From assembly GCA_947169975.1 (NCBI GenBank), contig CAMVRT010000001.1:1-64000 (forward strand): DNA of 64,000 nt. The letters run 5' to 3'. Origin of the DNA: an uncultured Oscillospiraceae bacterium. GTDB taxonomy: Bacteria; Bacillota; Clostridia; Oscillospirales; Oscillospiraceae. Made by a program: the position numbers and the translations under genes. The notes below the pieces were generated by a model. It made no database searches. It saw only the letters and a list, made by a program, of their open reading frames with translations, and was not told the DNA's origin. Positions within the stretch are counted from its first letter, which is position 1. The number at the start of each line of letters is the position of its first letter. Shown in pieces: positions 1 through 64,000 of the stretch.

Positions 1-547
1 ACTCGGAAACCAGAGCGTTCAGAGCGCTGCCGCGGATGATGGGGGTGTCGTCGCCGGGGAAGCCGTAGAAGTCCAGCAGCTCGCGGACTTCCATCTCCAC
101 CAGCTCCAGCAGCTCCTCGTCGTCCACCTGGTCGCACTTGTTCAGGAACACCAGCACGGAGGGCACGTTCACCTGACGGGCCAGCAGCAGGTGCTCGCGG
201 GTCTGAGCCATGGGGCCGTCGGAGGCGGCGATGACCAGGATAGCGCCGTCCATCTGAGCAGCGCCGGTGATCATGTTCTTGATATAGTCGGCGTGGCCCG
301 GGCAGTCAACGTGGGCATAGTGACGAGCCTCGGTCTCATACTCGACGTGAGCGGTGTTGATGGTGATGCCGCGCTCGCGCTCCTCGGGAGCCTTGTCGAT
401 GGAAGAGTAGTCGGTGTACTGGGCCTTGCCCTGCATGGCCAGGTACTTGGTGATGGCGGCGGTCAGAGTGGTCTTACCATGGTCGATGTGGCCGATGGTA
501 CCGATGTTAACATGGGGCTTTGTTCTCTCAAATTTCTGCTTAGCCAT
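1..547 (-). CDS. tuf: Elongation factor Tu, N-terminal part (C-terminus runs off the window)
   Basis: Minus-strand translation begins [37 protein letters not shown]; GTPase motifs present. Confidence 0.95.
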
Positions 548-655
548 TTGAAAAAATCCTCCTTAACAGTTGTACAATGGTTTAAAGGCAGCGTTACAGT
601 CTAACACTGCTATTCTACATGATTTGTCTGGGAAAATCAATCGTTATTTCACGAT

Positions 656-2764
656 TCAGTCAAAATCCCGGCCGTTATGGCGGTTGATGAGCTTTTCCTG
701 CAGACTCTTGGGCAGCTCCACGTAATGACTGGGCTCCATGGTGTACTGACCACGGCCCTGGGTACGGGAGCGGAGGTTGGTGGCGTAACCGAACATCTCG
801 GACAGGGGGACAAAGGCGTCGATCTGCTGGGCACCGGAGCGTGCCTCGTAGCCCTGGATCTGGCCGCGGCGGCCGTTCAGGTCGCCGATGACGTCGCCCA
901 TATACTCGTCGGGCACGATGACGCAGACCTTCATAATGGGCTCCAGCAGGACAGGGTCGGCCTCCTTCATGGCCTCCTTGAAGGCCATGGAGCCAGCGAT
1001 CTTGAACGCCATTTCGGAGGAGTCCACCTCGTGATAGGAGCCGTCATACAGGGTGACCTTCACGTCCACCACCGGATAGCCGGCCAGAATACCGGCCTGC
1101 ATGGCGCCCTGGATACCGGCGTCCACCGCAGGGATAAACTCCTTGGGGATGGCGCCGCCCACCACAGCATTGACGAACTCATAGCCCTTGCCGGACTCGT
1201 TGGGCTCCAACGTGATCTTCACGTGGCCGTACTGGCCGGAGCCGCCGGTCTGGCGCTTGTAGCGGGTCTCGTGGTTGACCTTCTTGCGAACGGTCTCCTT
1301 GTAGGCAACCTGGGGTGCGCCCACGTTGGCCTCCACCTTGAACTCACGCAGCAGGCGGTCCACGATGATCTCCAGATGCAGCTCGCCCATGCCGGCGATG
1401 ATGGTCTGACCCGTCTCCTCGTCGGTGTAGGTCCGGAAGGTGGGATCCTCCTCGGCCAGCTTGGCAAGGGCGATGCCCATCTTCTCCTGGCCGGCCTTGG
1501 TCTTGGGCTCGATGGCCACGCGGATCACGGGCTCGGGGAACTCCATGCTCTCCAGGATGATGGGGTGCTTCTCGTCGCACAGCGTGTCGCCGGTGGTGGT
1601 ATTCTTCAGGCCCACCACGGCGGCAATGTCGCCGGCGTAGACACACTCGATGTCCTCGCGGTGGTTGGCGTGCATCTGCAGGATGCGGCCCATGCGCTCC
1701 CGGTGTCCCTTGGTGGCATTGAGCACGGCAGAGCCGGCGTTCAGCGTGCCGGAATAGACACGGAAGAAGCCCAGACGGCCCACATAGGGGTCGGTCATGA
1801 TCTTGAATGCCAGCGCGGCAAAGGGCTCGTCATCGGAAGAATGGCGTTCCTCCTCCGCGTCGGTCTTGGGGTTGGTGCCCACGATGGCGGGCACGTCGGT
1901 GGGGGCGGGCATATAGTCCACGATGGCGTCCAGCAGCTTCTGGACACCCTTGTTCCGGTAGGAGGAACCGCAGACCACGGGCACCATCTCCACGGCCACG
2001 GTGGCCTGGCGGATGGCGGCGCGGATCTTGTCGGTGGGGATCTCCTGGCCTTCCAGATACAGCTCCATGATCTCATCATCGAACATGGACACGGCATCCA
2101 GCAGCTTTTCCCGGTACTCATTGGCAAGATCCACCATATCCTCGGGGATCTCCTCCACGCGCATGTCCTCGCCCAGCTTGTCGTAATAGACGTCAGCGTT
2201 CATCTCCACCAGGTCGATGATACCCTTGAAGGTATCCTCCTTGCCGATGGGGAGCTGGATGGGCACGGCGTTGGCCTTCAGGCGGTCATGCACCATGTCC
2301 AGCACGTGGAAGAAGTCCGCACCGGTGATGTCCATCTTGTTGACGTAGATCATCCGGGGAACGTGGTAGTGATCGGCCTGGCGCCACACCGTCTCGGACT
2401 GGGGCTCGACGCCGCCCTTGGCGCACATGACGGTAACAGAGCCGTCCAGTACGCGCAGAGAACGTTCCACCTCCACAGTGAAGTCCACGTGGCCCGGGGT
2501 GTCGATGATGTTGATGCGCGTCTGGGGGAACTGATCCTTGGAGCCCTTCCAGTAGCAGGTGGTAGCGGCGGAGGTGATGGTGATGCCACGCTCCTGCTCC
2601 TGCTCCATCCAGTCCATGGTGGCAGTACCCTCGTGCGTCTCACCGATCTTGTAGTTGACGCCCGTGTAGTACAGAATACGCTCTGTGGTCGTGGTCTTGC
2701 CTGCATCGATGTGGGCCATGATGCCGATATTTCTTGTATTTTCCAGTGTAACCTTTCTCGGCAT
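656..2764 (-). CDS. fusA: Elongation factor G
   Basis: 702 aa; [35 protein letters not shown]; full-length EF-G domains. Confidence 0.97.
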
Positions 2765-2794
2765 AACGTTCTCCTTCTTAATGCAATGCCTGAA

Positions 2795-3265
2795 TTACCA
2801 GCGGAAGTGGGCGAAAGCCTTGTTGGACTCGGCCATCTTGTGGGTATCCTCGCGCTTCTTCACGGCGGCGCCGGTGTTGTTGGCGGCGTCCATGATCTCA
2901 CCGGCCAGGCGCTCGGCCATGGTGCGCTCGCTGCGGGCGCGGGAGTAGTTGGTCAGCCAGCGCAGACCCAGGGTCTGACGGCGGGCGGGACGAACTTCCA
3001 TGGGGACCTGATAGGTGGCGCCGCCCACACGGCGGGCCTTGACCTCCAGGCTGGGCATAATGTTTTCCATGGCCTGGACGAACACTTCCTGGGGCTCGTT
3101 GCCGGTCTTCTCCTTGATGATGTCAAAGGCACCATAGACGACCTTCTGAGCCACGCCCTTCTTGCCATCCAGCATGATGCTGTTGACCAGCTTGGTCACC
3201 AGCACGGAGCCGTACATGGGATCGGGCAGAATTTCTCTCTTGGGAACATTACCTCTTCTGGGCAC
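2795..3265 (-). CDS. rpsG: 30S ribosomal protein S7
   Basis: Probable GTG start ([20 protein letters not shown]) with GGAGG upstream gives 156 aa; ORF track begins 6 codons earlier. Confidence 0.95.
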
Positions 3266-3403
3266 TTTGCTTCCCTCCTTCATAAAAATATGATTTCATA
3301 GGTACTCAGCAGCCTTATCGCGGCTGTTGTACGGCCTGCCAAAGAGGTAGAATATCATACGATAGAACCTATTCGGCAAAGCGCAATTTAATTTTGCTGG
3401 GGT

Positions 3404-3820
3404 TTACTTGCTCTTGGGACGCTTGGCACCGTACTTGGAACGTGCCTGCATGCGGCCCTGAACGCCCTGGGTATCCAGCTTACCGCGGATAATGTGGTAA
3501 CGAACGCCGGGCAGATCCTTGACACGGCCGCCGCGAATCATGACCACGGAGTGCTCCTGCAGAGAATGGCCGACACCGGGGATATAGGCGGTGACTTCAA
3601 AGCCGTTCGTCAGACGGACACGGGCGATCTTGCGCAGAGCGGAGTTGGGCTTCTTGGGGGTCGCGGTTCTCACGGCAGTGCAGACGCCACGCTTCTGGGG
3701 AGAGGAGAGGTCGGTCTCCTTGTTCTTCAGCGTGTTCAGGCCCTTCTGCAAAGCGGGGGAAGTGGACTTGTAGGTAGCCGCCTTCCGGCCCTGCTTGACC
3801 AGCTGATTAAAAGTAGGCAT
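3404..3820 (-). CDS. rpsL: 30S ribosomal protein S12
   Basis: [27 protein letters not shown]...[29 protein letters not shown]. Confidence 0.97.
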
Positions 3821-3868
3821 GCGAATAGACTCCTTTCTTTAAAATTATTGGGGATCGCTCCCTATATT

Positions 3869-3903
3869 TTCCGCGGAATAAAGGATTTTTATTCCGGAAA
3901 AAC
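3869..3903 (-). terminator. Hairpin between L7Ae-like gene and rpsL (attenuator or processing site)
   Basis: TTTTCCGcGGAATAA-aggatt-TTTATTCCGGAAAA inverted repeat. Confidence 0.4.
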
Positions 3904-3907
3904 CATT

Positions 3908-4153
3908 TTACTCTGCCAGAAGCGCAACGGCAGCAGTACCCACCGAGATCCCGGCGGCACGGCCCAGGGCCTCCATGGTACCGCCGTTCTCCACCGTCAC
4001 GTTCATCTGCTCGCACAGGGCGCGCAGCGGCTCGGTGAGCCAGGGATCGGCATCACAGGCCAGATACACCAGCTTGGCCCGACCGGCATTCAGGGCGCGG
4101 CGGGTCTGCTTGAGGCCGGTCACTTTGTCCTTTGCGGCAAGCCCTTCCAGCAC
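3908..4153 (-). CDS. Ribosomal protein L7Ae/L30e-like (YbxF-type) protein
   Basis: VLEGLAAKDKVTGLKQTRRALNAGRAKLVYLACDADPWLTEPLRALCEQMNV; conserved position upstream of rpsL; GTG start with GGGAGG RBS. Confidence 0.85.
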   Translation of the reverse strand: MLEGLAAKDKVTGLKQTRRALNAGRAKLVYLACDADPWLTEPLRALCEQMNVTVENGGTMEALGRAAGISVGTAAVALLAE

Positions 4154-4522
4154 TGGTGTCCCTCCCTGCCATTGGCATGGCAAAACTCGCGGAACAATAT
4201 CCGCGCAATTTGGAATTATAACATAGGCGCCGTCCATCGTCAAGGTTTTTTGTGCCAAAAATTTGGTGTTCTGACAGGAAAATCGGCGGCAATTCCGTCG
4301 TTTTCTACGAAAGCCAAGCCGCATTACTCATTGTCTTATCCTCGTCGAGCCGGCTCTGTCAAGGACTTCTCCTCAATTTGCAGAATCGGCGTCATCTCCG
4401 TTTGATGTCTTTGCACGGCAGCATCTCCGCGGGCTTTGTGCAACAATGCCAATACATAGGGCTATCTCATTGTGCAAACTGATATTTTTTGTGCAGTTTT
4501 AATAATTTAACGTAAAAAAATA

Positions 4523-4551
4523 TGGATTTTTTATATGTATCGTGCTATGAT
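4523..4551 (+). promoter_or_regulatory. Possible promoter of the protease gene (-10 TATGAT at 4546)
   Basis: AT-rich upstream DNA with TATGAT box; weak -35. Confidence 0.35.
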
Positions 4552-4607
4552 ATTTGCGTTGATGTGCCGCGTTCGAGGCGCAAATCCATGTAAGAGGAGA
4601 TCATGAA

Positions 4608-7600
4608 ATGAAACGAACGTACAAAAAACTCCTTTCATTCCTGCTGGCAGCTCTGATGATCATCAGTCTGCTGCCCACAAGTGTCTTCGCCCAGGGTCTC
4701 TCCCGCATTTCGCGGGATGACGCCGCCCGCAGACATATGCCCACCGGCTATATTCCGGCCAGGATCCATGGTGCCAGCGCGGTTTCCAACGCGTACAAAA
4801 ACGGCGACATGGAGGCCTATTACCGCCTGACCGGAAGATCCGCCACCCGCGACACGCTGCCTTCCACGTATGACAGCCGCAACAGCAATTGGGTCACCTC
4901 TGTCAAGAACCAGAATCCCTACGGCTCCTGCTGGGCCCACGCCGCCGTGGCCAGCGTGGAGAGCTACATGATCAAGAACGGCGTCCCCGTGGGCACCGGC
5001 GCCGCCGCCACCACGAGCCTGAACCTTTCCGAGACCCAGCACTGCTTCTTCAACTACAGCACCGCTTATGACGCCGAGGGCATGACCGACGGCGATAAGT
5101 GCACCCTCACCGGCTCCGACAGCTGTCTGGACGCCGGCGGCAATGGCGAAATGTCCGCCTATACCTTCCAGCACTGGACCGGCGCCGCCAGCGAATCCGT
5201 CTCCGCTCTGGCCTACAGCAAGGCCAGCACGGTGGCCAGCTCCGGTCTGGCCAGCCAGTATGCCTATGGCTCCAACGTCTGCCACGTCCAGAACTCCGTC
5301 TGGATCATGGGCTCCAGCACCGAGGACGTGAAGCGCGCCATCATGGAATACGGCGCCGGCAACATCAGCTACTACGAGACCGGCAACGCCTATACCTACA
5401 TCTGCACCAAGGACACCACCAGCCAGAGCAGCAGCTCCCACAAGTGGGCCAACCACGCCATCACCCTGGTGGGCTGGGACGACAGCATTGCCGCTTCCAA
5501 GTTTAAGCCCAATACCCCCTCCAAGGCCGGCGCCTGGATCTGCAAGAACAGCTGGGGCACCAGCTACTTCAACAGCGGCTACTGCTACATCTCCTACGAA
5601 GACACCACAGTGAACGAGGGCTACATCTTCTTCTATGATGCCGAGCCCATCGACAACTACGCCCACAACTATCAGTACGACGGCTCCTGCAACGTCGTCA
5701 CCTTCGGCAAGGGCTGGAACTCCAGCATCGACACCTGCACCGGCTTTGCCAACAACACCAAGGTCGCCAACGTCTTCACCGCCAAGGGCAGTGAGAGCCT
5801 GAAGGCCATTGCCTTCTGCAGCTGGGACGAGGCATTGACCTACACCGTTGAGATCTACAAGAATCCCACCACCGGCAATCCCTCCTCCGGTACCCTGATG
5901 TCCACCCAAACCGGCACCCTGACCTTCTCCGGCTACTACACCATCCCCCTGGAAACTCCGGTAGCGCTGGCAGCCGGTGACACCTTCTCCGTGGTCATCA
6001 CCCAGAGCGTTCCCGTGGCCGACGACAACGGCTACTACATCCACACCCCCTATGACTCCACCTTCAATGACACCAACGTGGTCTCCTGGGCAAATTGGAC
6101 CCACGTGGATCACGGCAATACCTCTTATTATAAAGAGCCCAACGGCAGCTGGACCGACTGCCCCGATAAGGGCGACTACCGCATCAAGGCCTACACCGAT
6201 GACGTGACCTTCACCGTCACCGCGGTCTCCAACAATACCGCCTACGGTACCGTCACCGTGGACGGCACCAAGATCACCGCCACCCCCAAGACCGGCTACT
6301 ACGTCTCCGGCTATGAGGTGGTCAGCGGTACCGCCACCGCCACCATCAACGGCAACATCATCAACGTGGCTCCCAGCAGTGACTGCACCATCCGCGTCAT
6401 CTTCGCTCCCAAGCCCACCTACACGGTGAACTTCATCTCCACCGGTACCTCTGTGGGCAGCCAGAGCGCTCTGATCTATGACACCATCACCCTGCCTGCC
6501 TCCGTCAGCAACACCCCCGATGGCTGGACCTTCTCCGGCTGGACCACCGCCCAGCTGGCCGAGACCACCGACAAGCCCGAATTCTATGAGCCCGGCTCCA
6601 CCTATACCGTCACCGGCAATACCACGCTGTACGCCCTGTTCACCCGCGTAGAGGGCAGCGACGAGGTGGTTTATGAGCTGCTGGCCGATGCCCCCGCCGA
6701 CTGGGCCGGCAAATACATCATCACCTGCGGCAAGGATTCCAGCATGCTGGTGCTGAAGGGTCTGGAAGGCGACAAGAGCTACGAAACCGCCAGCTACGAA
6801 ACCGCCAAGACCTTCTCCAATACCGGCATGACCCTGGACGGCACCCAGATCAAGAACGCGGATGACAACTACGTGTTCGAGATTGCGCCTGTCAACTCTG
6901 CCTATACCATCAAGAGCGTTGCCACCGGCACCTATGTGGGCAGCTACAACAGCTACCTCTACAGCCGCGCGTCCTATGAATCCAGCTACTGCAACTGGGC
7001 TGTGGAGTATGACTCCTATCAGATCTGCATGAAGGTCAGCAACTCCGCCAGCTCCCGTTATCCCTATCTGGTGAAGGGCTCCAACAGCTACTTCGTTGTC
7101 AATAGTTCCTACACCACCAACAAGACCCAGTTCTGGAAGGAGACCCGCCTGGGCTACACCTACTACAACACCGATCCTGTTTCCGCCCCCGCCCATGAGC
7201 ACAACATGACCCACGTGGCCGCCGTGGCCCCCACCTGCGCCGAGGCCGGCAACATCGAGTACTGGACCTGCGCCGAGTGCGGCAAGTACTTCTCCGACGC
7301 CAATGGCAATAATGAGATCACTCTCGAGAGCACCGTGATCCCCGCCACCGGCAACCACAGCTACGGCGAGTACGTCTCCAACAACGACGGCACCCACAAG
7401 CACGTCTGCTCTGTCTGCGGCGACACCGTCACCGAGGCCTGCACCTATAACGACGTGGTCACCGCCCCCACCGCCACCGAGGGCGGCTACACCACCCACA
7501 CCTGCACCGTCTGCGGCTACTCCTTCGTGGACAGCTACACCGATCCTCTGGGCAACGACTATCTGGTCACCTTCTCCGTGCCCGCCGGCGTGACGGCTCC

Positions 7601-8315
7601 CGCCGACATGGTTTGCCATGAGGGCGGCACCATCACTCTGCCCACTGCAGGCGCTCCCGAAGGCTACACCTTCCTGGGCTGGGTCACCGAGGACTACGAG
7701 AACGTCTCCGCCCTGCCCACCGTGCTCACCGGCACCTATGCCGCCACCGCCAGCATCACCCTGAAGGCTCTGTACTCCAGGACCGAGACCACCGAGGCGG
7801 GCTATGAGCTGGTGACCTCCGCCCCCGCCAACTGGGCCGGCAACTACGTCATCACCTACGGTAAGACCGCCGCTGACATGGTGGCCCTGAAGGGTCTGAC
7901 CGGCACCAAGAAGTACGAGTCCAAGACTGCCGGCGGCTCCGTGGCTCTGGCCAAGACCGGCATGACGCTGGAGGGCAACGTGCTGACCGGCGTGGACAAT
8001 GCCTACGTCTTTCATGTCACCTCCGCCGACGGCAAGTTCACCGTCCGCAACATGGGCACCGGCAGCTACCTGGCCAGCAAGGGCAGCTACCTCTACAGCT
8101 ACAAGTCCAACACCGCCAGCTACTGCCGCTGGGCGCTGGCCATGAACGGTGAGGCTGTGGACGCCACCAACACCGCCAGCCGCACCTTCACCCATCTGGG
8201 CTTCAACGCTTCCAACGGCTACTTCACCATCGCACGCGCCGCCGAAAGCAACCTCTGCTTCTGGAAACTGACGGAGGGCAGCAGCTCCACCGTCTACACC
8301 ACCGTCATCGGCTGA
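4608..8315 (+). CDS. Large secreted papain-like (C1A) cysteine protease with lectin-like, InlB/Flg_new-type and duplicated C-terminal modules
   Basis: Signal peptide MKRTYKKLLSFLLAALMIISLLPTSVFAQ; VKNQNPYGSCWAHA (Cys), HAITLVGWDD (His), WICKNSWGTSYFNSGY (Asn); downstream CxxC repeats; 1235 aa. Confidence 0.9.
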   Translation: MKRTYKKLLSFLLAALMIISLLPTSVFAQGLSRISRDDAARRHMPTGYIPARIHGASAVSNAYKNGDMEAYYRLTGRSATRDTLPSTYDSRNSNWVTSVKNQNPYGSCWAHAAVASVESYMIKNGVPVGTGAAATTSLNLSETQHCFFNYSTAYDAEGMTDGDKCTLTGSDSCLDAGGNGEMSAYTFQHWTGAASESVSALAYSKASTVASSGLASQYAYGSNVCHVQNSVWIMGSSTEDVKRAIMEYGAGNISYYETGNAYTYICTKDTTSQSSSSHKWANHAITLVGWDDSIAASKFKPNTPSKAGAWICKNSWGTSYFNSGYCYISYEDTTVNEGYIFFYDAEPIDNYAHNYQYDGSCNVVTFGKGWNSSIDTCTGFANNTKVANVFTAKGSESLKAIAFCSWDEALTYTVEIYKNPTTGNPSSGTLMSTQTGTLTFSGYYTIPLETPVALAAGDTFSVVITQSVPVADDNGYYIHTPYDSTFNDTNVVSWANWTHVDHGNTSYYKEPNGSWTDCPDKGDYRIKAYTDDVTFTVTAVSNNTAYGTVTVDGTKITATPKTGYYVSGYEVVSGTATATINGNIINVAPSSDCTIRVIFAPKPTYTVNFISTGTSVGSQSALIYDTITLPASVSNTPDGWTFSGWTTAQLAETTDKPEFYEPGSTYTVTGNTTLYALFTRVEGSDEVVYELLADAPADWAGKYIITCGKDSSMLVLKGLEGDKSYETASYETAKTFSNTGMTLDGTQIKNADDNYVFEIAPVNSAYTIKSVATGTYVGSYNSYLYSRASYESSYCNWAVEYDSYQICMKVSNSASSRYPYLVKGSNSYFVVNSSYTTNKTQFWKETRLGYTYYNTDPVSAPAHEHNMTHVAAVAPTCAEAGNIEYWTCAECGKYFSDANGNNEITLESTVIPATGNHSYGEYVSNNDGTHKHVCSVCGDTVTEACTYNDVVTAPTATEGGYTTHTCTVCGYSFVDSYTDPLGNDYLVTFSVPAGVTAPADMVCHEGGTITLPTAGAPEGYTFLGWVTEDYENVSALPTVLTGTYAATASITLKALYSRTETTEAGYELVTSAPANWAGNYVITYGKTAADMVALKGLTGTKKYESKTAGGSVALAKTGMTLEGNVLTGVDNAYVFHVTSADGKFTVRNMGTGSYLASKGSYLYSYKSNTASYCRWALAMNGEAVDATNTASRTFTHLGFNASNGYFTIARAAESNLCFWKLTEGSSSTVYTTVIG

Positions 8316-8336
8316 TCGATCAAACACTGCACAGCG

Positions 8337-8373
8337 CCAAAGGGAGGCGGAGCAGACGCTCCGCCTCCCTTTC
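8337..8373 (+). terminator. Rho-independent terminator after protease gene
   Basis: AAAGGGAGGCGGAG-cagacg-CTCCGCCTCCCTTT. Confidence 0.85.
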
Positions 8374-8390
8374 TGTTCTCCGATAAAGAA

Positions 8391-8418
8391 TGCCGCCCGG
8401 ATTGGATCCGGGCGGCAT
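8391..8418 (-). terminator. Hairpin terminator downstream of rpoC
   Basis: GCCGCCCGGATtggATCCGGGCGGC followed by T-rich sequence on minus strand. Confidence 0.75.
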
Positions 8419-8436
8419 TTTGTGGCAGATTTTCCC

Positions 8437-12141
<3,705 letters not shown>

Positions 12142-12162
12142 CTCTATAGCTCCTCCTGTTCC

Positions 12163-15100
12163 TTAAAATTCGTCGTCCTCGCCGCCGGCGTAGGAGGCTT
12201 CCACTTCCGCATCGTCTACAAGGCCGTAGCCGGCATCGGCCAGCTCGTCCTCGTCAGCGTAGCGGTCCTGGCGCTCGTTCTCCGCGTCCATGCGGGCAAG
12301 GTTGAAGGTATCCAGAGCATCCTCGTCGTCCTTGAGCTCGATCTGGTTGCCCTCCTCGTCCAGCACCTGGATGTCCAGGCACAGAGACTGGAGCTCCTTG
12401 ACCAGAACCTTGAAGGACTCGGGCACGCCGGGAGCGGGCACGTTGTGACCCTTGACAATGGCCTCATAGGTGCGCACACGGCCGGTGACGTCGTCGGACT
12501 TAACGGTGAGGATCTCCTGCAGGGTGTAGGATGCGCCGTAGGCCTCCAGCGCCCAGACTTCCATTTCGCCGAAGCGCTGGCCGCCGAACTGGGCCTTGCC
12601 GCCCAGAGGCTGCTGGGTGACCAGGGAGTAGGGGCCGGTGGAACGGGCGTGGATCTTATCGTCAACCAGATGGTGCAGCTTGAGGAAGTAGACATAGCCC
12701 ACGGTGACGGGGTTGTCAAACCGCTCACCGGTGCGGCCGTCATACAGCCAGCTCTTGCCCTCGGGGTTCAGGCCGGCCTGGGCCAGGGCCTCGGCGATGT
12801 CCTTGTCGGTGGCGCCGTCGAAGATGGGGGTGGCCACCTTCCAGCCCAGGGTCTTGGCAGCGTAGCCCAGATGAACCTCCAGCACCTGGCCGATGTTCAT
12901 ACGGGAGGGCACGCCCAGGGGATTCAGCACAATATCCAGCGGCGTGCCGTCGGGCAGGAAGGGCATATCCTCCTGGGGCAGCACGCGGGACACGACGCCC
13001 TTGTTGCCGTGGCGGCCGGCCATCTTGTCGCCCACCTGGATCTTGCGGCGCTGGGCGATGTAGACACGAACCACCTGGTTCACGCCCGGGCCCAGCTCAT
13101 CGCCGTTCTCACGGGTGAAGACACGGGCATCCACCACGATGCCGCTCTCGCCGTGGGGCACCTTCAGGGAGGTGTCGCGGACCTCGCGGGCCTTCTCACC
13201 GAAGATGGCGCGCAGCAGGCGCTCCTCGGCGGTGAGATCGGTCTCGCCCTTGGGGGTGACCTTGCCCACCAGGATGTCACCGGCGTGGACCTCGGCGCCA
13301 ACGCGGATGATGCCGCGCTCGTCCAGATCCTTCAGGGCATCCTCGCCCACGTTGGGGATATCCCGGGTGATCTCCTCGGGCCCCAGCTTGGTGTCGCGGG
13401 CGTCGGTCTCATACTCCTCAATGTGGATGGAGGTGTAGACGTCCTCCTTCACCAGCCGCTCGTTGAGCAGCACGGCGTCCTCGTAGTTGTAGCCTTCCCA
13501 GGTCATGAAGCCCACCAGAATATTGCGGCCCAGAGCGATCTCGCCCTGATCGGTGGCGGGGCCGTCAGCCAGCACGGTGGGATCGGCGCCGCCGTGGACC
13601 CGCTCGCCCACAGCCACGATGGGACGCTGGTTGATGCAGGTGCCGTGGTTGGAGCGCAGGAACTTGATGAGCTTGTAGTCCTTGGTCTCGCCGCTGTCAT
13701 ACCTGACAGAGACGTTGGTGGCGTCCACCCGGGTGACGACGCCGTCGCCCTCGGCCAGTACGGCCACCTCGGAGTCCAGGCAGATCTTGTGCTCCATACC
13801 GGTGCCCACAATGGGAGCCTCCGGCTTCAGCAGAGGCACGGCCTGGCGCTGCATGTTGGCGCCCATCAGCGCGCGGTTGGCGTCGTCGTTGGGCAGGAAG
13901 GGGATCATGGCGGTGGCGATGGACACCATCATACGGGGGCTGACGTCGATATAATCCACGTACTCCCGCTCCACCTCCACGATCTCGTCGCGGTGGCGGC
14001 AGGTGATGCGCTTGTTGGTCAGGCAGCCGTTTTCGTCCACAGGCTCGGCGGCCTGGCCCACCACAAACTCATCCTCCACGTCAGCAGTCATATAGGTGAT
14101 CTCATCGCTGACATGACAGGTCTTGTGGTCCACAGCCCGGAAGGGGGCCTCGATGAAGCCGTACTCGTTGACCCGGGCATAGGTGGCCAGATAGGAGATC
14201 AGGCCGATGTTGGGACCTTCGGGGGTCTCAATGGGGCACATGCGGCCGTAGTGGCTGTAGTGCACGTCGCGGACCTCCATGTTGGCGCGCTCGCGGCTCA
14301 GGCCGCCGGGGCCCAGAGCGGAGAGACGGCGCTTGTGGGTCAGCTCGGCCAGCGGGTTGGTCTGATCCATGAACTGGCTCAGGGGGCTGGAGCCGAAGAA
14401 CTCCTTGATGGCGGCGGTGACGGGGCGGATGTTGATCAGGCTCTGGGGAGTGACGATATCCAGATCCTGAATGGTCATGCGCTCGCGGATCACACGCTCC
14501 ATGCGGGAAAAGCCGATACGGAACTGGTTTTGCAGCAGCTCGCCCACGCAGCGCAGGCGGCGGTTGCCCAGGTGGTCGATGTCGTCCTTGTTGGCCAGGT
14601 TGTGAGCCAGGGAGTTCATGTAGTTGATGGAGGCCAGGATATCATCCACGATGATGTGCTTGGGCACCAGATCGTCGGCGTGGAGCTTGCACTGCTCGAT
14701 GAGCTCTTCGCCCTCGTACTGGCTCAGCAGCTCCTGCAGCACGTCGTAGCGGACGCGTTCCTTGATACCGCACTCCTTGACGGGATCGAAATCCACATAG
14801 TGGCGCATGCTGCACATGCGGTTGGTGAAGATCTTTACCGTGGCGCCGCTCTCCAGCTGCACCATGATCTCGCTGACGCCGATGTCATCCAGCTGCATGC
14901 ACTCCTCGCCGGTGAGCACGTGGCCCTCTTCAAACAGGATCTCGCCGGTGGCGGGATCGGCCACGGGCATGGCCAGCTTCTGGTTGCGGGCGCGCTGCCA
15001 CAGAGTCAGCTTCTTGTTGAACTTGTAGCGACCCACGATGCTCAGATCGTAGCGGCGGGGATCGAAAAACAGGTTCTGCAGCAGGGTGGTGGCGGTGTCC

Positions 15101-15843
15101 AGCGTGGGGGGCTCGCCGGGACGCAGCTTGCGGTAGATCTCCAGCATGGCGTCCTCGTAGGTCTTGCAGGTGTCCTTCTCCAACGTCACCACGATGCGGG
15201 GATCATCACCGAAGCGCTCCAGGATCTCCGCGTCGGTCTTGAGGCCGAGAGCGCGGATCAGGCAGGTGATGGGCAGCTTGCGGTTCTTGTCGATACGGAC
15301 CCAGAACACCTCGCTGGTGTCGGTCTCATACTCCAGCCACGCGCCGCGGTAGGGGATCACCGTGGAGGTCAGCAGAGGCAGGTCGGTCTTCAGATCGATC
15401 TCCTTGCCGTAGTAGATGCCGGGGCTGCGGACGATCTGGGAGACCACCACGCGCTCGGCGCCGTTGATGACGAAGGTGCCGGACTGGGTCATCAGGGGGA
15501 AATCTCCCATGAAGATCTCCTGCTCCTTGATCTCGCCGGTCTCCTTGTTGTGCAGGCGCACGCTCACCTTCATGGGAGCGGCGTACGTAGCGTCACGGGC
15601 CTTGCACTCCTCCACGGAGTACTTGGGCGGCTCGTTCATGCTGTAGTCAATGAAGCTCAGCTCCAGGTTTCCGGCGTAGTCCGCAATCGCGTCCACGTCC
15701 CGGAACACCTCGTGGAGACCGGTCTCCAGAAACCACTGATAGGATTTCTTCTGGATCTCCAGCAGGTTGGGCATCGCCATGACTTCTTCGTGCCGGGCAA
15801 AGTTCTTGCGCAGTGTCTTGCCGTAGTACTTGTCCTTGGCCAT
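12163..15843 (-). CDS. rpoB: DNA-directed RNA polymerase subunit beta
   Basis: [42 protein letters not shown]...; full-length beta (start set at internal ATG, ORF track start 15849). Confidence 0.98.
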
Positions 15844-16136
15844 CTTCAATCCTCACGCCTTTCTTTTCGCATTTACCGGGCAGAAAGCCCTCCGTTCGCC
15901 ACTTTTCCCTTAAAATGATACGCACGGCATTGTTGGAACTTTTGCAGCATTCCCTCTTGCTTTCTGCCGGGGAAGGTGCTATCATATGGACAGTTAAAAG
16001 GGGCTACAGGCCCACTATCCGAACATAGACAGCTCATTTTACCAGTATCCTCTTGATTTGTCAAGGGGATCTTTCGTTTTTTATGGGGAAAAAGTAAAAA
16101 GGTTTTCCCCCCGGGATCTTTGAGGGTGCTCCTCGC

Positions 16137-16215
16137 CAAGGGCTTCCCCCTTGGGGGGAAGCTGTCAGCGAAGGCGTAAGCCGACGGTGACTGATGAGGG
16201 GGGAGCCTGCCCCAA
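16137..16215. repeat. Intergenic palindromic repeat of the '...GGGGGAAGCTGTCAGCGAAGG..TGACTGATGAGGGG' type
   Basis: GGCTTCCCCCttggGGGGAAGCTGTCAGCGAAGGCGTAAGCCGACGGTGACTGATGAGGGGGGAGCC; resembles dispersed repeats I recall from Oscillospiraceae genomes. Confidence 0.5.
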
Positions 16216-16222
16216 ACAAACC

Positions 16223-16259
16223 ACCGCCCCGCCGGATTACCCGGCGAGGCGGCGTTTTT
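16223..16259 (-). terminator. Hairpin terminator downstream of carboxylesterase gene
   Basis: CCGCCCCGCCGG-atta-CCCGGCGAGGCGG with flanking T tract. Confidence 0.6.
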
Positions 16260-16270
16260 GCTTATCGTAT

Positions 16271-16350
16271 TGTCATTCCCGGGAGGATGCGTCAGCATCC
16301 GACGTGGGAATCCGTTTCTCCGGTGACGACAGCCGGGGATTGCCGCAGGA
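16271..16350. repeat. Partial copy of a second dispersed intergenic repeat (TGTCATTCCCGGGAGG..CGACGTGGGAATCCGTTTCTCCGGTGACGAC)
   Basis: Arrangement resembles 'GTCATTGCGAGG...CGTGGCAATCCGTTCTCC' type repeats. Confidence 0.45.
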
Positions 16351-16361
16351 CGGTCCGATCA

Positions 16362-18119
16362 TCAGTCCTCCCAGCCCTGCATTTTGTCCAGGATGGCGTA
16401 AAGCTTCACGTACCGCTCCTCCGTCGGACCGACGCGGGTGCCCAGCTCGAAAACGGTGCCGGGATCCGTCACCGCCTCCCAGCGGGGCAGCTCGCCGCCG
16501 TTGGGATCGCCGGTGGCGATGAAGTTGCGGAAATAGGCGTGCATGGTCTCCCCCAGCGCCCGGTCGCTGTCGTCATACAGCTTCGACCCCGCCGGGATAT
16601 TGCCGTAGAAATACACCTCTTCCCCGCCGTGGTTGGCGCCCAGACGCCTGTTGTCCTTGGTGAAGTAATACTCGTAGACGGGGATATCATTGGCCAGCGC
16701 CTGCCGCGTCCAGCAGTAGTGGCCGTGGTTGAAGAAGATGCAGGAGTAGATGTCGATCCAGTTGGCCTTGGCCTCCGCGTTGGTGGCCGCGGGGTAGAGA
16801 GCCAGCACCTCGTCGGCGTATTCACCGAAGTAGCCGCGCACCTTCTGTTCGTAGTTCTTCAGATTGGCATGGTCGAAGATGATGAACAGGGCGCTCTCCG
16901 TGGCGTTGTAGCCGTGGAAGACGGCCTCCTCGTTGTGGATGCCCTTGCGGTAGGACTCGTAGGGCGACTGGGTGAGCACGTAGCCGTCCACGGTGATGTG
17001 GTGGTTCTGATTGGTGGCAGCCACCAGCTTGTCGGCGGGAACGGCCCGCAGATCCGCCACGGTGGCAGCGCCGAACTGCTCCTTCGTCTTTGCGCCGGTG
17101 GCATATGCCTCCTCCAGCGTGCGGTAGGAGTGGGCGGGCTGTGGCGCGGTGGTGGTGCTGCTCTCGCCGATGGCCCGGCGGAACAGTCCCTTCGCCAGCG
17201 GTGAGGTGCACAATGCGGTGACGCAGGCGCTGCCGGCTGACTCGCCGGCGATGGTCACGTTGTCCGGATCGCCGCCGAATGCCGCGATGTTGCGACGCAC
17301 CCACTCCAGCGCCTTGATCTGGTCCAGCAATCCGTAGTTGCCGGTGGTGCCGTTGGGGGACTCCGCCGCCAGCTCCGGGTCGGCGTAGAAGCCGAACACG
17401 CCCAGCCGGTAGCCCATATTCACCACGATGACGCCGTCACGGGCCAGACCCATGCCGCTGTAATCCTCGTACCAGGGCTGACCGGTCATCAGGGAGCCGC
17501 CGTGGATATACACCAGCACCGGGGCGTCCTTGATCTCCCCCGCCGGCTTCCAGATATTGAGATAGAGGGAGTCCTCGCTCATCATATCCCGGAAGTTGTC
17601 CTCGGTGGTGATCTTGTAGTCGTGGTAGCCGATGATGGCTGCCAGCGAGTTGTAGATGGCGCCGTTGCTGGGCTGCATGCTCATGGGGGCAAAGTGATCC
17701 GCCGCCAGCACGCCCTCCCAGGGTTCGGGATCCTGGGGCTCCCGCCAGCGCAGCTCTCCCACCGGGGGCTTGGCGTAGGGAATGCCGGCGTAGACCTCCA
17801 CGGCCCCATCCGCCGACACCAGGCCGGTGAGCTGCCCCTGCTCCACGGTGACGATCTCCGTCACAGCGGGGTTCTTCCCCTCCACCGCCGGGCGCAGCCG
17901 GTACGGTCCCTGGGTGAACACCACCACCGCCGCCAGCACGGCAACGAGGCCGATCCAGCCCGCGGCACGAAGCAGCCAGGACTTGTCCAGCAGCACGAAC
18001 TTGCGCAGGAAGAAGAAGCCTACCAGCACGATAATCGCCAGTGCCCAGCCCCACAGGCTGTTCTTGTTGAATTCCAGCAGCGTCAGAAAAATGATGCCGA
18101 GCAAGATGATGCCAATCAT
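16362..18119 (-). CDS. Type-B carboxylesterase with N-terminal multi-TM segment
   Basis: VYIHGGSLMTG, TIAGESAGSACV (nucleophile elbow), SEDSLYLNIW; about 3 hydrophobic helices precede the hydrolase domain. Confidence 0.85.
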   Translation of the reverse strand: MIGIILLGIIFLTLLEFNKNSLWGWALAIIVLVGFFFLRKFVLLDKSWLLRAAGWIGLVAVLAAVVVFTQGPYRLRPAVEGKNPAVTEIVTVEQGQLTGLVSADGAVEVYAGIPYAKPPVGELRWREPQDPEPWEGVLAADHFAPMSMQPSNGAIYNSLAAIIGYHDYKITTEDNFRDMMSEDSLYLNIWKPAGEIKDAPVLVYIHGGSLMTGQPWYEDYSGMGLARDGVIVVNMGYRLGVFGFYADPELAAESPNGTTGNYGLLDQIKALEWVRRNIAAFGGDPDNVTIAGESAGSACVTALCTSPLAKGLFRRAIGESSTTTAPQPAHSYRTLEEAYATGAKTKEQFGAATVADLRAVPADKLVAATNQNHHITVDGYVLTQSPYESYRKGIHNEEAVFHGYNATESALFIIFDHANLKNYEQKVRGYFGEYADEVLALYPAATNAEAKANWIDIYSCIFFNHGHYCWTRQALANDIPVYEYYFTKDNRRLGANHGGEEVYFYGNIPAGSKLYDDSDRALGETMHAYFRNFIATGDPNGGELPRWEAVTDPGTVFELGTRVGPTEERYVKLYAILDKMQGWED

Positions 18120-18153
18120 TATGTAAACCTCCCGGTTGTAGTTTCCCGTCCCT

Positions 18154-18465
18154 TTACAGTGCCTGATTCTCCAACGCTTTGGTGATGACCTTCAGCATAC
18201 GGACGGCAAGGTCGTGGTTGTCGGTGATGAGGTCGTACACCGCATCCTCCGACAGCACGCCCCGCTTCAGGTCGGCGGGCAGCCTGCCGGCCTCGTCGGC
18301 CTCATAGTCCTTCATCCATTGGGTGCTGCCGTAGTAGTCGCTGAGCTTCTTGTAGTCCTTCTGAGCGGCCTCGTATGCGGCAAATGCCTCCGCCAGCGCG
18401 TCCACCGCCTTGCGTGACACGTCCAGGCACCGCTCCATCTCTTCAATTCGCCGGATCCGATTCAT
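18154..18465 (-). CDS. DUF4298-like small protein
   Basis: MNRIRRIEEMERCLDVSRKAVDALAEAF...LSDYYGSTQWMKDYEADEAGRLPADLKRGVLSEDAVYDLI. Confidence 0.65.
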   Translation of the reverse strand: MNRIRRIEEMERCLDVSRKAVDALAEAFAAYEAAQKDYKKLSDYYGSTQWMKDYEADEAGRLPADLKRGVLSEDAVYDLITDNHDLAVRMLKVITKALENQAL

Positions 18466-18483
18466 GGTTGTCCTCCTCCTGTC

Positions 18484-19329
18484 TCAACGCAGGATCTCGT
18501 CAATAGTGGACACCGTGCTGAACGAGCCCTTGTTCTTGTTGATGATTTCCTTAAGCTTCTGCAATTCAAAGTAGTTTACATAACAAATCAGTGTTTTGTT
18601 CTCTCCGGCGATGGCGCCGTAGGAGTTCATCATGGTACAGGTTTTGTTCATCTTCGTCTTGAGATCCCGGATGATGTCGTCGGGCTTTTTGGTGATAATG
18701 GTCACCTGCTTGATGGCCTCGAAACGGTCGGTAAAATGGTTGATGATGGTCGTAGCCACCACGTAGACCAGAAGGCTCATCAGCGCGGCATTGCGGTTGA
18801 TGAGGATGAAGGCCGCCATATACACACAGGCGTTGAAGGCCACCAGAATGGACGTCATGCTGAAGTTCTTGCCGGTACGGTCTGAGATTTTTTTGATGAC
18901 GATATTGGCAAATATCTCCGAGCCGTCGATACAGCCGCCGTAGCGAAGGATCAGGGCAAGGCCCGCGCCCAGGATCGCGCCGCCGAAGGCCACCGCCAAA
19001 AAATGCTCCGTATTCAGCTCGAAGGGTACCTTCTCAAAGATCTCCAGGCCGACGGTGTACACAGCACTTCCCACCAGGGCCTTGATGCCGAACTTCCGGC
19101 CCAGAATCACCGCGCCGGCCACCAGGAACGGGAGAAAGACCACTGCCACGCACAGCGACAGGTTAAATCCCGTCACCTTGCTGATGATGATGGCGATACC
19201 GGCCGTGCCGTAGTCGATGGCGTCGTTGGGCAGCAGAATGCACACAACAGAGAAGCTGGCCATCAGCGCGCCCAGCACGATCATGATATACGCGAATACC
19301 TCTCCGAGCTTTTTATTGATTTTCCGCAT
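18484..19329 (-). CDS. YitT family membrane protein (DUF161 plus DUF2179)
   Basis: Multi-TM N-terminus, GGAILGAGLALILRYGGCIDGSEI, C-terminal ITKKPDDIIRDLKTKMNKTCTMMNSYGAIAGENKTLICYV. Confidence 0.85.
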   Translation of the reverse strand: MRKINKKLGEVFAYIMIVLGALMASFSVVCILLPNDAIDYGTAGIAIIISKVTGFNLSLCVAVVFLPFLVAGAVILGRKFGIKALVGSAVYTVGLEIFEKVPFELNTEHFLAVAFGGAILGAGLALILRYGGCIDGSEIFANIVIKKISDRTGKNFSMTSILVAFNACVYMAAFILINRNAALMSLLVYVVATTIINHFTDRFEAIKQVTIITKKPDDIIRDLKTKMNKTCTMMNSYGAIAGENKTLICYVNYFELQKLKEIINKNKGSFSTVSTIDEILR

Positions 19330-19371
19330 GACAATTTCTCCTGATCTGAATTTGTTTTCTTGTTTCGCCGG

Positions 19372-20331
19372 TCATTCAAAGGCCAGCAGATTCCCCAGCG
19401 GGATGGAAAAGCCCAACGACCGGTACATTTCCATGTCGCAGTCGGCGCAGCCCACCGTCAGCGAGCTGACGCCGCTCTCGCGGTACGCAAACCGTACCAG
19501 CGACCGCGCAACGCCCTGATGCCGGTATTCCGGGCGAATATAGAAGTCTTCAAACACGCCGCCGGGGGCATAGTCAAACGTGGAAAAGCCCACCGTCACC
19601 GAGCAGCAGCCCACAAGCTGCCCTCCGTCCCAGGCACCATAGAACCGGATCTGTCCGGCCTCTATGGCCCTCGTCAGCCGCTCCCGTTCCTGTCCGCCGG
19701 GCTCATCCTCCCCAATCTCCGCCTTGTAGGCCTTCTGCAGCTCCCACAGCGGATCGATCTCCTCGGGCATGATCCTGCGATATGACGTGACGGTCTCCCG
19801 CCACTGCGCTCTCGTCAGCAGATTGGCGTGGCCCTTTCGCGTCTGGCCCATCTGAGGAACCGGAACATTGTCCGTCACCCACTGATGCCGGAAGCCCAGC
19901 TTCTCCTGTACGCGCTTCGATTTCTCGTTGCCGTCAAAGTAGCCGCACCAGACCCGCTCGAGCTTCAAGTCCGCAAAGGCGTGGCGCAGAACCTCCCGCG
20001 CCGCCTCCGGCACGATTCCCCGCCCCCACCAGGGGACGCCCAGCCAGTAGCCCAGCTCGGCCTCGTCATCCTTTTCGGCCAGATCGCTGTGGAAGTGCAG
20101 GCTGATGCTGCCGATGGGCAGGCCGGTCTCCTTCCACACAATGGCGTAGGTCTCCGGCACCGCCAGGATATCCCGGATCACCTGCCTGGTCTGATCCGCG
20201 CCGGTGTGGGGCGGCCAGCCGCACATCGGCCCCACGCGGGGATCTCTGGCGTATCGATAGCACTCCTCCGCGTCCGATTCCTCCCACGGGCGGAGGATCA
20301 GCCGCTTCGTCTCAAAAGTCATATTATTCAT
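19372..20331 (-). CDS. Tandem GNAT acetyltransferase (two fused GNAT domains)
   Basis: N-half: ETKRLILRPWEESDAEECYRYARDP..GYWLGVPWWGRGIVPEAAREVLRHAF; C-half: VFEDFYIRPEYRHQGVARSLVRFAYRE; alternative ATG at 20322. Confidence 0.8.
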   Translation of the reverse strand: MNNMTFETKRLILRPWEESDAEECYRYARDPRVGPMCGWPPHTGADQTRQVIRDILAVPETYAIVWKETGLPIGSISLHFHSDLAEKDDEAELGYWLGVPWWGRGIVPEAAREVLRHAFADLKLERVWCGYFDGNEKSKRVQEKLGFRHQWVTDNVPVPQMGQTRKGHANLLTRAQWRETVTSYRRIMPEEIDPLWELQKAYKAEIGEDEPGGQERERLTRAIEAGQIRFYGAWDGGQLVGCCSVTVGFSTFDYAPGGVFEDFYIRPEYRHQGVARSLVRFAYRESGVSSLTVGCADCDMEMYRSLGFSIPLGNLLAFE

Positions 20332-20390
20332 TCCTCGTCAGCAGTACCACGCTCTCAACAGGATGTCCAAGAAGGAACATGTCGAAACTG
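20324..20390 (-). pseudogene. RlmD/RumA C-terminal remnant (tail E)
   Basis: Minus frame reads SFDMFLLGHPVESVVLLTRNE*, matching the C-terminal style of RumA-family enzymes. Confidence 0.65.
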
Positions 20391-20395
20391 AGAAC

Positions 20396-20947
20396 CTATA
20401 GATCAAAGGTCTCTTTAATTAACCCTGCTACTTCGTCAGGTTCTTTATCTGAATTGTCAATTCTGAAATAGTTGTTGAAAGTAATCTCGCCTTCATAGCT
20501 AACACACCTGTGGTTTAGATCATCATTGATCAAACGTTGATTTGAAATTTCTTTGTTTCTTTTAGAAGCCTTGTTTTTCAGCCTGTTCTCAGAAACATTT
20601 CTCTTTAGTCTGATCTCTTGCGGAGCTATCAGTTCAACATAATAGAACTCTGTTCCGTATGGCTTAAATATCTCTTTGACATGCTCCAGGTACTCCCATT
20701 CCGAAGGCAGATCAAAATCCATCATCAATGTAAAAATCATCCCATAGTTATCGGAAGCGGCAAAGTTTTTGAAAATAACGTCGCGTATTTCTGAGATGGT
20801 CTTCCCGTCATATCTGCCGAATATCTCGATCACTGGTTCGATAGTCATGTGGTTGTGAAAGAGCCTCAGGTCTGTGATTTTCATCAGTTCCTGGCCAACT
20901 GTCATTTTCCCAACGGCGGCATCACCAATCACAAACACCAGTTTCAT
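20396..20947 (-). CDS. P-loop NTPase / nucleotide kinase-like protein (cassette cargo)
   Basis: MKLVFVIGDAAVGKMTVGQELMKITDLRLFHNHMTIEPVIEIFG; Walker A-like GDAAVGKM. Confidence 0.7.
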   Translation of the reverse strand: MKLVFVIGDAAVGKMTVGQELMKITDLRLFHNHMTIEPVIEIFGRYDGKTISEIRDVIFKNFAASDNYGMIFTLMMDFDLPSEWEYLEHVKEIFKPYGTEFYYVELIAPQEIRLKRNVSENRLKNKASKRNKEISNQRLINDDLNHRCVSYEGEITFNNYFRIDNSDKEPDEVAGLIKETFDL

Positions 20948-20977
20948 AAATCACCTCCACAAAAACGATCTGATATT

Positions 20978-21085
20978 TCATTTCATACTGTTCAGATAAT
21001 CCGCATTCTTTGGTTCGTGGGGCACTGAAATATAATCCTTCTTCTGGTGGTACAAGCAGCATACCGTCTCCACGTTCCTTGGGAC
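20978..21085 (-). pseudogene. RlmD/RumA C-terminal remnant (tail D)
   Basis: Minus frame reads VPRNVETVCCLYHQKKDYISVPHEPKNADYLNSMK*. Confidence 0.7.
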
Positions 21086-21190
21086 AACAGCGTGAATAAA
21101 ACGGCGTCTATTTACGCTGATTGCTCGTCCGCCCTTGTAGAGCAGTTCCCGCTTTCCAAAACGGTCGAGGCAACAGTGTAGATATTGTTG
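21060..21190 (-). repeat. Cassette-boundary core repeat, copy 1
   Basis: ccgtctccacgttccttgggacaaCAGCGTGAATAaaacggcgtcTATTTACGCTGattgctcgtccgcccttgtagagcagttcccgctttccaaaacggtcgaggcaacagtgtagatattgttgcc. Confidence 0.85.
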
Positions 21191-21215
21191 CCAAATCAGT
21201 TCGATCTTGAGAACA

Positions 21216-21623
21216 CTAGATATTCAAGCAATACAAAATGTTCTCTTGCAAATCGGCAAGAAGCGTTGGCAGATTCGTTTCGCCAAGGTTTATCTTAATC
21301 TCTTTTTTATTCTGTTTTCCTGTCCATGTTTTACAGATATTGATTTGCTTCGCACCCGGAAGAGCAGAAAGTTCCGTAATCAGATTACTTAACTCTATAA
21401 TTGTGGGGTCCGTGGGATCATGCTTGCCAACCGGACTGTCACAATCGCAAATCCAATCGGTAATACGAAAGTCATCTTGGACAAATTCTGCAGCGGCTCT
21501 TACCGCACTCTTTATGTCATGCTTTGTGCCAAGCGAGATTTTCAAGCCGTATTTATTCTTGACGTCGACATATTCCGATTCGGAAACGTCTCCGTATAAT
21601 GATCCGTACAAGAAGTAACACAT
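21216..21623 (-). CDS. Hypothetical protein (cassette cargo)
   Basis: MCYFLYGSLYGDVSESEYVDVKNKYGLKISLG...; GGAGG RBS supports start at 21623 rather than the GTG at 21695. Confidence 0.6.
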   Translation of the reverse strand: MCYFLYGSLYGDVSESEYVDVKNKYGLKISLGTKHDIKSAVRAAAEFVQDDFRITDWICDCDSPVGKHDPTDPTIIELSNLITELSALPGAKQINICKTWTGKQNKKEIKINLGETNLPTLLADLQENILYCLNI

Positions 21624-21696
21624 ACTTTTTTCCTCCAATTGTTTCGACGTCACTCGGTTCTTTGCTTTTTCTATCCGATCATTCAATCTGTACACT

Positions 21697-21735
21697 CTAC
21701 TCGGCTCGAGCCATCAATACGACTGATTCCACATG
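21697..21735 (-). pseudogene. RlmD/RumA C-terminal remnant (tail C)
   Basis: Minus frame reads HVESVVLMARAE*. Confidence 0.65.
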
Positions 21736-21847
21736 GTTTGAGACAACAGCGTGAATAAATCGGTGTTAATTTACGCTGATTGCTCGTCCGCCCTTGTGGA
21801 GCAGTTCTGAATCGAAGAACCGATCGAGACAATAGCTTTGATATTAA
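21720..21847 (-). repeat. Cassette-boundary core repeat, copy 2
   Basis: gactgattccacatggtttgagacaaCAGCGTGAATAaatcggtgttaATTTACGCTGattgctcgtccgcccttgtggagcagttc...cgatcgagacaatagctttgatatt. Confidence 0.85.
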
Positions 21848-21858
21848 TCATGACATGA

Positions 21859-22611
21859 TCAAGCTATCTGACCTTTTATCATTTCGACTATTTCATCACG
21901 GTTCAATGGGTTTCTTCTACTGGATATGCGTCTGGGATGATAAGTCCAGAACACAGGGATGCCAAATCCCGTAATTTCAGTAATATCAACGCATCCGTTT
22001 TGATACGATAATCCCGCTTCTTTAAGCGATCCTTCTTTAAGATTCATCGCCGATTCCATAGTAACAGTATAATTCGGACCGGTGATAAAAACAATTGCGT
22101 TTGGTTTTGTGATCTCAACTTCTGTTTGAAATAGCGTTTTATTTAAATCAGGCAGAATACAGTTCAGCTTTATTTCTGTTTCTTCCGTCAATCCCATTGT
22201 TTTTCCTTCAACAAATCTTTGTGCTTTATCAATGTTGTTCCAAGAAGGAACAATATCTTCTTTACTGAATTGTTTGAAAAAACTCCAAAAAGGAGAACTG
22301 TTTCGGCGTCCGAACTGTTCCCTCAGAATTTGATCATTAGAATAACGCAACTGATAGTTCAGGTAATCTATCGCCCATTGTCGAGTATCCTCTATACTCC
22401 AATCAGGCTTATATCCTGACCATCCGCGTGTTTCCTGCCCAACAATCATTATCCTTTTTTCAGAACGAAAATATGTTTCAGAAACACCCAGAAAAAACGG
22501 GTAAGAAATATATGCGTTTGGATTATCCCTTACATATGGATCGAAAACCGTTTGAAACCATATTCTTTGATAAGCGTTTAGTTCTTCATTCACTTTGCTT
22601 TGCTCCCTCAA
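21859..22611 (-). CDS. Hypothetical protein, possibly UDG-superfamily fold (cassette cargo)
   Basis: KRIMIVGQETRGW and PVFWTYHPRR resemble the two active-site loops of UDG-like proteins; 250 aa. Confidence 0.5.
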   Translation of the reverse strand: MREQSKVNEELNAYQRIWFQTVFDPYVRDNPNAYISYPFFLGVSETYFRSEKRIMIVGQETRGWSGYKPDWSIEDTRQWAIDYLNYQLRYSNDQILREQFGRRNSSPFWSFFKQFSKEDIVPSWNNIDKAQRFVEGKTMGLTEETEIKLNCILPDLNKTLFQTEVEITKPNAIVFITGPNYTVTMESAMNLKEGSLKEAGLSYQNGCVDITEITGFGIPVFWTYHPRRISSRRNPLNRDEIVEMIKGQIA

Positions 22612-22636
22612 AAGTGTAAGTCTTCAAAACTAACAA

Positions 22637-22672
22637 TCATCTCGTAATCAACACCGCCGTCTCCACATGCCT
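22637..22672 (-). pseudogene. RlmD/RumA C-terminal remnant (tail B)
   Basis: Minus frame reads VPRHVETAVLITR*. Confidence 0.65.
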
Positions 22673-22785
22673 TGGGACAATAGCGTGAATAAAACGGTGT
22701 CTATTTACGCTGATTGCTCGTCCTCCCTCGTAGAGCAGTTCCCGCTCTCTGAAACGGTCGAGTGGGCAGCGTAAATATTGCTTTT
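22655..22785 (-). repeat. Cassette-boundary core repeat, copy 3
   Basis: gccgtctccacatgccttgggacaaTAGCGTGAATAaaacggtgtcTATTTACGCTGattgctcgtcctccctcgtagagcagttcccgctctctgaaacggtcgagtgggCAGCGTAAATAttg. Confidence 0.85.
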
Positions 22786-22789
22786 GAGT

Positions 22790-23575
22790 CTAGCCGCGAA
22801 CTTTCAGAATATCGAGGGTATGATTGGATGCTCCGATCAAATCCTGCCGCTCACATGTTGCAAAGTGATATTCCATCCATTTCGCGAAAGTATCCTGATC
22901 CATTTCGTCAATAAACCCGCTCAAATAATGAGCTGCTCCGTCTGTTGCAACCAGTTTGATTCTATCCAGAGGAAACTTGGAATTCAAAAGCGAAATATCT
23001 TCTGTTCTGACCAACTCAAATATTTCTTTCGGCTCGCTCTTACAGTGCCAATCATCCGTCAGCATATTCATTTGTGCGACCTCATTAAGATGACCGCCCA
23101 AAAACACGTACTGAATGATTGTGGGTTCATTCATACAATAAGCGACCAGAATATATCCACCCGGCTTTGTAACACGTACCGCTTCCGACATCGCCTGTAT
23201 CTTATCTTTTAATGTGTAAAGGTGGTACATGGGACCTAACAGCATTGTCAGATCAAATGATTGATCACGGAATGACGAAAGATCCAGCGCATCGCCTTGA
23301 ACCGCAGTAATCGGTTCGGTGCCATCCAATTTTGACCTTAATACATCCAGATTGTGCTGCACCAATTCAACTGCCGTCACAGAGTATCCTTCCTTTGCAA
23401 GTGCCACACTGTACCTGCCGGTGCCTGCGCCGACTTCCAGAATGCTTGGGGAGGCAAAATGGGAAATGCATTCATGGATGTATTTCATCGTGGTCAGATA
23501 CTCGACCTGTCCATGCTGTGACAAAAGTCGTTTCTCTTCATCTCTGCTGTTGTAGTATTCTTCAAGCAAATTCAT
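22790..23575 (-). CDS. Class I SAM-dependent methyltransferase (cassette cargo)
   Basis: ILEVGAGTGRYSVALAKEGYSVTAVELVQHNLD; ATGA overlap with rlmD stop. Confidence 0.85.
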   Translation of the reverse strand: MNLLEEYYNSRDEEKRLLSQHGQVEYLTTMKYIHECISHFASPSILEVGAGTGRYSVALAKEGYSVTAVELVQHNLDVLRSKLDGTEPITAVQGDALDLSSFRDQSFDLTMLLGPMYHLYTLKDKIQAMSEAVRVTKPGGYILVAYCMNEPTIIQYVFLGGHLNEVAQMNMLTDDWHCKSEPKEIFELVRTEDISLLNSKFPLDRIKLVATDGAAHYLSGFIDEMDQDTFAKWMEYHFATCERQDLIGASNHTLDILKVRG

Positions 23576-24945
23576 ACCGAACCTCCGTCCATCATATTTT
23601 CCGGCGTCATTCTCGTCATCAATACAACCGTCTCCACGTTTGCCGTGCGGGGGAACAGGTCCACCGCCGCGGCGCGGGCGGCACGGTAGCCATATTCGGC
23701 GAACCGCTTCACATCCCGCCCCAGCGTAGCCGGGTCACAGGAAACGTACACGATGCGCTGCGGCTGCATAGAGGCGGCCGCCTCCACCACCTCGGGGGCC
23801 AGGCCCTTCCGGGGCGGGTCCACACAGATGACGTCAGGACGCAGGCTCTTCGCGGCGAAATCCGCCGCCACCGCCGCCGCGTCGCCGCAGAAAAAGCGGA
23901 CGTTTTCGATGCCGTTGCGCTTGGCGTTCTCCTTGGCGTCTTCAATGGCCTCAGGCACGATCTCCGCGCCGATGACCTCGCGGGCCTTGCGCGCCATCAC
24001 CTGGGTGATGGTGCCGGCGCCGCAGTAGAGATCCAGCACCGTCTCTTTTCCGGTGAGACCGGCGAACTCCACCGCTTTCTCATAGAGCCGCTCCGCCTGG
24101 TCACGATTGACCTGATAGAAAGACGGCACGGACAGCCGGAAGGTAAGGCCGCACAGGGTATCGGTAATGGTATCCGCTCCCCAGAGGGTGCGGTATCTGT
24201 CGCCCAGAATGGCGTTGCCGGGCCGGGTATTGACCCCCAACACCACGCCCACGGCTTTGGGCACGTGTTTTTGAATTATGTCAACCAGCTCCGCCTCGTG
24301 GGGAAGTCTGTCGCCGTTCACCAGCAGACAGATCAGGCTCTCCCCTGCCGAGTTGGTGCGCACGTACAGATGGCGCAGCAGACCCCGGCCTGTCCCCTCA
24401 TCGAAGCAGGACACGCCGTACTCTTTGATATACTGCCGCACCGTCTCCGCCGCCGCGTCGGCCTGGGACTTCTGGATGAGGCAATGCGCCACGTCCGTTA
24501 CCTGATGCGTGCGGGCGCGATAAAAGCCCACACTGCCGTCGGCGGCAATGGGGTACTGGCTTTTATTGCGGTATCGTTCCGGATCAGCCGCGCCCAGGAT
24601 CTCCTCCACGGTCACGTCGCTGCCGCCCAGCCGGGTCAAGGCGTCCTGCACCCGCTGCCGCTTGGCCCACAGCTCCTCTTCATAGTCCATGTGGCGGAAG
24701 TCGCAGCCGCCGCATTTGCCGTAGTATGGGCAGTCCGGTTCCACCCGGTGGGGTGATGGTTCCCTGATGGCGGTCACCTTGCCGAAGGCGGTATTTTTCA
24801 GCACCTTCAGGATCAGCACGTCGCACGCCTCGCCACGGACGGCGTTGTGGACAAACACCACCTGCCCGTCGATCCGGGCAATGCCCAATCCCTCGGAGGA
24901 GTACCCCTCGATGACGGCGGAATAGACTTGATTCTTCTTCAGCAT
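23572..24945 (-). CDS. rlmD: 23S rRNA (uracil-C5)-methyltransferase RlmD/RumA family
   Basis: TRAM-like N-terminus, VLDLYCGAGTITQVMARKA, VDPPRKGLAPEVV, RIVYVSCDPATLGRD, C-terminal VETVVLMTRM. Confidence 0.9.
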   Translation of the reverse strand: MLKKNQVYSAVIEGYSSEGLGIARIDGQVVFVHNAVRGEACDVLILKVLKNTAFGKVTAIREPSPHRVEPDCPYYGKCGGCDFRHMDYEEELWAKRQRVQDALTRLGGSDVTVEEILGAADPERYRNKSQYPIAADGSVGFYRARTHQVTDVAHCLIQKSQADAAAETVRQYIKEYGVSCFDEGTGRGLLRHLYVRTNSAGESLICLLVNGDRLPHEAELVDIIQKHVPKAVGVVLGVNTRPGNAILGDRYRTLWGADTITDTLCGLTFRLSVPSFYQVNRDQAERLYEKAVEFAGLTGKETVLDLYCGAGTITQVMARKAREVIGAEIVPEAIEDAKENAKRNGIENVRFFCGDAAAVAADFAAKSLRPDVICVDPPRKGLAPEVVEAAASMQPQRIVYVSCDPATLGRDVKRFAEYGYRAARAAAVDLFPRTANVETVVLMTRMTPENMMDGGSV

Positions 24946-24948
24946 GGC

Positions 24949-26553
24949 TCAAAAATCGAACTTCTCCAGCAGCTTGCGGATGGCCTCGGCGAAGGCCGCC
25001 AGGCTCTTGTTGTCCCGGCCGCTGCTGCGGCGGATGAGGGCGGCCAGACTCTCGCCCATCTGCACCAGCCGCTGATAGGCGGCGGACATTCTGGGTGCGC
25101 CCTCGAAGGTCTTGGTCTTCCGCTCGGGCAGGTAGCCCACGGCAGTGCGGCGGTCGGCAATAAGGTCGTACTCCTCGGTATACTGGGGCGCGTGGGCCAT
25201 GAAGCCCAGCTCGGTGACGGTTTTGGCAAAGGCCGGCGCCACCTCCCGCTCGCCGTGGACCACGAAAACGTGGCGGGGCCTGGGCTCGGTGAACTGTCCG
25301 ATCCAGCTGAGCAGATGGTCCCGGTCGGCGTGGGAGCTGAGGCCGGGAAAATTGACGATCCTGGCGCGGACGGCCACGTCCTCGCCGAAGAGCTTGACGG
25401 ACGCCGCGCCGTCCAGCAGATGGCGGCCCAGGGTGCCTACGGCCTGGAAGCCCACGAACACCACGGCGCTCTCCGGGCGCCACAGGTTATATTTCAGGTG
25501 GTGGCGGATACGGCCGGCGTCGCACATGCCGCTGGCGGAGATGATGACCTTGGGGGTGCTGTCGGTGTTCAGGGCCTTGGACTCGTCGGTGGTCACCGTC
25601 AGACGCAGACCGGGGAAGCTGAACATGGCCTCGCCGTCCCGCACCAGCTCTACAGCCTCCTCATCCAGATAGCCCCGCAGATCGCCGCAGAAGATGCGGG
25701 TAGCCGCCTCGGCCAGGGGACTGTCCACATAGACCGGGAAATCCTTTACGGCGGTGACAAGGCCCCTGTCCTTGATCTCCCGGATGAAGTACAGCAGCTC
25801 CTGTGTGCGGCCCACGGCAAAGGCGGGGATCACCACGTTGCCGCCACGGCCCAGGGTCTCGTCGATGATCCGGGCCAGCTCGTCGGTGTAGCTCCACACC
25901 TCCGTGTGGTTGCGGTCGCCGTAGGTGCTCTCCATGACCACGTAGTCCGCCCCGGTGAAGAACTGGGGATCCCGGATGATGGGCTGATCCACGTTTCCGA
26001 TATCGCCGGAGAACACGATGGTGCGGGTCTCTCCGTTCTCCGTCAGGGTCAGCTTGATGCTGGCGCTGCCCAGCAGATGGCCCGCGTCGATAAACTCCGC
26101 CTTCACGCCCTCGCACAGCTCCAGCTCCTCGCCGTACTCGCAGGTGCGGACGTACTGCATGGTGGCCTTGGCGTCGTCCACGGTGTAGAGGGGCTCCTCC
26201 AGCGGACGGCCGGCACGCTGGCCCTTGCGGTTTTTGTACTCGGCGTCGCTCTCCTGGATGTGGGCGCTGTCCTGGAGCATGATGTCCAACAGCTGAGCCG
26301 TCACCCGGGTGGTGAGGATTGTGCCCGCAAACCCCTGCTTCATCAGCAGCGGCAGACGGCCGGAATGGTCGATATGGGCGTGGGTCACCAGCACAAAGTC
26401 GATGCCGCCCGCATGAAAGGGCAGGCTGGCATTGTCCACCTCATCCCTTCCCTGCTGCAGTCCGCAGTCGATGAGGATCCGTTTGCCGTTTACCTCCAGA
26501 CAGTGACAGCTGCCGGTAACGCATTGATCGGCGCCGTAAAAGCTCAGCTTCAT
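24949..26553 (-). CDS. MBL-fold beta-CASP metallo-hydrolase (RNA-processing exonuclease type)
   Basis: THAHIDHSGRLPLL, VVMESTYGDRNHTE, IISASGMCDAGRIRHHLK, FVVHGERE. Confidence 0.88.
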   Translation of the reverse strand: MKLSFYGADQCVTGSCHCLEVNGKRILIDCGLQQGRDEVDNASLPFHAGGIDFVLVTHAHIDHSGRLPLLMKQGFAGTILTTRVTAQLLDIMLQDSAHIQESDAEYKNRKGQRAGRPLEEPLYTVDDAKATMQYVRTCEYGEELELCEGVKAEFIDAGHLLGSASIKLTLTENGETRTIVFSGDIGNVDQPIIRDPQFFTGADYVVMESTYGDRNHTEVWSYTDELARIIDETLGRGGNVVIPAFAVGRTQELLYFIREIKDRGLVTAVKDFPVYVDSPLAEAATRIFCGDLRGYLDEEAVELVRDGEAMFSFPGLRLTVTTDESKALNTDSTPKVIISASGMCDAGRIRHHLKYNLWRPESAVVFVGFQAVGTLGRHLLDGAASVKLFGEDVAVRARIVNFPGLSSHADRDHLLSWIGQFTEPRPRHVFVVHGEREVAPAFAKTVTELGFMAHAPQYTEEYDLIADRRTAVGYLPERKTKTFEGAPRMSAAYQRLVQMGESLAALIRRSSGRDNKSLAAFAEAIRKLLEKFDF

Positions 26554-26620
26554 AAAACGCGCTCCTTTCCCATTTTCATCTTTGTCTGTATTTTACCACC
26601 TTTTTCTCCTGCGGGCAACA

Positions 26621-26649
26621 TTGCATTTTGTCTGATCCTCCGCTATAAT
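26621..26649 (+). promoter_or_regulatory. Sigma-A type promoter for the 26681 ORF
   Basis: TTGCAT-17 bp-TATAAT. Confidence 0.7.
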
Positions 26650-26680
26650 AGGAAAAAAGAACGCTCCGGGAGGGATCACC

Positions 26681-27451
26681 GTGAATCTGACATACGTGCC
26701 TGTAAAAAATGCCAGGAGCATTGTCCTGCTGGTCACCTCGCCGGTGGACAGCGTCCTGCGCGCTCAGGTGGCCGGATGGCTGCTGCGCCGCGTGGAGCAT
26801 GCCGATCAGGTAGCGTTTGCCGCGTGGGACGGCGATGAGCCACGGCTGGAAACGGCAGACGGTGCATTGACCGTCAGCGGCGCTGCGGCGCTGTGTGCCT
26901 GGCTGGCGGGATCAAACGATCTGCCCGCCGGTGAGACGTGGGAGTTCCCCCTGGCCTGCTCCGGCGGTTCCTTTGCGCTGAACTGCTCTGTGACGCGGGT
27001 CAGCAACTGCGCCCTTGTCACCGTAACCATGCCGCAGCCGGAGATCAACTCTGTCCCCGTGGGCAGTCAGACGCTGACGGTGATCCGCTATCCCGGCGTC
27101 AGCCATGTCATCGTACCCGCCGGAGAAATGGAGCGCACCGGCGCACCGGCTGTGCTGCAATCCCTGGGCCGCACGCTGGCCGCGCCGCGGACGGGCCTCC
27201 TTTTCTGGAATGAGGGCGCTCGCCTTCTTGATCCGCTGCTGATGAGCCGCGGCGCCGGATCCCCGGTGTGGTGTCAAAGCAGCGGCAGCGCCGCAGGCGC
27301 GCTGGGCGCGTACCTCGCCGGGCGGCTGGGCGACACCGTGTCCGTGAAAATGCCCGGCGGCGCCATGGCCGTCACCCGGTCCGGCGACGCTGTTACCGTT
27401 ACCGCGGCCGCAGAGGTGGGCGGCAAACGCACCGTGGAGCTGGTCTTCTGA
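26681..27451 (+). CDS. Diaminopimelate epimerase-fold-like protein, apparently without catalytic Cys pair
   Basis: SRGAGSPVWCQSSGSAAGALGAYLAGRL...VKMPGGAMAVTRSGDAVTVTAAAEV resembles the C-half of DapF/CntK-like proteins; GTG start with GGGAGGG RBS. Confidence 0.5.
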   Translation: MNLTYVPVKNARSIVLLVTSPVDSVLRAQVAGWLLRRVEHADQVAFAAWDGDEPRLETADGALTVSGAAALCAWLAGSNDLPAGETWEFPLACSGGSFALNCSVTRVSNCALVTVTMPQPEINSVPVGSQTLTVIRYPGVSHVIVPAGEMERTGAPAVLQSLGRTLAAPRTGLLFWNEGARLLDPLLMSRGAGSPVWCQSSGSAAGALGAYLAGRLGDTVSVKMPGGAMAVTRSGDAVTVTAAAEVGGKRTVELVF

Positions 27452-27464
27452 CCATTGCATGACG

Positions 27465-27503
27465 GCAAGCCCCAAAAGCGCAGGCTTTTGGGGCTTGCTT
27501 TTT
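27465..27503 (+). terminator. Rho-independent terminator
   Basis: GCAAGCCCCAAAAGC-gcag-GCTTTTGGGGCTTGC-TTTTT. Confidence 0.9.
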
Positions 27504-27522
27504 GTCCTTCGGCAGATTTCCT

Positions 27523-27551
27523 TTGCATCCGGCGGACAAGTGTGATATACT
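27523..27551 (+). promoter_or_regulatory. Sigma-A type promoter of secA
   Basis: TTGCAT-17 bp-TATACT. Confidence 0.65.
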
Positions 27552-27614
27552 ATATTGGTTAAAATAGGCAGATAATCTATTATCCGTTTACCAACAGAAA
27601 GGACGGTTTCATAC

Positions 27615-30362
27615 ATGGGACTTTTTACCAAGATTTTCGGCACATACAGTGAGCGGGAGCTGAAATCCATCTACCCCATCGTGGACAAGATCGAGGCCAT
27701 GGAGGACGAATACCGCAAGCTGTCCAACGCGGAGCTGCAGGCCAAGACGGAGCAGTTCAAGGCCCGCCTCGCCGCCGGCGAGACGCTGGACGACATCCTG
27801 CCCGAGGCCTTTGCCACCGTGCGTGAGGCGGCAGACCGCGTGCTGGGCTTGCGCCCCTACCGGGTACAGCTCATCGGCGGCATCGTTCTGCATCAGGGCC
27901 GTATCGCCGAGATGAAGACCGGTGAAGGCAAGACGCTGGTCGCCACCCTTCCCTCCTACCTGAACGCGCTCAGCGGCAAGGGCGTCCACATCGTCACGGT
28001 CAACGACTACCTGGCCAAGCGCGACAGTGAGTGGATGGGCAAGGTGCACCGCTTCCTGGGTCTGAAGGTGGGCCTGATCATCCACGACATGGATAAGAAG
28101 CAGCGGCAGGAGGCCTATCAGGCCGACATCACCTACGGCACCAACAACGAGATGGGCTTCGACTACCTGCGTGACAACATGGCTATCTACGCCAGTGAGC
28201 AGGTGCAGCGGGGCCACAACTTCGCCATCGTGGACGAGGTGGACTCCATCCTCATCGATGAGGCCCGCACCCCCCTGATCATCTCCGGTCAGGGTGACAA
28301 GTCCACCCAGCTCTACGACATGGCCGAGATGTTTGCCGCCCGGCTGAAGAAGTACGTGGTGGCGGAGACCGACGATAAGGCGGAGGAGGATCCCTCCATG
28401 GACGCCGACTACGTGGTGGACGAGAAGGCCCGCACCGCCACCCTCACCGCCCGCGGCATTGCCAAGGCCGAGGAATTCTTCCATCTGGAGAACCTCTCCG
28501 ACCCCGAGAACTCCACCATCTCCCACCACATCAACCAAGCCATCAAGGCCCACGGCATCATGAAGCGTGACGTGGACTACGTGGTGAAGGACGGCGAGAT
28601 CATCATCGTCGATGAGTTCACCGGCCGTCTGATGTTCGGCCGCCGCTACTCTGAGGGACTGCACCAGGCCATCGAGGCCAAGGAGCACGTCTCCGTCCAG
28701 CGTGAGAGCAAGACCCTGGCCACCATCACCTTCCAAAACTACTTCCGCCTCTACTCCAAACTCTCCGGTATGACCGGTACCGCCCTCACCGAGGAGGAGG
28801 AGTTCGCCACCATCTACAAGCTGGATATCATCGAAATCCCCACCAACCGCCCCATTGCCCGTATCGACAACGAGGACGCCGTCTACAAAACGGAGCGGGG
28901 CAAGTACCACGCTGTCATCGAGCAGGTCAAGGCCTGCCATGCCAAGGGACAGCCGGTGCTGGTGGGTACCGTGTCCATTGAGAAGAACGAGCTGCTGGGC
29001 CAGATGCTGACCCGTGCCGGCATCAAGCACAACCTGTTGAACGCCAAGAACCACGAGCGCGAGGCGGAGATCGTGGCCCAGGCCGGTAAACTGGGCGCCG
29101 TCACCGTGGCCACCAACATGGCCGGCCGTGGTACCGATATCATGCTGGGCGGCAACGCCGAGTATATGGCTACCGCCGACCTTCGCAAGGCCGGCCTCAC
29201 CGATGAGCTCATCGCTGAAGCCACCGGCTATGCCGAAACCGACAATCAGGAGATTCTGGACGCCCGCAAGCTGTTTGCCGAGCGTCTGGCTATTCACAAA
29301 AAGGAGATCGCCGGTGAGGCGGAAAAGGTGCGTCAGGCGGGCGGTTTGTTCATCATCGGCACCGAGCGCCACGACTCCCGCCGTATCGACAATCAGCTCC
29401 GCGGCCGTTCCGGACGTCAGGGCGATCCCGGCGAAACCCGGTTCTATATCTCCCTGGAGGACGATCTGATGCGTCTGTTCGGCGGTGACCGCGTCACCAG
29501 CCTGATGGATCGGTTGAAGATCGACGAGGACACCCCCATCGAGAACAAGATGCTCTCCCGCACCATCGAGCAGTCCCAGACCACGGTGGAGTCCCGGAAC
29601 TTCCAGGCCCGTAAGTCCGTGCTGGAATACGACGACGTGATGAACAAGCAGCGTGAGATCATCTACGGTCAGCGCAAGCAGGTGCTGGACGGCATGGACG
29701 TGAAGGACGTCATCATGAACATGATGCACACCGCCATCGCCAGCCAGGTGGAGACCGCCTTCCAGGGCGTGGAGCATCTGGATATGGCCCAGTGCCGGGA
29801 GCTGCTGCGGAATGTGGAGGGTCTGTACTTCCCCAAGTACACCGTTCGCGTGGACGAGGCCCAGTTGGCCGTCATGACCGCGGAGGACTTTATCGAGCGC
29901 TTCTCCGCTGCCGCCACCGACTACTATGAGAAGAAGGAAGCGGAGATCACCTCCCCCGTCATGCGCGAGCTGGAGCGGGTGGTGCTGCTGCGGGTGGTGG
30001 ACGAATACTGGATGGACCATATCGACGCCATGTCCGACCTGCGCCAGGGCATCCGCCTGCGTGCTTATGCCCAGACCGACCCCGTCATCGCCTACAAGAA
30101 GGAGTCCCTGGAGATGTTCGACGAGATGATCGCCGCTATCCAGGAGGAAACGGTGCGCCGTCTGTACTCCGTGCGGCTGAAGAAGGACGAGGAGGTCAAG
30201 CGCCAGCGGGTGGCCACCGGCATCACCGAGAACGTGGGCGGCGACGGCACCGTGAAGAAGCAGCCCAAGAAGGTGGTCAAGATCGGCCGCAACGATCCCT
30301 GCCCCTGCGGCAGCGGGTTGAAATGGAAGAAGTGCACCTGCTCCCAGTACCACAGCAACTGA
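27615..30362 (+). CDS. secA: Preprotein translocase ATPase SecA
   Basis: 915 aa; [38 protein letters not shown]-terminal [16 protein letters not shown] motif. Confidence 0.98.
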
Positions 30363-30365
30363 TTT

Positions 30366-30593
30366 CGTCCGAAATCTGCGGATTTCGGACGAGCAGAGAA
30401 GGCTTGCAGGCCGCCGCGCGCACTCGCTTGCGTAAGACGCTCGCACACTTGCGGCCTGAGAGGTGAAATTTCCGGCGTACACGCCGCCGGAAATTTCGAT
30501 TAAACAGCTTCGCGTCTGCGGACGCGAACTCTGCGAGGCTTGACGCGGAAACCAGCCGACCATATGACGGCGCATGTCGCCATGTGGTCGGCT
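30366..30593. repeat. Array of five inverted repeats (hairpins) after secA
   Basis: CGTCCGAAATC/GATTTCGGACG; CAGGCCGC/GCGGCCTG; GAAATTTCCGGCG/CGCCGGAAATTTC; TTCGCGTC/GACGCGAA; AGCCGACCA/TGGTCGGCT. Confidence 0.8.
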
Positions 30594-30619
30594 TTGGTAA
30601 AGGGGGATTTTGGGTGGAA

Positions 30620-31441
30620 ATGATGGATCTGACGTGTCAAACCAGATATCCGATCGTTTTGATCCACGGCGCTGGATTCAGGGACTTGAAATGGCCAGTC
30701 TATTGGGGAAGAATACCCAATGCTTTGAAGAGCAGAGGCGCAGTGGTTTATTATGGTCTTCAGGACTGCTGGGCAAGCATTCAGACCAATGCCGAGGCAA
30801 TCGCCAAGCGTGTAAGTGAGATATGCGCAGAAAGCAACAGCCAGAAGGTGAATATCATCGCCCACTCGAAAGGCGGACTGGATGCGAGAATGGCAGCCTC
30901 GACTTTTGGGGTTGGAGATAAAATTGCAAGTATAACCACGATAGCAACCCCTCATCACGGATCGAAGACAATCGATAAGTTGTTCTGTATTCCCCGTCCA
31001 TTCTGGAATATAGCTGCTTTTGCGATCAACAACTGGATTCGCATCGTGGGTGATAAAAAGCCCGATTTTCTTAAATTGTGTGAGGGTTTTACCACCGATC
31101 ACATGCGTATCTTTAACGAAAAATGCCCCGACGTCCCCGGTATCTATTATCAGAGTTATGCCTGTGTGATGAGCCATCCGTTCTCTGACATCAATCTGTC
31201 CACTGCAAATGCAGTGATAAAGCACTTTGAGGGCGAGAACGACGGACTGGTGTCTGTAGATTCCGCAAGGTGGGGCAGCGCTTATTATATACTACGGTCA
31301 AACGCTTTTCGAGGCATTTCACATTTGGATGCTATCGATCTGCGCAGAAGTCCATTGACCAGAAAAACTGGCCCCGCTGTTTCCGATATCTGCGATGTAT
31401 ATGTCGATATTGTGCAGCAACTAAAAGGAAAGGGCTTCTAA
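30620..31441 (+). CDS. Lipase-like alpha/beta hydrolase
   Basis: YPIVLIHGAGFRD; VNIIAHSKGGLDAR (GHSxG variant AHSKG); ATPHHGSK; low-GC gene; exact start uncertain (ORF track 30584). Confidence 0.75.
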   Translation: MMDLTCQTRYPIVLIHGAGFRDLKWPVYWGRIPNALKSRGAVVYYGLQDCWASIQTNAEAIAKRVSEICAESNSQKVNIIAHSKGGLDARMAASTFGVGDKIASITTIATPHHGSKTIDKLFCIPRPFWNIAAFAINNWIRIVGDKKPDFLKLCEGFTTDHMRIFNEKCPDVPGIYYQSYACVMSHPFSDINLSTANAVIKHFEGENDGLVSVDSARWGSAYYILRSNAFRGISHLDAIDLRRSPLTRKTGPAVSDICDVYVDIVQQLKGKGF

Positions 31442-31473
31442 AACCCCTTTTTTCTGTTCAGAGGTATGTATCT

Positions 31474-31959
31474 ATGGAATTAGATTGCGGCCTGACAAAA
31501 GGCGAAAAATGGTTTCGATACCGTGCAGCGGCGATTATTGTTGAAGATGGATATGTACTGTTTGCTAGAAATGAGCGGAACGACTATTTCTATTCCATCG
31601 GCGGTGCCGTTCATATGGGAGAAACAGCAGAGGATGCTGTAAAAAGAGAAGTGTTGGAAGAAACGGGCGTTGCATACGATGTGGATCATCTTGCCGTGAT
31701 TCATGAGAATTTCTTCTATGAGAACTCTGGTTCGATGAAGGGACTGGATTGTCATGAGATAGCACTGTACTATTTGATGAAGCCAAGAGGAACAAGAGAA
31801 CTTCACAGCGAAAGCTATACTATGGGAGTAAAAGAAACCATGCATTGGATTCCCATAGCAGAGCTTGATCAATACAAGGCATTTCCTTCGTTTATGAAGG
31901 AATTCTTACTAACCGAACATAGTGGAATTGAACATATCATCACGGACGAAAGAGTTTAA
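31474..31959 (+). CDS. NUDIX hydrolase
   Basis: GGAVHMGETAEDAVKREVLEETGVAYDV NUDIX box. Confidence 0.9.
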   Translation: MELDCGLTKGEKWFRYRAAAIIVEDGYVLFARNERNDYFYSIGGAVHMGETAEDAVKREVLEETGVAYDVDHLAVIHENFFYENSGSMKGLDCHEIALYYLMKPRGTRELHSESYTMGVKETMHWIPIAELDQYKAFPSFMKEFLLTEHSGIEHIITDERV

Positions 31960-32009
31960 GACAGTTCAACTCCCCTCTCCCCATCCATTTTCTCCAAAAG
32001 GAGGACCCT

Positions 32010-32804
32010 ATGTCCTTTCAAACTCACGATGAAAACGGGCTGGTCTGGTTGACCAGCGACACACTGTCCGGTGTGCGTCACGGGTTTTCCACCCGCAGGG
32101 GCGGCGTCAGCGCCGCGCCATGGGACACGCTGAATCTGGGCGTAGGCCGGGGCGACGACATGGACGCCGTGCGGGAGAACTACCGCCGCTTCTGCGCCGC
32201 CATTGGCACCGATCCCCAGCGCTGTGTGTTGAGCAAGCAGGTCCATGAGGACAACGTGCGTCTGGTGACCGCCGACGACTGCGGCAAGGGCCTGTGGCGT
32301 GACCGGGACTACACCAGCGTGGACGCCATGATCTGCAACACCCCGGATATCCCGCTCACCGTGTTCTCCGCCGACTGCAACGTCATCCTGCTCTATGATC
32401 CCGTGCGCCGGGCCATCGGCGCCGCTCACGCCGGATGGCGGGGCACGGCTCTGGGCATCGTGAAGAAGACGGTGGAGCAGATGACCGCCGCCTTCGGCTG
32501 CGACCCCGCCCACATCCGCGCCGCCATCGGTCCGTCCATCGGACAGTGCTGCTTTGAGACTGACGGCGACGTGCCGGAGGCCCTGCGCGATGCCCTTGGC
32601 GATGAGGTGGAGCCGTTCATGACCTGGAACGGCGCCAAGTGGCACATCGACCTGAAGGCCGTCAACGCCCTGTGGCTCCGGCAAGCCGGGCTGGCGCAGA
32701 TCGACGTCTGCGACCACTGCACCGCCTGCCGTCCGGATCTCTACTGGTCTCATCGGAAGATGGGCCAGGCCAGAGGCTCCCAGATCGCCATGATCTGCCT
32801 GTGA
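32010..32804 (+). CDS. pgeF: Peptidoglycan editing factor PgeF (laccase-domain, YfiH family)
   Basis: VRHGFSTRRGGVS, AAHAGWRGTALGIV, AAIGPSIGQCCFE. Confidence 0.9.
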   Translation: MSFQTHDENGLVWLTSDTLSGVRHGFSTRRGGVSAAPWDTLNLGVGRGDDMDAVRENYRRFCAAIGTDPQRCVLSKQVHEDNVRLVTADDCGKGLWRDRDYTSVDAMICNTPDIPLTVFSADCNVILLYDPVRRAIGAAHAGWRGTALGIVKKTVEQMTAAFGCDPAHIRAAIGPSIGQCCFETDGDVPEALRDALGDEVEPFMTWNGAKWHIDLKAVNALWLRQAGLAQIDVCDHCTACRPDLYWSHRKMGQARGSQIAMICL

Positions 32805-32814
32805 GGTGATACCG

Positions 32815-34362
32815 ATGAGAAAGAGGTTTTTTCCGCTTCTGCTGGCTCTCTGCCTCCTGCTGCTCACCGCTTGCTCCGAGATGGATGACGCCAGCCCAAC
32901 CACGCCGGACAATCCGCCTCAAAGCGACGCGCCCATTGTGGATCCCATCCCCACCCCTGCCGGGCTGGAGCACTTCTCCCTGCCCTACTTTCCCGGGGAG
33001 ACGATGGATGGCGTCAGCTGTCCCGACGGAGCGCATCAGGTCATCGGTGCGCTGCTCTATGAGGGGCTTTTCCGACTGGATGAGCATTTTGAGCCCCAGG
33101 CCGTGCTGGCCGAGAGCTTTACCTATGACCCGGAAACCATGGTGTGTGCCGTCACGCTCCGCAGCAACGTTGTCTTCTCCGACGGCTCGCCCCTGACCGC
33201 TCAGGATGTGGCCGCCACGCTGGAGCGAGCCCGCTGGTCCGCCCGATACAGCGGACGTCTGGCAGACGTGCGCTCCGTCACCCCCGAAGAAGACACGGTA
33301 TACATCGCCCTCAAACGGCCCAACGCCTCCTTTGCTGCCCGGCTGGATATCCCCATCGTCAAGGCCGGCACGGAGAATGAGCCAGTTCCCCTGGGCACCG
33401 GACGCTATGCGTGGCACGAGACGGACAGCGGCGCGTATCTGGCGCCCAATTCCCATTATCAACACAGCCAATCGCTGCCTCTGACACAAATTCCCATGGT
33501 AGCCTGCAGCGACGCAGACGCCATGTCATACGCCTTTTTCTCCCGGGAGGTCCAACTGGTCACCTGGGACCTCACGGGTACAGTGCCCTTCAACGCCACC
33601 GGCGTCATCACCTGTACCGATGTCCCCACCCCCGTGATGCAGTTCGTGGGCTTCAATACTCAATCTCCCCTGTTTGAGGATCCGACTCTGCGGGTGGCAC
33701 TGAGTCAGGGCATTGACCGGAAAACACTGGTGGAGACCTGCCTTCTGAATCACGCCGTTCCCGCTGCCTTCCCCATTTCCCCCGCCAGCCTGCTTTATCC
33801 CACAGATCTGGAGCGTCCCTATTCTTCAGGCGCCTTTGCCACGGCTATGGAGGAGGCCGGCTGCAACACCGGGAAGGAGCGGCCCCTTACCATGATCGTC
33901 AGCTCCGAAAACACTTTCCGGGTGGATATGGCCCGCCGGATTGCAGAGGCTCTTTCCGCCTATGACATCAAGATCACTGTGACGCCCATGCCCTGGATCG
34001 AGTTCCAGGCCACGTTGAACGCCGGGCAGTACGATCTCTATTACGGGGAGTGCAAGCTGACCGCTGACTGGGATCTCACCCCGTTTTTGGCGCCGGACGG
34101 CGCACTGAACTTCAGCGGCTATGCCACCGAAGAACTGCCGGAGCTGCTGTACGCCGCATCTGCTGTCTCCGGCTCCCGTCATACCGCCGCTCTGCGGGCA
34201 CTGTACCGCTATCTGCAGCAGGAAGCGCCGATTGTTCCTGTATGCTTCAAAAACGAGTCCGTTCTGCTGCCGGAAAAGTCGGTCAGCATCGCAACGCCTA
34301 CCGCGACCGATCCCTTTTATTCCCTGGCGGACTGGACCATCCGCTGGGAGGACAAGGAGTAA
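32815..34362 (+). CDS. ABC transporter substrate-binding lipoprotein (SBP family 5)
   Basis: Lipobox LLLTAC; ALLYEGLFRLDEHFEPQAVLAESFTYDPETMVCAVTLRSNVVFSDGSPLTAQDV. Confidence 0.85.
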   Translation: MRKRFFPLLLALCLLLLTACSEMDDASPTTPDNPPQSDAPIVDPIPTPAGLEHFSLPYFPGETMDGVSCPDGAHQVIGALLYEGLFRLDEHFEPQAVLAESFTYDPETMVCAVTLRSNVVFSDGSPLTAQDVAATLERARWSARYSGRLADVRSVTPEEDTVYIALKRPNASFAARLDIPIVKAGTENEPVPLGTGRYAWHETDSGAYLAPNSHYQHSQSLPLTQIPMVACSDADAMSYAFFSREVQLVTWDLTGTVPFNATGVITCTDVPTPVMQFVGFNTQSPLFEDPTLRVALSQGIDRKTLVETCLLNHAVPAAFPISPASLLYPTDLERPYSSGAFATAMEEAGCNTGKERPLTMIVSSENTFRVDMARRIAEALSAYDIKITVTPMPWIEFQATLNAGQYDLYYGECKLTADWDLTPFLAPDGALNFSGYATEELPELLYAASAVSGSRHTAALRALYRYLQQEAPIVPVCFKNESVLLPEKSVSIATPTATDPFYSLADWTIRWEDKE

Positions 34363-34372
34363 GGCATAATAA

Positions 34373-34412
34373 GACCGGGGGGAGGATTAAAACGTCCTTC
34401 CCCCGGTTCTTG
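34373..34412. terminator. Terminator between SBP gene and lexA
   Basis: ACCGGGGGGAGGA-ttaaaacg-TCCTTCCCCCGGTT. Confidence 0.75.
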
Positions 34413-34420
34413 TTACCTCA

Positions 34421-35062
34421 TCAATAGGTGCGGATGACGGCGGATACCTTGCCCAAAATGGTGGCGTTCCGACCGTCAATAGGCTTGTAATCCGGATTCT
34501 CCGGCAGCAGCCAGACCTCATTGCCCTTGCGCTGCAGCCGCTTCACCGTGGCCTCATCCTCCAGCAGAGCCACCACGATTTCGCCGCTGCGGACCTCCTG
34601 CTGCTGGTGCACCACCACCAGATCGTCCGGCAGGATACCGGCATAGAGCATGGATTCGCCCCGTACCCGCAGGGCAAAATACTCACCGTCCCGCCCGTGG
34701 GTGTCAAAAGTCAGGTAATCCTCGATGCACTCCTGGGCCAGAATGGGTGTGCCGGCAGCCACATTGCCCACGATGGGCACCCTGTCGGCAGGGATTTCCG
34801 GCTCCACGATTCGGGGCGCGACCTCCTGCGCCGATTTCTCCGCAGCCGGCTGCTGGGCAAGCGCAATGGCACGACCCTTGCCGGCACCCTTGGTAAGGAC
34901 GCCAAGCTCCTCCATGTGCTTCAGATGAAAGTGTACCGTGGAGGGCGATTTCAGCCCCACTGCCTCGCCGATTTCCCGCACGGAGGGGGGGTATCCCTGA
35001 TCCCGAATGGTCTGCCGGATAAAGTCGTAAATGCGCTGCTGCATTTTGCTCATCTTCACCAT
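34421..35062 (-). CDS. lexA: LexA SOS repressor
   Basis: MQQRIYDFIRQTIRDQGYPPSVREIGEAVGLKSPSTVHFHLK; NVAAGTPILAQE cleavage region; GESMLYAGI S24 serine. Confidence 0.95.
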   Translation of the reverse strand: MVKMSKMQQRIYDFIRQTIRDQGYPPSVREIGEAVGLKSPSTVHFHLKHMEELGVLTKGAGKGRAIALAQQPAAEKSAQEVAPRIVEPEIPADRVPIVGNVAAGTPILAQECIEDYLTFDTHGRDGEYFALRVRGESMLYAGILPDDLVVVHQQQEVRSGEIVVALLEDEATVKRLQRKGNEVWLLPENPDYKPIDGRNATILGKVSAVIRTY

Positions 35063-35130
35063 GCTGTATCTCCTTTACGTGTGGACGGATTCCCTCTTGT
35101 CAGAAGTATAACATATCTTTTGGCGATTTG

Positions 35131-35142
35131 CAACATATGTTC
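35131..35142. promoter_or_regulatory. Candidate LexA (SOS) box
   Basis: CAACATATGTTC, one mismatch from GAACATATGTTC, in lexA upstream region. Confidence 0.65.
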
Positions 35143-35274
35143 TATATATTTTTTAGGGGATTTGTGGGGAATCTCCGGTTTTTCCTCTTGCATTTTCCCT
35201 GTGCGCGTGTTAAGATATATCGTACTTTGAGAAGAATGCCCCATGGCATGAAAACGTTTGAAGGAGCGCCCAAT

Positions 35275-35529
35275 ATGCATACTGTTATGATTATCGTCAC
35301 CGTCCTGCAGCTTCTGGTCGGTCTTATTCTTGTGGCCATCGTGCTGTTCCAGTCCGGCAAGAGCCAGGGTCTGTCCGGCACCATCGGCGGCATTGCCGAC
35401 TCCTATATGTCCCGGAGCAAGGCCAAGTCTGTGGACGCCAAGCTGGCTCGCGCCACCAAGTGGGTGGGCGCCGCCTTTATTCTGCTGACCGTTGCCCTTA
35501 ACTGCATGGTCGCCGCAGGTGTTCGGTAA
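35275..35529 (+). CDS. secG: Preprotein translocase subunit SecG
   Basis: MHTVMIIVTVLQLLVGLILVAIVLFQSGKSQGLSGTIGG. Confidence 0.9.
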   Translation: MHTVMIIVTVLQLLVGLILVAIVLFQSGKSQGLSGTIGGIADSYMSRSKAKSVDAKLARATKWVGAAFILLTVALNCMVAAGVR

Positions 35530-35540
35530 CATCACCAATT

Positions 35541-35578
35541 AAAAGACGGCGCTGCCCGAGGACAGCGCCGTCTTTTTA
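35541..35578 (+). terminator. Rho-independent terminator after secG
   Basis: AAAAGACGGCGCTG-cccgagga-CAGCGCCGTCTTTTT. Confidence 0.9.
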
Positions 35579-35586
35579 TCTTCTGT

Positions 35587-36027
35587 TTAACCGCCTATGC
35601 TCTCAAAAACAGACTGCATCACCCTGACCACAGCAGCCACAACTTCGATGCCGATAAAGATCAGCGGAATCAGACAGCCCAGCGGCATGCCCTTCCTCTT
35701 TTCGGGAGGGGCTTGCCTCACCGGCGCGCTCTGTGCAGGCGGGAACTTGGCGTGAGGCACCGGCCCGGTGGGTTTGGGCGCAGATTTGCGGCGTGCCTGA
35801 TCCTCATAGCAGACCTTTTTCTCGTGGCACTCTTTTTCCTCAAAGCAAACCTTGCCCTGGGCGTGGTTCCGCTGCTCGTAGGCAGCGTCTGTCATATGCT
35901 GCACGGTACCGTCGGCGTTGACCCGCTCCCGCTTGGGCGGACGGTTATAGGCGCCGCACTTGGGGCAGCAGCCTTCCTTCTCATAGCGGTAGAGCGCTCC
36001 ACAGGCTTTGCACTGGATGGTCGCCAT
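35587..36027 (-). CDS. Zinc-ribbon membrane protein (paralog 1)
   Basis: MATIQCKACGALYRYEKEGCCPKCGAYNRPPKRERVNADGTVQHM; C-terminal TM helix. Confidence 0.7.
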   Translation of the reverse strand: MATIQCKACGALYRYEKEGCCPKCGAYNRPPKRERVNADGTVQHMTDAAYEQRNHAQGKVCFEEKECHEKKVCYEDQARRKSAPKPTGPVPHAKFPPAQSAPVRQAPPEKRKGMPLGCLIPLIFIGIEVVAAVVRVMQSVFESIGG

Positions 36028-36117
36028 ATCCGTATCCCTCTTTCTTTATCAATTCTCTGTGTTACTATTTTTTACTATATCACATGCCTCACCCGTTTGG
36101 CAAGGCCGGAAAAGCGG

Positions 36118-36921
36118 CTATCCCAAGTCGATGACCCTGCTCAGCACCAGACTGTCACCGTTCTCCCACTCCTGCAGCACAAGGGAAACGGGATACAGTT
36201 CGTCATATTCCCCGCAGGCGAAGTGGATCTCCAGATCTCCCCCGCTGTTCTGGACCGTGGAGGCCTCCGTCAGCGTCTCCTGTCCGCCGGAGGCATCGAT
36301 GCACGTCAGGGCAGCCGTAAAGCCATGATCGCTGTCCGGGGCAAATGCCGCTTCCATGAATATGACCAGTTCCTTCTCCTCATCGTTCCGCTCCCAATCC
36401 CACACGGTAAAGCTGGTACCGTCATCCATGGTCACTTCCTCGCCTATGACGGCGTCATGCTCTTCTTCTGCAGGATCCTTTTCACCGGACTCGATCTCAA
36501 TCGCCTCGGTGTAGCTCTGCCCGGAGCGCTCCTCAGGCTCTGTATCATTCGCGAACAGGCGGGCGAGGAGGCCGAAGATCAGGTACAGGATCACGATGCC
36601 AATAATCGTCCTTATGATAGGCTTGGCAGGACTCCTCCGGCCCATACTGCCGGTTTGAGCGGCCGCGGCGGTGACATTACCCTCATCGCGCTGCCTGCCC
36701 CGGCGAGCCTGATCCTCGTAGCACTCCTTTTCCTCAAAGCACACCTTTCCCTGGGCGTGCTGACGCTTCTCATAGGCGGTGTCCGTCATGTGCTGAACGG
36801 TTCCGTCGGCGTTGACGCGATTCCGCTTGGGCGGACGGTTATAGGCGCCGCAGCCGGGGCAGCAGCCCTCTTTACTGTAGTTATACAGCCTGCCGCAGGC
36901 CTTGCATTGCATTACGGCCAT
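36118..36921 (-). CDS. Zinc-ribbon membrane protein with extracytoplasmic domain (paralog 2)
   Basis: MAVMQCKACGRLYNYSKEGCCPGCGAYNRPPKRNRVNADGTVQHM; TM IIRTIIGIVILYLIFGLLARLF. Confidence 0.7.
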   Translation of the reverse strand: MAVMQCKACGRLYNYSKEGCCPGCGAYNRPPKRNRVNADGTVQHMTDTAYEKRQHAQGKVCFEEKECYEDQARRGRQRDEGNVTAAAAQTGSMGRRSPAKPIIRTIIGIVILYLIFGLLARLFANDTEPEERSGQSYTEAIEIESGEKDPAEEEHDAVIGEEVTMDDGTSFTVWDWERNDEEKELVIFMEAAFAPDSDHGFTAALTCIDASGGQETLTEASTVQNSGGDLEIHFACGEYDELYPVSLVLQEWENGDSLVLSRVIDLG

Positions 36922-37075
36922 GTGATCCCACTCCTTTTACGTCCTGTCTTGTGAACATGATACTATATATCGGCAACACTGTCCATAAATCTGAAGTTGC
37001 TCCGGTTATTTTCCCCGAATAAACACGCAACTTGAAGTTTACAGATGTCATTATACCATCGTTCACAGCGAAAAA

Positions 37076-37122
37076 ACACCCTTTTCTATGGGCTCAATTC
37101 CATAGAAAAGGGTGTTTTTGCT
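37076..37122 (-). terminator. Terminator of the S10-spc-alpha superoperon
   Basis: AAACACCCTTTTCTATGG-gctcaatt-CCATAGAAAAGGGTGTTT perfect inverted repeat. Confidence 0.9.
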
Positions 37123-37135
37123 TGCGTTCAGCCGC

Positions 37136-37480
37136 TTATTTCACCAGCTCGATGATGGCGGTCTCGGCGGCGTCGCCGCGGCGGATGCCGCTGCGGATGA
37201 TGCGGGTGTAGCCGCCGTTGCGCTCGGCGTACTCAGGCGCGATCTGCTTGAACAGCTTGTTGGCCACGTCCTCTCTGGTGATGAAAGCCAGAGCCTGACG
37301 GTAAGCGGCCAGGTCGCCCTTCTTGCCGAGGGTGATCATCTTCTCGGCCATGGGCTTGATCTCCTTGGCGCGGGTGATGGTGGTCTCCATCCGGCCGTTG
37401 TCCAGGAAATCGGTGACCTGCTGACGGAGCATCGCCATACGCTGATCGGTGGTCTTACCGAGCTTACGAGTTCCGGGCAT
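37136..37480 (-). CDS. rplQ: 50S ribosomal protein L17
   Basis: [40 protein letters not shown]. Confidence 0.96.
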
Positions 37481-37525
37481 ATCAGTTTCCTCCTTGTCGG
37501 GATATTCCGCGAGAGCGGAAAGCAG

Positions 37526-38479
37526 TTAGTTATTGTCTTCGCTGGCCAGGGACAGACCCATCATCGCCAGCTTGTTGATGACTTCCTCCAGGGACTTGCG
37601 TCCCAGATTGCGCACCTTCATCATGTCATCCTCCGTCTTGGAGATCAGATCCTCGACGGTGTTGATATTGGCACGCTTGAGGCAGTTGAAGCTGCGAACG
37701 GACAGATCCAGCTCCTCGATGGTCAGCTCCAGCACCTTGTCACGCTGATCGGTGGGCTTCTCCACCACGGTGGACTTGTCACCCAGGGTATCGCTCAGGT
37801 CAGTGAACAGAGTGAAGTGATCGCACAGGATCTTGGCGCCAAGGGATACGGCGTCGCGGGCGGTAATGGTGGAATCCGTCCAGACCTCCAGGGTCAGCTT
37901 GTCGAAGTCCGTCATATTGCCCACACGGGTGTTCTCCACAGTGTAGTTGACTTTGTACACCGGGGTATACATGGAGTCGATGGGGATCACGCCGATGATG
38001 CCGCCCCGCAGGGCCTTGTTCTGATCCGCAGACACATAGCCACGGCCGTGGCTCAGAGTGATTTCCATGCTCAGCGTGGCGCCCACGTCCAGAGTTGCGA
38101 TGTGCAGCTCGGGGTTCAGCACCTCCACCTCGCCGTCGCTCTTGATGTCGCCGGCAGTCACTTCACAGGGACCGACAGCCTCAATGTAGACCGTCTTGGT
38201 GCCCTCGCAGAACAGCTTGGTCAGCAGACTCTTGACGTTCAGAACAATCTCTGTCACATCCTCCTTCACACCGGGGATGGTGGAGAACTCGTGCTGGACG
38301 CCGGCGATCTTGATGCTGGTAGCCGCCGTGCCGGGCAGGGAGGCCAGCATGGTACGGCGAAGCGCATTGCCAAGGGTGATGCCATAGCCGCGCTCCAGGG
38401 GCTCGATTACATACTTTCCATAGGAGGCATCGCCGGGTGTTTCGATACACTCGATCTGGGGCTTCTCAATTTCGATCAT
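37526..38479 (-). CDS. rpoA: DNA-directed RNA polymerase subunit alpha
   Basis: [13 protein letters not shown]...[20 protein letters not shown]; alpha-[18 protein letters not shown]. Confidence 0.97.
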
Positions 38480-38563
38480 GCAGTACCCTCCTTTATTCTC
38501 ATTACGACGCAAAACATGCTTGCGCCCACCTTGATTCGTTTGCCTGTGAGGGTCGGAGCCCTA

Positions 38564-39166
38564 TTACTTGGAGTACAACTCGACGATGAGGTGCTCCTCG
38601 ATGGGCATGTCGATGTCCTCGCGGGCGGGCAGCTTGGCGACAGTGCCCTTCAGGGCGTTCTTGTCGCGCTCCAGCCACTGGGGAACGGTGACCATGGGAG
38701 CATCTTCAGCGGTCAGGCGCTTGAACGCCGCGGAGGAGCGGCTGCTCTCCTTGACCTCGATCACATCGCCCACACGAACCAGATAGGAGGGGATGTTTAC
38801 CTTCTGACCGTTCACGGTGAAGTGAGCGTGGTTCACCAGCTGACGGGCCTCGCGGCGGGTCATGGCGAAGCCCAGACGGTACACCACGTTGTCCAGACGG
38901 CGCTCAACCAGGCTCAGCAGGTTCTCGCCGGTCTTGCCGGGCATGCGGGAAGCCTTCTCATAATACATATGGAACTGCTTTTCCAGAATGCCGTAGACAA
39001 ACTTGACCTTCTGCTTCTCATTCAACTGAACAGCATACTCGCTCTTCTTCTTTCTCATCTGGCCGCCGGGGTTGCGCTTGGTCTCCTTCTTGGAGTAACC
39101 CATGACGGTAGGAGAAATGCCCAGCGCCTTGCAGCGCTTGGCGATCGGCTGCATATTCTTAGCCAT
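38564..39166 (-). CDS. rpsD: 30S ribosomal protein S4
   Basis: [42 protein letters not shown]. Confidence 0.95.
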
Positions 39167-39189
39167 AATCTTAAATCCTCCTTCTCAAC

Positions 39190-39594
39190 TTACACGCGAC
39201 GACGCTTGGGGGGACGGCATCCGTTGTGGGGGATGGGGGTAACGTCCTTGATCATCGTCACTTCCAGACCCACGGCCTGCAGGGCGCGGATGGCAGCCTC
39301 ACGACCCTGGCCGGGGCCCTTCACGAAGACCTCAACGGTCTTCAGGCCGTGCTCCATGGCCGCCTTGGCAGCGGTCTCGGCAGCACTCTGTGCAGCAAAG
39401 GGGGTGGACTTCTTGCTACCACGGAAACCCAGGCCGCCGGAGGAGGCCCAGCTCAGAGCGTTGCCCTGGCTGTCGGTAACGGTAACCATGGTGTTGTTGA
39501 AGGAAGAACGGATATGGACCTGTCCCTTTTCAACGTTTTTCTTTTCACGACGGCGGCGAATGACCTTCTTGCCGCTGTTCTTAGCAGTAGCCAT
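39190..39594 (-). CDS. rpsK: 30S ribosomal protein S11
   Basis: [43 protein letters not shown]. Confidence 0.97.
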
Positions 39595-39611
39595 ACTTGA
39601 TTCTCCCCTCC

Positions 39612-39980
39612 TTACTTCTTCTTGTTAGCAATGGTCTTCTTGGGACCCTTGCGGGTACGGGCGTTGGTCTTGCTGCGCTGACCGCGCACGGGCAGACCGC
39701 GGCGATGACGGGTGCCGCGATAGCAGCCGATCTCGGTCAGGCGCTTGATGTCCAGCGCCACCTGACGGCGCAGGTCGCCTTCCACCACGTAACCGTGGTC
39801 AATGGCCTCACGGAGCTTGTTCTCGTCGGCCTCGGTCAGGTCTTTTACGCGGGTGTCGGGGTTGATGCCCGTCTGCGCCAGGATATCCTGAGCGCTCTTT
39901 CTGCCAATACCGTAGATATAGGTCAAACCGATTTCGATTCGCTTATCCTTGGGCAGGTCAATACCGGCAATACGTGCCAT
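39612..39980 (-). CDS. rpsM: 30S ribosomal protein S13
   Basis: [39 protein letters not shown]. Confidence 0.97.
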
Positions 39981-40005
39981 AATTCAAAGCACCTCCACTT
40001 TCTAC

Positions 40006-40351
<346 letters not shown>

Positions 40352-40352
40352 G

Positions 40353-40637
40353 TTACGATCCCTCCTGGTCTGGATTGTCGCTGCTCCAGGCAGCGATGGC
40401 TCTACGAAGCTCGCTGTTTGTGACTTTTTCGTTGCTTCTGATCTTTTCGGCGGCAGGACTTCCGCTCTCCCCCATCAGCTCCACGTGCTTGCGGCGCTTG
40501 CGCTTGGGGTTCTCCAGTCGTCTCTTCTTGCCGTCGGCCAGCAGGAGGAAGTCACCCTCCGTCGCAAGAACGAAGAAGTAACTTCCCGCATCCCTGCCGG
40601 CGATTGCTTTTACGATGTGTGATTTCGCAATGTCCAT
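40353..40637 (-). CDS. KOW-domain RNA-binding protein
   Basis: [54 protein letters not shown]. Confidence 0.8.
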
Positions 40638-40640
40638 ATG

Positions 40641-41402
40641 TTACACCAGTGATTTCTCGGGATCCGTCAGGATCTCCGGCTCCCCATCGGTGATGAGAAT
40701 GGTGTTCTCATAGTGGGCGGCGTTTTTCCCGTCAGCGGTTTTCACCGTCCAGCCGTCGCTCATCTGGATGATCGACGCCGTACCGGCGTTCACCATAGGC
40801 TCCACGGCGATGGTCATGCCCCGCAGAAGTCTGGGACCGTGACCGGGCTTGCCGTAGTTAGGAACCTCGGGAGGTTCATGCATTCTGTGGCCGATGCCGT
40901 GACCGACATACTCCCGCACAATGCTGTAGCCGTGACTCTCCGCGTATTCCTGTATGGCGTGGGAGATATCGCTCAGACGATAGCCCTCCCGCGCATACCG
41001 GATGCCCCGGAAAAAGCTCTCCTGGGTCACGCGGATCAGATCCATGGCCTCGTCAGACACCTTGCCGCAGGGGTAGGTGCCCGCGCAGTCGCCGTGGACA
41101 CCGTCGATATAGGCGCCCACGTCCACGCTGACGATATCGCCCTCGCGCAGTACGCGCTTGCCGGGGATGCCGTGGATGATCTCGTCGTTGACGCTGACAC
41201 ATACGCTGGCCGGATAGCCATTGTAGTGCAGGAAGGAGGGAACCGCTCCCTGGGACTGGATGAACTCGAACACTGCTTTGTCAATTTGGTGGGTTGTTAC
41301 GCCGGGTTTTACCATTTCCCGTGCCACAGCACGGGCAGCCGCGGTAATTTTTCCCGCCCGGCGCATCAGTTCGATCTCGTGGTTGGATTTCAGTGTAATC
41401 AT
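40641..41402 (-). CDS. map: Methionine aminopeptidase type I
   Basis: [56 protein letters not shown]. Confidence 0.95.
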
Positions 41403-42037
41403 TGCTCACACCCCAACGCTGCGAGGATCGCCCGGGAGGTCTCGTCCACGCTGGAACGGTCCTCCACGGGTTTCAGAATCCCACGGGCCTCGTAGAAACC
41501 CTTGAGGGGCTCTGTCTCTTTATGATAGACCGCCAGACGATCCAGGACCGTCTCCGGCTTATCATCCTTGCGCTGCACCAGCCTGCCGCCGCAAACATCA
41601 CACACGCCTTCGACCTTGGAGGGAACATTGACGATGTGATAGCTTGCGCCGCAGACCTCGCAGACACGGCGGCCGCTCATTCGCTCGACGATGCGCTCGT
41701 CGGCGATCTCGATGGCCACCACGGCGTCGAACCTGATGCCGGCCGCTTCCAACGCCTCCGCCTGGGCGATCGTGCGGGGCACGCCGTCCAAAATGTAGCC
41801 GTTTTCGCAGTCGGACTCCTGTAAACGCTCGCGAATGATGCCGATGATCACCTCATCGGGCACCAGATGTCCGGCGTCCATGTACGCCTTGGCCTGCAGG
41901 CCGACGGGCGTCTCATTCTTGATGGCGGCACGGAGGATGTTTCCGGTAGAGATGGTGGGAATGCCCAGCTTCTCCTGCAGGATAGCAGCCTGCGTGCCCT
42001 TGCCGGCGCCAGGAGCGCCCAAAAGGATCAGTTTCAT
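41399..42037 (-). CDS. adk: Adenylate kinase
   Basis: [36 protein letters not shown]; zinc-type [18 protein letters not shown]. Confidence 0.96.
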
Positions 42038-42047
42038 GTTACACCTC

Positions 42048-43334
42048 TTAACCCAGGAACCCCTTATACTGACGCATCAGCATCTGGGATTCCAGAGCCT
42101 GGACGGTCTCCAGAGCCACACCGACAACGATGATGACGGAGGTGCCGCCGATAGCCAGGTTGGGAACGTTCACGGCCTTGCCGATAATGAGAGGCAGAAT
42201 AGCCACAACACCCAGATAGATGGCGCCGAAGAGGGTCACCTTGTTCAACACCTTCCGGATGAAGTCAGCGGTGGGCTTGCCCGGACGGAAGCCGGGGATG
42301 AAGCCGCCGTTCTTCTTCAGGTTGTTGGAGATCTCCACAGGGTTGAACTGGATGGTGGAGTAGAAGTAGCTGAAGCCGATGATCATCAGGAAGTAGATGA
42401 CCATGTACAGGATCGACTTGGAGTCGATGGCCTGCAGCAGACCGTAGCCGAAGGTGCCCTCCTTGGGAGCCGGGAAGAACGCGGCGATGGTGGCGGGCAG
42501 CATGGCGATGGACTGGGCAAAGATGATGGGCAGAACGCCGGACATGTTCACCTTCATGGGAAGGTTGGAGGACTGGCCGCCGTACATCTTGCGGCCCACC
42601 TGACGCTTGGCGTACTGCACGGGGATGCGGCGCTCGGCGCCGTTGACCCAGGTGATCAGAACGATCAGAGCCAACACACCCAGCACGATGAGCAGAGCGG
42701 CCCACCACTTCATCTGGCCGGCGGCCAGATTGGAATAGATCATGGAGACGACGCTGGGCACGCGGCTCAGGATGCCGGCAAACAGGATCATGGAGATGCC
42801 GTTGCCGATACCGAACTCGGTGATCTGCTCGCCCATCCACATGACAAAGGCACTGCCGGCGATGAAGGACACCAGGATGACCAGGAAGACCCAGAAGTTG
42901 GGCTGCACGGTCAAGATGCCGTAGCGCTTCATCAGCTCGTAGTAGCCCCAGCCCTGGAGCACGGCGATGATGATGGTGGCATAACGGGTGATGGACTGGA
43001 TCTTCTTCTTGCCCTCCTCGCCGCCGTCCCGGGCGAGACGCTCCAGGGCGGGGATGGCGATGGTCAGCAGCTGGATGATGATGGAGCTGTTGATGTAGGG
43101 CTGCACGCCCAGGGCAAAGATGGTGGCGTTGGCGAAAGCGCCGCCGGACATGACGTTGTACAGGCCCAGCACCGTGGTGCTGAGGCTATCCAGCGCATTG
43201 CTCAGGAGCGTCGAGTCCACATAGGGGACGGGGATCGCATTGCCGATACGGAAGATCAGCAGGATGAGTGCGGTGAAGATGATCTTCTTGCGCAGCTCGG
43301 GGATACCCCACGCCTTGCGAATCGTCTGGATCAC
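42048..43334 (-). CDS. secY: Preprotein translocase subunit SecY
   Basis: [40 protein letters not shown]. Confidence 0.97.
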
Positions 43335-43775
43335 TTAGATCACCTCAGCCTTTCCACCGGCCGCCTCGATCGCTTCCTTGGCAGCCTGGGAAAAAGCATT
43401 GGCTTGTACGGTCACCTTCTTGGTCACGTTGCCGTTGCCAAGAACCTTGTAGCCGTACTCACACTTGCTGAGGATCCCCTTGGCAAGCAGAGCGTCCGCG
43501 GTGACAATTTCGCCGTCCTCAAACAGATTGAGGGCACTCAGGTTGATGATTTCCAGGGGCTTTGCAAAGATATTGTTGAAACCGCGCTTGGGGATGCGGC
43601 GGGCCAGAGGCATCTGACCGCCTTCAAAGCCGACGCGGGTGCCGCCGCCGGAGCGGGCCTTCTGGCCCTTGTGACCGCGGCCGGCGGTCTTGCCGTTACC
43701 GGAGCCGGCGCCCCGGCCCTTGCGATAGGCTTCCTTGGTGGAGCCGGCGGCGGGAGACAGTTTGTTCAGTTCCAT
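43335..43775 (-). CDS. rplO: 50S ribosomal protein L15
   Basis: [41 protein letters not shown]. Confidence 0.96.
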
Positions 43776-43789
43776 TCTCTCGCACCTCC

Positions 43790-43972
43790 TTATTCAGCTT
43801 CGGTGACCTGCAGCAGGTAACCGATCTTGGCGATCTTGCCGCGGGTCTGGTCGTTATCGGGCTGCACCGTGGTGTCACCGATCTTGCGCAGACCCAGGGA
43901 GTGGGCAGTGGCAATGTGCTTATCCAGTCTGCCGTTGAGGCTCTTGACGAGCTTGATATTCAGATTAGCCAT
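43790..43972 (-). CDS. rpmD: 50S ribosomal protein L30
   Basis: [40 protein letters not shown]. Confidence 0.95.
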
Positions 43973-43984
43973 GTTCGCTCCTCC

Positions 43985-44485
43985 TTAGCCCACGATCTCT
44001 TCCGTGGCCTTGCCGCGGATGCGGGCGACCTCTTCCGGCGTACGCAGGGCCTTCAGGCCCTCGAAGGTAGCGGCCACCACGTTGACAGCGGTGTTGGAGC
44101 GCAGGCACTTGGTACGAATATCCTTGATGCCGGCAGCCTCCATGATGATACGCACCGGACCGCCGGCGATAACGCCGGTACCGGGAGCGGCGGGCTTCAT
44201 CAGCACGCGGCCTGCGCCTGCCTCACCGATCACCTCGTGGGGGATGGTGCTGCCGGACAGGGAGACGTTGATCATATTCTTCTTGGCATCCTCGATGCCC
44301 TTGCGGATGGCCTCGGGCACCTCGGCGGCCTTACCCAGGCCAAAGCCGACCTTGCCCTTGCCGTCGCCGACGACCATCAGAGCGGAGAACTTCATGACAC
44401 GACCGCCCTTGACCGTCTTGGACACGCGGTTCGTGGCAACGACCTTCTCGATATACTCGCTGGGTTCTCTTTCAAATCTTGCCAT
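43985..44485 (-). CDS. rpsE: 30S ribosomal protein S5
   Basis: [44 protein letters not shown] track start is over-extended. Confidence 0.95.
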
Positions 44486-44504
44486 TGTCAGTGTTCCTCC
44501 TCTC

Positions 44505-44864
44505 TTAGAATTCCAGGCCGCCCTCACGGGCGCCCTCGGCCAGTTCAGCGACACGGCCGTGATACAGGTAACCGCCGCGGTCAAACACGACCTTGTCGAT
44601 ACCCTTGGCCTTGCAGCGCTCGGCCACCAGCTTGCCAACAGCGCGGGCAGCGGTCTTGTTGCCGCCGTTGCCCTCGATCTCCTTGTCCAGGGAGGAGGCA
44701 GCCACCAGCGTGTTGCCGGCGGTGTCGTCGATGACCTGGGCGTAGATGTTCTTCTCGCTGCGGAACACGTTCAGACGGGGACGCTCGGGAGTGCCGAACA
44801 CCTTGGAGCGGACTCTCTTATGGCGCTTCAGACGCTGCGCGTTGGTATTGGGTCTTTTAATCAT
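44505..44864 (-). CDS. rplR: 50S ribosomal protein L18
   Basis: [31 protein letters not shown]. Confidence 0.96.
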
Positions 44865-44878
44865 ATCGGCACACCTCC

Positions 44879-45424
44879 TTACTTCTTGGCGCCGGTCTTA
44901 CCGACCTTGCGGCGGATGACCTCATCGACATACTTGATGCCCTTGCCCTTGTAGGGCTCGGGAGGACGCTTCTCGCGGACTTCCGCCGCGAACTGGCCCA
45001 CCTTCTGCTTGTCGCAGCCGGAGATCACGATCTTGTTGGGAGCGGGGACGTCAATGGTGATGCCCTCGATCTCAGGCATAATGACCTGATGGGAATAACC
45101 CAGGTTCATGACCAGGTTCTTACCCTCTTTGGCGGCGCGGTAACCGACGCCGTTGATCTCCAGCTCCTTCTTGAAGGTCTCGTTGACGCCGACAACCATG
45201 TTGTGCAGCATGGCGCGGGTCATACCGTGCAGAGCGCAGTGAGCCTTGTCATCGGAGGGGCGCTTGACATGGATGACGTTGCCGTCCTTCTCCAGGATCA
45301 TCTCCGGATGCAGGGCCTGGGTCAGGGTGCCCTTGGGACCCTTGACGGTGACAACGTTGTTCTCCCCGATGGTGACTTCCACACCGGCGGGGACGGTAAT
45401 GGGCATTCTACCAATTCTAGACAT
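44879..45424 (-). CDS. rplF: 50S ribosomal protein L6
   Basis: [34 protein letters not shown]. Confidence 0.97.
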
Positions 45425-45439
45425 TGTTCAAATACCTCC

Positions 45440-45838
45440 TTACCAAATGAAAGCCAGGACTTCGCCGCCGACGTGAGCTGCGCGGGCAGCCTTGTCGGTC
45501 ATGACGCCCTTGGAAGTGGAAACGATGGCGATACCCAGACCGCGAAGCACGCGGGGGAGCTCATCGGCGCCCACGTAAACACGCAGGCCGGGCTTGGACA
45601 CGCGGCGCAGGCCGGAGATGACCTGCTGCTTGCCGGCATTGTACTTCAGGGTGATGCGGATGATACCCTGGGTGCCGTCGTCCACGATCTGGAAGGCCTT
45701 GATGTAGCCCTCGTCCAGCAGGATCTGAGCAATGCTCTTCTTCATGTTGGAGGCGGGAACGTCAACGGTCTCATGCTTGGCATTGTTGGCGTTGCGGATA
45801 CGGGTCAGCATATCGGCAACAGGATCGGTGATGTGCAT
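45440..45838 (-). CDS. rpsH: 30S ribosomal protein S8
   Basis: [34 protein letters not shown]. Confidence 0.97.
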
Positions 45839-45896
45839 AATGTTATCCTCCTATTTTTAGAGTTACAGGCCTTGGCCTGTTCAGGCAGCGAGGTAT

Positions 45897-45947
45897 CACG
45901 AATAATTTAGTCCGCCGTTCCGGGGGAACGATGTTTAATTATCCGTG
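45897..45947 (-). promoter_or_regulatory. Stem-loop in the rpsN-rpsH gap
   Basis: CACGAATAATT...GTTCCgggGGAAC...AATTATCCGTG nested inverted repeats. Confidence 0.45.
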
Positions 45948-46024
45948 ACCTTTCGCCATCCTTTATCACCAAGAGGGTGCCCCCTCTTCGGTACGGTTAC
46001 GATTGCCCCTGCGGGGCGGGTGGT

Positions 46025-46210
46025 TTACCAGGAAGCCTTACGGACACCGGGGATCTCGCCCTTGTAAGCCAGGTTCCGGAAGCAGATACGGCAGACGCCG
46101 TAGTCACGCAGATAGGCGTGAGGACGGCCGCAGATCTTGCAGCGGTTGTACTTACGGGTGGAGAACTTCGCGGGAGCCTTCTGCTTCAGCTTCATAGACA
46201 GCTTTGCCAT
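46025..46210 (-). CDS. rpsN: 30S ribosomal protein S14 (zinc-binding type)
   Basis: [45 protein letters not shown]. Confidence 0.96.
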
Positions 46211-46226
46211 GTTCGTCTCCTCCTAA

Positions 46227-46766
46227 TCAGCGTTCAAAGGGAGCGCCGACCAGGGTCAGCAGCTCACGGGCTTCTTCATCGGACTGAGCGGTGGTGCAGA
46301 TGACGATATCCATGCCGCGGATCTTGTCGATCTTGTCGTACTCGATCTCGGGGAAGATCAGCTGCTCCTTGACGCCCAGAGCATAGTTGCCGCGGCCGTC
46401 GAAGGCGTTGGCGCTGATGCCGCGGAAGTCGCGGACACGGGGCAGAGCCACGTTGAACAGACGATCCAGGAACTCCCACATCTTGTCGCCGCGCAGCGTC
46501 ACCTTGGCGCCGACGGGCATGCCCTCACGCAGCTTGAAGTTAGCCACGGACTTCTTGGCGATGGTGATGATGGCCTTCTGGCCGGTGATGGCGCTCAGGT
46601 CTTTCACCACGGCGTCCAGAACCTTGGGATTCTCACGGGCCTCACCGCAGCCCACGTTCACGACGACCTTGTCGATCTTGGGGATCTGCATGGTGGACTT
46701 GTAACCGAACTTCTTGAAGAGAGCGGGAGCCACTTCCTCAGTGTACTTAACTTTCAGACGTGCCAT
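46227..46766 (-). CDS. rplE: 50S ribosomal protein L5
   Basis: [38 protein letters not shown]. Confidence 0.97.
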
Positions 46767-46785
46767 TTTTCACGACTCTCCTTTC

Positions 46786-47100
46786 TCAAAGCTCGGCGCC
46801 GCAGTGCTTGCACACGCGGACCTTCTTGCCGTCCTTGATCTCCATGGCGACGCGGGTGCCCTTGTCGCACTTGGGGCAGACGACCTGGACCTTGCTGGCG
46901 TACAGAGGAGCCTCGCGCTTGGCGATGCCGCCCTCTTCGCCCTGACGGCGGGGCTTGATGTGGCAGGTGACCATGTTGAGGCCTTCCACAACGACCTTGC
47001 GCTCGCTGGGGATGGTGCCCAGCACCTTGCCGGTCTTGCCCTTGTCCTTGCCGGACAGAACGACGACCTTGTCGTTCTTCTTGATTTTCAGACTATTCAT
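46786..47100 (-). CDS. rplX: 50S ribosomal protein L24
   Basis: MNSLKIKKNDKVVVLSGKDKGKTGKVLGTIPSERKVVVEGLN. Confidence 0.96.
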   Translation of the reverse strand: MNSLKIKKNDKVVVLSGKDKGKTGKVLGTIPSERKVVVEGLNMVTCHIKPRRQGEEGGIAKREAPLYASKVQVVCPKCDKGTRVAMEIKDGKKVRVCKHCGAEL

Positions 47101-47113
47101 TCTCCGGACCTCC

Positions 47114-47482
47114 TCAAATTACTTCGGGAGCCAGGGACAGGATCTTCATGTAATCCTTGTCGCGCAGCTCGCGAGCAACCGGCCCAAAGATACGGGTACC
47201 TCTGGGGTTCTTGTCGTCCTTGATCAGGACGGCGGCATTGTCGTCAAAACGGACGTAGGTGCCGTCGGCACGACGGACGCCCTTGGCGGAGCGGACGATA
47301 ACGGCCTTGACGACCTCGCCCTTCTTCACCTGACCGCCGGGAGTGCTCTTGCGCACGGAAGCGACGATCACATCGCCGATGTTGCCGTACTTGCGCTTGG
47401 AGCCGCCCAGAACACGGATGCACTTGATCTCCTTGGCGCCGGTATTATCGGCAACCTTCAGATAAGATTCTTGCTGGATCAT
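47114..47482 (-). CDS. rplN: 50S ribosomal protein L14
   Basis: [43 protein letters not shown]. Confidence 0.97.
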
Positions 47483-47496
47483 ACGTCGGCACCTCC

Positions 47497-47760
47497 TTAC
47501 TTAGCCTTCTCGATGATCTCAACCACGCGCCAACGCTTGTCCTTGGACAGGGGGCGGGTCTCCATCACCTTCACAACGTCGCCGACACCGCAGGTATTGT
47601 TCTCGTCATGGGCCTTCAGCTTGTAGGTGCGGCCGACGATCTTCTTATACAGGGGGTGAGCGACACGGTCCTCGATAGCAACGACCACGGTCTTATCCAT
47701 CTTGTCGGAGATAACCTTACCGACGCGGGTCTTGCGGGAGGAAACTCTCTTCTCTTCCAT
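47497..47760 (-). CDS. rpsQ: 30S ribosomal protein S17
   Basis: [42 protein letters not shown]. Confidence 0.96.
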
Positions 47761-47761
47761 G

Positions 47762-47953
47762 TTACTTCTCCTCCTTTTCACGGATAACGGTCTTGACGCG
47801 GGCGATATCACGCTTGGTCTCGGCGATCTTGAGAGGATTGTCCAGCTGATTGGTGGCGTGCTGCATACGCAGGAAGAACAGATCCTTCTTCAGGGAGGCG
47901 AGCTTTTCGTTGAGCTGCTCGACGCTCATTGCACGTACTTCAGTTGCCTTCAT
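47762..47953 (-). CDS. rpmC: 50S ribosomal protein L29
   Basis: [40 protein letters not shown]. Confidence 0.95.
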
Positions 47954-47954
47954 C

Positions 47955-48389
47955 TCATTCACCTACTTCCTCAGCGGTGAGCTCCTCGCGCTTGACGATC
48001 TTGGTCTTGATGGGCAGCTTGTGGCTGGCCAGACGCAGAGCCTCGCGAGAGATCTCTTCGGAAACGCCGGCGATCTCAAACATGACACGGCCGGGCTTAA
48101 CAACGGCGACCCAGTACTCGGGGGAACCCTTACCGGAACCCATACGGGTCTCAGCGGGCTTCTCGGTGACGGGCTTATCGGGGAAGATCTTGATCCAAAC
48201 CTGACCGCCGCGCTTGGTATAGCGGGTCATGGCGATACGGGCGGCTTCGATCTGGTTGCTGGTGATCCAAGCAGGCTCACAAGCGACGAGGCCGTATTCA
48301 CCGTAGGTAACGGTGTTGCCTCTCATGGCCTTACCGGTGAGGCGGCCACGGTGTACTCTGCGGTACTTGACTCTCTTGGGCAGAAGCAT
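47955..48389 (-). CDS. rplP: 50S ribosomal protein L16
   Basis: [43 protein letters not shown]. Confidence 0.97.
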
Positions 48390-49261
48390 TACTGAGCGCC
48401 TCCTTCTTTCTTTTCTGCGGGCTTGCGGAAGCCACCCTCAGGACGCTGACCGCGGTTGTCGCGGTTGAAGCCGCCTTCACGGCGCTGGCCGTCGCGGTTG
48501 AAACCGCCCTCGCGGCGCTGACCGTCGCGGTTGAAGCCGCCACGGCGATCGCCGTCACGGCGGCCGCGGCGCTCACGGCGCTCCTGATAGGGCTTGCTGG
48601 TATCCAGGGTGCGGGGAGTGGTGCGCAGGGTCTGGGTCAGGATCTCGCCCTTGTAGATCCACACCTTCACGCCGATGCGGCCGAAGGTGGTAGCAGCCTC
48701 GGCGAAGCCGTAGTCGATGTCGGCGCGCAGGGTCTGCAGGGGGATGGTACCCTCGTGATAGTGCTCGGTACCGGCGATCTCGCGGCCGCCCAGACGACCA
48801 TTGCAGTTGCACTTGATGCCCTTGGCGCCGGCGCGCATGGCGCGGCCCATGGCATTCTTCATGGCGCGGCGGTGAGAAATACGCTTCTCGATCTGAGCGG
48901 CGATGTTCTCGGCCACCAGCTGAGCGTCCATATCGGGGTTGCGGACCTCGACGATGTTCAGCTTCACGGTCTTGCCGATCAGCTTCTCAACGCTCTTGCG
49001 GTACTCCTCCACCTGCTCGCCGCCCTTGCCGATGACCACACCGGGACGGGCAACATGCAGATAGATGGTCACAGCCTCGCTGCTGCGCTCGATCTCCACC
49101 TTGGAGACACCGGCGGCAAACAGGAGCTTCTTCAGGTACTGACGGATCTTGTGGTCCTCGACCAGCAGATCGCCGACCTTCTCATTGCTGGCATACCAAC
49201 GGGAATCCCAGTCTTTGATGACGCCCACGCGCATGCCGTGGGGATTAACTTTCTGTCCCAT
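48389..49261 (-). CDS. rpsC: 30S ribosomal protein S3 with repetitive C-terminal extension
   Basis: [35 protein letters not shown] domain [12 protein letters not shown]; 290 aa with [11 protein letters not shown] repeats. Confidence 0.96.
48432..48540 (-). repeat. 33-bp tandem coding repeats in the rpsC 3' end
   Basis: [35 protein letters not shown]. Confidence 0.85.
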
Positions 49262-49278
49262 AAAACTGTCTCCTCCCT

Positions 49279-49623
49279 TTAGTCTCTCTCAGCGACGGCC
49301 AGCGTCACGTGAGAGGTTCTCTTGTTGATGCGATAGGCGCGGCCCTGAGCGCGGGGCATCATGCGCTTCAGGATGGGACCGGCGGTGGCGTACACCTGGG
49401 TGACCACCAGCTTGTCGGCGTCCATGTGGAAGTTGTTTTCCGCATTGGCGCAGGCGCTCTTCAGGAGCTTCATCAGAGGCTCAGAGGCAGCCTTGGGGGT
49501 CTGCATCAGGATGGCCATGGCGGTCTTGGTGTCCTTGCCGCGGATCAGGTCGCACACGATCTGGACCTTACGGGGAGAGATGCGGACGTATCTCAGATAA
49601 GCTTTAGCTTCCATGTTCGGCAT
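49279..49623 (-). CDS. rplV: 50S ribosomal protein L22
   Basis: [34 protein letters not shown]. Confidence 0.96.
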
Positions 49624-49628
49624 CCTCC

Positions 49629-49892
49629 TTACTTAGACTTGGCGTGGCCGCGGAAGGTGCGGGTGGGAGCGAACTCACCCAGCTTGTGGCCGACCATATC
49701 CTCCTGGATATAGACGGGCACGTGACGGCGGCCGTCGTGGACTGCGATGGTGTGGCCGACGAAGGCGGGGAAGATGGTGGAGCTGCGGCTCCAGGTCTTC
49801 AGCACGTTCTTCTCGCCGGTCTTGTTCATTTCTTCAACCCGCTTCATGAGCTCAGGGGCAACATACGGGCCTTTTTTGATAGATCTGCTCAT
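49629..49892 (-). CDS. rpsS: 30S ribosomal protein S19
   Basis: [42 protein letters not shown]. Confidence 0.97.
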
Positions 49893-49907
49893 ATTAACTT
49901 GCCTCCT

Positions 49908-50744
49908 TTACTTCACATTGCGACGCTTGACAATGAACTTGTCGGTGGGATTCTTCTTGCTGCGGGTCTTGTAACCCAGAGCGGGCTTGCCCCAGGGAGT
50001 GACAGGGCCGGGACGGCCGACGGGGGACTTGCCCTCACCACCGCCGTGGGGGTGGTCGTTGGGGTTCATGACGGAGCCGCGCACGGTGGGACGCCAACCC
50101 ATGTGGCGCTTGCGGCCGGCCTTACCGATCTGGATGTTCTCGTGCTCCAGGTTGCCCACCTGACCGATGCAGGCGGTGCAGTTGGTGCGGATGATGCGCA
50201 CCTCGCCGGAAGGCATACGGATCTGGGCGTTCTCGCCCTCCTTGGCCATCAGCTGGGCATAGGCACCGGCGCTGCGGACCAGCTGGGCGCCCTTGCCGGG
50301 GTGCATCTCGATGTTGTGGATCACAGTACCAACGGGGATGTTGGCGATGGGCAGGCAGTTGCCGGGCTTGATGTCGGCAGCAGCGGAGGACAGGATCTTG
50401 TCGCCCACATTCAGGCCCACAGGGGCGATGATGTAGCGCTTCTCGCCATCCTCATACTGCACCAGCGCGATGTTGGCGCTGCGGTTGGGGTCGTACTCCA
50501 TGCGGACGACAGTGGCTTCCATATCCATCTTGTCGCGCTTGAAGTCGATGATGCGGTACTTCCGCTTCTCGCCGCCGCCGCGATGACGGACGGTGATGTG
50601 ACCGTAGCTGTTGCGACCAGCGTTCTTCTTCAGGATCTCGGTCAGGCCGGACTCGGGCTTGGCGTGCTTGTCGATGCCGTCGAAGCCGGAGACGGTCATG
50701 TGCCGGCGGGAAGGTGTGGTCGGCTTATAGGACTTAATAGACAT
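49908..50744 (-). CDS. rplB: 50S ribosomal protein L2
   Basis: [24 protein letters not shown]...[28 protein letters not shown]. Confidence 0.97.
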
Positions 50745-50762
50745 TTCTTATACTCCTCCCTC

Positions 50763-51059
50763 TTACACCATACCCTCGAAGAACTCGATGGTCTTGGAAT
50801 CTTCGGCCAGCTGGACGTAGGCTTTCTTCCAGCTCTTGCGGTGGCCGGGACGGCCGGCGCCCAGGCGCTTGGCCTTGCCGTCATAGTTGATGGTGTTGAC
50901 CTTGGCGACCTTCACACCGAAGATCTCCTCAACAGCCTTCTTGATCTCGACCTTGCCGGCGTTGGGAGCCACTTCGAAGACGTACTTCTTCTCGCCGGTG
51001 GCTTCCATGGAACGCTCGGTGATAATGGGCCGGATGATGATGTCGTAAACGTTAGCCAT
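50763..51059 (-). CDS. rplW: 50S ribosomal protein L23
   Basis: MANVYDIIIRPIITERSMEATGEKKYVFEVAPNAGKVEIKKAVEEIFGVKV. Confidence 0.96.
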   Translation of the reverse strand: MANVYDIIIRPIITERSMEATGEKKYVFEVAPNAGKVEIKKAVEEIFGVKVAKVNTINYDGKAKRLGAGRPGHRKSWKKAYVQLAEDSKTIEFFEGMV

Positions 51060-51682
51060 TACGCGAACACCTCCTCGATTACTGCGAGGGCTTCCTTATC
51101 CAGCACCAGGTACTTGGCCTTGAGAATGTCATAGACATTGATCAGGTTGGCCATAGCGACCTCAACGCCGGGGATATTGCGTGCGCTCTTGATGACGATC
51201 TCGTCCTTGGCGGGGGTGACCACCATGGACTTGCCGTCGGCCTTGATGGCGTTCAGGAAAGCGCGGAAGTCCTTGGTCTTGATGCTGTCGAGCTTGATGG
51301 AGTCGACAACGATGATCTCGTTCGCGGCCGCCTTGGCGGACAGAACGGACTTGAGAGCCAGTCTCTTGACCTTCTTGTTCAGAACGTAAGAGTAGCTGCG
51401 GGGCTTGGGGGCGAACACGATGCCGCCGTGGGTCCACTGGGGAGCACGGGTGCTGCCCTGGCGGGCGTGACCGGTGCCCTTCTGGCGCCAGGGCTTCTTG
51501 CCGCCGCCAGAAACCTCGCCGCGGGTCAGAGCGCTCTGGGTGCCCTGACGGCAGTTGGCCAGGTGGTTCTTGACCACTTCATGCACAACGCTCTCGTTCG
51601 GCTGAATGCCGAAGATACCGTCGCTCAGTTCCACAGTACCGACGATCTCGCCGGTCATGTTCAAAACATTGATGGTAGACAT
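51059..51682 (-). CDS. rplD: 50S ribosomal protein L4
   Basis: MSTINVLNMTGEIVGTVELSDGIFGI...GGGKKPWRQKGTGHARQGSTRAPQW. Confidence 0.96.
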   Translation of the reverse strand: MSTINVLNMTGEIVGTVELSDGIFGIQPNESVVHEVVKNHLANCRQGTQSALTRGEVSGGGKKPWRQKGTGHARQGSTRAPQWTHGGIVFAPKPRSYSYVLNKKVKRLALKSVLSAKAAANEIIVVDSIKLDSIKTKDFRAFLNAIKADGKSMVVTPAKDEIVIKSARNIPGVEVAMANLINVYDILKAKYLVLDKEALAVIEEVFA

Positions 51683-51702
51683 TTCCGTAAGCACTCCTTT
51701 CC

Positions 51703-52422
51703 TTACTTAGTACGGGCGGAAGCCTTCTGGGGATTACGGCCGGAAGCCTTCTGCGGGTTGTTGCTGATGCCGGACTCGACATTCTTGACGCGGTGGACCT
51801 TGACGGTGGTCTTCAGGGTGACCAGGCCGCCCTTGGGGCCGGGGATCGCGCCGCGAACGGCGATCAGGTTCAGCTCGGGATCGACCCGCACGATGTCCAG
51901 GTTCTGGACGGTGACGGTGTCAACACCCATCTGGCCGGCACCGATCTTACCCTTGAAGATGCGGGAGGGATCGGTGGTGGAGCCCATGGAACCAGCGTGA
52001 CGATGGACGGGGCCGCCGCCGTGGCTGGTGGGAGTGCGCTGGGCGCCCCAGCGCTTGATGACGCCCTGGTAGCCGTGGCCCTTGCTGGTGCCGGTCACGT
52101 CCACGAAGTCGCCTTCTTTAAAGGTGTCAGCCTTGATGATGTCGCCGACGTTCAGCTCGGCGGCGTTCTCCAGGTTGAACTCGCGCAGGTACTTCTTGGG
52201 GGCCACGCCAGCCTTGTTCAGGTGGCCCATCTCGGGCTTGGTCAGCTTCCGCTCGGGAACATCCTCAAAGCCCAGCTGGACAGCCTCGTAGCCTTCCTTC
52301 TCGGAAGTCTTCTTCTGCACGACGACGCAGGGACCCGCCTCGATAACGGTGACGGGGATCACCTTGCCGTTTTCGTCGAAGATCTGAGACATGCCAACTT
52401 TCTTGCCGATGATTGCTTTCAT
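51703..52422 (-). CDS. rplC: 50S ribosomal protein L3
   Basis: MKAIIGKKVGMSQIFDENGKVIPVTVIEAGPCVV; GTSKGHGYQGVIKRWGAQRTPTSHGG. Confidence 0.97.
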   Translation of the reverse strand: MKAIIGKKVGMSQIFDENGKVIPVTVIEAGPCVVVQKKTSEKEGYEAVQLGFEDVPERKLTKPEMGHLNKAGVAPKKYLREFNLENAAELNVGDIIKADTFKEGDFVDVTGTSKGHGYQGVIKRWGAQRTPTSHGGGPVHRHAGSMGSTTDPSRIFKGKIGAGQMGVDTVTVQNLDIVRVDPELNLIAVRGAIPGPKGGLVTLKTTVKVHRVKNVESGISNNPQKASGRNPQKASARTK

Positions 52423-52504
52423 GTATGATCCTCCTTAAAGGTTATTGGTCGGCATAGATTCAATCCGCATTGGGGTCGGACCGCTTGCTCTGCCGACGTA
52501 ACCC

Positions 52505-52577
52505 GTCCGCCTCACGCAAGTCAGCGGACAATGGGCAGCAAGCAATTGAATGATGTGTGCCGCTTGCGTCAGGCGGC
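52505..52577 (-). promoter_or_regulatory. Structured RNA candidate in the rpsJ-rplC gap
   Basis: Competing inverted repeats GTCCGC/GCGGAC, GCCGC/GCGGC and CGCCTCACGCAAG/CTTGCGTCAGGCG. Confidence 0.45.
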
Positions 52578-52617
52578 TGGGACTCGGCTTGAGATCGCTG
52601 TATTTGAATAAGGTAGG

Positions 52618-52926
52618 TTACAGCTTAATCTCGATCTCCACACCGGCGGGCAGGTCCAGAGCCATCAGGGCCTCGACGGTCTTGGGAGTGGACTTGGTGA
52701 TGTCGATCAGGCGCTTGTGAGTGCGGCGCTCGAACTGCTCACGGCTGTCCTTGTACTTGTGAGTCGCACGCAGGATGGTGACGATCTCCTTCTTGGTGGG
52801 CAGAGGGATGGGGCCGGACACGGAAGCGCCGGTGCGCTTGGCGGTCTCAACGATCTTCTCTGCGCTCTGGTCGATGACCTGGTGGTCATAGGCCTTCAGA
52901 CGAATGCGAATCATTTCCTTTGCCAT
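52618..52926 (-). CDS. rpsJ: 30S ribosomal protein S10
   Basis: [47 protein letters not shown]. Confidence 0.97.
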
Positions 52927-53231
52927 TTTGGTTTGCTCCTCCATTGTTTCGTACGGTTTTTTCTTTGACCTACTGCCGTACGGCGAGAGTTTTTCTTATC
53001 CGCCGTTCCGTGCGTATCATTCCGGCTCATAAGAAACACCGGCACAATCCGGCCGGTGTCCTTCTGGCACGGCGATCTACGCCGGCGCACAGAATCCTCT
53101 CAGCCGCCCGATTATCGGACATACTCCCCGGAAGTTACCTCCTCTCGGAGCAATCTCCCGGTTCATCGCATTTGTAAACGCCTCCGGGTGTTCTACGACT
53201 CCCTTCGCGCGCGTACTTACACATAATAAAG

Positions 53232-53268
53232 GAAATTCCCCTTGTTGTCAAGGGGAATTTCTCTTATT
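53232..53268 (-). terminator. Terminator downstream of proS
   Basis: GAAATTCCCCTT-gttgtc-AAGGGGAATTTC. Confidence 0.85.
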
Positions 53269-53351
53269 TTTCTAAATTTTTTCAGAAAATTTTGTGTGGT
53301 TGCACAAATTTGGCCTTGCAACAAAAGCATCGCAGATTTTGGGTGAAGCTC

Positions 53352-54792
53352 TTAGTAAGCTACTCCCCAGTAGATGTCCGTGGTGCACTCCTTGCCGCAC
53401 ACGGGGCACTTGCCCACGGTGCCGGACTGCACCAGCGGCATGCAGCGGCTGGACACGCCGGCCTTCTCCTTCATGGCCAGCTCGCACTCCAGGGAGCCGC
53501 ACCACTTGGTGCGGGCGAAGCCGCCCTTGCCCTCGGCCATGGCCTTGACCTCTTCCCAGGAGGTCATGTCGAAGCAGTTCTCCTCCAGGTTTTTGGCAGC
53601 CATGTCGTACAGGTTGTCGTGGACCTTCTGCAGCAGCTCCGCCACAGCGGTCTCCAGCTGGGCCAGGGGCACAAAGGTCTTTTCGCCGGTATCGCGGCGG
53701 GCGATGCAGCACTGCTCCTTCTCCATATCCTTGGGTCCGATCTCCACACGCAGGGGCACGCCCTTCATCTCATACTGGGCGAACTTCCAGCCGGCGGACT
53801 GATCGCTGTCGTCCATGCTGACGCGCAGGCCGGCGGCGGTGAGCCGATCCTTCAGGGCGGCGGCGGCGTCCAGAACGCCGGGCTTGTGCTGGGCGATGGG
53901 GATCACCACCACCTGAATGGGAGCCACAGCGGGGGGCAGCACCAAACCGTTGTTGTCGGAGTGGGTCATGATGAGGCCGCCGATGAGGCGGGTGGAAGCG
54001 CCCCAGGAGGTCTGGAACGGATACTGCAGGGTGTTGTCCCGGCCGGTGAAGGTCACGTCATAGGCACGGGAGAACTTGTCGCCGAAGTAGTGGCTGGTGC
54101 CGGACTGGAGGGCCTTGTGGTCCTTCATCATGCACTCGATGGTGTAGGTGGCCTCGGCGCCGGCGAACTTCTCCTTGTCGGTCTTGCGGCCCTTCACCAC
54201 CGGCATGGCCAGCGCGTCGCGGCAGAAGTCGGCGTAGGTGTTGAGCTGCTGCTCCGTCTCGGCAATGGCCTCCTCGGCAGTCTCGTGGATGGTGTGACCC
54301 TCCTGCCACCAGAACTCGCGGCTGCGCAGGAAGGGACGGGTGGTCTTCTCCCAACGGATGACGGAGCACCACTGGTTATACAGCATGGGCAGCTGACGCC
54401 AGGTGTGGAGCACCTGGGAGAAGTGATCGCAGAACATGGTCTCGGAGGTGGGGCGGAAGGCCAGACGCTCCTCCAGCTTCTCACTGCCGCCGTGGGTGAC
54501 CCAGGCCACCTCGGGGGCGAAGCCCTGGACCAGCTCGCCCTCCTTCTTCAGCAGGCTCTCGGGGATCAGCACGGGCATGGCCACGTTCTGGTGACCGGTG
54601 GCCTTAAACATGCCGTCCATGATGCGCTGGATGTTCTCCCAGATGGCGTAGCCATAGGGTCGCAGGATCATAAAGCCCTTCACGCTGGAATAGTCCACCA
54701 GCTCCGCCTTCAGGCAGATATCCGTGTACCACTTGGCGAAATCCTCCTCCATGGGAGTGATGGCGTCCACTTTTCTCTGATCTTTGGCCATG
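53352..54792 (-). CDS. proS: Prolyl-tRNA synthetase (ProS type 3-like)
   Basis: MAKDQRKVDAITPMEEDFAKWYTDICLKAELVDYSSVKGFMILRPYGYAIWENIQ; RPTSETMFCDHFSQ; PFLRSREFWWQEGHT. Confidence 0.93.
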
Positions 54793-54875
54793 ATGTTCAT
54801 CCTCTACTTATCAATTATATTATAATGTATACGCGAATAGATAAAACTTGGTTCGTTTTCTGCTGTCTGCAGCAG

Positions 54876-55349
54876 CTATCCCACTCTCTTCAGTGTGATC
54901 GTCTCATACTGTCCGGAAAAAGCGTTATCTTCCGTTACCTCGATGATAACTTCTTTGCTTGTCATCTTACGCAAGCTTCCATACAACAGATTATCGTCGA
55001 CGGATTTGGCAGGTCTCCGGGCAATAATTACAGTCTTCCCTCGCTCAATTAGAATCAGAGCAGGAATTTCCTCTCCGTCCAACGTGACGTATGCCTTGGC
55101 GGCTTCATATGGGCCATACCTGCTGTCATATTCAGGTGAAACATACAGGGTGATTTGCGGCGAATCACTGACCCATGTTGACCCGGGATAATCATACGGC
55201 CCCAATCTGCCTGTCATCAATCCCAGGCGCTCGCCAAGAGGAGTAGTCAAGGCAAGCACAATAAACAGTACCAAAAAAAGTACCAAAACCGCAATTCCGA
55301 TACCGATCCAAATACCGACTCGCTTGCCGGTGTGTTTTTTTGGTTCCAT
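54876..55349 (-). CDS. Hypothetical single-TM protein
   Basis: MEPKKHTGKRVGIWIGIGIAVLVLFLVLFIVLALTTPLGERLGLMTGRLGPYDYPGSTWVSDSPQITLYVS. Confidence 0.6.
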   Translation of the reverse strand: MEPKKHTGKRVGIWIGIGIAVLVLFLVLFIVLALTTPLGERLGLMTGRLGPYDYPGSTWVSDSPQITLYVSPEYDSRYGPYEAAKAYVTLDGEEIPALILIERGKTVIIARRPAKSVDDNLLYGSLRKMTSKEVIIEVTEDNAFSGQYETITLKRVG

Positions 55350-55403
55350 AGCTGCTCATCCTTTTCTGCCGATTGCTTATTTTATCCACCCGGCCGCCGG
55401 TTG

Positions 55404-56399
55404 TCAACCCCCCACGGGGTAGACGATGTCCCGGGCCACCGGACGGTAGAACAGCTTCTCCGCCTCGGTGAAGTCACGGGTCTGGCCCATAAGCCACATG
55501 AGCTTGCAGACCGCCGCCTCGGTGGTCATGTCGTATGCCTCCAGCACCCGGAGGGTGCTCTTGAGGTGGCCGCCCACGTGGTAGACCGTCAGGTCGCTGC
55601 CCTCGTTGGGCACCTGGGTGGTCATGACGATGAGCTTGCCCCGCTCCACGCCGGCGCGGATCACGTCATAGAACCCGTCGTATTCCGGCAGGCCGCCCAC
55701 GCCGAAGCTCTCGATCACCAGACCATCGTACTTGTCCACCATAAATTCCAGCAGCTCCCGGCCGGTGCCGGGGATCAGCTTCAGAAGGCCAACGCCGGTG
55801 TCCAGCTTGTCGTAGAAGGTGGGCTTTTCCCCCACCGGACAGGTCATGTACTGCAAAAGCCGCTCGTCCTGGATCAGCGCCAGATCGGGATGATTGACGC
55901 TGGAGAAAGCGGAAAAGCTCTTGGAATAGGTCTTGCGGGCACGGGTGCCCAGGATCACCTTGCCGTTAAACACGATCTGAACGCCGCCGCCACCGCGACA
56001 GGCGTAGAGGAAGGCGTCGGTGAGATTCCGCTTGGAATCGGTGCCGTCGAACCAGATGGGCTTCTGGGCGCCGGTGAGCACGATGGGCTTGGGGCTGTTT
56101 TGGACAAGGTAGCTCAGGGCGGCGGCGGTATAGGCCATGGTGTCGGTGCCGTGGCTGATGACAAAGCCGTCGTACCGATCGTAATTCTCCCGGATGGTGC
56201 GGGATATGCCCAGCCAGTGCTCCGGGCGGAGATTGGTGCTGTCCAGGGCGTAGAGCTGGATGCAGTCCACCTGGCACAGCTGGCCGATCCGCGGCACGGC
56301 GGACAGCAGCTGCTCTGTATTCAGCTCCGGCGCCAGTCCCTCCGGCGTCACGTCGGAGGCGATGGTGCCGCCGGTGCCAATCATCAGAATCTTTTTCAT
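55404..56399 (-). CDS. Asparaginase (type I)
   Basis: MKKILMIGTGGTIASDVTPEGLAPEL; DGFVISHGTDTMAYTAAALSYL. Confidence 0.92.
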   Translation of the reverse strand: MKKILMIGTGGTIASDVTPEGLAPELNTEQLLSAVPRIGQLCQVDCIQLYALDSTNLRPEHWLGISRTIRENYDRYDGFVISHGTDTMAYTAAALSYLVQNSPKPIVLTGAQKPIWFDGTDSKRNLTDAFLYACRGGGGVQIVFNGKVILGTRARKTYSKSFSAFSSVNHPDLALIQDERLLQYMTCPVGEKPTFYDKLDTGVGLLKLIPGTGRELLEFMVDKYDGLVIESFGVGGLPEYDGFYDVIRAGVERGKLIVMTTQVPNEGSDLTVYHVGGHLKSTLRVLEAYDMTTEAAVCKLMWLMGQTRDFTEAEKLFYRPVARDIVYPVGG

Positions 56400-56408
56400 A
56401 GGCCCTCC

Positions 56409-57500
56409 TTACATCTCCCGGTTGTCCATGGCGGCCAATCCGAAGCGCACCGCCTGTTCGATCTTTTTCCGCGCCGCCTCATCGGCGGCAGCGTCATATT
56501 TCTTCCGCAGCTCCTGCAGGAACAGGCCCCGCAGGGAGTCCTCCCCGCACTTGGCCCACAGATCCTGCTTCATGCGGGTCTGATCCCGCAGCTCCAGCGC
56601 GTAAAATCTGTCCGCCAGCTCCTGCTGCAGCCAGTCAAGGCGCACCGGCGTCTCCGTCTCCCCGGTGAGGATGATGCGGTAAATGTCCTTTTCCGTGTCC
56701 CGGGGCAGTGCGCCGGAGATGGCTGCCAACGGCTGGCTGTCCGTCACATCTACGTTCAAAATCTCATAGCGCCGCGTTCCCATGGGCACGAACCGCAGGT
56801 CGGCCCTGCCCGGTGACACCGTGCCGCACAGCACGCCCTTCTCCCCCAGCTCGTCAAAGCCTCGTCCCTCCATGCAGCCGCAGTAGGCCCAGGCGGTTTT
56901 CCCCAGCCTATGTACGCCGGAGAAGGTGTGCTGATGGCCCAGCGCGGCGTAGTCCACACCGGTGGCGGCCAGCTGCTCCTCCGTCAGCGGGCGGTAGCGG
57001 CTGTCCCGCACGCCTACGTCGCCGTGGAGCACCAGCAGATGCGTCCACCCGTCGTCCGGAGCGGCAAAGCCGCGGAGCACACTGCCGTCGTTTACGGAGG
57101 GGGCGGTAAAGCCTGCGCCCCAGACGCTGCACTGCAGATCCGACAGATCCACCCGCTCCAGCTTGTCCGCCCGAAACACATGGACGTTCTCCGGCCACAG
57201 AATGCGGTCATAGGCGCTGCCGGGGGCGCAGAAGTCGTGGTTGCCGGGAGCGATGAATACCTTGCCTTCAAACCGGCTCAGGGCAAGCGCCAGATCCTCG
57301 CCGGTCTGGCTGAAAAACTCGTCGGAGTCAAAGAGATCACCGGCAAGCAGCATCACTTGTGCGCCCTGTTCGTTGGCGTACTCCACCATCCGGCGCACCA
57401 GCTCCCGGCTCTCCTGCCGTCGTGCTCTCGCCTGCTCCTCCCCCAGCGCACCGTAGGCGCTGTCCAGATGGAAGTCCGCCCCGTGCAGGATCCTGACCAT
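56409..57500 (-). CDS. SbcD/Mre11-like DNA repair metallophosphoesterase (YhaO type)
   Basis: MVRILHGADFHLDSAYG, LLAGDLFDSDEF, FIAPGNHDF, ALGHQHTF. Confidence 0.88.
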   Translation of the reverse strand: MVRILHGADFHLDSAYGALGEEQARARRQESRELVRRMVEYANEQGAQVMLLAGDLFDSDEFFSQTGEDLALALSRFEGKVFIAPGNHDFCAPGSAYDRILWPENVHVFRADKLERVDLSDLQCSVWGAGFTAPSVNDGSVLRGFAAPDDGWTHLLVLHGDVGVRDSRYRPLTEEQLAATGVDYAALGHQHTFSGVHRLGKTAWAYCGCMEGRGFDELGEKGVLCGTVSPGRADLRFVPMGTRRYEILNVDVTDSQPLAAISGALPRDTEKDIYRIILTGETETPVRLDWLQQELADRFYALELRDQTRMKQDLWAKCGEDSLRGLFLQELRKKYDAAADEAARKKIEQAVRFGLAAMDNREM

Positions 57501-57514
57501 GTTGTTTCCTCCCG

Positions 57515-58291
57515 TCATCGAATGTCCACCCGCTCAACTGATACGCATAACCCGGTGGCGTCGTCCAGCGTAAAAATACAGCCCTGTGCCTTGCAAGGCC
57601 CGTCCGCCGGACGGTAGCGCCCGGGCAGACCGCCCAGAAATGTCTCCACCGACTGCTCCGGCCGGATCCCCAGCACGGATTCGATGGGGCCGGTCATGCC
57701 CAGATCGGTGATGTAGCCCGTCCCCTTGGGGAACACCCGCTCATCGGCGGTGGGCACGTGGGTGTGGGTGCCCCACAGGGCGCTGACGCGGCCGTCCAGA
57801 TAATAGGCAAAGGCCAGCTTCTCACTGGTGGCCTCGGCGTGAAAATCCACCAGCGTAAAGGTGGGCTTCTCCCCGCCTTGCAGCAGCCTGTCCGCCGTGG
57901 TGAAGGGATCGGAGGCCTTCCAGTCCAGGTCGCACCGGCCGATGAGGTTCATGACGCCGATGCGGATCCGCCCGCAGTCGTACACGGCCCAGCCCCGGCC
58001 CGGCGTCCGGGCGGAGAAGTTGGCGGGCCGCAGGATATAGGGGTTTTCCTCCAGATAGTCTCCGATCTGCATCCGTCCCCAGGTGTGGTTGCCCAGGGTG
58101 ATGACGTCGGCCCCGGCGGCGAAGATGTCCTCCGCCTGCTCCGGGGTAAGACCCACGCCGGACACGTTCTCCCCGTTGACCACGGTGAAGGCGATGCCTT
58201 TCAGTTTCTTGAAGGCCGGGAGATGCTTTCGCAGGTGGCGCACGCCGCTCTCGCTGGTCACGTCCCCCAGGGCCAGAATGTGGTACAGCAT
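57515..58291 (-). CDS. YmdB family metallophosphoesterase
   Basis: LALGDVTSESGVRHLRKHLP, VNGENVSGVGLTPEQAEDIFAAGADVITLGNHTW, LWGTHTHVPTADERVFPKGTGYITDLGMTGP. Confidence 0.92.
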   Translation of the reverse strand: MLYHILALGDVTSESGVRHLRKHLPAFKKLKGIAFTVVNGENVSGVGLTPEQAEDIFAAGADVITLGNHTWGRMQIGDYLEENPYILRPANFSARTPGRGWAVYDCGRIRIGVMNLIGRCDLDWKASDPFTTADRLLQGGEKPTFTLVDFHAEATSEKLAFAYYLDGRVSALWGTHTHVPTADERVFPKGTGYITDLGMTGPIESVLGIRPEQSVETFLGGLPGRYRPADGPCKAQGCIFTLDDATGLCVSVERVDIR

Positions 58292-58318
58292 GGCACAGTC
58301 CTTTCCAAAATCGGCGCG

Positions 58319-59563
58319 TTATTCCTCCGCGCCGTCGTCCTCAATGCGGTAGCCCTCCGCGATCAGCCACATTTTGATCCGCCGAAAGGCTGCCTCCTTC
58401 TCCGCTGGTTTCATCTTGCGGCGGAGTGGGTATTCCTTCATTTTCCGAGGCAGTTCCCATTTGTCATCCATAATCAGCGACAGGAGCTTGTCGTCCTCCT
58501 CATCCGGAAGGAATGCGCAGCAGGCGACCCGTTTACCCATCTTGCAGTAGACGGCGTGTTTTCCCATGCGCACCTGCCCGTCTGACAGTCGCTCCAACAT
58601 CCGTCCGGCCTCCCGCTCGAATTGCTCGTTTCCTTCGCGGGATTCCTTTTTCCAGTCGCGGATATACTCCCAAAAGCTCTGCTCCAGATCCTTCTCCAGC
58701 GGAGACGACGGTCTGGCTGCGGTATTTTCCCTGGGCAATTTGCCTCCAAAAACGGTTTTTCGCGTCAGATCGGCGGCATAGTTTTTTTCCGGGCGCCCCA
58801 TCATCCCTGCCAGATAGTACTCCTTTGTGCAGTCCGTATAGTATTTTCCCGTGCTGCACTCCACCACACAGGGCAAAGCATACCCGGTGCCGGGCAGGGA
58901 CAGTTTATTTCGTGCAAGAGCCTTTACGGTATCATCAACCGAATCGGCAAGAATAATGATGACCAACATTTGGGCAACCGGCGCCCTGCGTTCTGCACCG
59001 ATCTTAAACAGCGGACGTCCATCCGGGATCTTCCTGATTTGAGAGCAGACCCTACGCGTGATTTCTCCGTAGATCTCTCTGTCGAGATGGGGCACGGAGC
59101 AGAGCGCCAATCTCTTTTCAACCACGGAGTAGAAAACCGTGGGGCTCTGACTGTGGCGGTAGCGCAGGCAAACGATCCTCGTATCCGTCCCTGTGATCGC
59201 GGCATCCCGTCCCCAGCGGCGGCAGCGGCGCAGGATGCGACGCTGCACCTCCTGTCGTGATGTTCCGTTTCTGTGGGTGATGTATTCCTCCCGGTCGACT
59301 CGCCACTGCCGAATACCGTTGAACAAAGCATCCGTTACCATGAGGAACATGTAATTGTGCAGCAGATACCAAATGGCGAATACACCGGTTCCGATAAAGA
59401 GTATGCCGCCCACGGTAAAGAGCGGTTTCTGATCCGGTGCGACAATCGCCATCACGATCAGTACGAAGACCCAAAGAATAGCGGGGATCAGCTGCAAAAA
59501 CTGACACAACACAGTATGCTTCAGCTTGGGAAACTTCACGCACCGGCCCTCCTCCCCGATCAT
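58319..59563 (-). CDS. Hypothetical membrane protein of unknown function
   Basis: Two N-terminal TM segments (QLIPAILWVFVLIVMAIV; FTVGGILFIGTGVFAIWYLL); ORF track start (59986) overlaps rny and is rejected in favour of ATG 59563. Confidence 0.6.
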   Translation of the reverse strand: MIGEEGRCVKFPKLKHTVLCQFLQLIPAILWVFVLIVMAIVAPDQKPLFTVGGILFIGTGVFAIWYLLHNYMFLMVTDALFNGIRQWRVDREEYITHRNGTSRQEVQRRILRRCRRWGRDAAITGTDTRIVCLRYRHSQSPTVFYSVVEKRLALCSVPHLDREIYGEITRRVCSQIRKIPDGRPLFKIGAERRAPVAQMLVIIILADSVDDTVKALARNKLSLPGTGYALPCVVECSTGKYYTDCTKEYYLAGMMGRPEKNYAADLTRKTVFGGKLPRENTAARPSSPLEKDLEQSFWEYIRDWKKESREGNEQFEREAGRMLERLSDGQVRMGKHAVYCKMGKRVACCAFLPDEEDDKLLSLIMDDKWELPRKMKEYPLRRKMKPAEKEAAFRRIKMWLIAEGYRIEDDGAEE

Positions 59564-59611
59564 TCTCCCCTGTTCCTTACATTTTACTATATCTGTTTCT
59601 TTATCGCAAGC

Positions 59612-59645
59612 AGAAAAGGACGCCTTTGCAGGCGTCCTTTTCCGT
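59612..59645 (-). terminator. rny terminator
   Basis: AAAAGGACGCC-tttgca-GGCGTCCTTTT. Confidence 0.85.
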
Positions 59646-59655
59646 AATTCGCTGT

Positions 59656-61209
59656 TTACTTGGCGTATTCCACGACCTTGGTTTCCCGCAGGACGTGGAC
59701 CTTGATCTGGCCGGGGTACTCCAGCTCGTTCTCGATGCGCTTGGCCAGCTCCCGGGCCAGGATGACCATATCGTCCTCGCTGACCTGCTCGGGCTTGACC
59801 ATGACGCGGACCTCGCGGCCGGCCTGGATGGCGTAGCTCTTCTCCACGCCGGGATAGCCGCCGGTGATCTCCTCCAGCTTCTCCAGACGCTTGATATAGT
59901 TCTCCAGATTCTCGCGGCGAGCGCCGGGACGGGCGGCGGAGATGGCGTCGGCCGCCTGCACCAGGCAGGCCACCAGCGTCTTGCACTCCACGTCGCCGTG
60001 GTGGGCCTGGACGGCGTGGATCACGTCTTCCTTCTCGCGATACTTGCGCAGATACTCCACGCCCAGGGCCACGTGGGTGCCCTCGAACTCGTGGTCCAGC
60101 GCCTTGCCGATATCGTGCAGCAGACCTGCCCGCTTGGCGGTGTGGACGTCGGCGCCCAGCTCGGCGGCCATCATGCCGGCGATGTGGGACACCTCGATGG
60201 AGTGCTGCAGCACATTCTGGCCGTAGCTGGTGCGGTAGTGCAGCTTGCCCAGCAGCTTCTGCAGCTCGGGATGCAGGCTGCGCACGCCGGTCTCCAGCAC
60301 GGCGCGCTCACCCTCGGAGCGGATGACGGCGTCCACCTCGCGGCGGGCCTTCTCCACCATCTCCTCGATGTGGGTGGGATGGATGCGTCCGTCGGCGATC
60401 AGCTTCTCCAGCGCCACACGGGCCACCTCGCGGCGGACCGGCTCAAAGCAGGATACCGTGATGGCCTCCGGCGTGTCGTCGATAATGAGATCCGCGCCGG
60501 TCAAGGTCTCCAGGGTGCGGATATTGCGGCCCTCGCGGCCGATGATGCGGCCCTTCATCTCGTCATTGGGCAGGGGTACCACACTGACGGTGATTTCGGC
60601 GGCATGATCGGTGGCGACGCGCTGGATGGCGGTGGCGACGATCTCGCGGGCGCGCTGATCGGCCTCCTCGCGGGCACGTGCTTCGATCTCCTTGATCTTG
60701 AGGGCGGTTTCGTGGGTCACATCGGACTCCACCTGCTCGATCAGGTATGCCTTAGCCTGCTCGGCGGTGAAGCCGGAAATGCGCTCGAGCATCTCGGTCT
60801 GGCTGCGCTTGATGAGCCGGATCTCCTCCTGCTCCTTGTCGGCAGCGGCGTGCTTGGCAGCCAGCGCCTCCTCCTTGCGCTCGATGGTCTCGGTCTTGCG
60901 GTCGATGTTCTCTTCCTTCTGCTGCAGTCTGCGCTCCTGCTTCTGCAGGTCGGCGCGGCGCTCCTTGACTTCCTTCTCGTATTCAGTTCGAGAGCGAAGG
61001 ATCTCCTCCTTGGCTTCCACCAAGGCCTCGCGTTTCTTGCTCTCGGCGTTCTTGATGGCCTCGTTGACGATACGAAGCGCTTCCTGTTCGGCATCGGCGA
61101 TCTTGCGCTCGTCGCGCTTCGCCTTGGACCGATAGATCAGAATACAAGCCAGGACGCCAAGACCGAACGCTGCGACTGCCACCACAATGGCAATCCAGAT
61201 TTTGATCAT
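59656..61209 (-). CDS. rny: Ribonuclease Y
   Basis: 517 aa; N-terminal TM, long coiled coil, [55 protein letters not shown]. Confidence 0.97.
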
Positions 61210-61220
61210 TGGTTTCCTCC

Positions 61221-61373
61221 TGACAGTTTTATGGTGTATCGAAACGGTTTCCCGTCTGGCATAGACAATAATTGAAAGAATACCCCTGAAATCGGCACGG
61301 GCCTACAAGCTGCCAATTTACATCTTTCAATAATAATCCTCGATAATTTTAACCGCTTTCCATAAAACTGTCA
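61221..61373. mobile_element. MITE-like palindromic element upstream of rny
   Basis: 14-bp perfect terminal inverted repeats TGACAGTTTTATGG/CCATAAAACTGTCA plus internal ATTGAAAGA/TCTTTCAAT. Confidence 0.45.
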
Positions 61374-61402
61374 AGACGCAAGTGAAAGGAAATCGTCTTT
61401 TT

Positions 61403-62146
61403 CTATACCTGCAGATACTGTGCCGCGGCGAAGCCCAGCAGACCGTTATAGTCCACGGTGTACCAGCCGTCCTGCGCGCCGCAAACTGTGACGGCGGTGC
61501 CGTTGGGCATCCGGGCCAGTACGGCGCTGTCTGTGGACGGTGATGCGCGCAGGTTGAGATTTCCGCCCTCTGTGACCACCGTAGCCGGACGGCTCATGCA
61601 GATATCGGTAAACGGGATGCCGAAATACGCCGTCAGCGACCGCACCAGCTCCCGGGCAATGTTCACCACATTGCTCTCGATCCACAGGGCGTCGGCTGTG
61701 TTGTCATGGTAGCCGATCTCCACCAGCACCGCCGGCATCCGGGGCTGGCGCACCTCCCCCAGAGCGGTGGTAGAGCGGGTGGTGACCCGGTTGGGCAGCG
61801 GGTAGATCCGCCGCAGGTTCTCCGCGATCAGCTCCGCGCCTCTCCTGCCGTTGGCGGATGTGGGATAGTAGAAAGCCACGATGCCCCGGGCGCTGCCGGC
61901 GTCGGTGCCGCTGCCGGATGCGTTGGAGTGGAGCGCCAGATAAAAATCGTAATTCCCGGCGTTCCCCTGCCGGATGGCGGCTGCCGCCGAGGTGTTGGGA
62001 TCATTCCGGCCGTAAGTGATGCCGTTGGCGCGGAGATACGGCTCCATGGCGTCGGCGATCTGATTCATCCAATACTCCTCGCTGCCGCTGCCGGTGATGT
62101 AGGGATTGTACTCCTGTGTGGACGGGCTCAAGAAAACGCTGGGCAT
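61403..62146 (-). CDS. N-acetylmuramoyl-L-alanine amidase (Amidase_3) with SH3 domain
   Basis: MPSVFLSPSTQEYNPYITGSGSEEYWMNQIADAMEPYL; LALHSNASG; AVLVEIGYHDN; SH3 NLNLRASPSTDSAVLARMPNGTAVTV. Confidence 0.88.
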   Translation of the reverse strand: MPSVFLSPSTQEYNPYITGSGSEEYWMNQIADAMEPYLRANGITYGRNDPNTSAAAAIRQGNAGNYDFYLALHSNASGSGTDAGSARGIVAFYYPTSANGRRGAELIAENLRRIYPLPNRVTTRSTTALGEVRQPRMPAVLVEIGYHDNTADALWIESNVVNIARELVRSLTAYFGIPFTDICMSRPATVVTEGGNLNLRASPSTDSAVLARMPNGTAVTVCGAQDGWYTVDYNGLLGFAAAQYLQV

Positions 62147-62250
62147 GGCGATTCCCCTTTCACAGTTCTTTTTTCTCCCCATTCTATGGTAATTCCGCGC
62201 AGGGTGTGATAAAATAATGTTTTAGAGCGTAAAGAAAGGCGGGATCTGCC

Positions 62251-63477
62251 ATGAAAGCACAGAGGCCCTATGAACAAGTCACCGTTACACCGAAGGGCGA
62301 AGCCGCCCTTACCGGCGGTCATCCCTGGGTATATGACGGCGAGGTCACCGGCGTGGGCAACCCCACCGACGGCGATCTGGTGGACGTCATCGGTCCCAAG
62401 GGTGCGTATCTGGGCACCGGTTTTTACAATTCACATTCCCGCATCCGGGTGCGTCTGCTGTCCCGCAACGCCAACGACCGGTTTGACGAAGCCTTCTGGC
62501 GGCGGCGTATCCAGTACGCCTGGAGCTACCGCAAGACGGTCATGGGGGAGACTGACAGTCACTGCTGCCGCCTCATCTTCGGCGAGGCGGATCAGTTCCC
62601 CGGTCTGACGGTGGACCGGTTCGAGTCCGTGCTGGTGGCCCAGGTGCTCTCCCTCGGCATGGAACGGATCAAGGGCATGCTGTTCCGCCTGCTGACGGAG
62701 GTCCTCCGCGCCGACGGCCAGGAAATCGCCGGCGTCTACGAGCGCAACGACGTGACCATCCGCGAGCTGGAGGGCATGGAGCAGGTCAAGGGGTGGTACC
62801 CCCTCCCCGGGGATGATGTGCCGGAGCTTACATCGGTTGACATAACAGAGAACAGCATCCGTTACACCGTGGACTTCATCAACGGACAGAAGACCGGTTT
62901 CTTTCTGGATCAGAAGTACAACCGGCAGGCTGTGGCCAAGCTGGCGGCAGGCCGCACGGTGCTGGACTGCTTCACCCACACCGGTTCCTTCGCCCTGAAC
63001 GCCGCCAAGGGCGGGGCGAAGCACGTCACCGCCGTGGACGTCAGTGAGTATGCCGTGGAATGCGCCCGGGAAAACGCCCGCCGCAACGGATTGGATGGCG
63101 TAATGGACTGTCTGTGCGCCAACGTGTTTGACTTGCTGCCCCGGCTTGCCGAGCAGCCGCCCCGCTATGACTTCATCATCCTGGATCCCCCGGCTTTTAC
63201 CAAGAGCCGAAAAACAACGGCCAACGCCATGACCGGGTACAAGGAGATCAACTACCGGGCCATGAAGCTGCTGCCTCGGGGCGGGTATCTGGCTACCTGC
63301 TCGTGCAGCCATTTCGCCACGGAGGAGCTGTTTGTCAGGATGCTTCGCAGCGCCGCCCGGGACGCCGGTGTCCAGCTCCGCCAGATCGAAGCCAGGCAGC
63401 AGTGCGCGGATCACCCCATCCTCTGGGGTGTGGAGGAGACCAGTTATCTGAAGTTCTACCTCTTCCAAGTCATCTGA
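62251..63477 (+). CDS. Class I SAM-dependent rRNA methyltransferase (RlmI/YccW-like)
   Basis: PUA-like N-terminus GHPWVYDGEVTGV; NGQKTGFFLDQKYNRQAVAKLAAGRTVLDCFTHTGSFALNAAKGGAK; FIILDPPAFTKSRKT. Confidence 0.92.
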   Translation: MKAQRPYEQVTVTPKGEAALTGGHPWVYDGEVTGVGNPTDGDLVDVIGPKGAYLGTGFYNSHSRIRVRLLSRNANDRFDEAFWRRRIQYAWSYRKTVMGETDSHCCRLIFGEADQFPGLTVDRFESVLVAQVLSLGMERIKGMLFRLLTEVLRADGQEIAGVYERNDVTIRELEGMEQVKGWYPLPGDDVPELTSVDITENSIRYTVDFINGQKTGFFLDQKYNRQAVAKLAAGRTVLDCFTHTGSFALNAAKGGAKHVTAVDVSEYAVECARENARRNGLDGVMDCLCANVFDLLPRLAEQPPRYDFIILDPPAFTKSRKTTANAMTGYKEINYRAMKLLPRGGYLATCSCSHFATEELFVRMLRSAARDAGVQLRQIEARQQCADHPILWGVEETSYLKFYLFQVI

Positions 63478-63597
63478 CCTGTTACCTTTGTTATTGGCTT
63501 GTCACCAAGTCTTTACGATTTTTTGTTCAGCTGCGGCTATACTGTTTTGCGCCCGGGAAGGGATGCAGCTCATTTTCAGTAAAGGAAGGAACATATT

Positions 63598-64000
63598 ATG
63601 AAAAAAGGATTCAAAATCACCGCCGTTGTGCTGGCGCTGGTTCTTCTGGCCGGCACGCTGGCTTTTTCCATCGTCACCATGCTGGGTGTGCGTGCCATGG
63701 CCCAGGAGCAGGGGCGCACCACGGCGCGGCTGGCGAAGCTGGAGCAGTGGAACCCCTACGATCCGGACGATCCGGGCTACGGGGACTCCGACACCTCGGA
63801 GGATGATGTGATCATTGCCGGCGAGTACACGATCCGCTCCACCGCCGCCATCTCCGACGCCTATCTCTCCGGTGACAGCTCCGCCCTGAGCGCCAAGGAC
63901 AGGGAAACGCTGACCATGGCCTCGGACATTCTGGATGAGATCATCACCGACGGCATGACGGACTATGAGAAGGAACTGGCCGTTTACGAGTGGATGGTGA
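63598..64000 (+). CDS. Secreted or membrane-anchored protein with start of a transglutaminase-like domain (partial)
   Basis: MKKGFKITAVVLALVLLAGTLAFSIVTMLGV...EITDGMTDYEKELAVYEWMV; runs off the window end. Confidence 0.65.
   Translation, partial: MKKGFKITAVVLALVLLAGTLAFSIVTMLGVRAMAQEQGRTTARLAKLEQWNPYDPDDPGYGDSDTSEDDVIIAGEYTIRSTAAISDAYLSGDSSALSAKDRETLTMASDILDEIITDGMTDYEKELAVYEWMV

Follow-up and report, generated by a model that had tools for sequence, protein, structure and literature searches.

A tandem array of single-gene cassettes with a conserved 125-bp 3' element behind rlmD, and a possible serine-recombinase route for its assembly in gut Clostridia

The array behind rlmD and its repeated element

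The window that we analyzed, a 64,000-nucleotide stretch of DNA from an uncultured Oscillospiraceae bacterium, contains the 23S rRNA methyltransferase gene rlmD and, downstream of it, three consecutive cassettes, each made up of a single ORF with one copy of a repeated element as its 3' end (Table 1). rlmD is the integration platform of these cassettes, and the gene, the cassettes and the elements all lie on the minus strand, which is the direction of rlmD transcription. The last codons of rlmD encode NVE followed by TVVLMTRMTPENMMDGGSV, and the latter residues are supplied by cassette 1. The ORF of cassette 1 encodes a class I SAM methyltransferase; the 250-aa product of cassette 2 had no Pfam, NCBIfam or PDB match and the 159-aa product of cassette 3 had no Pfam or NCBIfam match. 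Past the last element the sequence continues in frame with VETVCCLYHQKKDYISVPHEPKNADYLNSMK and a stop codon, which we read as a displaced RlmD tail, that is, the probable right side of an earlier integration site. The ORF that follows this tail (20396-20947) resembles a P-loop kinase (MKLVFVIGDAAVGKMTVG) with no Pfam match and may be part of an older insertion. The GC content of the array is 0.42, against 0.64 for rlmD. Promoter-like sites in the array were not above chance, and no integrase gene was found beside rlmD in the window.

Table 1. Positions of rlmD, the cassettes and the element copies in the window
Feature	Position	Strand	Content or basis
rlmD (23S rRNA U1939 C5-methyltransferase)	23572-24945	-	TIGR00479, 410 bits
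Exchange point GA (Glu codon), rlmD/cassette 1, inferred	23633-23634	-	same-right/different-left and same-left/different-right pairs
Cassette 1, about 971 bp	22664-23634	-	RlmD replacement tail, ORF 22790-23575, element copy 3
Cassette 2, about 934 bp	21730-22663	-	tail ETAVLITR and stop, 250-aa ORF 21859-22611, element copy 2
Cassette 3, about 659 bp	21071-21729	-	tail ESVVLMARAE and stop, 159-aa ORF 21216-21695, element copy 1
Displaced tail past last element, extent approximate	20970-21069	-	in frame, VETVCCLYHQKKDYISVPHEPKNADYLNSMK and stop
Element copy 3	22657-22780	-	arms 22681-22691, 22702-22712, 22767-22777; invariant block 22713-22741; GA 22662-22663
Element copy 2	21723-21846	-	GA 21728-21729
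Element copy 1	21064-21187	-	arms 21088-21098, 21109-21119, 21174-21184; GA 21069-21070

A preliminary description of this DNA had claimed a repeat of about 125 bp in three copies with a near-invariant block, and both claims are confirmed by our analysis. The copies form one direct-repeat family, far above chance: over 124 bp, copy 2 shows 76% and copy 3 shows 88% identity to copy 1. There are three matches to the block, GAACTGCTCNACNAGGGNGGACGAGCAAT, all free of mismatches (0.00 expected from dinucleotide shuffles). The same description gave the element three arms; the layout stands, as does the perfect inverse in copy 3, while the arm sequences of the individual copies need small corrections. 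Copies 1 and 2 have CAGCGTGAATA as arm 1 and copy 3 has TAGCGTGAATA, arm 2 of copy 2 is AATTTACGCTG, and arm 3 reads CAGTGTAGATA in copy 1 and TAGCTTTGATA in copy 2; its perfect form, CAGCGTAAATA, is present only in copy 3, as the inverse of arm 2. Along the minus strand the order is arm 3, the invariant block, arm 2, a spacing of 10 bp (in the window copies), arm 1, TTGTCCCAAGGCAYGTN or a close variant and, finally, the GA of a Glu codon, with arm 1 ending 17 bp inside the inferred crossover. The element exists in two subtypes that have the last ~90 bp in common and differ in the upstream part.

Format, cargo and spread of the cassettes

We delimited 47 complete cassettes, which range from 539 to 3946 bp (median 806) and have either rlmD (25) or another element (22) as left neighbor. 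The main ORF is co-oriented with the array in every one of them, and the element sits at the 3' end, as expected of the cassette boundary that it had been proposed to be. Each cassette starts with a short substitute for the RlmD C-terminal tail plus a stop codon, in frame with HVE (for example VETVVLMTKK or VESVVLMSRAGS, each followed by a stop), and insertion therefore rebuilds the RlmD C-terminus. GNAT acetyltransferases (PF00583) account for 21 of 87 cassette-associated ORFs, the remaining cargo including methyltransferases, beta-lactamase-fold proteins, 23S intervening-sequence proteins and immunity-like proteins; no recombinase is present among the 25 top Pfam families listed for these 87 ORFs. 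PF05635 (23S rRNA-intervening-sequence protein) is matched by three cassette ORFs, and two match WapI-like immunity proteins. At one locus (L092, around 900-1020) a cassette start is fused almost directly to an element and the unit looks ORF-less. Both the RlmD tail and the gene downstream of it are different in almost every species of the genus. The hypervariability of the tail is evident across L191-L219, where there are also long shared tails (LSKLSEAKHHISVQVDMDEL...), and this variability appears to mark rlmD as a general integration hotspot.

With a sequence-only model the element was detected in 24 of 401 genomes of the family and 17 of its 106 genera; within the genus it was found in 6 of 32 genomes at E <= 0.01, the weakest match possibly being due to chance. 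A 23-base core pattern matched in 70 stretches of GTDB genomes; most of these come from MAGs of rumen and gut Clostridia, and some carry the labels Lachnospiraceae, Erysipelotrichaceae or Blautia. Viral contigs gave no matches for the element with three patterns, and it was absent from the plasmid and phage collections.

Individual cassettes recur at 90-98% DNA identity behind rlmD, behind an element or behind the 3' end of a gene for an rlmD-targeting large serine recombinase (LSR), and this identity spans the first base of the cassette to the last within about 5-15 bp. Where available, the RlmD proteins of hosts with a common cassette are only about 40-47% identical. A GNAT cassette was found in six genomes with 90-95% identity along its entire length of ~670 bp, and its left neighbors there are rlmD, other cassette DNA and an LSR gene. 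Cassette 3 of the window recurs at full length with 79% identity in L057 and L062 and with 70% in L064, and most of its length is found at 82% in L078. These comparisons support well the idea that the cassettes are mobile between species. The preliminary description had named copies located independently of cassettes as an argument against its own proposal; copies away from rlmD do exist but are few. One of them, on contig 3 of the home genome, is degenerate, and cassettes are present in G002:C21 and G484:C2, a pattern that secondary sites or relics would be expected to give. The degenerate relic (G000:C3:133104-133155, in L029), which is distant from rlmD, follows two flavodoxin-like reductase ORFs.

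The exchange point and the recombinases of rlmD

In most pairs of loci that have the same right side and different left sides (rlmD, element or LSR gene), the difference extends to the base just before GA. This was the case when rlmD was compared with an LSR gene (L079 vs L164) and when an element was compared with an LSR gene (L098 vs L161 and L077 vs L104), the right sides being 98% alike over the compared part and the difference reaching base -1 in all three pairs. In pairs with the same left side and a different right side, divergence can start at the first base after GA (+2), and GA itself never differs in the compared pairs. The same-left pairs often differ at -4 and -1 as well; we read these as free left-side positions because the same-right pairs show -1 to be left-specific. 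Judging by these junctions, exchange takes place at two bases, the GA of the Glu codon in HVE/TVV, and a 2-bp overlap of this kind would fit the serine recombinases. The earlier proposal of a site-specific recombination site beside the VETV codons is upheld, with the junctions mapping to GA. Its second part, a tyrosine-recombinase core formed by the paired arms, is not supported, as the exchange at GA falls 17 bp outside arm 1.

It could still be argued that the cassettes are moved by a tyrosine recombinase, with the inverted CAGCGTRNATA/TATTCACGCTR arms as arm-type or core-type sites of an integrase and the core near HVETV. The arms are inverted at a fixed spacing of 9-10 bp and are conserved in sequence without covariation, a multi-arm site of about 125 bp is more reminiscent of a lambda-type att than of a serine site, and the home genome has tyrosine integrases, although on other contigs than the array. 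Nevertheless, the overlaps of tyrosine recombinases need about 6-8 matching bp, whereas the exchange here maps to 2 bp that lie outside the arms and the adjoining base varies freely on either side, and LSRs at rlmD use the same GA. We therefore regard this scenario as unlikely, albeit less so than the other rival readings.

LSRs related to that of one genome (G002) are present in 28 of the 401 family genomes, and most of the intact ones have rlmD-type tails. In 18 of the genera in the family, most LSRs terminate in the same xE[TC]V..L codons as are found at the cassette junctions, and the LSR genes of streptococcal rumA elements have the same kind of end (PMC4701971). We assembled the attP of G002 from the 3' end of its LSR gene (L127, G002:C14, 10515-12188, minus strand) and the rlmD-element junction in L196. 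The attP of this widespread rlmD-targeting clade is GAGTTTGGACAA-N13-GA-N13-TTGTCCAAACTC, with the P half in the 3' end of the LSR gene. A perfect 12-bp dyad occupies its positions 15-26 to either side of GA, close to the location of the zinc domain on the attP half-sites of serine integrases (PMC3783163). Cassettes and rlmD-specific LSRs thus use one and the same GA of this Glu codon. Four LSR genes (in G002, G411, G190 and L104) are directly followed by a cassette. The 12-bp dyad of the LSR attP is absent at the cassette junctions, and co-occurrence of rlmD-type LSRs and cassettes, seen in 3 of 401 genomes with about 1.7 expected, is not above chance. PF07508 had no match in 15 of 49 cassette genomes, although these are MAGs, and none of the LSRs in a set inspected from cassette genomes is of the rlmD type. 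In L250 (G470:C1, about 3900-6920) at least two serine-recombinase matches precede an element copy by about 4-7 kb, and the C-terminus visible there is not of the rlmD type.

We also considered that the element might be the 3' end of an LSR coding gene. This was not supported, as the search for LSR genes turned up none whose end consists of element sequence. In 59% of copies the VETV frame stays open for 35 codons or more, compared with 7-8% in other frames, but we do not take this as evidence of coding since the copies are homologous, hence not independent, and the wobble positions left of CAY are invariant.

The arrays could alternatively be debris, that is, decayed cis-mobilizable remnants of rlmD-targeting ICEs/IMEs that kept one end and were spread by homologous recombination. 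Accretion in tandem and CIMEs have been described for sites of this type (PMC5704250), LSR elements use the site as well and relics do exist away from rlmD. What this scenario does not account for is that the units are compact (mostly 0.5-1.5 kb), single-gene and equipped with one conserved end, that they recur whole with sharp ends, and that they do so behind three kinds of left neighbor in distant hosts; we consider it improbable.

With regard to the arms, the covariation analysis suggested in the preliminary description was carried out on 26 type-A and 54 type-B distinct copies and revealed no covariation in any candidate helix tested; RNAalifold covariance was near zero and compensatory changes were not in excess in the same copies. 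The commonest arm 1/arm 2 pairing also holds an A-C mismatch. Because about 80 aligned copies show no covariation, the arms look like protein sites in double-stranded DNA rather than an attC fold, and this is how they are best read from the alignments; of the two outcomes foreseen for the analysis it is the double-strand arms that are favored, and the attC-type single-strand fold is not borne out. An integron-like system, in which the element would fold like attC and an IntI-type enzyme would recombine the folded strand, is accordingly very improbable: folding is possible for individual copies (z about -1.3 to -2.5) and arrays of co-oriented single-gene cassettes do resemble integrons, but the helices are without covariance or excess compensatory change and the exchange point falls outside the paired arms. 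Least probable of all is an ordinary intergenic repeat (REP-type, terminator or structured RNA) flanking genes by chance, which would suit the inverted arms and the position between genes, as the element has no terminator-like sites inside it, no Rfam match and no covariation, its 3' edge is at the HVE codon and transfer occurs cassette by cassette; the sharp-ended cassettes that different hosts share contradict this reading.

A possible capture system and its known relatives

As a whole, the data are in our opinion best explained, with rather better than even confidence, by non-autonomous cassettes that carry a recombination half-site and exchange GA at rlmD. The sequences themselves show the element, its arrays, the junctions, the swapped RlmD tails and the horizontal transfer; the enzyme, the role of the arms and the transcription of the cassettes are proposals. 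According to this working model, single-gene cassettes would insert at one spot, the HVE/TV codons near the rlmD 3' end, and the 125-bp element would serve as the 3' terminal half-site with accessory protein-binding arms. A circle would carry the element, GA and the cassette start in this order, and GA exchange with the rlmD site would place the cassette directly behind rlmD, ahead of the DNA that had followed the gene before; rlmD would remain intact because the cassette start gives it a new in-frame tail and stop. The asymmetry of GA would force the cassette gene into the same direction as rlmD and thereby allow read-through expression, presumably from the rlmD promoter, and repeated insertion beside rlmD would generate tandem co-directional arrays. 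It is likely that a serine recombinase acts in trans on the cassettes, although none was found for them. A plausible candidate is an LSR that targets rlmD and is provided by ICEs/IMEs with exchange at this GA. The CAGCGTRNATA arms may be double-strand binding sites for the recombinase or for a directionality factor; the ~100 bp of conserved sequence beyond the 25-bp half-site is unusual for a serine-integrase site.

There is precedent for much of this among large elements, where the target gene, tail swapping and tandem accretion are already known. The streptococcal ICEs/IMEs that use one serine integrase and reside in rumA (= rlmD) have the same target, the same C-terminal tail swap and a site at the LSR 3' end (PMC4701971). 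Those elements are much larger and carry their own recombinase, whereas the rlmD cassettes are mostly 0.5-3 kb, have none among their listed gene families and possess a long conserved 3' element that is absent from LSR gene ends. Insertion at the same rlmD site with a tail swap and, by sequence comparison, a 2-bp central exchange are common to the cassettes and LSR elements; quasi-symmetric half-sites around the dinucleotide, in the form of the dyad, are found in the LSR attP and not at the cassette junctions, and no LSR is among the Pfam families listed for the cassette ORFs, which would make the cassettes at most non-autonomous satellites. CIMEs are likewise non-autonomous DNA between att sites that accretes in tandem (PMC5704250); they are decayed islands, while the rlmD cassettes have a standardized single-gene format. 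A further parallel is as follows. In SCC elements, large serine recombinases (ccr) also target an rRNA-methylase gene at its 3' end, in this case rlmH; tandem insertions occur and some members are devoid of a recombinase gene, but these elements are much larger and have no conserved 125-bp terminus of this kind. In the open-access literature we found no description of cassettes with a conserved 125-bp 3' end, which is weak evidence of novelty.

Integrons are the textbook route by which bacteria collect single genes and, to our knowledge, are not a known feature of gut Clostridia. Their cassettes, too, are compact, mostly single-ORF and co-oriented, carry a site of roughly 60-130 bp at the 3' end, lie in tandem behind a fixed platform and are rich in acetyltransferases; the rlmD cassettes are likewise tandem, co-oriented (47 of 47; median 806 bp), single-gene and, in the window array, apparently promoterless. 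They differ from integrons in that no IntI was found (neither the complete cassettes nor the region beside rlmD in the window contain an integrase gene), in lacking attC-type covariation and in the 2-bp exchange, as well as in having the end of a housekeeping gene as platform and a replacement tail in each cassette. If the model is correct, rumen and gut Clostridia would have an integron-like collecting system with a different chemistry and a different platform, and GA exchange at HVE/TV of rlmD is a concrete prediction by which it can be tested. We give about even chances to the broader proposition that this is a second natural system for gene-cassette capture, independent of integrons, in which serine recombinases would act in trans on double-stranded DNA to collect single-gene cassettes across gut Clostridia, at an rRNA-methylase gene whose C-terminus every cassette rebuilds.
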